Shown here one piece after another: positions 1 to 39,967 of a stretch of 39,967 nt of DNA. Every line of letters begins with the position of its first letter. The first letter of the stretch is position 1. The stretch spans positions 1-39,967 of IMG/VR virus record IMGVR_UViG_3300025112_003722. One strand, 5' to 3'. The notes beneath the pieces were generated by a model that saw only the letters and a list, made by a program, of their open reading frames with translations, did not search any database and was not told the origin of the DNA. The position numbers and the translations under genes are program-made. Origin of the DNA: a virus.

Positions 1-594
1 TGTTTTGTTCTTAAACCCCCCATTATACCTGTCTAAATCCACATCCCAGAGGCTTGCTAAGAAATCAATACCAAAGTTCTTTTTATACTCCAAATCATTA
101 ATTTTTATATAATCTGCATTTTCTAAAAACATTCCAAAGCGTTTTTTAGTATCTACAAATACAGTTTCATTATTATCACAAAGATACTTAATATCTTCTT
201 CCGTCAAAAATCCCTTACAGTAATCTGAAATAACAAGTGCATCAAATATCAGTCCTTTAAACAAATTACTCTTAACTTGTAACAAAGTTTCTTCTTTAAT
301 TCTATCACAAACATCATTTTCATCAACTCGTAAAACCATTTGACTTGAACGATTATCTACATATCGAGTTTTAACTATTTCTTCTGTATTTGTTACTAAA
401 AATGCGTCAACTTCTAATTGTAATAAATTTGCTAATACATTCTTAGCCATTCCACCATTGGTAGTTTTATCAGTTGGTTGTATAATAGGTACAGGTGCTT
501 CAGGACTCATTCTAACTACTTCGCCATATACAAAAATGTCCTCACAACTATCTCCTACAACTAAAATAACTGGTGGTTCTTTTCTGTTATTCAC
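1..594 (-). CDS. HldE/RfaE-like PfkB-family sugar kinase (3' end outside window)
   Basis: Too long to be complete here: the frame runs from a GTG at 594 off the left edge (198 codons). The N-terminus reads ILVVGDSCEDIFVYG, then RMSPEAPVPII, then NGGMAKNVLANL, which follows the kinase domain of HldE (GDxxLDxYxxG, RISPEAPVPVV, PGGAANVA). VISDYCKGFLT matches the later LSDYAKG segment. Such kinases phosphorylate D-glycero-D-manno-heptose 7-phosphate at C1. A stretch of roughly 25 residues between the NGGMAKN and DYCKG motifs seems shorter than in HldE. The GTG start overlaps the stop of the next gene upstream (GTGA), so translation is probably coupled. The active-site base near the C-terminus is outside the window, so the substrate is uncertain; another PfkB sugar kinase is possible. 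Confidence 0.75.
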   Translation of the reverse strand, partial: MNNRKEPPVILVVGDSCEDIFVYGEVVRMSPEAPVPIIQPTDKTTNGGMAKNVLANLLQLEVDAFLVTNTEEIVKTRYVDNRSSQMVLRVDENDVCDRIKEETLLQVKSNLFKGLIFDALVISDYCKGFLTEEDIKYLCDNNETVFVDTKKRFGMFLENADYIKINDLEYKKNFGIDFLASLWDVDLDRYNGGFKNKT

Positions 595-1592
595 AAAACT
601 TCTCTCCAATACTCTAACAAATCATCACATATCTCTTCCAGACCTTTTGTTGGTTTCCACCCCGTAGCTTTTCTAAATTTAGAACTATCTGGTATTTGTA
701 ATGTTATATCTGTTGGTCTCATTCTATTTGGATCTGGTAATTTAATAAATGATTCAGGAGATTTTGACTTAGAAATTAACATATTTAACGCATCACCAAC
801 TGTGCACGTATAATCTCCACCAATATTATATGTTTCACCGTACTCACAATTATCAATCGCCAACCAATAAGCACGAACTGCATCTTCTATATGATTATAA
901 GTTCTAACCGAATCTAAATTACCGTGATATATTTCATACCAAGATCCCTCTGTACCAAAATCTTCTTTCTTTTCGTGCTGAACAATCTGATGTGCAAAAG
1001 AAGATAATGCAAATAATTTACCCCTTCGTTTTCCTTCGTGAGAAAACATACGAGTTATAATAACTTTTAACTCATATGCATTATGATAATATTGAGACAT
1101 TAAATCGTGTCCAACTTTTGATATAGAGTATGGATTTGCTGCCCTTATTGGATTAGTTTCTTTAATAGGAACTTCATCTTTATTTGGATTACCATAAACT
1201 TCTGAAGAAGATACGCTTACAATAGTAGGATCACAATATTCTGCATCTCTCGCGGTTTTTAATTCTTCCATTAAATTAGTAGTCCCAATAACATTCGTAG
1301 TCAATGTCATAACTGGCGTTAAAAAACTCGATTCTGGAAAACTCTGTGCTGCAAAATGATAAACTATATCAGGTTTAGATAATTCAATTGCACCATGTAT
1401 ACTACCTCTATCAGTTAAATCTGTTTCAATAAATAAAACCTGTGAGTTTCCATAAAGATGTTTAATATTAGCGTCATTACTTCTCCAGCGTCTTGTAGCA
1501 TATAATTTAACATCTGGAACATTTTCAAGAAGATAGTCAGCCATATGACTGCCTACAAATCCTGTTATTCCCGTCATTAAAACAGAAGTCAT
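591..1592 (-). CDS. gmd: GDP-mannose 4,6-dehydratase-like SDR enzyme
   Basis: A 333-residue extended short-chain dehydrogenase. The NAD(P)-binding loop TGITGFVGSH is at residues 7-16, SSSEVYG at 128-134 corresponds to the S/T-S-E-L-Y-G active site of GMD (the Glu is GMD-specific), and Y155-x3-K159 is the catalytic pair. GNLDSVRTYNHIEDAVRAYW resembles the GMD segment GNLDAxRDWGHxxDYVxAMW. GMD makes GDP-4-keto-6-deoxymannose; homologues also act on GDP-heptose. I chose the ATG at 1592, which has GGGAG 8 nt upstream and overlaps the preceding stop by one base (TAATG). An in-frame TTG at 1613 has no comparable site. It is followed by the heptose kinase-like gene. Confidence 0.8.
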   Translation of the reverse strand: MTSVLMTGITGFVGSHMADYLLENVPDVKLYATRRWRSNDANIKHLYGNSQVLFIETDLTDRGSIHGAIELSKPDIVYHFAAQSFPESSFLTPVMTLTTNVIGTTNLMEELKTARDAEYCDPTIVSVSSSEVYGNPNKDEVPIKETNPIRAANPYSISKVGHDLMSQYYHNAYELKVIITRMFSHEGKRRGKLFALSSFAHQIVQHEKKEDFGTEGSWYEIYHGNLDSVRTYNHIEDAVRAYWLAIDNCEYGETYNIGGDYTCTVGDALNMLISKSKSPESFIKLPDPNRMRPTDITLQIPDSSKFRKATGWKPTKGLEEICDDLLEYWREVL

Positions 1593-2554
1593 TACATATT
1601 CTCCCGTATCCAATCAACTGTTTTTTGAATACCATCTTCAAAAGAAACTTTTGGTTCATATCCTAAAATTCTTTTAGCTTTATCAGTATTTAATGCTCTA
1701 TATTGAATTGTTACTGGTTTGGTTGTATCATATTGTGCCTCAACGTTATGTCCAGTACACTTTAAAATCAACTCTACCGCCTCTCCAATAGTAACCAAAT
1801 TTCCACAACCTATATTAATTGGATCACATTCTGCATATTTTTCTACTACATCCAAACACGCTCTAGCCATATCTTCAGAATGTGTAAAATCTCTTACAAC
1901 ATCAGGATTTCCCCAAACTACATACGGGTCTTGTTTCTCTAATGCCCTTCTAATAAGTGCTGGTAATACGTGTCCTGTTTCATCACTAAAATCAGATTGA
2001 ATGCCATAAATATTTGCAGGTCTAACCATAGCAATTTTCATAAATCCCTTTCTATGATAAAACTGAGCTAAAATTTCTGTATACCTCTTCATCCAACCAA
2101 CTCCAAAATAAGTTTCATATGGATCACCATCATAAACTTCATCTTCTTTAATAGGATAACTTGCTGGTGGATATGTAGTTGCACTACTAACAAAGAAAAA
2201 TCGTTCAACTCCTGCTCTATAAGATTCTTCCATCAATGTTGAATTCATAATCAAATTAGGTGTTACGTGTTGTAGTGGGTCATCTGCCATAACACCTGCA
2301 CCAGATGTATTGGCAGAACAAACAAATACTATTTCCATTCCTTTAACTGCCCTTTTAACATCATCCAAATTCATAAAATCACATTTTACTGTTTCCAGAT
2401 CACCTGAAGGTATTGAACACACCCACGATGGTATTTCTCTGCCTCTGTATGTCCCTCTAACTTTAGCCCCTTCTTCAACAAGAAGTTTTGCAACTTGAGA
2501 TCCAACCAACCCACCTGCTCCTGCAACTAAAACTCTTTTTCCTAAATAAAACAT
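1592..2554 (-). CDS. NAD-dependent epimerase/reductase of the GDP-fucose synthase type
   Basis: A 320-residue SDR with nucleotide loop AGAGGLVGSQ (residues 11-20), FVSSATTYPP (121-130) and VRPANIYG (177-184). The middle and C-terminal part (VLPALIRRALE, VVWGNPDVVRDFTHSEDMARA, NIGCG) follows GDP-L-fucose synthase, which epimerises and reduces a GDP-4-keto-6-deoxy sugar. ATG at 2554 has GGAG 8 nt upstream. The usual YxxxK pair is not evident: Y149 and K156 are seven apart inside YFGVGWMKR. Given the ColD- and GMD-type genes beside it, a ColC-like role (GDP-colitose synthase, also of this family) is possible. The exact reaction is not established. Confidence 0.75.
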   Translation of the reverse strand: MFYLGKRVLVAGAGGLVGSQVAKLLVEEGAKVRGTYRGREIPSWVCSIPSGDLETVKCDFMNLDDVKRAVKGMEIVFVCSANTSGAGVMADDPLQHVTPNLIMNSTLMEESYRAGVERFFFVSSATTYPPASYPIKEDEVYDGDPYETYFGVGWMKRYTEILAQFYHRKGFMKIAMVRPANIYGIQSDFSDETGHVLPALIRRALEKQDPYVVWGNPDVVRDFTHSEDMARACLDVVEKYAECDPINIGCGNLVTIGEAVELILKCTGHNVEAQYDTTKPVTIQYRALNTDKAKRILGYEPKVSFEDGIQKTVDWIRENM

Positions 2555-2557
2555 TAC

Positions 2558-3478
2558 TTATTCTCCTTTGTGCCAATCTACTGCAGTATAAGGTTGTTCC
2601 TTATACCATTCTATTGTCCGTTTAATACCTTCTTCAAGACCTACTTGAGGTTTAAATCCATAACTTTCTGCGCGTTCCGTACTCATTAATCGTTTTCTAT
2701 CACCAGATGGTTTAGTATCATCAAAACGTAATCCAACATCAAAATATTCACATATTATAAATGCTAAATCTTTTATACTTATCTCAACCCCACTACCTAA
2801 ATTTACTGGTTCTGTAACTTCATGTTCTACCATATGTATCATACCACGAGCAACATCTTCAGAATAAATTAAATCTCTAATTGGTGTGCCATCTCCCCAC
2901 ACGTCTAATACTTCATCTTCGAAGGCCTTTTTTATCAATGACGGTACTACCATTGACCATTTACCAAAATTATCATTCGGGCCATAAACATTTGCTGGTC
3001 TTACTATAGAACATTTATTCCAATCATATTCTTTCATATACGCTTCAACATTCATTTCTCCAATTCGTTTTGCCCAACCAGCATACCAATCGTTTTCAGA
3101 TGGAAATGTTTTCCATACAGCATCTTCTACAAATACTTCTGCCGGGTGGTATACACCAACTGAACTTGTATATAAAAACCATTCTACATTTGCATTATAT
3201 GCAGCTTCTACCATATTGGCATTAAACTGAATCATTGGAACACTAAAAGACGCTGGTGCTGCCATGCATCTTTGAGGTGAGCCTTTTATGCCCGCCAAAT
3301 GAAACACAATGTCTTGTCCCTTACATGCCTTTTTACAAGAATCTCTATCCCTTAAATCTGTTGGTAAATCTGCAACTCTTACTGTTGCTCCTCTATCATG
3401 TAATAATTGAACAAGTTCACGGCCAATCATTCCTTTCCCACCAGTTACTAAAACTCGTTTTCCTTCTAAATTAATCAT
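2558..3478 (-). CDS. NAD-dependent epimerase/reductase, second GDP-fucose synthase-type paralogue
   Basis: A 306-residue SDR, related to the next gene downstream. It has VTGGKGMIG (residues 11-19), FLYTSSVGVY (101-110), VRPANVYGPNDNF, WGDGTPIRDLIYSEDVARG and the KPSGDRKRLMST segment typical of GDP-fucose synthases (KPDGTPRKLLD). The catalytic YxxxK is displaced: Y132 and K137 are separated by four residues in WYAGWAKR. The start ATG overlaps the previous stop as ATGA and has little Shine-Dalgarno signal, so it probably depends on re-initiation. The downstream paralogue follows 3 bp after its stop. One of the pair may be the epimerase/reductase for the ColD product; the other could work on a second sugar. 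Confidence 0.75.
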   Translation of the reverse strand: MINLEGKRVLVTGGKGMIGRELVQLLHDRGATVRVADLPTDLRDRDSCKKACKGQDIVFHLAGIKGSPQRCMAAPASFSVPMIQFNANMVEAAYNANVEWFLYTSSVGVYHPAEVFVEDAVWKTFPSENDWYAGWAKRIGEMNVEAYMKEYDWNKCSIVRPANVYGPNDNFGKWSMVVPSLIKKAFEDEVLDVWGDGTPIRDLIYSEDVARGMIHMVEHEVTEPVNLGSGVEISIKDLAFIICEYFDVGLRFDDTKPSGDRKRLMSTERAESYGFKPQVGLEEGIKRTIEWYKEQPYTAVDWHKGE

Positions 3479-4644
3479 ACTTTATTTAATTCCTCACACA
3501 ATTTCAAAATCTGTTCCCGTGTTAGCTCTGGATGATTTCCTATATAAAGACCAAAATCATGTATATGATTTACATTATCTAAATTATCTGCTACAAAATC
3601 ATATTTTTCCAAATAAGGTTGTCTGGCTTGATTTCCACCACCCGCAGTACCAACCCTATATTCAATTTTTTCTGTATCAAGTAGGATGCAACATTCATTT
3701 AACAATTCTGGATTTTTTTCTTGTAAAATTAAAGGAAGAGCAAAATTACTACTTCCATTTTTATAATAATCAACTTTAAATTTAATTGAATTCAAACAAT
3801 TTATCCATACATCAAAATTTTCACTTCTCTTTTCAGTATTATAATCTAACCTTTTCAATTGTTCTAATCCTAAAACTGCATTAAATTCTTGATTTCTCAT
3901 ATTATAACCAGGAACAGCAAATGTAAATAATGGATTTAATTCTGAATAGTTTTCTTTATACCAATATTGTTTTTCAGATGATGCCTCTCTTGTCATTCCA
4001 TGCGACCTAAATAATTTAGCATAATCATAAATATCTTCATCATTAGTACAAACCATACCACCTTCTACTGTTGTTATATGATGCCCAAAATAAAATGAAA
4101 AATTAGAAATATTTCCAAATGTACCAACTTTTCTACCTTTATGTGTGGCTCCGTGTGCTTCACAACAATCTTCGATCAAAAATAAATCCGTATCTTTACA
4201 ATACTTTACTAATTCATCACTTATTGCATTAAATCCTAATACATGAACAAGACATACACCAACTGTTTTATTTGTAACTGCTTCTTTTATATTTTCTAAA
4301 CTGATTGACATATTATCTAAACTAACATCAACAAATACTGGAGTAAATCCCAAATTAACTAATGGTGCTACATCTGAAACCCAACCCAATGGTGATACAA
4401 TAACTTCACCAAGGCCCTTTTCTTCTTTCATTATTGACGCCATAATATAATTTGCTGAAGCCCCAGAATTTACAAAAACACTATGTTTAACTCCTAACCA
4501 ATTTGACCACTCATTTTCAAATTGTTTTACATATTCACCTTGTGTAAATCTCGTATTAGGTTGACTTAACCAACTAATTAATTTTAATTTATCTTCAGCA
4601 CTTATACTATCGTTTATTAATTGCCACTTAAATTTATTTTTCAC
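3475..4644 (-). CDS. ColD/RfbH-type PLP-dependent sugar 3-dehydratase (DegT/StrS aminotransferase fold)
   Basis: A 389-residue DegT/DnrJ/EryC1/StrS protein: VNSGASANYI (PLP phosphate region, residues 58-67), LIEDCCEAHGA (156-166) and SFYFGHHITTVEGGM (183-197). Aminotransferases of this fold have the PLP lysine where H188 stands here. Histidine at this place is the hallmark of ColD (GDP-4-keto-6-deoxymannose 3-dehydratase) and of RfbH/E1, which remove the 3-hydroxyl instead of transaminating. The start is GTG with GGGGAG 9 nt upstream, inside the end of the upstream TPP-enzyme gene (11-nt overlap). With the GMD-like gene nearby, a GDP-linked substrate is more likely than CDP. Family is confident; substrate is inferred. 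Confidence 0.85.
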   Translation of the reverse strand: MKNKFKWQLINDSISAEDKLKLISWLSQPNTRFTQGEYVKQFENEWSNWLGVKHSVFVNSGASANYIMASIMKEEKGLGEVIVSPLGWVSDVAPLVNLGFTPVFVDVSLDNMSISLENIKEAVTNKTVGVCLVHVLGFNAISDELVKYCKDTDLFLIEDCCEAHGATHKGRKVGTFGNISNFSFYFGHHITTVEGGMVCTNDEDIYDYAKLFRSHGMTREASSEKQYWYKENYSELNPLFTFAVPGYNMRNQEFNAVLGLEQLKRLDYNTEKRSENFDVWINCLNSIKFKVDYYKNGSSNFALPLILQEKNPELLNECCILLDTEKIEYRVGTAGGGNQARQPYLEKYDFVADNLDNVNHIHDFGLYIGNHPELTREQILKLCEELNKV

Positions 4645-5170
4645 TATAGTAATCTCCCCACTCTATTACTAATGTTGATTTTGAATCCTCTCGTTCATAA
4701 GCATTTTTAAATGTAGGAAAAATTTCTTCCGGCTCGTTTAAAACTACAACCTCTACGTCAGTTAACATTTTACTAATACCTTCAGTAAAATCTTGTGTGT
4801 GTTGTGGGCCACCATCAAGTGGTTTTCTTGCACCAACAGCAGTACGAATAATAACTCGTGGAGACATTTTCTTTTTAGACATTTCTCTCATTTTATCTAA
4901 ATGATTTACTAACTGATTCATAGCTAAAATCAAAAAATTAAATCGTGGATATATTGTAATAGGAACATATCCTTCAAGTGCCAATCCTGTTGATATTCCC
5001 ATTTGTGTTTCTTCCATAACTGGAAGTTCAATTAACTTATCTTTATACACACTTTTTAATGTTCCTGAAATGGAATGTCCACTATATAATGTTGCCTGTC
5101 CTAAAAACAATGTATTTTTTTTTCTAGATAACCAATACATTGCACGTATCAACTCTTCTGTATACTTCAT
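4634..5170 (-). CDS. TPP-dependent enzyme, pyrimidine-binding half (transketolase C-section/E1-beta-like)
   Basis: A 178-residue protein that forms the second half of a split thiamine-diphosphate enzyme. ELPVMEETQMGISTGLALEG carries the conserved Glu that contacts the TPP pyrimidine (EExxxGxxxGxAxxG), followed by a segment like the E1-beta/transketolase Pyr domain (RVIIRTAVGARKPLDGGPQHTQ). It is shorter than E1-beta (about 325 residues) because the C-terminal transketolase domain is absent. Its ATG overlaps the stop of the PP-domain gene by one base (TAATG), so the two are almost certainly co-translated as a heteromer. Its place between RmlC-like and ColD-like genes suggests ketol or acyl transfer to a keto sugar, making a branched sugar; this is inference. 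Confidence 0.8.
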   Translation of the reverse strand: MKYTEELIRAMYWLSRKKNTLFLGQATLYSGHSISGTLKSVYKDKLIELPVMEETQMGISTGLALEGYVPITIYPRFNFLILAMNQLVNHLDKMREMSKKKMSPRVIIRTAVGARKPLDGGPQHTQDFTEGISKMLTDVEVVVLNEPEEIFPTFKNAYEREDSKSTLVIEWGDYYSEK

Positions 5171-5799
5171 TAAAAATTTACCCAGCTTCCTGTTCCATGA
5201 TGTGGATATATCATTTTATATTTATAATATACAACATCATTTGAAACTCTTACTGTATCCCCCCACGTTACATCTGTTGGAGTATGTACACTTAAATTAT
5301 TATCTTCTACCACAAACTGTAATGGTAATTTAAAATTCTTTGCATATTTGTAACTCTCACTAAATACTCCTGTATGAAATGTCATATCACCAATAAAACA
5401 CCAAACTCTTCTATCTGAATTTTTTCTTTTTAATCCCATAGATACTCCAAGTGCTAACGGAATTATACCTCCAACTATTGCAGAAGAATAAAAATTCGGA
5501 TTTATGTAATTAGTACTCATACTCTCACCACATATAATATCATCCATTAATTCTCTATGTGGATAACCATGAAGTAATGCGTGGTAATGATTTCTCCAAG
5601 AACTGAAAACCCAATCATCCTTATGTACATACTGAAAAATTTCTATAAGTTGTTTTTCATTTCCTTTTGATAAATGAATAGGTGCCAGTATTTCTCCAGA
5701 ATCGTATGATTCTTTAATCTCTGTTTCAAAATCAATAAGTTCTTGTTCGGTTATAGTAACTTCTCTAACTTTTTTTAAATAATCTGGTATATAAACCAT
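5170..5799 (-). CDS. TPP-dependent enzyme, diphosphate-binding half (transketolase N-section/E1-alpha-like)
   Basis: A 209-residue protein with the TPP/Mg2+ signature: GDMTFHTGVFSE, then about 20 residues later VEDNN (GDG-x(n)-NN motif, with Met as third residue). SSWRNHYHALLHGYP resembles the E1-alpha R-G-H-x-H substrate region, and IVGGIIPLALGVSMGLK the helix before the TPP site. It is about 100 residues shorter than pyruvate dehydrogenase E1-alpha. ATG at 5799 overlaps the cupin gene stop (TAATG) with GAGAG upstream. It pairs with the next gene to make the complete active site. No lipoyl or E2 gene is near, which argues against a 2-oxoacid dehydrogenase complex and for a stand-alone ketol transferase. 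Confidence 0.8.
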   Translation of the reverse strand: MVYIPDYLKKVREVTITEQELIDFETEIKESYDSGEILAPIHLSKGNEKQLIEIFQYVHKDDWVFSSWRNHYHALLHGYPHRELMDDIICGESMSTNYINPNFYSSAIVGGIIPLALGVSMGLKRKNSDRRVWCFIGDMTFHTGVFSESYKYAKNFKLPLQFVVEDNNLSVHTPTDVTWGDTVRVSNDVVYYKYKMIYPHHGTGSWVNF

Positions 5800-6290
5800 T
5801 ATCTATCTCTCTTTTGTAATATTGGGTCATTAATTGGCCACTCTACACCAATTCGTGGGTCATCCCATTTCAAAGTAAATTGTTTATCTACGTCTGGATA
5901 ATCTCCAATATAGGCCCATTTGTAATAAAAAACACAAGATTCACTTAATACTAAATGTGCATTTCCAAATCCCGGTGGTAATAACACACATTTTCTACAA
6001 TTATCATTTAATATTGTCCAATCCCATTTCAAATAATCTGGACTATCTGGTCTATTATCAACGACCACTAAATAAACTTCTCCATAAACACAACTTATCA
6101 ATTTCCAAGATTTATAATCTCCGTGAATTCCTCTTAAAACATTTTGTCTTGAAGTAGAAAATTTGTCGTGATTAAACATTAATTGATGTTTAAATTTTTT
6201 TTCTTCCCATACTGTCCACAAATCACCTCTATAATCAGTATAAATGTCAGGAATGAAAGTTTCTACCAACTTAAAAATTTTATTCTGCAC
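5799..6290 (-). CDS. RmlC-like dTDP-sugar 3,5-epimerase family cupin
   Basis: A 163-residue cupin resembling dTDP-4-dehydrorhamnose 3,5-epimerases: DYRGDLWTVWEE, then FSTSRQNVLRGIHGDYKSWKLI (the GxxRGxH catalytic His and following basic residue), GEVYLVVVDNRPDSPDY, and LLPPGFGNAHLVLS (normally PxGFAHGF). Members act at C3 and/or C5 of 4-keto-6-deoxy nucleotide sugars. The His of the second motif is shifted (GNAH), so single-position or altered specificity is possible. The start is GTG with GGAG 6 nt upstream, 11 nt inside the end of the glycosyltransferase gene. No RmlA, RmlB or RmlD is in the window, so the substrate could carry GDP rather than dTDP. Confidence 0.78.
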   Translation of the reverse strand: MQNKIFKLVETFIPDIYTDYRGDLWTVWEEKKFKHQLMFNHDKFSTSRQNVLRGIHGDYKSWKLISCVYGEVYLVVVDNRPDSPDYLKWDWTILNDNCRKCVLLPPGFGNAHLVLSESCVFYYKWAYIGDYPDVDKQFTLKWDDPRIGVEWPINDPILQKRDR

Positions 6291-7056
6291 TTAATTCTCC
6301 GTGAAAATATTCATATGTTTTTTTCATCCAATAGTATGTTAGTTTATCTTCTGTATTATTTGGAATGGCGTTATATTGATATACCCACCCTATTTTAGTA
6401 AATAACAAATCATCTGCCAATATTTCTTTGCGATACATATCATTCATATTAAACTCGTATGGTAAAAATTTAGTATCTATATCATTTAGATATAACATAA
6501 AATTTAATGGAGTTTGTTCTGTTCCAGTATGAAATGTTTCTTCCATCCACTTTAATTGATCTTTGCGTTCGTGATAAAAATCAGTCATTGACTTTGCAAA
6601 ATCTTTATGACTTTTATTTACAATCCAAAACCCACTATCAAAATATCTATGTAGTGGTATCATTTCACCGTTAAAAATATACTTAGAATAATTCTCTAAA
6701 CTTCTACATACCCAATCCCAACTACCATCAAAAGAAACAACAGTAAACTTATCTTCTGACATTTCAAAGAAATTTGGAGCATCTGGATGAATTATAGTAT
6801 CTGCATCAACTGAAAGTATTTGGTCATATTCTATACCATTTGACTCCATTAAATCAAATATATACCATCGTTGCCAACAAATTCCCATTTCCGTGTGTGG
6901 TAAAAGTTCTTCGGTTAAAACAAATAACTTACAATCGTTTTTCTCACACCACCGCTTCCAACTGGCTACTGCATATTTATATGGTTCTTTTCGTGAACTA
7001 GAAAATCTACCTTGTCCACTTAAATCTACATTCATCATAAAGACTACATTTTTCAT
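6280..7056 (-). CDS. Glycosyltransferase, GT8-like/GT-A fold
   Basis: A 258-residue protein with a GT-A fold signature: YDQILSVDADTIIHPDAP contains a DxD motif (DAD) that binds metal and sugar nucleotide, followed by FFEMSEDKF and a later TGTEQTPLNF segment that resembles GT8-type acceptor regions. ATG at 7056 has GGAG 5 nt upstream. It is a paralogue of the N-terminal half of the fusion protein at 8055-9425: both share the EYDQI..VD, NxFEM, RYFDSG/KYFSSG and GTEQTPLN motifs. It sits between an SDR epimerase and a cupin, so it probably transfers the sugar made by this cluster. Donor and acceptor are unknown. Confidence 0.72.
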   Translation of the reverse strand: MKNVVFMMNVDLSGQGRFSSSRKEPYKYAVASWKRWCEKNDCKLFVLTEELLPHTEMGICWQRWYIFDLMESNGIEYDQILSVDADTIIHPDAPNFFEMSEDKFTVVSFDGSWDWVCRSLENYSKYIFNGEMIPLHRYFDSGFWIVNKSHKDFAKSMTDFYHERKDQLKWMEETFHTGTEQTPLNFMLYLNDIDTKFLPYEFNMNDMYRKEILADDLLFTKIGWVYQYNAIPNNTEDKLTYYWMKKTYEYFHGELSAE

Positions 7057-7058
7057 CT

Positions 7059-7988
7059 CTACTCCGAAGTATAAACTGATTCGTAATAATCTATAGTTGG
7101 TTTAAGTCCAGCTTCTAAATCCCATTGTAATTCATAATCCAATAGCTCCTTTAAAAGTGTTGGATTAAGTTTAATTTCGGTGTCTGGATATTCACCCGGT
7201 CTCATATCAACAAATTCTCTCTCAACTGGCCTTCCCCAAACTTTCTCTGTAATATCTATAATTTCATTAACAGAATAATTTTTATTTCTTCCCACGTGAA
7301 TAACCTCGCCACCCAGATCCTTATCACTAATTAATGCTCTATAAAAAGACTCTACAACATCATCAACATAAATATATTCTGATTTCTGTTCACCACTACC
7401 ATATATTTTAAAAGAATTGCCTTTTAATGTTTCCATTAAAATAGTAGGTATAATTTTCTGATAATTAAATGGAGCTTCTTTAGGCCCGTCCAACCACCTT
7501 TCTCTAGCACCATATATGTTACCTAATTTTAAGCTAACTGTTTCCACCCCATATTCTTTGGAAAATAATTGACCAAACTTTTCTACAGCCGCCTTTGTTA
7601 TTTTATATGGATTCAACCAAGTAACATCTGGAGTAGTTGGAATACACACCCTCTTAACTCCCCATTCTTTACAATATTTCAAAAGTTTTACTGTACCTAC
7701 AACATTTGTTTCTGCAACCTGTTCTACATCATAAGTTGTAATTGTTTCACTTGTACCCAAAACTGCTGCAAGATGAACAACTCTATCCATTCCTTTAATT
7801 GAGTTACTCAACAAACCATCTTCTAAAACTGTACCTCTGCTAAAACTAAAATTTGGATTATGAGAATGTATTTGTGTATTTTCACTATTCCATAAATCCA
7901 AAACAGAAACTTGATGTTCTTCTTTTAATAATCTATCTACTATATGACTGCCAATAAAACCTGATCCACCTGTAACCAATACTTTCAT
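7059..7988 (-). CDS. NAD-dependent epimerase/dehydratase (GalE/RmlB-like SDR)
   Basis: A 309-residue extended SDR with a textbook N-terminal Rossmann loop (VTGGSGFIGSHIVDRLL, residues 4-20), HLAAVLG, canonical catalytic YKITK (Y-x3-K), LGNIYGARERW and YIYVDDVVESFYRAL. GalE-type enzymes epimerise C4 of nucleotide sugars; related dehydratases and decarboxylases share the fold. There is no GMD- or RmlB-specific Glu after the active-site Ser/Thr region (TTPDVTW), so an epimerase or reductase role is more likely than 4,6-dehydration. ATG at 7988 has AAAGGAG 5 nt upstream. Unlike the two SDRs at 1592-3478, its active site looks intact. Confidence 0.78.
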   Translation of the reverse strand: MKVLVTGGSGFIGSHIVDRLLKEEHQVSVLDLWNSENTQIHSHNPNFSFSRGTVLEDGLLSNSIKGMDRVVHLAAVLGTSETITTYDVEQVAETNVVGTVKLLKYCKEWGVKRVCIPTTPDVTWLNPYKITKAAVEKFGQLFSKEYGVETVSLKLGNIYGARERWLDGPKEAPFNYQKIIPTILMETLKGNSFKIYGSGEQKSEYIYVDDVVESFYRALISDKDLGGEVIHVGRNKNYSVNEIIDITEKVWGRPVEREFVDMRPGEYPDTEIKLNPTLLKELLDYELQWDLEAGLKPTIDYYESVYTSE

Positions 7989-8054
7989 ATAAACTCCTTT
8001 ATTACTTAAAAACCATTTTCTATAAATATTATTTCAGACATTTAAATACATTTT

Positions 8055-9425
8055 TTATTTTGATGTGCAAATAACACCTTCTCTATCGTCAAATGATAAT
8101 CCATGTACACAAATAAAACCATCATCTTCCCCAATAAATCTATCAATATTTATTTTTTTATCAGATACTTTAGCATTTATAGCCTTTTTTATATCTTGAT
8201 TTGGATTACCATAATCGTCCATAATAAGAATAGGAGAATCTAAATTAGATAAACATCTATCTATATCATATGAAACTAACTGTGAAGTATGTCCTGCATC
8301 AACAACTACTACATCAATATCTTTAGGAAAATCCCATTCTAATTTATATACATCTTTTAATAAAAATTCAATATTATTTTTATCTTCACATAATTTTTTT
8401 GCTTTATCTATATTTTCTTGAGAATTATCTATCGCATAAACTTTACCAAAAACTTCACTATATATTTTAGTTCCATCTCCTTGACAACATCCAAGTTCTA
8501 ATACTTTCATTTCTTTATATTTTTTATCAGAAAAATATTTAAGTATATCTTCTTTAAATTTTCTAGATGTAGTATATTTTGCAGTATCTTTATGTGATAC
8601 TTCATCTAATATATTTTTTACTTTTTTATTTGAAGATACATAATTATCCTTTACTATATCCCAAGTTTGTTTTATTATCTGAGTCCGTTGATTCTTAGGT
8701 AGTCCACTAAAACCCCACACATGACCATATTTAATAAAAAATGGTGTTTTGTCTTCATTCAATTGCCAATTGTAATTAAACATTTCTTTTCTATGTATAT
8801 GTGTTAACTTATAAGTAAATGGTAAATCTAAATTCATCTCAACATTATTCATTTGCATATGATAATTCAATGGAGTTTGTTCTGTGCCCTTACAAACACT
8901 TTTATCTTGTAACTCTACAAAAGCATCAACATTATTATAATATAATTTTTTAAAAGATTGAAAAATACCTTTATGTTCTTCATTAAAAACAATTAAGCCT
9001 GAACTAAAATACTTTTGTATATCAAAGTCATATCCACCAAAAAAATCCTTATAACCAACTATACTTTTATATATCCAACCTAAGTTATCCACATCTCTCC
9101 ATGCAGTAAACTTTCTATCCGTCATTTCAAAAATATTTGGTGTATTCCATTTAATTATATTCATACCATCTACTAAATAAATCTGATCATATTCGATTTC
9201 TGCTTCATCTAAAATATCAAAACAAAATATAGCTTTTTGCCAATTAATTCTAAATTTAGTTAAGTCCTCTTCAACAGGTATTTCAAATGGAAAGAATATC
9301 ACATCATGTTTCTTACACCAATACTCCCAAGATTTTCTAGTAATGTCTATCCATTCCCAACCGCCATATTTTTTAGAATATTTTTCATTCTTTACCCCAA
9401 CCCAAAATACTACATTTTTTTTCAT
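8055..9425 (-). CDS. Fusion: GT-A glycosyltransferase domain plus SAM-dependent methyltransferase
   Basis: A 456-residue two-domain protein. Residues 1 to about 265 match the glycosyltransferase at 6280-7056, but the DxD position reads VDGMN instead of VDADT, losing the second Asp. Residues about 300-456 form a class I SAM methyltransferase: KVLELGCCQGDGTKIYSE (motif I), VYAIDNSQENIDKAK (motif II acidic residue), and DIDVVVVDAGHTS (motif IV region). The methyltransferase could cap or decorate a sugar after transfer. ATG at 9425 overlaps the deacetylase stop (ATGA). Because the metal-binding motif is altered, the transferase half may use a different mechanism or act only in binding. Acceptor unknown. 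Confidence 0.72.
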   Translation of the reverse strand: MKKNVVFWVGVKNEKYSKKYGGWEWIDITRKSWEYWCKKHDVIFFPFEIPVEEDLTKFRINWQKAIFCFDILDEAEIEYDQIYLVDGMNIIKWNTPNIFEMTDRKFTAWRDVDNLGWIYKSIVGYKDFFGGYDFDIQKYFSSGLIVFNEEHKGIFQSFKKLYYNNVDAFVELQDKSVCKGTEQTPLNYHMQMNNVEMNLDLPFTYKLTHIHRKEMFNYNWQLNEDKTPFFIKYGHVWGFSGLPKNQRTQIIKQTWDIVKDNYVSSNKKVKNILDEVSHKDTAKYTTSRKFKEDILKYFSDKKYKEMKVLELGCCQGDGTKIYSEVFGKVYAIDNSQENIDKAKKLCEDKNNIEFLLKDVYKLEWDFPKDIDVVVVDAGHTSQLVSYDIDRCLSNLDSPILIMDDYGNPNQDIKKAINAKVSDKKINIDRFIGEDDGFICVHGLSFDDREGVICTSK

Positions 9426-10051
9426 TGATATAATGACCTCACTTTAAAAAATTCAGCATTATCAAGATTTCGTTTACTTGTTCGATAATTGGAATGATAT
9501 AAATTAAATACATTATCAGTAAAATATGGTTTATCCAATTGAGATTGAAATGAATTAAATAAATTTTTTCTTTTTCTTTCTATCTCATCACCTATGTTTA
9601 CATATAAATTTGGCACCCAACCAATTTTAGTACTCGGTGTCATATATTCAACTACCCCCATTTTTTTACTTCGAGTCAATGAGTTGGCTATCCTATTTAT
9701 TTTTCTGTGGTCTTGGTGTGTATCCTCATCTGGTGGAGCTAATATTAAGTCATATTCATATAAATTAAACATATCTTCCATTTTTTTTATAAAAGTATCA
9801 TATTCTATATCTCGTATAAACTCTTCCCCCACGAAAATCAATTCAACATTCTTATATGACGACCAAAACTCTTTAACTTCACCTAACCTATCTAACTCCT
9901 TTGAACTATACTTACCGCCTGAGGAAATATTATAAACATGAAATTGAGTATCATAATATTTTGAAACAGTAGCTGACATAGCATATTCACAATCATCAGG
10001 ATGTGGAGATAAACAAGCAGCATAATAAGAATTTAAAAATCTTGTTAACAT
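9422..10051 (-). CDS. PIG-L/LmbE-family N-deacetylase
   Basis: A 209-residue member of the PIG-L zinc deacetylases. SPHPDDCEYAMS (residues 15-26) is the H-P-D-D-x-E motif that supplies zinc ligands and the catalytic Asp, and DTHQDHRKINRIANSL carries the second H-x-D-H motif. The family removes N-acetyl groups from sugar amines (GlcNAc-PI, GlcNAc-malate, antibiotics, surface sugars). ATG at 10051 has GGAGG 6 nt upstream, the strongest ribosome site in this part, within the end of the ATP-grasp gene. Adjacent ATP-grasp ligase suggests deacetylation followed by attachment of another acyl group to the freed amine; this is inference. Confidence 0.85.
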   Translation of the reverse strand: MLTRFLNSYYAACLSPHPDDCEYAMSATVSKYYDTQFHVYNISSGGKYSSKELDRLGEVKEFWSSYKNVELIFVGEEFIRDIEYDTFIKKMEDMFNLYEYDLILAPPDEDTHQDHRKINRIANSLTRSKKMGVVEYMTPSTKIGWVPNLYVNIGDEIERKRKNLFNSFQSQLDKPYFTDNVFNLYHSNYRTSKRNLDNAEFFKVRSLYQ

Positions 10052-10968
10052 ACTACCTCCTGAAAATACCTTAATATAGTTACTTCTTTTATTTCAGGTA
10101 TATTAATTTCTTTACCTTCAACAATATCTAATATTATTTTTACAATATCAACTCCTGCTAATTTAGCAAAAACTGTTCCTCCGCCAAATCTAGGATTTAT
10201 TTCAATGAACTTTAAATTACCACTAAAATCTTCTTTCATTTGTAAACAAACTGAACCCTTTAATTTTAAAAATTGTACAATGTCCTGACACTGCCGTTCA
10301 ATAAATTCATCTTTTTTTACCCTACCCTTTGTAGATATTCCTGCTTTAGTTTGTAATCGTTTTCTTGGTATAACTACTAATGGATTAGAATTCATATCAC
10401 TTAAAACATCAATCGTATACTCTTGACCTGGAAGATATTCTTGATATATATATTCATACTTGTCTGTCTCTAAACAGTTAATAGTTGCTTGATCTTTACA
10501 CACAAAAACCCCCTTACTTCCAGCAGAATGTCTTCTTGGTTTAGCAAATAATGGAAACCCGATTTCAGTATAATCCATAGATGTTTTTGGTAAAAGAAAA
10601 TTATCTTTACATTTGTCATAAAATCTCATTTTATCTGAACAGTCCATGATGGCATCATAATCTGACATAAACAACATCACACCCAATTCATCAAATATCT
10701 TTTTATTCTTTGAAATAATAATTATCTCATTTGAACTTGTTGGTAATATTAAATCAATCTTTTCCTCTTTGACTATCTTCACCAACTCATCAATATAATG
10801 TTCATCAAATGCTTCAGGTACGATATAATATTCATCAGATAAATAAAATCCAGCAGATAAAGAATTACAATCAACTGAAATAATTTTACCATCAAAATCA
10901 ATATCCCTTAATGATTTTATAACACCATGACAAGCAGAACCACCAGCACTCAACAACAATATGTTCAT
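10045..10968 (-). CDS. ATP-grasp ligase (CarB-like/amine-carboxylate ligase type)
   Basis: A 307-residue ATP-grasp protein with a pre-ATP-grasp Rossmann-like domain (NILLLSAGGSACHGVIKSL, residues 2-20), the phosphate-binding strand FPLFAKPRRHSAGSKGV, the hinge YIYQEYLPGQEYTIDV, and the metal-binding end LKFIEINPRFGGGT (E-x-N-x-R). Members join a carboxylate to an amine through an acyl phosphate. ATG at 10968 overlaps the HAD gene stop (ATGA). In polysaccharide clusters such enzymes attach amino acids or other acids to amino sugars; its position directly before a PIG-L deacetylase fits that role but does not prove it. Confidence 0.8.
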   Translation of the reverse strand: MNILLLSAGGSACHGVIKSLRDIDFDGKIISVDCNSLSAGFYLSDEYYIVPEAFDEHYIDELVKIVKEEKIDLILPTSSNEIIIISKNKKIFDELGVMLFMSDYDAIMDCSDKMRFYDKCKDNFLLPKTSMDYTEIGFPLFAKPRRHSAGSKGVFVCKDQATINCLETDKYEYIYQEYLPGQEYTIDVLSDMNSNPLVVIPRKRLQTKAGISTKGRVKKDEFIERQCQDIVQFLKLKGSVCLQMKEDFSGNLKFIEINPRFGGGTVFAKLAGVDIVKIILDIVEGKEINIPEIKEVTILRYFQEVVC

Positions 10969-11267
10969 AACTCCCCAATCCTTTTTGTTTTATCACATAT
11001 TAATAAATCATAATTTGGTTTTTTACCAACGCTCAAATCGTGGTATTTACATTCCCATTTTTCTAATTGTTCTTTTGTTAATGTGTAATAGTCTACCCTA
11101 GATACTGTACCCCTACCGGTCCAATATGTTATGCGATTACCCTCATCATATAACTTATTTATCTTATCTATATTATCATAATTGGGTATAGCATTTTTAT
11201 ATAACCTATCCACACCGCCGTAAAAACATATGGTTTCATCTATGTCAACGAATATATTCATCTTCAT
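10965..11267 (-). CDS. Small HAD-superfamily phosphatase
   Basis: A 100-residue protein that keeps all HAD motifs in a cap-less form: FVDIDETICF (DxDxT nucleophile, motif I), TYWTGRG (motif II Thr), and GKKPNYDLLICDK (motif III Lys and motif IV Asp). It is of the compact type often found in capsule and polysaccharide clusters. An alternative ATG at 11261 (start MNIFVD) is equally possible, since neither has a clear ribosome-binding site. It is separate from the gene upstream by 22 bp and overlaps the ATP-grasp gene. It is not recognisably GmhB, the heptose bisphosphate phosphatase, though it could dephosphorylate a sugar phosphate in the same route. Confidence 0.72.
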   Translation of the reverse strand: MKMNIFVDIDETICFYGGVDRLYKNAIPNYDNIDKINKLYDEGNRITYWTGRGTVSRVDYYTLTKEQLEKWECKYHDLSVGKKPNYDLLICDKTKRIGEL

Positions 11268-11289
11268 ACCAATTTAAATAATTTTTCAT

Positions 11290-12033
11290 TTAGTATATAG
11301 CTAGAAACTCATTTGGAAATGATTTAATCTCATTCATTGCTTCTAACAGTTCCCTATTTCTCTCATCTATTAAAGTTACAAAATTTTTAAGATTATTATA
11401 ACCCTGTCGTGTCCAAGAATACGGATGTATTAACAATTGTAATTTTCTAATTTTATCCAAATTTAATTCCAATGGATGTCCATATTTCCATTGATGATTT
11501 GAATCAGATACATAATTAACTCTCAAAGTTTTTGGCTTCTTTCCTTCAAAAAAATGAAAAAACTTCATTCCATAACAATTTATTTTATTATCAAGCTCAA
11601 CATATTGTTTCAAATATTCATGTTTTGGAATATGATAAGAAAACCTATCTATATCAAACTGATAATAATTTTCAAGTGTTACTATATCTTTCAAAATATA
11701 TTCTTTTAAATCATCCAATGCCATACCGGTTGGTGGATTGGGGTGTGTTCCTATCTTGTGTCCAAGAGATTTTATTTCTGTCATCATTTTTATACTTCTA
11801 TTAGAAATAGCACTGTAAATATCTGACCTCAACTGAATCAAATATGTAGATTTGACTCCAAGACTATCTGCCTCAAATCTAGCTAAATCTAATGCCCTAT
11901 CAATTGAATATTCTATATCATGTCGTAACAAACAAAATTTATTTGTATCCACAGTAACTTCCGAAAAATCAAGAATAGGGAAATTGAGTTTTAACAAATC
12001 AATTAAATTTTTATATTCTGCATATGAAAACAT
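11290..12033 (-). CDS. Polysaccharide deacetylase-like protein (distant NodB/CE4 fold)
   Basis: A 247-residue protein whose central part resembles NodB-type deacetylases: FCLLRHDIEYSIDRALDLAR (the H-D metal pair), GVKSTYLIQLRSDIYS (the G-x-x-ATYF strand), and MMTEIKSLGHKIGTHPNP (GHEIGxH, metal His). YGHPLELN and LLIHPYSW supply later His residues. CE4 enzymes remove N- or O-acetyl groups from polysaccharides using a divalent metal. The second catalytic Asp of the usual D-D pair is replaced (RHDIE), as in the atypical group common in surface-polysaccharide clusters. ATG at 12033 is one base past the previous stop. Substrate is not determinable. Confidence 0.65.
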   Translation of the reverse strand: MFSYAEYKNLIDLLKLNFPILDFSEVTVDTNKFCLLRHDIEYSIDRALDLARFEADSLGVKSTYLIQLRSDIYSAISNRSIKMMTEIKSLGHKIGTHPNPPTGMALDDLKEYILKDIVTLENYYQFDIDRFSYHIPKHEYLKQYVELDNKINCYGMKFFHFFEGKKPKTLRVNYVSDSNHQWKYGHPLELNLDKIRKLQLLIHPYSWTRQGYNNLKNFVTLIDERNRELLEAMNEIKSFPNEFLAIY

Positions 12034-12034
12034 A

Positions 12035-13042
12035 TTAATACTCCAGCCCTTCTATTTGTTTTCTAACCGAATCAAAACTATATATTTCATGTAATTTTGT
12101 CCATGCATATTCTATAGCTTTAAACCGAGCGGCCTCTTCAGTCAAATATTCTACAAAAAGTTCTTCTAATATTTTTTCATCACAAGTAGCTGTCGTTGGA
12201 AATAAAATAGTATGTGATTCATTAAGACCTCCTATATTTATACACCCCACTGATGCAGCTTGCATACATTGATTGCCAGGATAATAATTTTCTGGATCTA
12301 AATTAAAATGAAACGCACATTTACTCCACAATTCTATAAATTCTTTTAATGATAAATAATCAAATTTTTGTCCAGACTGTAATGGTTTATATCTTACCTC
12401 AATATTATATTTTTTTCCAATATATTCTGCAAAAGCATATGTTCTACCTCGTCTATGTACTGGGTTTGGTAAATATGCATAAATACAACTATCTTTATAC
12501 CCTGAATAAAAATTATCATACAAATAATCGGTATTTACTGGTTGTCCTATAAAATTAAACTTTTTATTAACATTTTCTTTTAACTGAGTAAAAACATCTA
12601 ATCGTTTAAATGTTGATATTCCTGAAGTTATTACAGCATCACATTCGTTTAAGAATTTAATACGATTCAAATGTCTTGGATGATTATAATTATTGGGTGT
12701 TCCTACCCAAACTTCTTTTATCCAACCAAAAATTTTTGCTTTTGGATACTTATCTCTTAATCTATCAACACAAAATTTATCATAATTTTTATCGTCAAGT
12801 CCTATCTTACCATTATCATAAAATATTAAATCAAAATCTACATCTGGTAATTCATCTAACTCTGCCCAATTAAAAAAGTAACCTTCTTCAAAAATAAACG
12901 GTAAATTTTGCATCGCTGAAAAACATTCTGGAGACACCGCGTGATGATAAACATATGGATTATCATTAAAATCATACGCTACTTTATCCTTAATATAATA
13001 AGAATTGATAGCACAATCATCCATCATTAAAGCAAATTTCAT
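12035..13042 (-). CDS. Putative glycosyltransferase (GT-B-like C-terminus)
   Basis: A 335-residue protein with no clear family match by eye. The C-terminal third (ELWSKCAFHFNLDPENYYPGNQCMQAASVGCINIGG) has the shape of a GT-B nucleotide-sugar site: an aromatic/acidic stretch, then Q-A-x-x-x-G and a small-residue strand. N-terminal FDLIFYDNGKIG and AVITSG could be Rossmann strands. ATG overlaps the preceding stop (ATGA), with GGAGG 4 nt upstream. It lies between a recognisable transferase and a deacetylase, which supports a carbohydrate role. Function beyond that is not established. Confidence 0.5.
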   Translation of the reverse strand: MKFALMMDDCAINSYYIKDKVAYDFNDNPYVYHHAVSPECFSAMQNLPFIFEEGYFFNWAELDELPDVDFDLIFYDNGKIGLDDKNYDKFCVDRLRDKYPKAKIFGWIKEVWVGTPNNYNHPRHLNRIKFLNECDAVITSGISTFKRLDVFTQLKENVNKKFNFIGQPVNTDYLYDNFYSGYKDSCIYAYLPNPVHRRGRTYAFAEYIGKKYNIEVRYKPLQSGQKFDYLSLKEFIELWSKCAFHFNLDPENYYPGNQCMQAASVGCINIGGLNESHTILFPTTATCDEKILEELFVEYLTEEAARFKAIEYAWTKLHEIYSFDSVRKQIEGLEY

Positions 13043-14064
13043 TCGGCCTCCACCCCTTCCAACTCAGAAAACAAAGAGTAATAATACATACACAGATTTT
13101 CATAAGTATATTTTTCCTTAAACATACTTCTAATATTTGTTAATATTTTCTCATTTAATTCATCAAAATTAGTTAATATATAATCAATCTTCTCTTCTAA
13201 ATCTGACCAATCATATTTGCATGGTATATAAGTTACATCATCAAACATAATATTTGGTATGGAATCTACTTTAGACTGACTTGGTTTTAAAATAATTGTT
13301 CCAAATTGTATTGCCTCAAAATCTCTAAAACACAATTCACCCATACCAAATGGTGATAAACATATCTTTGAATTCCACAAATTTCTAACATATTCTTGAA
13401 ATGGCATCCTCTCAGTTAACATATTATACTTATTTTTAAGTGGTTCTAAATTTTCCCATAACCCCCTTCTATGTTCTGTATAATATACATCATTTCTAAC
13501 TTTATGATCTTCACAGTACGGATGTTCTGCTTTAAAAATAGCACAAACATCAACAGTTTTATTTGAATTGATTTGCTGAAAATCTTTATAATGTGGTAGT
13601 AAATAACCTAAATTAAATCCCGTAAATTTAATTCTATCCCATACATTTTCTGGTATATCGTATGATAAATCTAAATCACTTCCAGTTCCAAAAAAATATT
13701 TATTAAATGCATATGGTTTGAGATATTCTTCCCGAGTAAACAACTTTTGATTTTTTAACAGATATATAGCTTTACTTTGAATAAATACTTCATACGCTCC
13801 CATTAAAGAAGTTGAATCTGATCCATCAAATAAAAAATAATCTCCAGATATTTTTGAGAGATTTTCTAAACCCATTTCCACACTCTCTTCTAATGATTTC
13901 TGCTTATCAATAAACTCATTCATACCAACAAACATATAATCAAAATCATCTGAATCTGTTATATCAATACTGTAATCTCTTAACTTATCTTTAACAAAAA
14001 ACAATGGCCTAAACGTTGGTTCATTTCTATCTTCAATTGGATTAGGTATTTTTACTTTTATCAT
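13039..14064 (-). CDS. Putative glycosyltransferase (exostosin/GT-B-like)
   Basis: A 341-residue protein. Residues around 235-265 (NSKICLSPFGMGELCFRDFEAIQFG, then TIILKP) match the donor-binding segment of exostosin-like and GT1-like transferases (lSPxGxGexcxRxxEaxxxGxIPV). The N-terminal half holds DYMFVGMNEF and GDYFLFDGSD, which look like a Rossmann-type domain. It starts with ATG at 14064 in an ATGA overlap with the GT2 gene. Neighbouring transferases indicate a multi-step glycan assembly. The sugar is unknown. Confidence 0.6.
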   Translation of the reverse strand: MIKVKIPNPIEDRNEPTFRPLFFVKDKLRDYSIDITDSDDFDYMFVGMNEFIDKQKSLEESVEMGLENLSKISGDYFLFDGSDSTSLMGAYEVFIQSKAIYLLKNQKLFTREEYLKPYAFNKYFFGTGSDLDLSYDIPENVWDRIKFTGFNLGYLLPHYKDFQQINSNKTVDVCAIFKAEHPYCEDHKVRNDVYYTEHRRGLWENLEPLKNKYNMLTERMPFQEYVRNLWNSKICLSPFGMGELCFRDFEAIQFGTIILKPSQSKVDSIPNIMFDDVTYIPCKYDWSDLEEKIDYILTNFDELNEKILTNIRSMFKEKYTYENLCMYYYSLFSELEGVEAE

Positions 14065-14693
14065 CTTTTAATTGTTGAATATAAACTATTTTGTTTTTCT
14101 TGTTTATCTATTGCCTTAGGATGATATAAACTAAATTCTTCGTATGGTGGAAGATGTGAATATGTATCGGCTCCTGTTATAACTTCGTGTACTGGTTTTA
14201 TCCATTTTATCTTTTCATTATTTCTAAAAACTCTTGCCTGATAATCTGGATAATTTACCCACCCATTTTCTGTAACTCTCCATCCCCATTTTCTAATATG
14301 CTCTTCAGTAAGACCTTCTACTGTATTTACTCTTGGTATCCAAACTAAATCAATATCATTTGCTTCTAATATCTCTTTTATTTGAGATAGTAATTGTTCG
14401 TGTGGATATTCGTCTGCATCAATATGAAAAATATAATCACCACTACACTTTGATTTACTATAATTTTTTAATTTCGAAAAATCACCTTCAAATTTATGTT
14501 GATGTACATTTATTACTTTGGCATGAGCGTATTGTTGAGTCCAACTTGTAATAACCTCGTGTGTTTCCTCATTTGAATAGTCATCACAAATAACTATTTC
14601 ATCTTCTACGTCTGTCTTATGAATTAAAACGTCTAATAACTTATTAAGTTCATCAACTTCATTATGAACTGTAATCGCGTAGGAAATCTTCAA
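14061..14693 (-). CDS. Family 2 glycosyltransferase (WaaE/KdtX-like)
   Basis: A 210-residue GT2 protein: ISYAITVHNEVDELNKLLDVL at the N-terminus (the TVxNE strand that binds the nucleotide), DEIVICDDYSNEET (first Asp pair), and GDYIFHIDADEYP with the DxD metal site. The later QARVFRNNEKIKWIKPVHE segment is seen in WaaE-type LPS core transferases. The start is TTG, with GAGG 7 nt upstream; the N-terminal strand begins directly after it, so no later start is acceptable. The gene overlaps the upstream hypothetical by 32 nt. Confidence 0.8.
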   Translation of the reverse strand: MKISYAITVHNEVDELNKLLDVLIHKTDVEDEIVICDDYSNEETHEVITSWTQQYAHAKVINVHQHKFEGDFSKLKNYSKSKCSGDYIFHIDADEYPHEQLLSQIKEILEANDIDLVWIPRVNTVEGLTEEHIRKWGWRVTENGWVNYPDYQARVFRNNEKIKWIKPVHEVITGADTYSHLPPYEEFSLYHPKAIDKQEKQNSLYSTIKR

Positions 14694-15147
14694 TTAAAAC
14701 CTCTTTAAATTCTTTTGGTAAAACGATTGGCTCTAAAAATACTTGTGATTTTCTAGCCTCTTTATAATCATACGTTCTATAAACTAAAAATTTATTTAAA
14801 TATCTTTTTATCTTTTTATAAATCGCCGGTCTTGCTCCTCTTACACCAACACCTTTTATATTTACTCTATAAATATCATTATCTATATCTATAATTTTTA
14901 CTTCACCTATTCGTTCTAAGATTTGAACAAGTATTGGTTTATTTCTAATAGTAGGTACAATTCCTCTACTTTCTAATTTTAAACCAATTAAATGAAATGT
15001 TTTAGTAGTATCTTTTCTTTTATAAGGCATTCTTGGATTCAATACAAGTAATGTAGTCAAATACCCTGCTGTGCCTTTTCCCGTATATCGGAAAGATATA
15101 ATATCACCAGGTTTTACTTTACCCCAAGTATATACTTGTTTAGGCAT
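14662..15147 (-). CDS. Conserved-looking phage protein of unknown function
   Basis: A 161-residue basic protein that I do not recognise. The first 40 residues (YTWGKVKPGDIISFRYTGKG, then YLTTLLVLNPRMP) suggest a small beta-barrel with a GDxIxFxY turn, as in SH3-like or KOW-like folds. The C-terminal part has YRTYDYKEARKSQVFLEPI. No transmembrane segment or signal peptide. ATG at 15147 lies 8 nt inside the upstream zinc-protein gene. The two genes may form a unit placed in the middle of the glycosyltransferase block. Possibly virion or assembly related, but nothing in the sequence proves that. Confidence 0.55.
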   Translation of the reverse strand: MPKQVYTWGKVKPGDIISFRYTGKGTAGYLTTLLVLNPRMPYKRKDTTKTFHLIGLKLESRGIVPTIRNKPILVQILERIGEVKIIDIDNDIYRVNIKGVGVRGARPAIYKKIKRYLNKFLVYRTYDYKEARKSQVFLEPIVLPKEFKEVLIEDFLRDYSS

Positions 15148-15589
15148 CTGGTTTAATGTCTCTAGTTATTCCCATTTTTTTACAGGCCTCAATGAATTCA
15201 TATTGTCCAAACTTTTTTGCATTTTCAACATCAAGTCTCTGACTATAATTATCATATTTAGACTGTTCTTCTTCGGGAATGTCTATTACTTTAGCATATC
15301 TCCAACCCCAATTTTTCTTTGTCCCCTCTGGGAAAATTATTCCCAAAGTTCCCATATTAATTACTGCTGGAAACCAAGTTATGTTTCTCTTTTTATCCAA
15401 AAATTTTAAATCCTGCACAAGTTTTGGTGAACTTTTAAGATTTTCAATCAATCTTAAACTCTCCGTTTCATACCGTGAATCACTCATAAATCCACACTTA
15501 AAACACAAAAATGAACTAAACTCTTTTTGTATTTCTTCAAAACAATGATCCACATCAAAACAAACAGGACAATCTATTACTCTTTCCAT
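15140..15589 (-). CDS. Zinc-ribbon phage protein of unknown function
   Basis: A 149-residue protein with an N-terminal four-cysteine zinc ribbon: C8-P-V-C11 and, about 17 residues on, C29-F-K-C32 (FLCFKCGFMSDSRY). The rest is soluble and includes WGWRYAKVIDIPEEEQ and FGQYEFIEACKKMGI, without a family I can name. ATG at 15589 has AAGGA 6 nt upstream. It overlaps the next gene by 8 nt. It may bind nucleic acid or a protein partner through the ribbon; not established. Confidence 0.6.
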   Translation of the reverse strand: MERVIDCPVCFDVDHCFEEIQKEFSSFLCFKCGFMSDSRYETESLRLIENLKSSPKLVQDLKFLDKKRNITWFPAVINMGTLGIIFPEGTKKNWGWRYAKVIDIPEEEQSKYDNYSQRLDVENAKKFGQYEFIEACKKMGITRDIKPDA

Positions 15590-15598
15590 ATCTAATCC

Positions 15599-15811
15599 TT
15601 ATTTCAGTATAGCCTGTAGCGCCATAGCACCACCTACTATTGTACCATAAAATAATATAAGTACTATTACAGCTGACAAAGCTTCCCACCAGTCAACTTT
15701 TTTATTTCTATTTATATCTGGTATTGGAAAGAATATTTCATACCAATCTATTCTTTTATTCCTATTCCAATCAAAAATAGATATTAACTTTTTCTTTAAT
15801 GATTCTTTCAT
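15599..15811 (-). CDS. Small single-pass membrane protein with two EF-hand-like loops
   Basis: A 70-residue protein. Two loops, DWNRNKRIDWYE (residues 14-25) and DINRNKKVDWWE (32-43), have Asp, Asn, Asn and Glu at positions 1, 3, 5 and 12 with hydrophobic residue 8, the EF-hand/dockerin calcium pattern with Lys in place of Gly at position 6. A hydrophobic stretch of about 20 residues (from A45, ALSAVIVLILFYGTIVGG) follows as a single membrane helix. ATG has AAGAG 7 nt upstream. It lies 2 bp after a glycosyltransferase gene, so it could recruit or anchor an enzyme at the inner membrane. Function unknown; calcium binding is inference. Confidence 0.65.
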   Translation of the reverse strand: MKESLKKKLISIFDWNRNKRIDWYEIFFPIPDINRNKKVDWWEALSAVIVLILFYGTIVGGAMALQAILK

Positions 15812-15813
15812 AA

Positions 15814-17145
15814 CTACACTCTTTTTAATTTTGGTAATTTGATTTTGGGTGCCTTGTTTTCATTAGTTTTTTTAAGTTTTGGTAAATTCAACTCAACCTC
15901 TTTTGGAAATTCAGGAACATTATCGTCAAGAATTTTACCAAATTTTTTAGTCATTGTATCTAAAGAAAACTTACCTTTATTAACTATTCCTAATTTTTTT
16001 GCACTTAAAGTATATTTTTTATAATTAACGTACACATCTTTAATTGTATTGGAGGCTTCCATATAATTTGCAGTAAACCATTCGGCCCCATCAACCCAAA
16101 TATTTTCTTGAAAAGAATCCTTTTCAACTCTACTCATACTACCACCAAGTAAAATAGCTTGATCTGGATGTAAAAAATCGCAATGTCCACTCCATCCTGG
16201 TGCTATTACAGGTTTCTCTGAAATCGTTGCCTCAAGTAATGGCCTACCAAATCCCTCTCCGTGAGTTAATGTTACGTGTGCTTTAACTTTAGGATGATTA
16301 TATAATTCATTCATTTCTATATCAGTAAAATCTCCATGTAACAAATAAATACTTGGTAAATCTCCTTTTACAGAATTTTTAATATGTTGTATTTTTTCTA
16401 AAATATCTTCTCTATCTAACACAGAAAGTGTAGCACCACTTGTTTTCATAACTAATGCTGGTTTTACTGGTTTATTTTTAAATGTTTCAAGAAAAACTTT
16501 TATTAACATACCAGTATCTTTTCTATCTACTCCCAAACCACCTTGTAGCCAATGTCCAACATACAAAAAACAAAACTTCTCCTCTATTTTTTCAAACTCA
16601 TCTACCAATTCTTTTGAAAATTCTTTTGTTTTTTTGAATATAGTCGAATCAACTCCTTCAAAAAGAACTTCAATTGGTTTTTCAACAGATAATTCTCCTA
16701 TTTTTTCTTGTGTTTGATCATTTAAAGAATCAAACTTTGTTGATAACATAACTTCTTTTACAAAATTAGAAGGAACAATATTTAAATCCATTCTATTCAT
16801 GCCTTGTATCCAATCTGATGGACATACTGTTGTTTCTACTCCAGCAGTAATACCTATATTATATTTACCCACAGTACTGAATTCATTAGGAATTACGATA
16901 TGAATATGAACCTCTGGTTGTTTTGGTAAATCTGGGGCATCCAATAATCTATCCACTATTGGTTTATCATTCTCATCATTTGGATCTAATGCATTCATTG
17001 GTGTGTTGCCCCAACGAACTGGCCAAATTTTTACATCAAATCTATCAAGCTTAATAAGCGACCTACAAATATCTCTACTATGAGATCCATATCCGCTCCT
17101 TGTTGCAACAGGTGCTGTAACTAAACATAAAGGTTTATCACTCAT
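15814..17145 (-). CDS. Glycosyltransferase, GT4/GT-B family
   Basis: A 443-residue GT-B transferase. The N-terminal domain starts PLCLVTAPVATRSGYGSHSRDIC (glycine-rich acceptor loop). The C-terminal domain has FLYVGHWLQGGLGVDRKD and VTLTHGEGFGRPLLEATISE, the E-x7-E type motif that binds the donor sugar nucleotide. The last 30 residues are Lys-rich and probably flexible. ATG has GGAG 5 nt upstream. It follows a second GT4 gene by 8 bp; the two may act in sequence. No signal peptide, so it acts in the cytoplasm. Donor unknown. Confidence 0.82.
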   Translation of the reverse strand: MSDKPLCLVTAPVATRSGYGSHSRDICRSLIKLDRFDVKIWPVRWGNTPMNALDPNDENDKPIVDRLLDAPDLPKQPEVHIHIVIPNEFSTVGKYNIGITAGVETTVCPSDWIQGMNRMDLNIVPSNFVKEVMLSTKFDSLNDQTQEKIGELSVEKPIEVLFEGVDSTIFKKTKEFSKELVDEFEKIEEKFCFLYVGHWLQGGLGVDRKDTGMLIKVFLETFKNKPVKPALVMKTSGATLSVLDREDILEKIQHIKNSVKGDLPSIYLLHGDFTDIEMNELYNHPKVKAHVTLTHGEGFGRPLLEATISEKPVIAPGWSGHCDFLHPDQAILLGGSMSRVEKDSFQENIWVDGAEWFTANYMEASNTIKDVYVNYKKYTLSAKKLGIVNKGKFSLDTMTKKFGKILDDNVPEFPKEVELNLPKLKKTNENKAPKIKLPKLKRV

Positions 17146-17153
17146 ATTTTCTC

Positions 17154-18545
17154 CTAAGTTTTATACATTGTATAACGTTTTCTTGGTTTCCACATTTCAA
17201 ATCCTTTATCCATCTGATCAATAAAATTTTGAGACATTTTTTTAGCAGTCATCATTGATATATCACTGCAAACAAACTCATATCCCGCCATTCCACACTC
17301 ATTTCTTTTTTCCACATCCATATCATACCAATATCTTATAGCATCTGCTGCATCCTCATAATCACATCTATCATCGAAAATATATGGTGTTGGTATTGAA
17401 CCTACCAATGATCTATTTGATGGCCAAACTGGATATACCCATTCACCCCAAGTTAAATCCTCATTATTTTTCCATTTTTTATGGTCATGTAATGACTGTA
17501 TTTCACTATAATCATTTTCATCTAAATGTTTTCCTTTATACTTAAACCCACATTGGTCTTGTAATCCACCAGTAACATTTACTATAATAGGTGTCCCTGT
17601 CATCAATGATTCTGCCGTACCTAATCCAAATCCTTCATTAGACGCTAAATTAATAGTTACACTAGATATATTATATAAATAATTTAATTCATGTGGTTCT
17701 AATTTTCTATCAGAAAAATATACTTTTACATATTCAGGACAAAGAGCTTCAACAAGTGCTGGTAAATCAGTACCGTTTTCATCTCGTGGTTGTGTGTGCA
17801 TCAATAAACAACATTTTTTAGCATCTTCTTCTGTTAAAGATTCACAAAATGTTTTAAATGCATATATAACATCTCCCGGCGACTTTCTTCTAATATTCCT
17901 ATTGTTATAAAAAACAATAAATTCTACTTCTTCATCAGTTATTTGTTCTTTAAATGCTTCCATCTCCGTATAATCACCTTCAAAAACAGTTAATGGCTTA
18001 AAGTATTCCTCATTGATTCCGTGTGGTAAATAAGTTACTTGCCAATCTTCAGGTGGGTGCTTAGTCCAAACATCTTTTACAATAGCAACAGTCTGTTTGG
18101 AAATATTCATAATTAAATCACACGACTCATAAAAGAACTCATTATATTGTGGGGCTGGCCAATCATCCCATATATTATAATAAAAAATAGGCATCTCCTG
18201 CCTAATTTCATGTTCCATATCATATAACCATCTCCAAAATCTTGGATCTGTATAATGTAAAATAGCGTCTGGGTTTTCTTTATCGAGGATAGACCTCAAT
18301 AATTCTTGATTGCCATATCCACTAATAGGATATATTACTAAACTAGCATCTTCAACTCCAGTTTCTGCTCTAACTGATTCATTCATATCAATAATTTTAC
18401 CATCTTCTGGATGTTGTATAGCACCACCTACTTGCACCCAATCATAATGATGTACTGTACCAAGTACAAATTCTTTAGACATTGTGCCTACACCGGAAGA
18501 CATTCTTAAATCATCTGATAATAACAAAATTTTACGTTTTGACAT
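17154..18545 (-). CDS. Glycosyltransferase, GT4/GT-B family
   Basis: A 463-residue GT-B protein. The N-terminus KILLLSDDLRMSSGVGTMSKEF has the acceptor-domain glycine loop. YLPHGINEEYFKPL is the link between domains. NLASNEGFGLGTAESLMTGTPIIV holds the donor-binding E...GFG..E pattern. ATG at 18545 has GAGAGG 5 nt upstream. It is the first transferase in this block and is preceded only by small proteins. Long and acidic compared with most bacterial GT4 enzymes, but all motifs are intact. Acceptor unknown. Confidence 0.82.
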   Translation of the reverse strand: MSKRKILLLSDDLRMSSGVGTMSKEFVLGTVHHYDWVQVGGAIQHPEDGKIIDMNESVRAETGVEDASLVIYPISGYGNQELLRSILDKENPDAILHYTDPRFWRWLYDMEHEIRQEMPIFYYNIWDDWPAPQYNEFFYESCDLIMNISKQTVAIVKDVWTKHPPEDWQVTYLPHGINEEYFKPLTVFEGDYTEMEAFKEQITDEEVEFIVFYNNRNIRRKSPGDVIYAFKTFCESLTEEDAKKCCLLMHTQPRDENGTDLPALVEALCPEYVKVYFSDRKLEPHELNYLYNISSVTINLASNEGFGLGTAESLMTGTPIIVNVTGGLQDQCGFKYKGKHLDENDYSEIQSLHDHKKWKNNEDLTWGEWVYPVWPSNRSLVGSIPTPYIFDDRCDYEDAADAIRYWYDMDVEKRNECGMAGYEFVCSDISMMTAKKMSQNFIDQMDKGFEMWKPRKRYTMYKT

Positions 18546-18566
18546 AATAACCTCTCAAATTAAAAA

Positions 18567-18701
18567 TTAATCATTTAATAACTGCTTTTTATCTTTTTTT
18601 TCTTTTTTAAGACTGTCCTCTATAATCTTTAATCTCGTATCTATCCGAACTAAAACATCATAGATTTTATCAAGTATTCTTTCACTCAATCTGCCTTCCA
18701 T
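18567..18701 (-). CDS. Small charged coiled-coil-like protein, 44 residues
   Basis: A short frame starting MEGRLSERILDKIYDVLVRIDT. ATG overlaps the upstream stop by one base (TAATG) and has GGGAG 9 nt upstream, and it fills what would otherwise be an empty gap. Leu, Ile and Val recur at heptad-like positions (ILDKIYDVLVRIDTRLKIIEDSL), and the C-terminus is Lys-rich. The translation coupling and helix pattern support a real gene. Its role is unknown; a small partner protein or regulator is possible. Confidence 0.5.
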   Translation of the reverse strand: MEGRLSERILDKIYDVLVRIDTRLKIIEDSLKKEKKDKKQLLND

Positions 18702-18892
18702 TATAATCTACTCCCACTCGGTTTCAAATTTTTCCAATCTTTAATTTTAGTTTTAAATTTTTCATCTAATAAATATAAATCCATTGAACGATTTACTAAT
18801 TTTTGTAAAGTAAATTCGTCACTTAAATTTGATATTTTGAATTTCTTATATAAATCTTTTAAAACTTTTACCGAAGTTAATTTGTATTCCAT
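18701..18892 (-). CDS. Small protein, possibly ribbon-helix-helix-like
   Basis: A 63-residue protein. VKVLKDLYKKFKI followed by FTLQKLVNRSMDLYLLDEKFK could be a strand, helix, helix arrangement like small phage repressors, but there is no diagnostic residue pattern. AAAGGG lies 7 nt before ATG, and a very AT-rich 44-bp spacer separates it from the previous gene. Unknown function. Confidence 0.5.
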   Translation of the reverse strand: MEYKLTSVKVLKDLYKKFKISNLSDEFTLQKLVNRSMDLYLLDEKFKTKIKDWKNLKPSGSRL

Positions 18893-18936
18893 AACAAAAC
18901 CCTTTGTATATATGTATATCTATATATAAATATATA

Positions 18937-19377
18937 CTAATTAAATATTTTTATTAATTTTTTCATTTCTGTAGCATATTTAACAGTATTCATAGTGCCT
19001 CTTGACTCAATACCATCTGGTATAAATGCAACAACTATATCACTATATTCTGCTATTTGTTTATTTCTTTTAAAAAAATTGCTCACATAATATTTCTTAC
19101 CATAATATTCAGCTGATAATTTACAATGTATATTATGTTTATAATGTGCTGGTGGAAATTCAATATAATTCATACCAAACTCTAAAGCAATATGTTTTGC
19201 TATTCCGTCAGCTCCCAATGGTTGACCACCACTCACTATTTCTACTTCTTCACCATATTTTTCTTTCAACCTATAAATAAAATCTTTAATCTTTCTGTTA
19301 TTCAAATATTGCCTACTACCAACTATAGCCACTCTAATACTTCTCTGTTTCCACCACTTCCATTCATCACCCCTCAT
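18937..19377 (-). CDS. SLOG-fold nucleotide-binding protein (YspA/DUF2493-like)
   Basis: A 146-residue protein (from the ATG at 19377) with the SLOG pattern: RVAIVGSRQYLNNRKI at the start, VSGGQPLGADGIAKHIALEFG (the GGA-x-G-x-D loop, here GGQPLGAD), FPPAHYKHN, FKRNKQIAEYSDIVVAF and SRGTMNTVKYA. These bind nucleotides or nucleotide-derived ligands; in some anti-phage systems SLOG proteins sense signal nucleotides. The ATG at 19377 has AAGAG 8 nt upstream; the ATG at 19383 is too close to it. A ligand-binding or metabolite-hydrolysing role is inferred. Confidence 0.75.
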   Translation of the reverse strand: MRGDEWKWWKQRSIRVAIVGSRQYLNNRKIKDFIYRLKEKYGEEVEIVSGGQPLGADGIAKHIALEFGMNYIEFPPAHYKHNIHCKLSAEYYGKKYYVSNFFKRNKQIAEYSDIVVAFIPDGIESRGTMNTVKYATEMKKLIKIFN

Positions 19378-19792
19378 AATCATTTCTCTTTTGTTTACGT
19401 GGTGGCTTATCTGAAATTATAAATTTTGCACATTTATAAAATTCTTTTAATCCATTTAATATATCAGTTTTATAAAAATATTTATATGCAAATCGTCTAT
19501 TTAACCTTTCTGTATAATACTCATCTGGAATAATATCATACCATATAAAATTAGCATTTGACATTTTACTATTTGATGTTACAATAGTTTTAAAATGTAA
19601 TTTACTATCCCACTTCATTAAAAAAGTTTTTAACTCTGTTAACGATAACTCATCTTCGTCATACCACAAATACAATATAACTGCAGAATTTAATTTAAGA
19701 TGTGCAGCATTTATCATATCCATAACAGTTTGTTCTATATCAGTATTAATAAAATCTGATAATTTTAGTCTTAAACTTATTTTAGATAACAT
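19367..19792 (-). CDS. Hypothetical protein
   Basis: A 141-residue protein that I do not recognise. It looks like a mixed alpha/beta soluble protein: NSAVILYLWYDEDEL and FKTIVTSNSK could be core strands, and the C-terminus is basic. ATG overlaps the nuclease stop (TAATG), so it is co-translated with it and also overlaps the SLOG gene by 11 nt. Close packing suggests a function linked to the nuclease. Confidence 0.5.
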   Translation of the reverse strand: MLSKISLRLKLSDFINTDIEQTVMDMINAAHLKLNSAVILYLWYDEDELSLTELKTFLMKWDSKLHFKTIVTSNSKMSNANFIWYDIIPDEYYTERLNRRFAYKYFYKTDILNGLKEFYKCAKFIISDKPPRKQKRNDYEG

Positions 19793-20655
19793 TATTTTAT
19801 GCCTTCATCACAATATTCTGTCTGATTAAATTCACACCATCTACAATTTTTCTTTGATGGGATTTTTCTATACGTATGACTTGTATTATGTTCTTTACCA
19901 GAAAAACATTCATCAATAAACAATTTTAAATTATTAGTAACTTTATTTATACTTGGAGTACCATTCGCTGGTATAAATGTCTGTACTCTTCTTTGAGGAA
20001 AATCTACTTTCTCATATAATTTTCTTTTAACAATAAAATACTCTACATCAATTTTATCTAACGAAATATTATTTTGTTTCCCATAAAACTGTTTATATAA
20101 TAAAATTTGATCTGTTTTATTTTTATCTGCCTTTTGCCATTTATTCCATCCCATTGTAGAAGTTTTAATATCTATAATTTTATGTTTATCTCTCAATACA
20201 TCACGTATGATAACATCTATATATCCAATAAAATTTATACCACTTGGTAATTTATACTTAATAGGAACTTCTACTCCAACTAATTCATATCCTTTTTTAC
20301 TGAAATACATACCACGTTTTTTCTTAAACCAATCTAAAATGACCAATCCATGCCTATAAAACTCTTCCATTTCATATTGTTCACAAATTACAACACCCCC
20401 GTTTTTATTAAGAATATTTTCATAATTTTCTTTCATTCTATATAATAACATTTGATCTAAAGGTAGTTTATCTGCGTCCTTAATCGTATCACTATACATC
20501 ACAGTAAGATATGTTTGTAGAACTTCATGCATTGATGTTCCAAACAACGTATGTATATTATCTGTCCACTCTCCCAATTTATCTATATATAACAGTTTCC
20601 AACGATATGGACAAACAGCCCATTGACTATATTGACTATATGATATATTTTTCAT
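19792..20655 (-). CDS. Cas4/RecB-like PD-(D/E)XK nuclease with iron-sulfur cysteines
   Basis: A 287-residue protein. ISYSQYSQWAVCPYRWKL gives the first Cys; GTSMHEVLQ holds the motif I His; FIGYIDVIIRD supplies the Asp and KIIDIKTST the D-x-K catalytic pair; CRWCEFNQTEYC gives three more Cys near the end, as in Cas4 and AddB 4Fe-4S clusters. Such enzymes act as 5'-3' or 3'-5' DNA exonucleases, here probably in recombination or replication. I chose the ATG at 20655 (ATGA overlap). A GTG at 20664 would add three residues. The cluster replaces the T4 gp46/gp47 nuclease in this window, although those may lie elsewhere. Confidence 0.8.
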   Translation of the reverse strand: MKNISYSQYSQWAVCPYRWKLLYIDKLGEWTDNIHTLFGTSMHEVLQTYLTVMYSDTIKDADKLPLDQMLLYRMKENYENILNKNGGVVICEQYEMEEFYRHGLVILDWFKKKRGMYFSKKGYELVGVEVPIKYKLPSGINFIGYIDVIIRDVLRDKHKIIDIKTSTMGWNKWQKADKNKTDQILLYKQFYGKQNNISLDKIDVEYFIVKRKLYEKVDFPQRRVQTFIPANGTPSINKVTNNLKLFIDECFSGKEHNTSHTYRKIPSKKNCRWCEFNQTEYCDEGIK

Positions 20656-21053
20656 TTGCCCCACTTACCACGACCAACTATAGTTGCCATAATACCATAA
20701 TTAGATACATCAAGATAAGCATCTTCTAATGGTTCATCTTTAACTGCAGATTTCTTATCACCAAGTAAAAGAGTTTTTAATCTTTGAATTTTATCATTCA
20801 TTCTAAACCATAAACCTATAAGTGATAGATTTACTTCTTCTTCTGTTTTTAATTGAGAACCAACACTAATATTGCCAGGGCCGTAATCGTGTTGTTTAAG
20901 TAAAAATAACTCATATTGTTCTTGTTGAATTTTTTTAAATTCTGAAGTCATTTCTGGCCAGTCTCGTTCCATTTGTACAACAATAGATTCTTCATCACGT
21001 GTAGTTTCTACTGATATACCTTTTTTTGTACTAGCTTCTTTTATAACTTTCAT
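20652..21053 (-). CDS. Nmad1/DUF1599-like protein
   Basis: A 133-residue protein. LLKQHDYGPGNISVGS, LIGLWFRMNDKIQRLKTLL and EPLEDAYLDVSNYGIMATIV follow the pattern of nucleotide-modification-associated domain 1 (KHxDYGxxN, GLxxRxxDKIxRL, DExxxDxxDxxxY). Members occur with base-modification genes in phages; some resemble MazG-type nucleotide hydrolases. AAGGA lies 6 nt before ATG, which overlaps the previous stop (ATGA). It lies directly after a methyltransferase gene, so a link to DNA or nucleotide modification is plausible but not shown. Confidence 0.7.
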   Translation of the reverse strand: MKVIKEASTKKGISVETTRDEESIVVQMERDWPEMTSEFKKIQQEQYELFLLKQHDYGPGNISVGSQLKTEEEVNLSLIGLWFRMNDKIQRLKTLLLGDKKSAVKDEPLEDAYLDVSNYGIMATIVGRGKWGK

Positions 21054-22123
21054 AATAGTTCCTTTTTAAATACAAATACAGGTTCATATTTATAACCTTT
21101 TCCAGCAATACTTGATAATATCAACTCCAAAGTATCTACAAAATTAAAACCAACCTCTTTTGCTTTACTAATAGTTGCTTTCTCAATCCATTTATATTTA
21201 TTTGTTTTTGCTATATTCAATAACATATAACAATTGTATTTCAATCCACTATAACAGTTTTCAATAGTCTTTTTCAGAAACCCATTTATCCATTCATCTT
21301 CTGTTGGAAATTTAATAAAACTTTGTGACTTTTCCAAGCTATATTTTTCCGTATCAAAATACGGTGGTGATGTAAAACAAAAGTCAATAGATTCTTTTTG
21401 TGGTAAAAACTCTTCACTTCCTTTTTTATAAATATCAACTTTCTTATTTAGATATGTAAAATCTTTTTTCATTTCTAATAGGCCATTATATGTCCTCGTG
21501 GCAGGTTCAGTTCCTATGTAATGTTTAGTATTAGATGCTGCAAGAAACCCCAATAACCTTCCACCCCAACCACAACTCATATCCCACACTACTCCATCAC
21601 CACCATACTTCTCATAAATTAATTTTGCTGCTGTTGGTCTAAAATTACTAACTCCATATGAACCACCATATAATTTCAAAGATTGTCTAAATCTATTTAA
21701 AGTAAATTTATTATTACCATATTTTAATTGCCAATTCCAACATTTTTTAATAATTGTTTTCAACATAACATCATCATTAAATGCCTCTCTTGGACTTAAA
21801 GATGTTCCACATCTAACATCAATCCAATGTGGAAAGTATGACCACACTAGCCGTAAACAATGCATCGTTTGAATAATTTGATTGTTTTCAAATATAGTAT
21901 TCGAATTAAACTTTCTTAACTTTTCAAAATGACTATATTTTTCTTGATCATTTATAATATAATGGGGAAATCCACTTTTACGATAATATTTAAATATAAT
22001 ATTTATACCACGCTCAATATCAGTATTTTCAATGTCATTTGTTACTTTATGGTATTCTAAATCAAGAGTATCTTCATTAGTAAATTTTTTTAGAACTTCA
22101 TAATTAACCAAAGATTTTATCAT
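21050..22123 (-). CDS. SPPY-type SAM-dependent methyltransferase (first of two paralogues)
   Basis: A 357-residue protein. The C-terminal half has VVWDMSCGWGGRLLGFLAAS (SAM motif I) and CFTSPPYFDTEKY (catalytic motif IV, T-S-P-P-Y, typical of amino-methyltransferases acting on adenine N6 or cytosine N4). The N-terminal 180 residues are not a usual target-recognition domain. It shares FRPTAAKLIY, W-G-x-R-L-x-G-F and TSPPYF with the gene at 24805-26025. Its ATG overlaps the clamp-loader small subunit stop (ATGA). DNA is the likely substrate; RNA cannot be excluded. It may protect phage DNA from host restriction. Confidence 0.72.
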   Translation of the reverse strand: MIKSLVNYEVLKKFTNEDTLDLEYHKVTNDIENTDIERGINIIFKYYRKSGFPHYIINDQEKYSHFEKLRKFNSNTIFENNQIIQTMHCLRLVWSYFPHWIDVRCGTSLSPREAFNDDVMLKTIIKKCWNWQLKYGNNKFTLNRFRQSLKLYGGSYGVSNFRPTAAKLIYEKYGGDGVVWDMSCGWGGRLLGFLAASNTKHYIGTEPATRTYNGLLEMKKDFTYLNKKVDIYKKGSEEFLPQKESIDFCFTSPPYFDTEKYSLEKSQSFIKFPTEDEWINGFLKKTIENCYSGLKYNCYMLLNIAKTNKYKWIEKATISKAKEVGFNFVDTLELILSSIAGKGYKYEPVFVFKKELL

Positions 22124-22620
22124 ACAATAAGATTAGTAAAGTCTATTCCTAATTCTTTAAGCTTACTCTCTTCAATACCCCATTTTACTAATATCTCACG
22201 CAATTCAAGCATACCACCGTCTGTCAGCATATAAAAACCTATAGCCTCTATAGCTTCAGCTCTACTACATTCATCATTATTACGTACTATATTAATAAGC
22301 CAGTTTGGATAGTTCATATCATTTCTCCCTTTAACATATTTTAACCACTGTTTCCTTTTTGGTAAAACATTTATATAAAATTTATATAAATCTTTTGGTT
22401 TTACATTATATTTTTGAAATTCATTTACAAGTTCTACCCAATCACTCTTCATAGAAAGAAAACGATTAATCATATAATTAGACCAAGTTTTTTTATCCTC
22501 TTCTGTTATTTCATCCCAATAATTAGGATTCTGAATCTCCGTCAGATTTTTTAGATGGTGAAACAGATTCTTGCTTTTTATCTTCTTTTGATTCTGGTTT
22601 TTTCTTATAGTCGGTTTCAT
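22120..22620 (-). CDS. Clamp-loader small subunit (T4 gp62-like)
   Basis: A 166-residue protein. WDEITEEDKKTWSNYMINRFLS, LPKRKQWLKYVKGR and EAIGFYMLTDGGMLELREIL follow the general pattern of phage gp62 proteins (NxFLS, then a WxKY/WxKx helix). It partners the gp44-like ATPase, encoded at 23882-24805, and together they load the clamp at 26025-26744. ATG has AGGA 4 nt upstream but lies 98 nt inside the FmdB gene, giving about 30 Lys/Asn-rich residues before the conserved part. No in-frame ATG, GTG or TTG lies between; the next Met is residue 49. Confidence 0.6.
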   Translation of the reverse strand: MKPTIRKNQNQKKIKSKNLFHHLKNLTEIQNPNYWDEITEEDKKTWSNYMINRFLSMKSDWVELVNEFQKYNVKPKDLYKFYINVLPKRKQWLKYVKGRNDMNYPNWLINIVRNNDECSRAEAIEAIGFYMLTDGGMLELREILVKWGIEESKLKELGIDFTNLIV

Positions 22621-22783
22621 AAAATCCTGATCCTTTAAATATAACTGCCGGTTTTGAAATTTTCCTTTTCATTAATTGTTTTACCTCTACACATTTAGAG
22701 CAATCTGGAGCTTTATCTTCCATCTTCTGTAAAACCTCTTCTTCATGCCCGCAAGTTGGACAGATATACTCATAAATCGGCAC
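22523..22783 (-). CDS. FmdB-family zinc ribbon protein
   Basis: An 86-residue protein starting PIYEYICPTCGHEEEVLQK, the FmdB pattern with C8-x2-C11 and a second pair around C28-x2-C31 (CSKCVEVKQL). AVIFKGSGFYETDYKK matches the GSGWYxTDY segment of this family. The last 25 residues are low-complexity and Ser/Lys/Glu-rich. The start is GTG, 14 nt inside the upstream gene, without a good ribosome site. The tail frame overlaps the gp62-like gene by 98 nt. Function in phages is unknown; often treated as a regulator or zinc-binding adaptor. Confidence 0.82.
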   Translation of the reverse strand: MPIYEYICPTCGHEEEVLQKMEDKAPDCSKCVEVKQLMKRKISKPAVIFKGSGFYETDYKKKPESKEDKKQESVSPSKKSDGDSES

Positions 22784-23090
22784 GGAACAATGGTTCTTTA
22801 TCTGGTTTATCTTCTTTTAACACATTTGCTTCAACTTCATCACCCAAAACTCCAGTATAAAGTTTTGAAACTTTACCACAGTCACCACACGAATAAACTT
22901 GTACAGGTATCATTTCTTCTTTACCAGTAGGTGAAACTAATGCTGATAATCTCTTTAACACATAACAAAGTATAAAAAGATAATTCCCACAATGTTCACA
23001 TTTTAATGTCTCTGCATCTCGTAAATCTACCTGAACTGTAGCTCCTTGATTACTGGCTCCTGGTAATGGTCTCATTGGTTTTGTTGTCAT
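22770..23090 (-). CDS. Zinc-finger phage protein of unknown function
   Basis: A 106-residue protein. C30-E-H-C33-G and, about 35 residues later, C68-G-D-C71-G form a four-cysteine zinc site within a small beta fold (VQVYSCGDCGKVSKLYTG). Neighbouring sequences TVQVDLRDAETLKC and LFILCYVLKRLSALVSP are typical of the same small fold. AGGAG lies 7 nt before ATG. It shares 14 nt with the FmdB gene. Two zinc ribbons in a row inside the replication cluster suggest a role in DNA or RNA metabolism; no firm assignment. Confidence 0.6.
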   Translation of the reverse strand: MTTKPMRPLPGASNQGATVQVDLRDAETLKCEHCGNYLFILCYVLKRLSALVSPTGKEEMIPVQVYSCGDCGKVSKLYTGVLGDEVEANVLKEDKPDKEPLFRADL

Positions 23091-23100
23091 CGTTTAACTC

Positions 23101-23697
23101 CTATACAATTCTATCAACTAAATTATATTTCAAGCAGGTTTTAGCATCCCACATCAAATCGTGTTTTAATATTTCATCTAATTCTTCTATTGGAACTTTA
23201 GTATATTCTGTATATACATTTCTAATTGTTTCCATCATTAAATCTAAATTCTTTTTCTCATCTTCTATTTCAGAGTATTTTCCCCATAAATTTGAAGATA
23301 ATTGATGTATTAACATATATGAATTTTTACTTATATATCTTTTAACTCCCACTATTGAAAGAAAAGTTGCTGCACTTGCACAAAATCCATCTACATAAGT
23401 GTAAACAGGAACTTTACACCTTGAAATTGTATCCATTGATGCAATACCAGCTGTAATTGAACCTCCGCCTGAATTTATATACAATCTAATCGGGGGTGGT
23501 TCAATTTCTAATACATTAGATACTGTAAGATGTTTTGCTTCTAATTCACTAAGTTTATGATTTAATTCAACTACAGATTCTCTGGTCACTCCAGAATAAT
23601 AATATATTTTATTTTCATAAACTGAAATATGTTTTTCTTCGCCTGGTTTTACATTTTTCTTTGGACTTGATTTTGTTTCACCCCAAGAAGTATTCAT
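23101..23697 (-). CDS. ClpP-like serine protease
   Basis: A 198-residue ClpP/crotonase-fold protease. RLYINSGGGSITAGIA (71-86, oxyanion region), DGFCASAATFLS with the nucleophile S108, LIHQLSS with H131 and the C-terminal HDLMWDAKTCLKYNLVD with D180 give a complete catalytic triad. The first 25 residues are variable. The length fits ClpP. No partner ATPase (ClpA/X) is in the window, so it may use the host one or act alone as a maturation protease. GAGGAAG lies 7 nt before ATG. It sits between the clamp loader gene and zinc proteins, an unusual place if it matures the capsid. Confidence 0.8.
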   Translation of the reverse strand: MNTSWGETKSSPKKNVKPGEEKHISVYENKIYYYSGVTRESVVELNHKLSELEAKHLTVSNVLEIEPPPIRLYINSGGGSITAGIASMDTISRCKVPVYTYVDGFCASAATFLSIVGVKRYISKNSYMLIHQLSSNLWGKYSEIEDEKKNLDLMMETIRNVYTEYTKVPIEELDEILKHDLMWDAKTCLKYNLVDRIV

Positions 23698-23699
23698 AT

Positions 23700-23885
23700 C
23701 TAATCTTCCTCTACATTTAATGAAAAATTTTCAGTTAAAAATTCTATTACTTTATCCTTTTCTGCGCCCGAATTAATAAGTTTAACTGCTTGTTTAAGAA
23801 CTTCTTTAACTAAATTAGCGTGAGAATCATCTTCATGACCATCATAACTTAATTCAATGCCATCCTTATTTTTATATTTAGTCAT
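23700..23885 (-). CDS. Small acidic phage protein
   Basis: A 61-residue protein. The sequence KDGIELSYDGHEDD and the helix LVKEVLKQAVKLI indicate a small soluble protein, acidic at the C-terminus. ATG overlaps the clamp-loader stop (ATGA). It is 2 bp before the ClpP gene, so it may be an adaptor or be cotranslated only. Unknown function. Confidence 0.55.
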   Translation of the reverse strand: MTKYKNKDGIELSYDGHEDDSHANLVKEVLKQAVKLINSGAEKDKVIEFLTENFSLNVEED

Positions 23886-24805
23886 TTTACTACTCCTAAC
23901 AATTCTATTATCATTGCCATTACATTTATTTCTTTGTCCACTACCTGTGCATCAGATAATTCATATTTTGCAATTATTAAAATACACTCTGCTATATGAC
24001 CTTCTCCCCAATAATCAACCTCTTCATATAATACTCTAAATAAATCTGCAAAATCTCTAATCTTTTCAGTTGCCAAAGTTTGTCGTATATTATTAAATGC
24101 ATTTTTCTTATCTTGCGTTTTTAAAGAATTCAAAATTTTTAATTTATAATCCCTTTGAATTATTGATTCTTTATCTACTTTTAATTCACCACCCACAGAC
24201 TGTCTCTGTGCTGTATTAATTACTCTTCGTATATCTGGATAATTACTATCCAATATAACTTTAACATCATCTAACTCATATTTAATATTCTCAGTATCAA
24301 GAATATTAGTAATTAAATGTTTTGCAACTTCAGGCCGGCTCAAAGGTTCAATATGAAATGCCTGACAACGACTCTGAATTGGGTCAATTATTCTCTCTAC
24401 GAAATTACAGGTTAGAATGAACCTACAATGTTTACTAAATGTTTCCATAAGGTTACGAAGTGCTGCCTGTGCGTTTGGAGTAATATAATCACACTCATCA
24501 AGAATTATTATTTTATAATCTTTAAATCCTATTGTTGAAGCAAAATTCTTTACTTTAGTTCTAACTGTATCTACATTATTTTCATCACTCGCATTTATAT
24601 AAAGATAATCGCATTCGATATTCTTTACAAGAATTTTAGAGAGAGTGGTCTTACCTGTACCAGCCTTACCATATAGTAAAAGATGTGGTAAGTCGCCACT
24701 CTCCAGATAAAAAGACACTTTTTCTTTTAGAGATTCATTCCCTATATAAGTGTCTAAGGTGGTTGGCCGATACTTTTCTACCCATAATGTATGCGTGTCT
24801 TTCAT
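23882..24805 (-). CDS. Clamp-loader large subunit (T4 gp44/RFC small-subunit-like AAA+ ATPase)
   Basis: A 307-residue AAA+ protein. WVEKYRPTTLDTYIGN is the RFC N-terminal box, LLYGKAGTGKTTLSK is Walker A, KIIILDECDYIT is Walker B, and PIQSRCQAFHI carries the SRC arginine finger. It hydrolyses ATP with the gp62-like subunit to load the clamp. I chose the ATG overlapping the methyltransferase stop (TAATG); an upstream TTG at 24826 would add seven residues but has no ribosome site. The gene order clamp, methyltransferase, clamp loader is unusual: a methyltransferase gene is inserted between gp45- and gp44-like genes. Confidence 0.92.
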   Translation of the reverse strand: MKDTHTLWVEKYRPTTLDTYIGNESLKEKVSFYLESGDLPHLLLYGKAGTGKTTLSKILVKNIECDYLYINASDENNVDTVRTKVKNFASTIGFKDYKIIILDECDYITPNAQAALRNLMETFSKHCRFILTCNFVERIIDPIQSRCQAFHIEPLSRPEVAKHLITNILDTENIKYELDDVKVILDSNYPDIRRVINTAQRQSVGGELKVDKESIIQRDYKLKILNSLKTQDKKNAFNNIRQTLATEKIRDFADLFRVLYEEVDYWGEGHIAECILIIAKYELSDAQVVDKEINVMAMIIELLGVVK

Positions 24806-26025
24806 TAATTCTTTTTCCAAACCCAAATAGGTTCACAGAAAATACCATCAAATTCCTTAATCATTTCTGGAGTTCTATTTGGTTCTTCAGTTACTACTCC
24901 AGTTCCAGCACCTATTGAATTTGGTCTTTTTGCCATTTCCATTCCAATACAACCTTGATATTCTGAATTATCTAGTTCAGATAAAAAATCATTCATAGGA
25001 TCACAAATTTTTAACCAACCCTTTTTCTTTGAACCGCTACTAGCATTTACATCCGATATGTTTACCAATAAATATCCACCAGGTTTTATAGAATCCCAAA
25101 TTTTTTTAAGTGTTCTATGTAAAAAATATTTATTCCAACCTTCAACGTTTTTATATCTAACCCAACTTTGAGTATCATCATAACTATAACGTTCTACATT
25201 AAAATATGGTGGTGATGTAAAAACCAAATCAAAATAATTAGCCCATTTAGTATAATCAATATCCTCTGCTGGACTACAAATAAATTCTGACATTTTTGAT
25301 GCTTCAAACCAACCAATATTGTTCTCATAAAATTCTACTTGTTCGTTATATATAGAATGATTTTCTTTTCGTGGGTCTATACCTACATAATGTTCTCCAT
25401 GATTTGATGCATAAAATCCAGCTAACCTATCACCCCACCCAGCTGAAAAATCTAATATAGTTTTAGATTCAAAATAATCATAAACACATTTAGCTACATT
25501 TGGTTTAAATTGTGAACAAATATATTTTCTTAATCCCAACATAGTTCTTAATACAGATTTATTTATTTTTTCAACTTTTAATGTATATGCTGCACCCATA
25601 AGTGTAGTCATAAATTTTTCAGTTTTCCATGTCCTTGTTGGGCCAGGCGATATTGAACCATCAACTGCCCATCTATTTTTTTGTTGAAAATAATTTGAAG
25701 AATCATTACCTCTATTTAATCTACGAAAATATATTGGTTCACCTAAATATTCTAATGAATATTTAAAATCACTCTCTGTTCTAGCATACCACTTGTCTTG
25801 TACCAACAAATCATTCCACCAAACACCTTTTAATTTAGCAAAATCTCTAAGAGCATCTTGCAAACTTATATCCATATAAGGAATTGGATATGTCATAGCA
25901 ATTTTAGCTAAAGATTCTTTAACATCATCTTTATCAAATGTTTCTTTTATATATGCCCACTCATCTTCATTGATATTAAGATAAGGGCTCATATTAAGAA
26001 ACTTATCGAAATATTCTAAATACAT
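24805..26025 (-). CDS. SPPY-type SAM-dependent methyltransferase (second paralogue)
   Basis: A 406-residue protein. KTILDFSAGWGDRLAGFYAS is SAM motif I, HYVGIDPRKEN contains the motif II acidic residue, and LVFTSPPYFNVERYSYDD is motif IV. The N-terminal 190 residues resemble those of the paralogue at 21050-22123 only weakly; the shared parts are FKPNVAKCVYDYF/FRPTAAKLIYEKY and the SAM core. Amino-methyltransferase activity on DNA is likely. Its ATG overlaps the clamp stop (TAATG). Two divergent copies 1.5 kb apart could recognise different targets, or methylate different strands or substrates. Confidence 0.72.
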   Translation of the reverse strand: MYLEYFDKFLNMSPYLNINEDEWAYIKETFDKDDVKESLAKIAMTYPIPYMDISLQDALRDFAKLKGVWWNDLLVQDKWYARTESDFKYSLEYLGEPIYFRRLNRGNDSSNYFQQKNRWAVDGSISPGPTRTWKTEKFMTTLMGAAYTLKVEKINKSVLRTMLGLRKYICSQFKPNVAKCVYDYFESKTILDFSAGWGDRLAGFYASNHGEHYVGIDPRKENHSIYNEQVEFYENNIGWFEASKMSEFICSPAEDIDYTKWANYFDLVFTSPPYFNVERYSYDDTQSWVRYKNVEGWNKYFLHRTLKKIWDSIKPGGYLLVNISDVNASSGSKKKGWLKICDPMNDFLSELDNSEYQGCIGMEMAKRPNSIGAGTGVVTEEPNRTPEMIKEFDGIFCEPIWVWKKN

Positions 26026-26744
26026 TACTGTAAAAGTTGTTCTACGAGATAATACGTTACATCATATTCATCTACTTTAAAATTTATTTTAGCCAAACCT
26101 TCCGATGAAATCTGTAACTCCGCACTTTCACACTCCTTATTTGCTACAAGAACTTTAGAAAAAATATTTGCATTAAATGATATAGCATTCATATCAGAAT
26201 ACACACTTGTATTAACTGGAAGTATAACTCTATTTGTATTAACAGCAGAATACCCAATTACAACTTTTGTATTTCCATTATCAGTTAAAACTGTAAAAGT
26301 GTCTGTTTCAGGTAATGCAGATTTTCCAGTAACAAACTTATGAATAAATTCCCTTCCAACATTTATTTTTAATTCAAAATTAGAAGGTAATCTCTTCATT
26401 TCAGGTGGTCTGTTTATAACTGATAAACTACTCAACATATAATTTACAGAAGACAATTTATCAGAAACACGTAATGCAACTGACTTATCACCCACTCTGG
26501 TTAAAGTTAAATTAACATCCGCATCCAATACATCCAATAACTTTAAAAACTGTTCTGTATTATAAACACCTATTTCACTGTTTTCAAACTTCCACTTACT
26601 CATTGTTAATTCACCCAACAATGATTTATCTCCAGTAATAAACCGAGTAAACAAAATATCAGATTTAGTTTCTAAAATTACTGATTGAACTTCTTTGTCA
26701 AGATAATATTTCTCAATAAATCTTACCAATTTAGATTTATCCAT
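26025..26744 (-). CDS. Sliding clamp (T4 gp45-like)
   Basis: A 239-residue protein with the size of gp45 (228). It has no enzymatic motif, as expected for a ring-forming clamp; assignment comes from DKSLLGELTMSKWKF, FENSEIGVYNTEQFLKLLDVLD and the placement just downstream of the polymerase and upstream of the clamp loader. It trims to two processivity folds. AGGAG lies 8 nt before ATG. It is preceded by a 100-bp AT-rich spacer with promoter-like boxes, so clamp expression may be separately set. Confidence 0.75.
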   Translation of the reverse strand: MDKSKLVRFIEKYYLDKEVQSVILETKSDILFTRFITGDKSLLGELTMSKWKFENSEIGVYNTEQFLKLLDVLDADVNLTLTRVGDKSVALRVSDKLSSVNYMLSSLSVINRPPEMKRLPSNFELKINVGREFIHKFVTGKSALPETDTFTVLTDNGNTKVVIGYSAVNTNRVILPVNTSVYSDMNAISFNANIFSKVLVANKECESAELQISSEGLAKINFKVDEYDVTYYLVEQLLQ

Positions 26745-26760
26745 AACTTATTCTCCTATT

Positions 26761-26801
26761 ATTATAACCATATATACATATATATTAGTTTTATTTGTCA
26801 A
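26761..26801 (-). promoter_or_regulatory. Possible sigma70-like promoter before the clamp gene
   Basis: In the 100-bp gap between polymerase and clamp genes the minus strand has a perfect TTGACA (26801-26796) and a perfect TATAAT (26766-26761). They are 29 bp apart, too far to form one standard promoter; closer AT-rich hexamers such as TGTATA at 17 bp could serve as the -10. TATAAT lies so near AGGAG that a transcript from it would have almost no leader. It is therefore a candidate only. Confidence 0.3.
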
Positions 26802-26844
26802 AATTAAAAAAATCTTTCTATTATTTTAACAGTATCAAAACAGA

Positions 26845-29349
26845 TCAAAAAAACTTTTCCATCGTTTTAGATGCATCAGTTGGTTCATCCCAATTCATAC
26901 TCTCATACAACATCATAATTTTTTTGTGTAATGCTTGTTTATATAATTTATTATAATCAATATATTTTTTTATAAAATCTAATACTTTTGGTGAATCTTC
27001 ATGTCCTTTGTATGCAATAACATCTATTCCAAGTTCATTTCTCTTTAAATAAACCCATTTAATTTTTTCACCATTAAATATAAATTTATATTTTTTATTA
27101 TCACCAAAATGTACTAATAAATCATTATAGTTTATTGCGGATTTTACATGAACAGGAGTTCCCTTTTTATATCTCTTAAACATAATATTATCTTTTTCAA
27201 TATATTTTTTAATACCTTTAACCCCTACTGGTATAGATATTTTATCAAAATCCATCAACTTCATACTATTTTTAAAATTAATAATAAATTTATCCAACTT
27301 ATCCTTCGGAACATCCATAAGAATATCTTCTAATATCTTTTGTAATAACTCTTTCATAGCAACTGGAAAACTTGAACGAACTGTATCTAATCCCTTAACC
27401 ATCATCTTATTAACCTTTTTACCATTATCATTAATAAGTTTTAATCCATATCGTTTTTTAGTTACAAACAATCCACTTTTAGCTATAACCTCTTGTTTAA
27501 TTTGAAATCTATGTGTGTCCAAATTACAAAAGTTTTTAGCAAACCAATCATATCCATTGTTTAAATAATCCTGAACTTCACTTGCAATATTCAAAATAGC
27601 CATAGACATTCTTTCTTCATTTCTAGTATCTACATCTGGAAATCTTTTCTTTACAAGTGGTAGAGCTGAATAAAATACAGAATCCGTATCAATGTAAATA
27701 CAATGATCTTCCAAATCATTTAATTCCTTATTGTAATAATCATTTGCTATTTTTTTTGTAAATTTTATTAATGTTTGTCCTGTTAAAGTAACAGCTTCAG
27801 CATTATCTACATCATAAAATCTAAATACAGGCAATCCCAATACTCCATATAAACTATTCAAAAGTATCTTTTGTAGATATTGCCGTCTATCAAAATATTC
27901 TGATTTTTCTTTATCTCCTTGTTCATAAAACTTTTTAGACAACTTTCTATATTCAACTCGTTCATCAAACCATTTTGCTAAAAGTGCAGGTATAAGTCCT
28001 GCCTTATCTGACCTATACATAACACCATTTGTTGCTACAGATATTTTTCTACCAAAAAGAAATTCTTTTAATTCTTCTTCAGTAAACTTTCCTATTTCTT
28101 TTTCTTTTTGTACTATAGTATATGTTTTTTTATTACCCGTTTTCAAAAATTCTTCTGGATTCCACCCCCCAATTTTACCAATTTTTGTTTCCGGTGATAT
28201 ATTCAATGACATAATACAAGAAGGATACATTGAAGTAACATCTAAATCATAAACCCAATTATGTTTACCTCGTATTGGTTCTTGAACATATGCCCCTGCA
28301 AACTTATCATGCCCCTTTAACAGTCGTCTATTAGCTGGATTTTTATTTGTAGCCACAATTCCATTCTTTTTTAAATAAACTAAAATAGCACCTTCCAAAT
28401 ATCTTGAAGACATATAAATATCCTCATATGGTATATGACCCAAATGACTTAACCCTTTAGCAATTTCAATAAAATCTAACTTATCATCTAATTTCTTTAC
28501 AATCCTAACATCATGTATATTATACTCTACAAATTTTTTCAAATCATTTTCATATAAATCATTTAATGTTCCTTCATATTTAATTTTGCTTTCACCCAAT
28601 TCTTCTTCTCCAATAGAATCTAATCTATAAGAAGATTTTTGACTGAATGTAAATTTTTTATACAAACTTAAATAATCTAATACATTCACTCCAGCTACAG
28701 TATATCTATTTTTAAAATCACTCCACCTAACTATATAAATTGGTGATAATGTATTAGCTATATCCTTACCAACAACTTGAACCGCTCTATTATAAAGATA
28801 TGGTATATCAAAAAACTCAACATTCCACCCAGTTAAAATGGTTGGTTGTATTTCTCTATATTTTATAAAAAATTTATTTAAAAGTTCAAATTCAGTTAAA
28901 AATGTTTCTACAATAACCCCCTCTTCAAAATCATTTTTCAGTTCTTTATTTTCATCAAGTACATAACAAAAATATTCATCAGTTATTTGATCATTAAAAG
29001 CAATAGAAATTATTTTATTGTTGGCTCTCTGAACATTTGGAAACCCTTGTGTAACTTCCACTTCAATATCAAAAATCATTGTTCTATGACCTACTGATAC
29101 TTCATCTGAATCAGTATATTTATCAACTAAAGTTCTAATTTCTGGATTCACATCTGATTCAAATAATTCTGGATGTTCATCGTCCCATTTATATATCTTT
29201 TTTAATTTATCTCCATATAAAGAAACATATGATCCCGTTCTATTTTTTACATAAGCATACTTTTTATACCGAAACGTCTGATGACCAAACGCATCATCCC
29301 AAATATGTATTTTATTATGTAATCTATCGTAGAAAATATTCTGATAAAT
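26845..29349 (-). CDS. Family B DNA polymerase (T4 gp43-like), apparent ATT start
   Basis: An 834-residue polymerase with 3'-5' exonuclease motifs FDIEVE (93-98), NVEFFDIP (D181) and YNIHD (Y276, D280), and polymerase motifs YDLDVTSMYPS (D368, D370), KILLNSLYG (from K494) and YIDTDS (D554, D556). The first canonical start is a GTG at 29151, but it cuts off the N-terminal domain. The frame remains open 66 codons further without ATG, GTG or TTG, up to a TAG. Within it, ATT at 29349 has AGAGG 7 nt upstream, and the encoded IYQNIFYDRLHNKIHIWDD looks like a normal start for related polymerases with Met at the first place. I therefore place the start there. Confidence 0.9.
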   Translation of the reverse strand: MYQNIFYDRLHNKIHIWDDAFGHQTFRYKKYAYVKNRTGSYVSLYGDKLKKIYKWDDEHPELFESDVNPEIRTLVDKYTDSDEVSVGHRTMIFDIEVEVTQGFPNVQRANNKIISIAFNDQITDEYFCYVLDENKELKNDFEEGVIVETFLTEFELLNKFFIKYREIQPTILTGWNVEFFDIPYLYNRAVQVVGKDIANTLSPIYIVRWSDFKNRYTVAGVNVLDYLSLYKKFTFSQKSSYRLDSIGEEELGESKIKYEGTLNDLYENDLKKFVEYNIHDVRIVKKLDDKLDFIEIAKGLSHLGHIPYEDIYMSSRYLEGAILVYLKKNGIVATNKNPANRRLLKGHDKFAGAYVQEPIRGKHNWVYDLDVTSMYPSCIMSLNISPETKIGKIGGWNPEEFLKTGNKKTYTIVQKEKEIGKFTEEELKEFLFGRKISVATNGVMYRSDKAGLIPALLAKWFDERVEYRKLSKKFYEQGDKEKSEYFDRRQYLQKILLNSLYGVLGLPVFRFYDVDNAEAVTLTGQTLIKFTKKIANDYYNKELNDLEDHCIYIDTDSVFYSALPLVKKRFPDVDTRNEERMSMAILNIASEVQDYLNNGYDWFAKNFCNLDTHRFQIKQEVIAKSGLFVTKKRYGLKLINDNGKKVNKMMVKGLDTVRSSFPVAMKELLQKILEDILMDVPKDKLDKFIINFKNSMKLMDFDKISIPVGVKGIKKYIEKDNIMFKRYKKGTPVHVKSAINYNDLLVHFGDNKKYKFIFNGEKIKWVYLKRNELGIDVIAYKGHEDSPKVLDFIKKYIDYNKLYKQALHKKIMMLYESMNWDEPTDASKTMEKFF

Positions 29350-29361
29350 GTCGTAACCTCT
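29347..29361 (-). promoter_or_regulatory. Ribosome-binding site and ATT initiation codon of the DNA polymerase gene
   Basis: On the minus strand AGAGG (29361-29357) is followed by 7 nt and ATT (29349-29347). No in-frame ATG, GTG or TTG exists between the in-frame TAG upstream and the GTG at 29151. AUU initiation is known for E. coli infC, where it makes translation sensitive to IF3. Here it could keep polymerase synthesis low. A single-base sequence error (ATG to ATT) is the simple alternative. Confidence 0.55.
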
Positions 29362-29375
29362 TTTTAACTAACTAT

Positions 29376-30368
29376 CTACACACAAATGGTTTCAATCAAC
29401 TTTTCAATAACAAGATAAGGATCACAATTCGCTGATGGTCTTCTATCTTCTAAATAACCACATCCATCTTTATCTACTTGCCACGGAATACGAATAGATG
29501 CTCCTCTGTCTGAAACTCCCCAACTAAATGTATCTATAGCTTGTGTTTCGTGTAGTCCTGTTAATCGTCTTTCATTTCCCTCACCATATACTTTCATATG
29601 TTCTTCGTGTTTATATGACAGAAGTAAACAAGCTTCTTCTATGTCTTGTCTACCACCATATTCTCTCATATCTTTTGTAGAAAAATTACAATGACATCCC
29701 GCCCCATTCCAATCACCCTCTGCTGGTTTTGGATCTAATGAAACTGTCAATTCATATTTCTCACAAATTCTTTCCAGTAACCAACGAGCAACCCACAAAT
29801 CATCACTCATATGAACTGAGCCACCAGCACCAATCTGATATTCCCATTGTCCTAACATCACTTCTGCATTAGTTCCACTAATACTAATTCCTGCTTGAAT
29901 ACAGGCATCAGTATGTTCTTTCATAATATTTTCACCAATGTTTCTACCACAATAGTAATCACCTTGAGGCGCTGGTTCATCAGATGCTGGCCAACCTAAT
30001 GGTCTATTTGTTTCATTATCATACAAAGTATATTCTTGTTCAAATCCTACCCATTCATCAATATTATTCCCCACAACTGTTAATGTTTCTTCTAACACTC
30101 TTCTTGTATTTGTAGTATGTGGTGTATCATCTACATTCCACACTTCACATAAAACTATTGAACTATTTTCTTCTAATGGATTAGGATATACTCTTACTGG
30201 TTTCAATACACAATCAGAATTACTACCTTCTGCTTGTTCTGTTGAACTGCCATCAAACCCCCAAATAGGTGCCACTGCATCTTTATCAAACTCTTTTACA
30301 ACTTTAGTTTTACTTCTAATATGTGTTGGTGTACACCCATCCAACCATAGATATTCTAACTTATGCAT
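29376..30368 (-). CDS. glnA: Glutamine synthetase, type II (eukaryotic-like)
   Basis: A 330-residue GSII enzyme that makes glutamine from glutamate, ammonia and ATP. Visible motifs are WGFDGSSTEQAEGSNSD (36-52), FEQEYTL (109-115, metal Glu), QGDYYCGRN (135-143), GQWEYQIG (173-180), NGAGCHCNFSTKDMR (221-235, ATP site), NERRLTGLHET (265-275), DRGASIRIP and YLEDRRPSANCDPY (305-318). The length is close to GSII (about 350), and no adenylylation site is expected in this type. AAGGAG lies 6 nt before ATG. It is between the ribonucleotide reductase and DNA polymerase genes, so it probably supports nucleotide synthesis, which consumes glutamine nitrogen. Confidence 0.93.
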   Translation of the reverse strand: MHKLEYLWLDGCTPTHIRSKTKVVKEFDKDAVAPIWGFDGSSTEQAEGSNSDCVLKPVRVYPNPLEENSSIVLCEVWNVDDTPHTTNTRRVLEETLTVVGNNIDEWVGFEQEYTLYDNETNRPLGWPASDEPAPQGDYYCGRNIGENIMKEHTDACIQAGISISGTNAEVMLGQWEYQIGAGGSVHMSDDLWVARWLLERICEKYELTVSLDPKPAEGDWNGAGCHCNFSTKDMREYGGRQDIEEACLLLSYKHEEHMKVYGEGNERRLTGLHETQAIDTFSWGVSDRGASIRIPWQVDKDGCGYLEDRRPSANCDPYLVIEKLIETICV

Positions 30369-30380
30369 AATAAACTCCTT

Positions 30381-32366
30381 TTATATAGTTTCGGGTATAT
30401 CACAGATATCGTTGTTACAAAACTTATCTATTTCAGCTTCTTCCCCTTCAACTCCAACAAAACTTAAATATTTTAAATTACTAACCATACTTTTATATTT
30501 ATTTTTAGTTATTTTTTCATACGGCATTTGACGATATGCCCCAGTATCGTATCTTGGTAAAAGAGAGATCCCCTTTAATCTATATTGAAAATAATTTAAA
30601 ACGTATGGTAATTCATCTGCTTCTGTTTCGGGACAAAAAGTAGCAGTACAACTAACTTGATTATCAGCCCAATGTCGTTGTAAGAACGCGGCCAAACTGA
30701 ATTGTTCCCAAATCGAAAGTTCAGCCGCTGTTCTTATACCCTCTCCTACATCAACTGGCACCTCTACTACAACTGTAGTATCTTCTGAACCGAATGCTGG
30801 TTCTATTGTATACCCTGCCTTTTTTAACGGCTTTAATAACTCTGAATGTTTTGATAATCTCATTCTTCTTATATAAAATCTACTTTCTGGATAGTGTAAT
30901 CCTGGAGTTGCCCCTGCCAACAATGAAACCGTTCCACTTGGTTTTACTGATGTAGTTTTAATTGAACGAGGTACAGCTAACCAATCAGAATACATACAAT
31001 CCCAGCTTTGAATTATATCATACCCTGTTTCTAACCAAGACCTCAATTCTTCTAACCCACGATTAGTAATAAATTGTGCTACACCACTTACACTACAACC
31101 AATCCTACGATTTCTCAACATAACTCTATTGGTATCACTCCAATGAGTTTTTCCAAGTGTTACCGTTTTAGCATACAAATACGCATATTTTAATGTCCTA
31201 AGATAATCCTCTAATGAATCATGATTGTTTGGAAACGTTTCTACTAAACAACACAACTCATATGATTCTAATGTTTGTTCTAAACAAGGATTTCCACCAG
31301 CTGCTCTGTGGTCTTTATTATCTCTACCGTTTTTTAATCTACTATAACCTCTCATATTTTCTAACCAAGCTAAACCAGGCTCACCATTATCTACAATTCT
31401 TTTACATACATCAGTATAATCCATTCCAAGTTCTGCATATATTGAGTTGTTTGAAGTCCATCCGTATTGTTCTCTATGTGGATTTGCTTTATAATTTTTT
31501 AAATTCAAATATTCATCATCAAATGGATTTCCAAATACTATTTCTGCTGTTCTACGAACATTCCCTGCTACTACACATTTTCCTATAAGGTTCATAATAT
31601 CTACAATTGTAGTAACAGTAATTGGCTCACCTGTATTTTTATCTAAAACTTCTCTTATCTCTTTATGTATTTCTTTTAATGGTTCGTGTCCACTTGATAC
31701 TCCACCAAAACCTTTGATTGGTTCTCCTGCATCTCTAATTTGATTGTAATCAAACTCTATTAATGGCATTCCATGAAAGTAACTTTCTAACAATAACCTC
31801 AAAGATTCTACCCAACCCTCCCGAGTATCAGGTATCATATAAATTTCTTCATTTCTATCTCTGTTAACACCTTTAACTATAATTTCACCAGCCCCTTTTG
31901 TATCAAATCCAACACCAACACCTAACATACTAGCATCCATCAAAAAACAAAATGGTTTTGAATAATCATCTTTAATAGTAGATGTGGATACAAATGCACA
32001 ATTATTAAGTGCTGCATATAACCCCTTTTCTTCTGTTATAGAAGTTCCCATGGCCCAAAGACCTCTGCCGGGTGGTAAAAATTTCATATAAAAAATACGG
32101 TCATACATTTCTTGTGCTGACCGTTGTGCTTGCCAAGGATTCCAACCAAGGCCATGAGAATCAATCCAATGCTTTTGCATTGAATAAGTACCTTCTACAA
32201 CCCGTTTAATAGTTTCCCACCATCTTTCATTTTTTCCATCTTCTTTAATACGAGAATAAGTTCTCATATAAACTAATTCACCTAAACCATTAAAACCAAA
32301 TGGTGGTCTTTTTCTTTTATATTTATCTATAAAATTTTCAGATAAAACAAATTTTTCAATTGACAA
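30381..32366 (-). CDS. Adenosylcobalamin-dependent (class II) ribonucleotide reductase, monomeric RTPR type
   Basis: A 661-residue reductase that makes deoxyribonucleotides, using a cobalamin-generated thiyl radical. NNCAFVST (C123) and ELCCLVETFPN (C372) supply the redox pair; NPCLE (C361, E363) carries the thiyl-forming Cys. C361 and C372 are 11 apart, exactly as C408 and C419 in the Lactobacillus leichmannii enzyme. The C-terminal CNNDIC is the C-x4-C reductant relay. The start is TTG with AAGGAG 8 nt upstream, an in-frame start that fits the spacing. It depends on host B12. It is followed 12 bp later by glutamine synthetase. Confidence 0.93.
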   Translation of the reverse strand: MSIEKFVLSENFIDKYKRKRPPFGFNGLGELVYMRTYSRIKEDGKNERWWETIKRVVEGTYSMQKHWIDSHGLGWNPWQAQRSAQEMYDRIFYMKFLPPGRGLWAMGTSITEEKGLYAALNNCAFVSTSTIKDDYSKPFCFLMDASMLGVGVGFDTKGAGEIIVKGVNRDRNEEIYMIPDTREGWVESLRLLLESYFHGMPLIEFDYNQIRDAGEPIKGFGGVSSGHEPLKEIHKEIREVLDKNTGEPITVTTIVDIMNLIGKCVVAGNVRRTAEIVFGNPFDDEYLNLKNYKANPHREQYGWTSNNSIYAELGMDYTDVCKRIVDNGEPGLAWLENMRGYSRLKNGRDNKDHRAAGGNPCLEQTLESYELCCLVETFPNNHDSLEDYLRTLKYAYLYAKTVTLGKTHWSDTNRVMLRNRRIGCSVSGVAQFITNRGLEELRSWLETGYDIIQSWDCMYSDWLAVPRSIKTTSVKPSGTVSLLAGATPGLHYPESRFYIRRMRLSKHSELLKPLKKAGYTIEPAFGSEDTTVVVEVPVDVGEGIRTAAELSIWEQFSLAAFLQRHWADNQVSCTATFCPETEADELPYVLNYFQYRLKGISLLPRYDTGAYRQMPYEKITKNKYKSMVSNLKYLSFVGVEGEEAEIDKFCNNDICDIPETI

Positions 32367-32446
32367 CAGAAATTCTCCTTAATATATAAAATCTTTTACC
32401 ATAACCCTGCTTAATTACAATAGTAAATATAATATATATTAGATCA
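32367..32446 (-). promoter_or_regulatory. AT-rich intergenic leader before ribonucleotide reductase gene
   Basis: An 80-bp gap after the helicase gene. The minus strand contains AT-rich runs and ends in AAGGAG 8 nt before the TTG start. No -35/-10 pair of good quality, strong hairpin or T-tract was seen. It could hold a phage-specific promoter, which I cannot identify from one copy. Confidence 0.3.
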
Positions 32447-33814
32447 TCATTCAAATCCATCCACTTTTTTTCCCATATCTTTGTATTTATTTGCTAATTG
32501 TTTTCTTAAAAACTCTTCACTATTATCCATCTTTTTTTGAGCTTCTCTACCCAATTTTGAAGTACTCTCATATAACTGAACTAACCCTATATTTGGATTA
32601 ATAGTAGCTGGAAATGTAATTCCATCTACACCAAATCTATTTTTAATTACATGAAATCTACCAGTATTAGCTATCTTATCTTCAACTTTTCTACTCATAC
32701 TCATTACAAAATCAGCGGTCATAATTTTACTATAATCTTCTGCAACTTTATCAGCCCCAATAATTTCTTCTTCTAAAGCACTTCTATTTGCTTGTGAGGC
32801 TGTCCATATTGGAACTTCTACTTCTCCTGCAAGTCCTCTCAAATCTTCATATATATTACCAATTGCATGTCTCTTTTCTTTAAAAAATCCTGTTGGCATT
32901 ATAATATCTGCATAATCCACAATAACCAAATCAGGATTAATACCACTTAACTCAATTTGTTTTAAATGTGATCCTAATGTTTGAACTGTGGCAGATTTAG
33001 TTGGAAAATATTTAATCAACAGTTTTCCAGTTAGCTTCGATATTTTTTTCTGAACTTCTTCTTTATTAAATTTTATATTTGATGTTGTTACTCCAGTAAA
33101 AATAGTATCATATCGTATTCCAACATAATTTTCATTCAATTCTAAAGTATAATGTACAACTGACTTCTTTTCTTTAAGCATTGTTGCACCCAAATTCTGC
33201 AATGTCCACGATTTGCCAATTCCTGCTGGTGCAACTATAACACCAAGTTCTCCCTTACCTAAACCACCATCCATAATTTCATTTACAACATCCCACGGCG
33301 TTTCAATTGTATCTCTACTTGATTCAGTTAATCTAACTTCAAGTGATTCAATATAGTCGTGTCCTAAATCTCTTGTAGTTCCAGCTTTCATTGCATCATC
33401 AACAACCCTTTTAATACCATCATAGTCCTTATTCTCTAACATATCTACTGATTGCATTATAGCTGTTTTCAATGTTTGATTTTTACAAAAATCTAATGTT
33501 TCAGTTTGTACAAATTCTAAATCTGTAGCCTCTACATTTTTCCAAACTTCTCTTAACTTATCAACTACAGTTGATTTCAAAATATCATTTTCAATTTCAT
33601 TTATCTTAACTTTTAAAACTTCAAGAGTTGGGTGTTTTTTATATTCATAATAATACTCGTTAATAACTTTAACCAACCATTTATTTGCATCACTATCAAA
33701 CATAGTAGGATTTAAAATATCACTAATTGTCTGAATAAATTTTACATCACTCAACAGCGAAGATATAATTTTAGTTTGAAACGTTATTCCATATTCTGTT
33801 AAAGTTTCACTCAT
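32447..33814 (-). CDS. Replicative DNA helicase (DnaB/T4 gp41-like)
   Basis: A 455-residue RecA-fold helicase. The N-terminal 150 residues are helical, as in the DnaB primase-binding domain. IVAPAGIGKSWTLQNL (Walker A, about 193-208), VIVDYADIIMP (Walker B), and WTASQANRSALEEE (the DnaB H3-like Gln segment) are in order. It unwinds DNA ahead of the polymerase. I chose the ATG at 33814 (GAG 7 nt upstream, 8-nt overlap with the exonuclease gene); an ATG at 33829 would add five residues but lacks a ribosome site. No primase is in the window. Confidence 0.88.
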   Translation of the reverse strand: MSETLTEYGITFQTKIISSLLSDVKFIQTISDILNPTMFDSDANKWLVKVINEYYYEYKKHPTLEVLKVKINEIENDILKSTVVDKLREVWKNVEATDLEFVQTETLDFCKNQTLKTAIMQSVDMLENKDYDGIKRVVDDAMKAGTTRDLGHDYIESLEVRLTESSRDTIETPWDVVNEIMDGGLGKGELGVIVAPAGIGKSWTLQNLGATMLKEKKSVVHYTLELNENYVGIRYDTIFTGVTTSNIKFNKEEVQKKISKLTGKLLIKYFPTKSATVQTLGSHLKQIELSGINPDLVIVDYADIIMPTGFFKEKRHAIGNIYEDLRGLAGEVEVPIWTASQANRSALEEEIIGADKVAEDYSKIMTADFVMSMSRKVEDKIANTGRFHVIKNRFGVDGITFPATINPNIGLVQLYESTSKLGREAQKKMDNSEEFLRKQLANKYKDMGKKVDGFE

Positions 33815-34820
33815 ATGTTTTCTCAGCATAATTATTCAGTTGATTGAAATTAGTTGCTAACCAACTCGTTACATTTGGAAGTGACGTATACAGTTTATCT
33901 TCCATAAACATTGTTTGAAATTTATATTTTATTAATCTATTAATTGGTTCATTTACTCTTTTAGTTATTTTTGTTTTTGTAGAAGCAGATATATTAACAT
34001 CTGATAACTGCATTAATTTATAATTTCTTTCTATAATTTCTTTTGAATCAGGAACTTCAGTAATAACATCATTTATATCAGCTATACTATTTTCCCTTAA
34101 AAACGGTAACTTTTTTTGAATTGTCTTTAATCCAAATCCCTTAACCCCTGGTATATTATCAGATTTATCACCATCTAAAACTCTATACCAAATTAAATTA
34201 TGAGATGAAATACCATACTCTTCTAATACAGCATTCTCATCATACATTTTCTTTTTAGTTGGACTCCATATTTTTATTCTTTGATTAGCCAACTGTAAAA
34301 AATCCTTATCAGTTGACATAATAACAATCTTAGAATCAGTAAGTACTTGTCTGCTAATATAACCAATCGTATCATCTGCTTCAATATGATCAAATGATAA
34401 AGTTAAAAGTGGTAAAGTATCTAAATATTCTACACTACGTTGGAGTTGCATCAACATATTTTGTCGTTCATCATCCATTGATGCAAAATCATAACTTCTG
34501 TTTAAACGATATTTAGTTCTTTTTTTATCTTTATATTCTGGATAAAGTTTACGGCGTCGATCAGACCCACCCTTGCCATCAAAAACAATGATAACACGAG
34601 TAGGCCTAACCATATTAATGGTGTAACCAATACTCTTTAAAAAACCAACTATTCCACCAACGTGAATACCATCATCATTGGTAGTTGGTATAACACTAAA
34701 CACTCTAATAAAAGTATTCAGGCCATCTACTATGAGTACTTTATCGTTAGGTTCTCGACCATTTATTTTACCGCCCTTAGATTTTATCTCTTCAAAAATT
34801 GAGAGATATTTCCTATTCAT
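33807..34820 (-). CDS. FEN-type 5'-3' exonuclease (T4 RNase H-like)
   Basis: A 337-residue FEN-family nuclease, likely to remove RNA primers and trim Okazaki fragments. VLIVDGLNTFIRVF (first Asp), VIIVFDGKGGSDRRRKLYPEYK, HIEADDTIGYI (E-A-D-D), STDKDFLQL and GDKSDNIPGVKGFGLKT (H3TH region) give all metal-site Asp/Glu clusters. ATG at 34820 lies 8 nt inside the uvsX gene. The length is close to T4 RNase H (305). Its order uvsX, exonuclease, helicase groups lagging-strand factors. Confidence 0.9.
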   Translation of the reverse strand: MNRKYLSIFEEIKSKGGKINGREPNDKVLIVDGLNTFIRVFSVIPTTNDDGIHVGGIVGFLKSIGYTINMVRPTRVIIVFDGKGGSDRRRKLYPEYKDKKRTKYRLNRSYDFASMDDERQNMLMQLQRSVEYLDTLPLLTLSFDHIEADDTIGYISRQVLTDSKIVIMSTDKDFLQLANQRIKIWSPTKKKMYDENAVLEEYGISSHNLIWYRVLDGDKSDNIPGVKGFGLKTIQKKLPFLRENSIADINDVITEVPDSKEIIERNYKLMQLSDVNISASTKTKITKRVNEPINRLIKYKFQTMFMEDKLYTSLPNVTSWLATNFNQLNNYAEKTYE

Positions 34821-35895
34821 TTTCTAATACAACTACATCATCTATTCCAAAGTTCTTTTCATACTTCAGTATAATTTTATCACAAATTAATTGATAACAA
34901 TGTTCTTTAAACTCTCCTTCTAAATATGTTGCCCAATCTTTAGATTGAAATTTAATTTCTTCTCCTTTATGATTTACCATAGTATACCAAGCACCACCTT
35001 GCTTTACCAATTTATGATCCTTTAATACTTGTAACCAACTACCTTTGTTATCAATACCTGTTTCAAAATATAACTCAAAATCAGCATGTCTCATTGGAGG
35101 CCCAAGTCTATTTTTAATAACTTGTGCTCTGATTTTTATTCCTACTGTATTTTTCTTACTATCTTTTATTTGTCCAAGATTTTTCAATCTTATTCGTGTT
35201 GACGCATGAAATGGTAATGCTTTTCCACCACTTGTTGTCCACGGATCACCGAACATTACACCAAGTTTTTGTCTTAACTGGTTTGTAAAGACAAGAGCTA
35301 TCTTCTCTCTACCAATCATCTGTGTAATCTTTCTCATTGCTTTAGATATAATAATTGCTTTAGCAGTAGCCCAACCATCTTTATCAAAATCTGCTTCTAA
35401 CTCTACTTTTGTAGTAGCACCAGCAAGTGAATCTACTAAAATAGTTACTAATCTATCCTTATCTGACTCTCTAACTTTTGCTACAATTTCTTCAATTGAT
35501 TCAAAAACATCTTCAACTGTTTCTAAATGTAGATATAACATACTATCCACATCAATACCTATTGCACTAAGAAACTCAGTACTAACGGAAGTTTCTGTAT
35601 CTATATAAACAGCTACTCCACCTTTACGTTGAGTTTCTGCTAATATATGTGCACCAAGCAGTGATTTACCACTTGATTCTAATCCGTTTATTTCAGTAAT
35701 CCTGCCGACAGCAATTCCACCGTGTGGTTTATTTGAAATAGCCAAATCTAACACAGTTGAACCTGTAGATACAAAATCTTTAATGTCGGTGGGTGTTGTG
35801 TCTGTTCCATCCAAGAAATACGCAACTTTCATATCCTTGAATTGTTTGTTTAGGGTGTTGGCTAATACTTCAGCCAATTTGTCTCTTGTTGACAT
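34813..35895 (-). CDS. uvsX: UvsX/RecA-like recombinase
   Basis: A 360-residue RecA-fold recombinase. TEINGLESSGKSLLGAHIL is Walker A (71-78), VYIDTETS the catalytic Glu strand, TILVDSLAGA Walker B, and FTNQLRQKLGVMFGDPWTTSGG the L2/Gln-relay region. It catalyses strand exchange for repair and recombination-primed replication. ATG at 35895 has GGAG 6 nt upstream; a TTG at 35907 would add four residues. A 122-bp structured spacer separates it from the gp32 gene. Confidence 0.9.
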   Translation of the reverse strand: MSTRDKLAEVLANTLNKQFKDMKVAYFLDGTDTTPTDIKDFVSTGSTVLDLAISNKPHGGIAVGRITEINGLESSGKSLLGAHILAETQRKGGVAVYIDTETSVSTEFLSAIGIDVDSMLYLHLETVEDVFESIEEIVAKVRESDKDRLVTILVDSLAGATTKVELEADFDKDGWATAKAIIISKAMRKITQMIGREKIALVFTNQLRQKLGVMFGDPWTTSGGKALPFHASTRIRLKNLGQIKDSKKNTVGIKIRAQVIKNRLGPPMRHADFELYFETGIDNKGSWLQVLKDHKLVKQGGAWYTMVNHKGEEIKFQSKDWATYLEGEFKEHCYQLICDKIILKYEKNFGIDDVVVLENE

Positions 35896-35913
35896 ATCAC
35901 TCTCCAATTATAA

Positions 35914-36010
35914 AATGGTGGTGATACCCGGTAGCCACGTATTTCGCGAAATTTCGATTCGAATCTCGGATGACTGGGCGGTTTTATCTCAGCCTTCAAC
36001 CACCACCATT
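35914..36010 (-). other. GC-rich palindromic element between gp32-like and uvsX genes
   Basis: A 97-bp non-coding element bounded by a perfect 10-bp inverted repeat (AATGGTGGTG at 35914-35923, CACCACCATT at 36001-36010). Inside lie three touching perfect palindromes: ATTTCGCGAAAT (35941-35952), CGAAATTTCG (35947-35956) and GATTCGAATC (35956-35965). As minus-strand RNA the outer stem can extend by a G-U and a U-A pair. It is visibly more GC-rich than the AT-rich surroundings, which suggests selection. It is not a tRNA: no T-arm forms at TTCGAAT on either strand. Candidate roles are a structured RNA, a translation operator, or a protein-binding or replication-start site. Confidence 0.55.
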
Positions 36011-36017
36011 AGGTTAT

Positions 36018-36782
36018 TTATTTATTGAATAAATCATCAAATGCAGATGCTGTATCTTTAGCATCAAAGTTTGTTGATTCAGTTACAGTAGATGATACTA
36101 CTTTTTCTTTTTTCTCTACTGAATCATCTTCTGAACCACCATTTAGATACTCATTTAATGTATCCGTAAGTTCTTCATAAGTCATTTCACTATAAATCTC
36201 ACGAATATCTTTTTGAGTTTTCTTTATGGTTTCAAGAACCTCTGCATTCTCTGTAATTGGAGTTTGATTGGGTTTGACTCTAATGGACGTTGAGGGAAAT
36301 GATTTCCCTGTTTCCTCAGCTGTCTTAAACTCAACCACTACATCACGCCCGTTTGTTGGATCCGTAATATCACCATAATCTGGATCTGCTATAATAGATA
36401 ACAATTCCTGATATACAGTTTTACCGAATCCCCAAAACCTTACTCCTTGATTTTCTTCACCACGAACTACAACTGGTGCGAAAGTTCTCATTTTAGCTTC
36501 AACTTTCTTACCAAGTCTATAATCATCCTTTGAACCGGTTGACTTTAGTTTCTGTGCGAATTCTTCAATCGGGTCAGGACGACCAAATGAAACTGGTGAA
36601 AGATAAGATTTTCCACCTATATCATAATGAAAATACAATTCAATAAAAGGATTATCTTTATTGTATTTGTAAGGCACTATTCTAATCACCTGTTGCCCCG
36701 GCTGGGGTTTCCAAAGATTAGTAGTACGAGTATTTGTTGTTTGAAGTTGGTTAAGACGTTTCTTGATTGCGTTTAAATCCAT
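36018..36782 (-). CDS. Single-stranded DNA-binding protein (T4 gp32-like)
   Basis: A 254-residue protein. The basic N-terminus MDLNAIKKRLNQLQ is like the cooperativity segment of gp32, NLWKPQPGQQVIRIVPYKYNKDNPF is the start of the OB-fold, and the last residues are acidic and end FDDLFNK, as in many SSB tails that contact partner proteins. It lacks the Cys-His zinc site of T4 gp32. AGGAG lies 7 nt before ATG. It heads the recombination block. In T4, gp32 represses its own translation; a similar control could use the leader here, which is not tested. Confidence 0.75.
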   Translation of the reverse strand: MDLNAIKKRLNQLQTTNTRTTNLWKPQPGQQVIRIVPYKYNKDNPFIELYFHYDIGGKSYLSPVSFGRPDPIEEFAQKLKSTGSKDDYRLGKKVEAKMRTFAPVVVRGEENQGVRFWGFGKTVYQELLSIIADPDYGDITDPTNGRDVVVEFKTAEETGKSFPSTSIRVKPNQTPITENAEVLETIKKTQKDIREIYSEMTYEELTDTLNEYLNGGSEDDSVEKKEKVVSSTVTESTNFDAKDTASAFDDLFNK

Positions 36783-36879
36783 TTGTTATCTCCTATTATT
36801 TAATTAGTTAATTGTCATTTTTTAATCAAGTGTAACCTTGATACATTAATATATATAATCGAATCGCCGAAAATACAAT
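36783..36879 (-). promoter_or_regulatory. AT-rich leader before gp32-like gene
   Basis: A 97-bp gap. The minus strand ends AATAATAGGAGATAACAA before the ATG, sharing AATAATAGGAGA with the clamp-gene leader at 26745-26762. TTGATT is present but no convincing -10 follows at 17 bp. It may contain a promoter or an AT-rich leader for translational control. No terminator hairpin was seen. Confidence 0.35.
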
Positions 36880-37296
36880 TTATTTTTTATCTTTATCCCA
36901 AGTTTTTACATCTACTATTGTATAAATTCTTGTTGGTATTGCTGTTAAACCTTCTTCATTAGTTAACAACAAGCAATTTCTATAATTGTCCCAGGGTATT
37001 GGAAACGATTTATCTAATTTACCATTATTCAATTCTCTGATAACATCATTTAATGCATTAATTGTATAGAGTGTATTTGTTTGTTTCTTTCTATGTAATG
37101 AAATAGTATCTGGAATACCATCCATAAAATTATCATCATATTCTACGTTATATGTACAAATCAATTGATGATGATCATTTTCATTTTGAAACACATAAAT
37201 TTTATCAAATAAAATTTCATTACATTCAATTATTATATTGACTGTTTCGTAAAATTTATTACGTTTTGTGAATGTACAAAGTAATTGAGTTCTCAT
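36880..37296 (-). CDS. Hypothetical protein
   Basis: A 138-residue protein from the ATG at 37296 (MRTQLLCTFT). ATG codons at 37311 and 37305 lie upstream in frame, overlapping the previous gene, and lack a ribosome site; only a weak GGTGA lies 8 nt before the chosen one. It seems a soluble beta-rich protein (LICTYNVEYDD, TLYTINALNDV, NCLLLTNEEGL, RIYTIVDVK). I do not recognise the family. It is the last gene before the gp32 leader. Confidence 0.55.
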   Translation of the reverse strand: MRTQLLCTFTKRNKFYETVNIIIECNEILFDKIYVFQNENDHHQLICTYNVEYDDNFMDGIPDTISLHRKKQTNTLYTINALNDVIRELNNGKLDKSFPIPWDNYRNCLLLTNEEGLTAIPTRIYTIVDVKTWDKDKK

Positions 37297-37297
37297 A

Positions 37298-37792
37298 TTA
37301 TTCATCACCATATAAAGCTAATAGAGAATCTAACTCTTTTTGTCTGTTTTGTCTTTTTTTATCTGAAAGGTCTGGATTATCTAATTGAAGTTTTAATATT
37401 TTAATCCGTTTCATATCTAATATCTTGTTCACTTTTTTTCTAGCATCATCAACAACTTGTTCTTGTTCTTTATCTTCTTGAAGTGTACTACCATAATAAT
37501 CCTGTGCTTGAAACTCTCCTATCATATAACTGTAATCATCCTCAGTCTTTCTTCTTTTAGCTCCACCCCTACCCCTACCAGCTGGAACATAGATAGTCAT
37601 CGTTTGATTGAAAGGTGGCATTTTAAAATCAACTTCATCCACACTTTCTGGCAATTCAACACCTTTTTTTGCCCAAAAATCTTTTACCTTTTCATAATAA
37701 TCAGGATCTGCTTCTATACCTTTAGTTTTATCACCCTTCAAATACATAGTAATTGTTTTCGAATCTGGATGGTAATAATTATGTGCTTTCAT
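37298..37792 (-). CDS. Hypothetical protein with charged helical C-terminus
   Basis: A 164-residue protein. The N-terminal half carries TITMYLKGDKTKGI, TMTIYVPAGRGRGGAKRRKT (a basic Gly/Arg stretch that could contact nucleic acid), and the C-terminal 60 residues are strongly charged and helical. No known family by eye. ATG at 37792 has no clear ribosome site, and a 10-codon frame just upstream ends in ATGA on this start. Function unknown. Confidence 0.55.
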   Translation of the reverse strand: MKAHNYYHPDSKTITMYLKGDKTKGIEADPDYYEKVKDFWAKKGVELPESVDEVDFKMPPFNQTMTIYVPAGRGRGGAKRRKTEDDYSYMIGEFQAQDYYGSTLQEDKEQEQVVDDARKKVNKILDMKRIKILKLQLDNPDLSDKKRQNRQKELDSLLALYGDE

Positions 37793-37822
37793 AATAGCAT
37801 TTGTTTCAAGAGTATCTGCATT

Positions 37823-39115
37823 TCAAATGAGATATTCATGGTATGGTGGAACACTTCCATTTTCTACGTTTTCTCTATGATAATTTTCTATTAATCTTTT
37901 TCTCTCTGATTTATATTCATCTTGTAATCGTTTTTCTTCAGGATTTTCAGCAAGTTTCTTTCTAATAGAATTTAATAATTTATCATTAATTAATGAACCT
38001 TTAAATTGATTTACAGGCCCAGCCATCAAATCCATATTTGAAGTAGGATCATCATATTTTGCCTGTAAAGGTTCTAATTCAGCAATTACTTTTTTATCAT
38101 AATCAGTTAATTGATCTTTTCTCTTTTTCATTATTTCTTGTAATGAATTGCCATCCGCTGGTTTTTTTGCTTTTAGTGATAATCCTTTAAACTTGCCTGA
38201 GTCCACCACATCACTTTCAGCAGTTGAAAATGGAACTCTATGGTCAGGCTCCATATGACTAAGTGGCAGTGGTTTTCCTGTAACTGGACTTTTAGCATCA
38301 TTTTTAAGATATAATTTAATTATTTCTCTAGCTCTTTTGTATCCAGGTGATTCTTTATCTAATCCAGGATATCCAGGTTGACCTTTTTTTAGTTTTGTTA
38401 ATTTTGTTAAATGTCTCGGAACTGCCCCACCTTTTGCAAATCTTTTTATTAGAGTTTCAAATTCTTTTGTTTCTAAATTTTCTTCTAAATAATCTATAGC
38501 CTTATCTAAAGTTTCATCATTTACTTCTCTTTGAACTATATCTGGATGTACATACGGTTCTTCATTAAATTCTTCACCTTTTTCTTCAGCTTCTAACCTT
38601 CTTCTATCTTGCTCCATTCTTTTTTCTGTGAATGTTTGCAAATCTTTTACATCTTGTACTGATGGTGAATTAGAACCACCACCACTTTTTAAACGAACAG
38701 CATCTTTATTTTCTAATATAAAATCTAAATCTTCTTTTAAATCCTTAGCAACTTTTATTTGTTTTTTTGTTTTTTTAACTTTCTGTTCACGATCTTTTTT
38801 CTCAGGGTTTTCTGGTTCTTCACCTTTCTCAGCCTTCTTAATATCTTCGGGCGAAGCATCCTTTTTAACTAAGTCTTGTGTATTAGGATTATGTGTTTTA
38901 ACTGGATAAACATTACCTGATTCTTTATTTTTAACAATATCTATTTCATTTAAATTATCTATTATACCATCAACAACTTTGTATGGCCAACCACATCTAA
39001 CTAAAACCTCACTTAAACATATTTGATGTGCATAATTTTTAGGATTAGGTGTTCTTCCACTTCCAACACTATTTTTCCATAACTCAAAAATTTCATTAAA
39101 GTCTGTAATGATCAT
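37823..39115 (-). CDS. Large charged protein with a divergent HNH-type motif
   Basis: A 430-residue protein. N-terminal about 65 residues (MIITDFNEIFELWKNSV, YAHQICLSEVLVRCGWPYKV) form a small folded part; residues about 85-240 are Lys/Glu-rich and probably helical or disordered. Near the C-terminus LSHMEPDHRVPFS and NMDLMAGPVNQFKGS resemble the H-x3-D-H ... N ... N of HNH nucleases (H287, D291, H292, N360, N369), without zinc cysteines. ATG at 39115 has GGAG 8 nt upstream and overlaps the polymerase stop (ATGA); a TTG at 39163 is not preferred. It may nick or cut DNA, or be a structural protein with an inactive fold. Confidence 0.55.
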   Translation of the reverse strand: MIITDFNEIFELWKNSVGSGRTPNPKNYAHQICLSEVLVRCGWPYKVVDGIIDNLNEIDIVKNKESGNVYPVKTHNPNTQDLVKKDASPEDIKKAEKGEEPENPEKKDREQKVKKTKKQIKVAKDLKEDLDFILENKDAVRLKSGGGSNSPSVQDVKDLQTFTEKRMEQDRRRLEAEEKGEEFNEEPYVHPDIVQREVNDETLDKAIDYLEENLETKEFETLIKRFAKGGAVPRHLTKLTKLKKGQPGYPGLDKESPGYKRAREIIKLYLKNDAKSPVTGKPLPLSHMEPDHRVPFSTAESDVVDSGKFKGLSLKAKKPADGNSLQEIMKKRKDQLTDYDKKVIAELEPLQAKYDDPTSNMDLMAGPVNQFKGSLINDKLLNSIRKKLAENPEEKRLQDEYKSERKRLIENYHRENVENGSVPPYHEYLI

Positions 39116-39967
39116 GCAAACTTCTCCGTGATATCTTCCATTCCGTGATAGTTCATTCCACAATTAACTTTTACTGGAAACTTACCATCTTGTTCTATAA
39201 TCTTTTTCACCTTCTTCAAATAATTTAATCCATCACCCATATTAAAATCAAATAAAAAAGAATCATAGCTATACAGAACCAATTTACTTTCATTCTTTTT
39301 TATTTCAGGAATTAATTGACTTAATATACTCATATTATTTTCTGTTTCCATAAGCTGTATTGTATAGTTAAACAACTTATTTTTATTCATATCAATCAAG
39401 TTTTTCCTATATATTGTCTTACTATAAATATCTGAAACTATAAAATCGTTTGTTTTATACAATTTCCATAATTTATCAATATAATTTTGAACTTTTGAAA
39501 AAAACTTATTTTCTTTAGCTATATTTTTCGGAATACTTCCATATAAATATTGAAATGATATCCCCTTAGCTGTATCATAATCAGTTCCATATAACTCAGC
39601 CATATGTTGATGTACTGATCCTTCTGGAAAAGTATAATCCACTTTATCTGCAATCAATCTCAAATGATAACCATCATAATCCATTTCAACTAACATACCA
39701 TTTTCAAATCTACTCACAAACTGTCTTCTACTACCATCAGTTTTATTTAATGCTGCAAAATTGATTCCACCAAATCTATTTGATGGTCTGCCAGTAGATG
39801 TATAAATATTATATTGACTATACAATATTTTATCTAATGCTTGTAATCCACTTTTTTCTATATAAGTTAGGTTATCCAATACATCATTATTGTATGACAT
39901 ATTGACATACTCCTCATATTTTTCAGCAGTAACTTTAATTATATTTGCAATTTTACGACAACGTTCT
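39112..39967 (-). CDS. Divergent family A DNA polymerase, C-terminal part (5' end outside window)
   Basis: The frame is open to the right edge (285 codons in the window); the ATG at 39900 is internal. STGRPSNRFGGINFAALN matches the pol I segment TGRLSSxxPNLQNIP, VEMDYDGYHLRLIADKV is motif A (DYSQIELRVLA), DTAKGISFQYLYGSIP is motif B (R-x3-K-x7-YG, with Lys and YG kept), and LYSYDSFLFDF takes the place of motif C (VHDE), retaining the Asp. FPVKVNCGMNYHGMEDI fits the C-terminal end. It could be a repair or primer-synthesis polymerase in addition to the family B enzyme. The 5' part and any exonuclease domain are not visible. Confidence 0.75.
   Translation of the reverse strand, partial: ERCRKIANIIKVTAEKYEEYVNMSYNNDVLDNLTYIEKSGLQALDKILYSQYNIYTSTGRPSNRFGGINFAALNKTDGSRRQFVSRFENGMLVEMDYDGYHLRLIADKVDYTFPEGSVHQHMAELYGTDYDTAKGISFQYLYGSIPKNIAKENKFFSKVQNYIDKLWKLYKTNDFIVSDIYSKTIYRKNLIDMNKNKLFNYTIQLMETENNMSILSQLIPEIKKNESKLVLYSYDSFLFDFNMGDGLNYLKKVKKIIEQDGKFPVKVNCGMNYHGMEDITEKFA

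Follow-up and report, generated by a model that had tools for sequence, protein, structure and literature searches.

Gene content and recurrence of the locus

The window, meaning the whole stretch of 39,967 nucleotides that was analysed (IMG/VR virus record IMGVR_UViG_3300025112_003722), begins with a run of minus-strand genes. Six consecutive genes had been predicted between positions 591 and 5799, and all six open reading frames were recovered there. In the direction of transcription they encode TPPa (5170..5799, 209 aa; Pfam E1_dh), a short E1-alpha-like PP domain with a GDM...EDN TPP/Mg motif; TPPb (4634..5170, 178 aa; Transket_pyr), a short E1-beta-like Pyr domain; a predicted ColD/DdhC-type PLP (PMP) 3-dehydratase with catalytic His188 (3475..4644; DegT_DnrJ_EryC1, RfbH best); SDR1 (2558..3478), with a GDP-fucose synthase fold; SDR2 (1592..2554), resembling GDP-fucose synthase and GDP-mannose-3,5-epimerase; and a GMD-like protein (591..1613, with a probable ATG start at 1592; GDP_Man_Dehyd) that resembles GDP-heptose 4,6-dehydratases in profile scores against the PDB. 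The enzyme classes first proposed for the six genes match these Pfam and NCBIfam assignments, both SDRs falling to GDP-fucose synthase. Adjacent reading frames overlap or lie no more than 4 nt apart, spaced as in one operon.

While the six genes stand, the bounds set for the unit do not, as in many relatives it also takes in an upstream RmlC-like epimerase gene and a downstream heptose-kinase-like gene, the latter adjoining the GMD-like gene. Here the epimerase (5799..6290) falls by profile in the Campylobacter jejuni GDP-heptose C3/C5-epimerase branch, and the kinase gene, truncated where the contig ends, encodes a sugar kinase of the PfkB family resembling HldE-I (1..609; TIGR02198, 88 bits, below the cut-off). 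HldE-type enzymes normally serve ADP-heptose, which is in tension with a GDP sugar, and the nucleotidyltransferase of the relatives, also HldE-type, presents the same tension. Domain searches placed two further genes upstream: a GT8-type glycosyltransferase (6280..7056), a candidate user of the sugar, and SDR3 (7059..7988), an extended SDR and candidate reductase or epimerase, in which a canonical YxxxK motif (NPYKITK) was read from the sequence. The named phage with the nearest DNA polymerase is Microcystis phage Mel-JY01 (47 % identity); HTVC008M and Synechococcus phages follow at about 34 %.

Relatives of TPPa are encoded on at least 567 viral contigs, a lower bound, and the order RmlC-TPPa-TPPb-ColD-SDR1-SDR2-GMD(-kinase) is repeated across unrelated contigs and, in part, in the genomes of bacteria; the gene set is therefore far beyond chance. 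A full-text search of open-access papers found no published description of it. Among 84 TPPa loci, a ColD-like gene was present in 44 and a GMD-like gene in 50; truncation at contig ends accounts for part of the absences. Either substrate step may thus be dispensable for the TPP pair.

Sugar-modifying enzymes and the likely substrate

The ColD-like protein matches ColD best among solved structures (227 bits), followed by DdhC (194) and the next structure (155), and is thus predicted to be a ColD/DdhC-type 3-dehydratase, nearer to these than to aminotransferases. The proposed replacement of the PLP lysine by histidine holds: residue H188 falls opposite H188 of ColD in the alignment, and all 46 relatives have a histidine there. 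In the GMD-like protein the YxxxK motif and the S-E residues are retained in 53 of 53 relatives, and the catalytic His56 of the RmlC-like epimerase is present in 74 of 74.

The original prediction had GMD followed by ColD, giving the GDP-3,6-dideoxy-4-keto-mannose of the colitose route, which a TPP enzyme would then branch. Of this, the combination of a ColD-type 3-dehydratase and a 4,6-dehydratase of the GMD family is upheld, and it is also found in the colitose pathway (GMD, ColD, ColC). The mannose start has in its favour the ColD match and the closeness of both SDRs to GDP-fucose synthase, but the dehydratase and the epimerase point to heptose. In profile comparison the GMD-like protein scores 354 bits against the C. 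jejuni GDP-manno-heptose 4,6-dehydratase (7us5, 37 % identity), 239 against RMD and 168 against GMD, and the RmlC-like protein scores 210 bits against C. jejuni GDP-heptose epimerases and 123 against dTDP-RmlC, margins of 186 bits (over GMD) and 87 bits (over dTDP-RmlC) for the GDP-heptose enzymes. Some bacterial relatives carry the TPP pair near HddA-like (L010, L017) and HddC-like (L017) GDP-heptose genes. Colitose synthesis concerns a hexose, uses no TPP enzyme and is not known to need an RmlC-type epimerase. The GDP-mannose route is accordingly given a small probability. Since both the GMD-like and the RmlC-like protein score so much higher with C. jejuni GDP-heptose enzymes than with those for GDP-mannose or dTDP-rhamnose, a GDP-6-deoxy- or 3,6-dideoxy-4-keto-heptose appears likelier as the intermediate than a mannose-derived sugar.

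The same enzyme classes, namely a GDP-heptose 4,6-dehydratase, a PLP C3-dehydratase, an RmlC-type epimerase and an Fcl-fold SDR, produce the GDP-3,6-dideoxy-heptoses of C. jejuni HS:5 and HS:11 (PMC10440746, PMC10680097). Unlike the phage set, that pathway as described has no TPP enzyme, and it serves a bacterial capsule.

The two SDRs are as predicted in family and fold, both being closest to GDP-fucose synthase (SDR2 by profile only; the SDR1 model gave Z 33.9 to the E. coli enzyme), and lack the canonical YxxxK pair in a residue check of relatives, although a displaced Tyr is possible. The Tyr site of SDR1 is A, P or G in 78 of 78 sequences, and the Tyr/Lys site of SDR2 reads V..K in 43 and Y..R in 27. 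With the canonical pair absent, a reductase role is doubtful; SDR1 and SDR2 may not be ordinary reductases, and that label was not adopted. Of the candidates for the C4-reductase of a C. jejuni-type pathway, SDR1 and SDR2 offer the fold without YxxxK, and SDR3 has the motif.

The TPP pair and its exchangeable position

Profile scores and residues mark the pair as a shortened enzyme of the 2-oxoacid-dehydrogenase E1 type, and not as a transketolase. The best PDB match of TPPa is PDH E1-alpha (73 bits; split transketolase 24), and that of TPPb is PDH E1-beta (65 bits), aligned to E1-beta residues 6-176 only; at E<=0.01 TPPb matched no transketolase in the PDB and just a weak DXS. The E1 active-site residues are present, with the TPP/Mg motif in the alpha subunit (D138 in 105 of 105 relatives, N167 in 104 of 105) and the catalytic Glu and His in the beta subunit (E53 and H124 in 96 of 96). 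Pfam gives Transket_pyr alone in the 178 aa of TPPb, without a Transketolase_C domain. Sequencing truncation was ruled out as the source of the short subunits, which occur in many loci; fused homologues have the same two domains.

The transketolase-like ketol transferase that had been proposed was rejected on these scores. Membership in a 2-oxoacid dehydrogenase group, named beforehand as an outcome adverse to the proposal, is what was found, and it tells against ketol transfer and not against branching, because E1-type pairs are documented to branch keto-sugars using pyruvate (PMC12247030, PMC4425429). What survives of the proposal is a TPP enzyme integral to the gene set and consistent with a C-branched deoxy sugar. 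The alphaKADH2 pairs AviB1/AviB2, Pau11/Pau12 and KbDH-alpha/beta are comparable in E1 type and in being encoded beside deoxy-keto-sugar genes. They act in antibiotic sugars, whereas the phage pair lies in a GDP-heptose-like gene set, and Pau11/Pau12 have 325 and 345 aa compared with 209 and 178 aa, without a C-terminal domain, in the phage. For avilamycin and paulomycin, glycosylation is proposed to precede branching.

Searches were also seeded with SDR1, GMD and ColD instead of TPPa; these revealed replacement TPP genes, and the view that the association is a mere effect of TPPa seeding was rejected. Within about 10 kb of SDR1, a TPP enzyme gene was found in 40 of 41 non-redundant virus loci detected by SDR1 alone: the short pair in 30, a longer E1 pair in nine and an acetolactate-synthase type alone in one. 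The last of these types adjoins PanB in L122/L123. The product of PanB is a 4-hydroxy-2-oxo acid, and ErwE prefers donors of this class. This swappable slot is the strongest new evidence, and the swapping can be read directly from the sequences, as can gene content, recurrence and the catalytic residues kept through the TPP step.

Two other roles for the pair were weighed against branching. It might act like a transketolase and provide the heptose enzymes with a precursor, sedoheptulose-7-phosphate or some other ketose; the heptose pathway does start from sedoheptulose-7-phosphate (PMC10680097), and split transketolase genes lie in the same region of some relatives (L208, L010). We consider this unlikely, as the pair scores as E1, L010 encodes a distinct split transketolase in addition to the pair, and exchange for an acetolactate-synthase type beside PanB does not agree with ketose supply. 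Alternatively, the pair might be a small acyl-anion enzyme or 2-oxoacid decarboxylase with some other small molecule as its substrate, perhaps providing an acyl group that decorates the finished sugar, and be merely co-transferred with the sugar genes. E1 family membership, related cassettes without ColD or GMD, and loci with the TPP genes several kb from SDR1 are in keeping with such a role. It is nonetheless improbable in view of the tight SDR1 linkage and the same-slot replacement by other TPP types; among the operon genes scanned, no E2 or E3 gene was recognised, although host partners are possible. That the genes are relics, or host genes in decay that do nothing for the phage, as the short TPP subunits and non-canonical SDR active sites might suggest, is highly improbable, given that lengths are similar and active-site residues kept in viral loci as well as in several genomes of bacteria and archaea.

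Proposed pathway and its implications

We infer that the operon branches a nucleotide sugar, first making a GDP-linked 6-deoxy (here 3,6-dideoxy) 4-keto-heptose, a reading held with slightly less than even confidence. Using PMP and glutamate, the ColD-like enzyme would remove the hydroxyl at C3, and the RmlC-like enzyme would epimerise beside the 4-keto group. The TPPa/TPPb heteromer, a stripped-down E1, would decarboxylate a 2-oxo acid, most likely pyruvate, and add the acyl anion to the C4 ketone, giving a tertiary alcohol with an acetyl-type branch. A pyruvate-like donor is likely by analogy, because the best precedents are E1-type pairs that add acetyl branches to keto-sugars. The SDR-fold proteins SDR1, SDR2 and SDR3 might complete the branch or the ring, either reducing or isomerising it, and the phage glycosyltransferase could place the sugar on a host surface glycan or the virion. 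Substrate, donor, step order and target are all what we infer from the assignments above.

The yersiniose A pathway (YerE with DdhC) likewise joins ColD/DdhC-type 3-deoxygenation to TPP branching of a 4-ketone, yielding a surface polysaccharide sugar. YerE differs from the phage pair in being a single-chain flavoprotein from the decarboxylase/acetolactate-synthase superfamily and in acting on a CDP-hexose; that superfamily was seen only in relatives such as L122. The fused TPP proteins of phrog_34187, from cyanophages S-SM2 and P-TIM68, have the same short PP and Pyr domains but lie beside a Zn-alcohol dehydrogenase, and the stretch examined holds no relative of ColD. This was counted against the pathway, as was a TPP pair far shorter than described sugar-branching E1 pairs.

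A broader proposal, possible but tentative, is that phages and hosts share an interchangeable carboligase slot on a core GDP-(3),6-(di)deoxy-4-keto-heptose pathway, with TPP enzymes swapped (mini E1, long E1, a YerE/AHAS type supplied with its donor by PanB, and perhaps a split transketolase) and viruses making a combinatorial family of undescribed C-branched heptoses. If true, viruses would vary branched-sugar chemistry by exchanging one carboligase gene, and, for a TPP enzyme that branches sugars, the mini E1 pair would be unusually small, offering very small enzymes for making tertiary alcohols. A function would be suggested for phrog_34187, a phage family without an assigned role. Viruses would encode branched higher-sugar biosynthesis, a chemistry hitherto described in O-antigens of bacteria and in antibiotics, and the reason for large sugar clusters in aquatic phages would become testable, be it a host-surface change that counters co-infection or glycosylated virions. 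Recurrence in many aquatic virus fragments hints at phages redesigning cell- or virion-surface sugars.

Organization of the sugar operon and its phage

The window is a linear virus record of 39,967 bases from a T4-like phage. Its open reading frames, as read, include genes for ribonucleotide reductase and a family B polymerase as well as RecA-like and clamp-loader-like genes. Every sugar gene lies on the minus strand. In transcription order the operon comprises an RmlC-like epimerase (5799-6290), the short E1-alpha-like and E1-beta-like pair TPPa (5170-5799) and TPPb (4634-5170), a ColD-like 3-dehydratase (3475-4644), the GDP-fucose-synthase-type proteins SDR1 (2558-3478) and SDR2 (1592-2554), a GMD-like 4,6-dehydratase (591-1613) and a kinase-like gene (1-609), which is incomplete at the contig edge. 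Adjacent genes overlap or are separated by at most 4 nt. The original prediction of a pathway from GDP-mannose to a branched 3,6-dideoxy GDP-sugar had assigned gene classes that were borne out by Pfam and NCBIfam.

Upstream of the operon (9422-12033, minus strand) are PIG-L deacetylase and PylC-like ATP-grasp genes with one small HAD-like ORF and one deacetylase-like ORF, which suggests further decoration of a sugar or amino acid. The N-terminus encoded at 8055-9425 (minus strand) resembles the GT8-type protein of 6280-7056 and is fused to a methyltransferase domain. A GlnII-type glutamine synthetase gene (29376-30368, minus strand; 432.6 bits against a curated cut-off of 500) adjoins a ribonucleotide-reductase-like ORF (30381-32366).

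Recurrence of the gene set and exchange of the TPP genes

Relatives of TPPa were found in at least 567 viral contigs, in S-SM2, P-TIM68 and one 735-kb phage, and in 18 contigs of cellular genomes or single cells, a few of which are possibly phage contigs. The six-gene set recurs above chance. In 84 viral loci, a count that includes duplicates of one contig and many loci cut by contig ends, the families near TPPa were TPPb (79), SDR1 (77), SDR2 (70), RmlC (69), GMD (50), ColD (44) and kinase (27). A SAR11 single-cell genome contig carries relatives of the TPP pair, SDR1, SDR2, RmlC and GMD with an HddA-like kinase near a GroEL gene, and the set is therefore also present in a chromosome. In a Verrucomicrobiae locus HddC-like, HddA-like, TPPa, TPPb and ColD genes are consecutive. 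HddA was the top match of both kinases and HddC the second-best match of the nucleotidyltransferase, all scoring under the curated cut-offs. A 135-aa protein family (L084:6939-7346 and relatives), without a match in Pfam or NCBIfam searches, lies inside the sugar clusters in 41 of the clustered loci. From sequence reading, several related contigs have a purine-nucleoside-phosphorylase-like ORF (L003:11910-12701) immediately downstream of TPPb, and a cytidylyltransferase-like ORF comes next.

The alpha protein scored 73 bits against PDH E1-alpha and 24 against split transketolase; the beta protein scored 65 bits against PDH E1-beta, and no transketolase match was found at E<=0.01. Both lack the C-terminal E1 parts. 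Conservation is 99-100% among relatives for the alpha Mg/TPP residues D138 and N167 and for Glu53 and His124, the catalytic residues of beta. At the third position of the alpha motif 95/105 have Met, giving GDM in place of GDG. E1-type sugar-branching pairs include AviB1/AviB2 and Pau11/Pau12, both proposed from genetics, and KbDH-alpha/beta, shown in vitro with pyruvate as donor; their products carry C2 branches at C3 or C4 (PMC12247030, PMC4425429, PMC4753412). YerE also branches sugars, but belongs to a different TPP superfamily.

Loci were re-fetched via SDR1, GMD and ColD to counter the seeding bias of TPPa. TPPa was apparently missing from 15 of 80 SDR1 loci, most of which contained an alternative TPP gene set, either a longer E1 pair (about 277 and 303 aa; L142) or a 617-aa acetolactate-synthase-superfamily enzyme adjoining PanB (L122, L123). 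After removal of near-identical loci, 40 of 41 SDR1 loci had a TPP gene (short pair 30, long pair 9, acetolactate-synthase type only 1). Of the core families followed, only the TPP genes distinguish the order RmlC-TPPa-TPPb-ColD-SDR1-SDR2-GMD (10 loci) from RmlC-E1a-E1b-ColD-SDR1-SDR2-GMD (4 loci). L208 and other loci have ColD, GMD and RmlC together with split transketolase pairs, and SDR1 was not found in them. PanB yields a 4-hydroxy-2-oxo acid, and acids of this class are among the functionalised donors for which ErwE, a YerE-group enzyme, shows a preference. The exchange, a correlation only, fits a carboligation step whose donor varies with the enzyme.

The longer E1-beta (L142:7947-8858) has Asp at the catalytic-Glu position in 24/24 distinct sequences, with the His kept. 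A B12-binding radical SAM protein of ~680 aa (L122:7509-9554, L262:2485-4521) adjoins SDR1 or sits between SDR1 and SDR2. The stretch of L262 examined holds no TPP gene, and radical C-alkylation could therefore be an alternative type of branching.

Candidate sugar, mechanism and role

The C. jejuni HS:5 GDP-3,6-dideoxy-heptose route uses a 4,6-dehydratase, a PLP C3-dehydratase, a C5-epimerase and a C4-reductase (PMC10440746, PMC10680097), and the phage set matches its first three steps. The GMD-like protein is 37% identical to the C. jejuni GDP-manno-heptose 4,6-dehydratase (7us5), and its family profile scored 354 bits against that enzyme, compared with 239 for RMD and 168 for GMD. The RmlC-like profile scored 210 bits against C. 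jejuni GDP-heptose epimerases versus 123 against dTDP-RmlC, and the ColD-like protein favoured ColD (GDP, 227) over DdhC (CDP, 194). A simple GDP carrier is made less likely by the kinase of the phage and the nucleotidyltransferase found in relatives, both of which resemble HldE, the ADP-heptose type. The sugar is probably a heptose.

SDR1 is predicted to have a GDP-fucose synthase-like fold (AF2 mean pLDDT 85.7; Z 33.9 against the E. coli enzyme and ~31 to 33 against C. jejuni GDP-heptose reductases). Four positions ahead of its catalytic Lys, however, 78/78 have Ala, Pro or Gly, and Tyr occupies the position just before that one in only 28. SDR2 has Val..Lys (43) or Tyr..Arg (27), and Tyr..Lys at canonical spacing occurred in none of the relatives checked. 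The canonical motif is present in the extended SDR3 (7059-7988), and in some relatives (L142) SDR1 and SDR2 flank a small SDR of canonical type.

The most likely mechanism starts from GDP-heptose, which would undergo 4,6-dehydration, 3-deoxygenation and epimerisation; the TPP pair would then supply an acyl anion to attack the 4-ketone, and a phage glycosyltransferase would take the product. That the TPP pair branches the sugar nucleotide, or a glycoside of it, is given an even chance or marginally better; heptose and branching together, with their dependence allowed for, fall slightly short of even. Every chemical step has precedent. In the open-access papers searched, no description was found of GDP-heptose-type enzymes combined with a TPP carboligase, of the minimal E1 pair, of different TPP types replacing one another at one site, or of such a gene set in phages. 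The LPS-related genes of T4-like pelagiphages are viewed as altering the host O-chain against co-infection (PMC7029224), and by analogy the sugar genes of the window may plausibly serve the same purpose.
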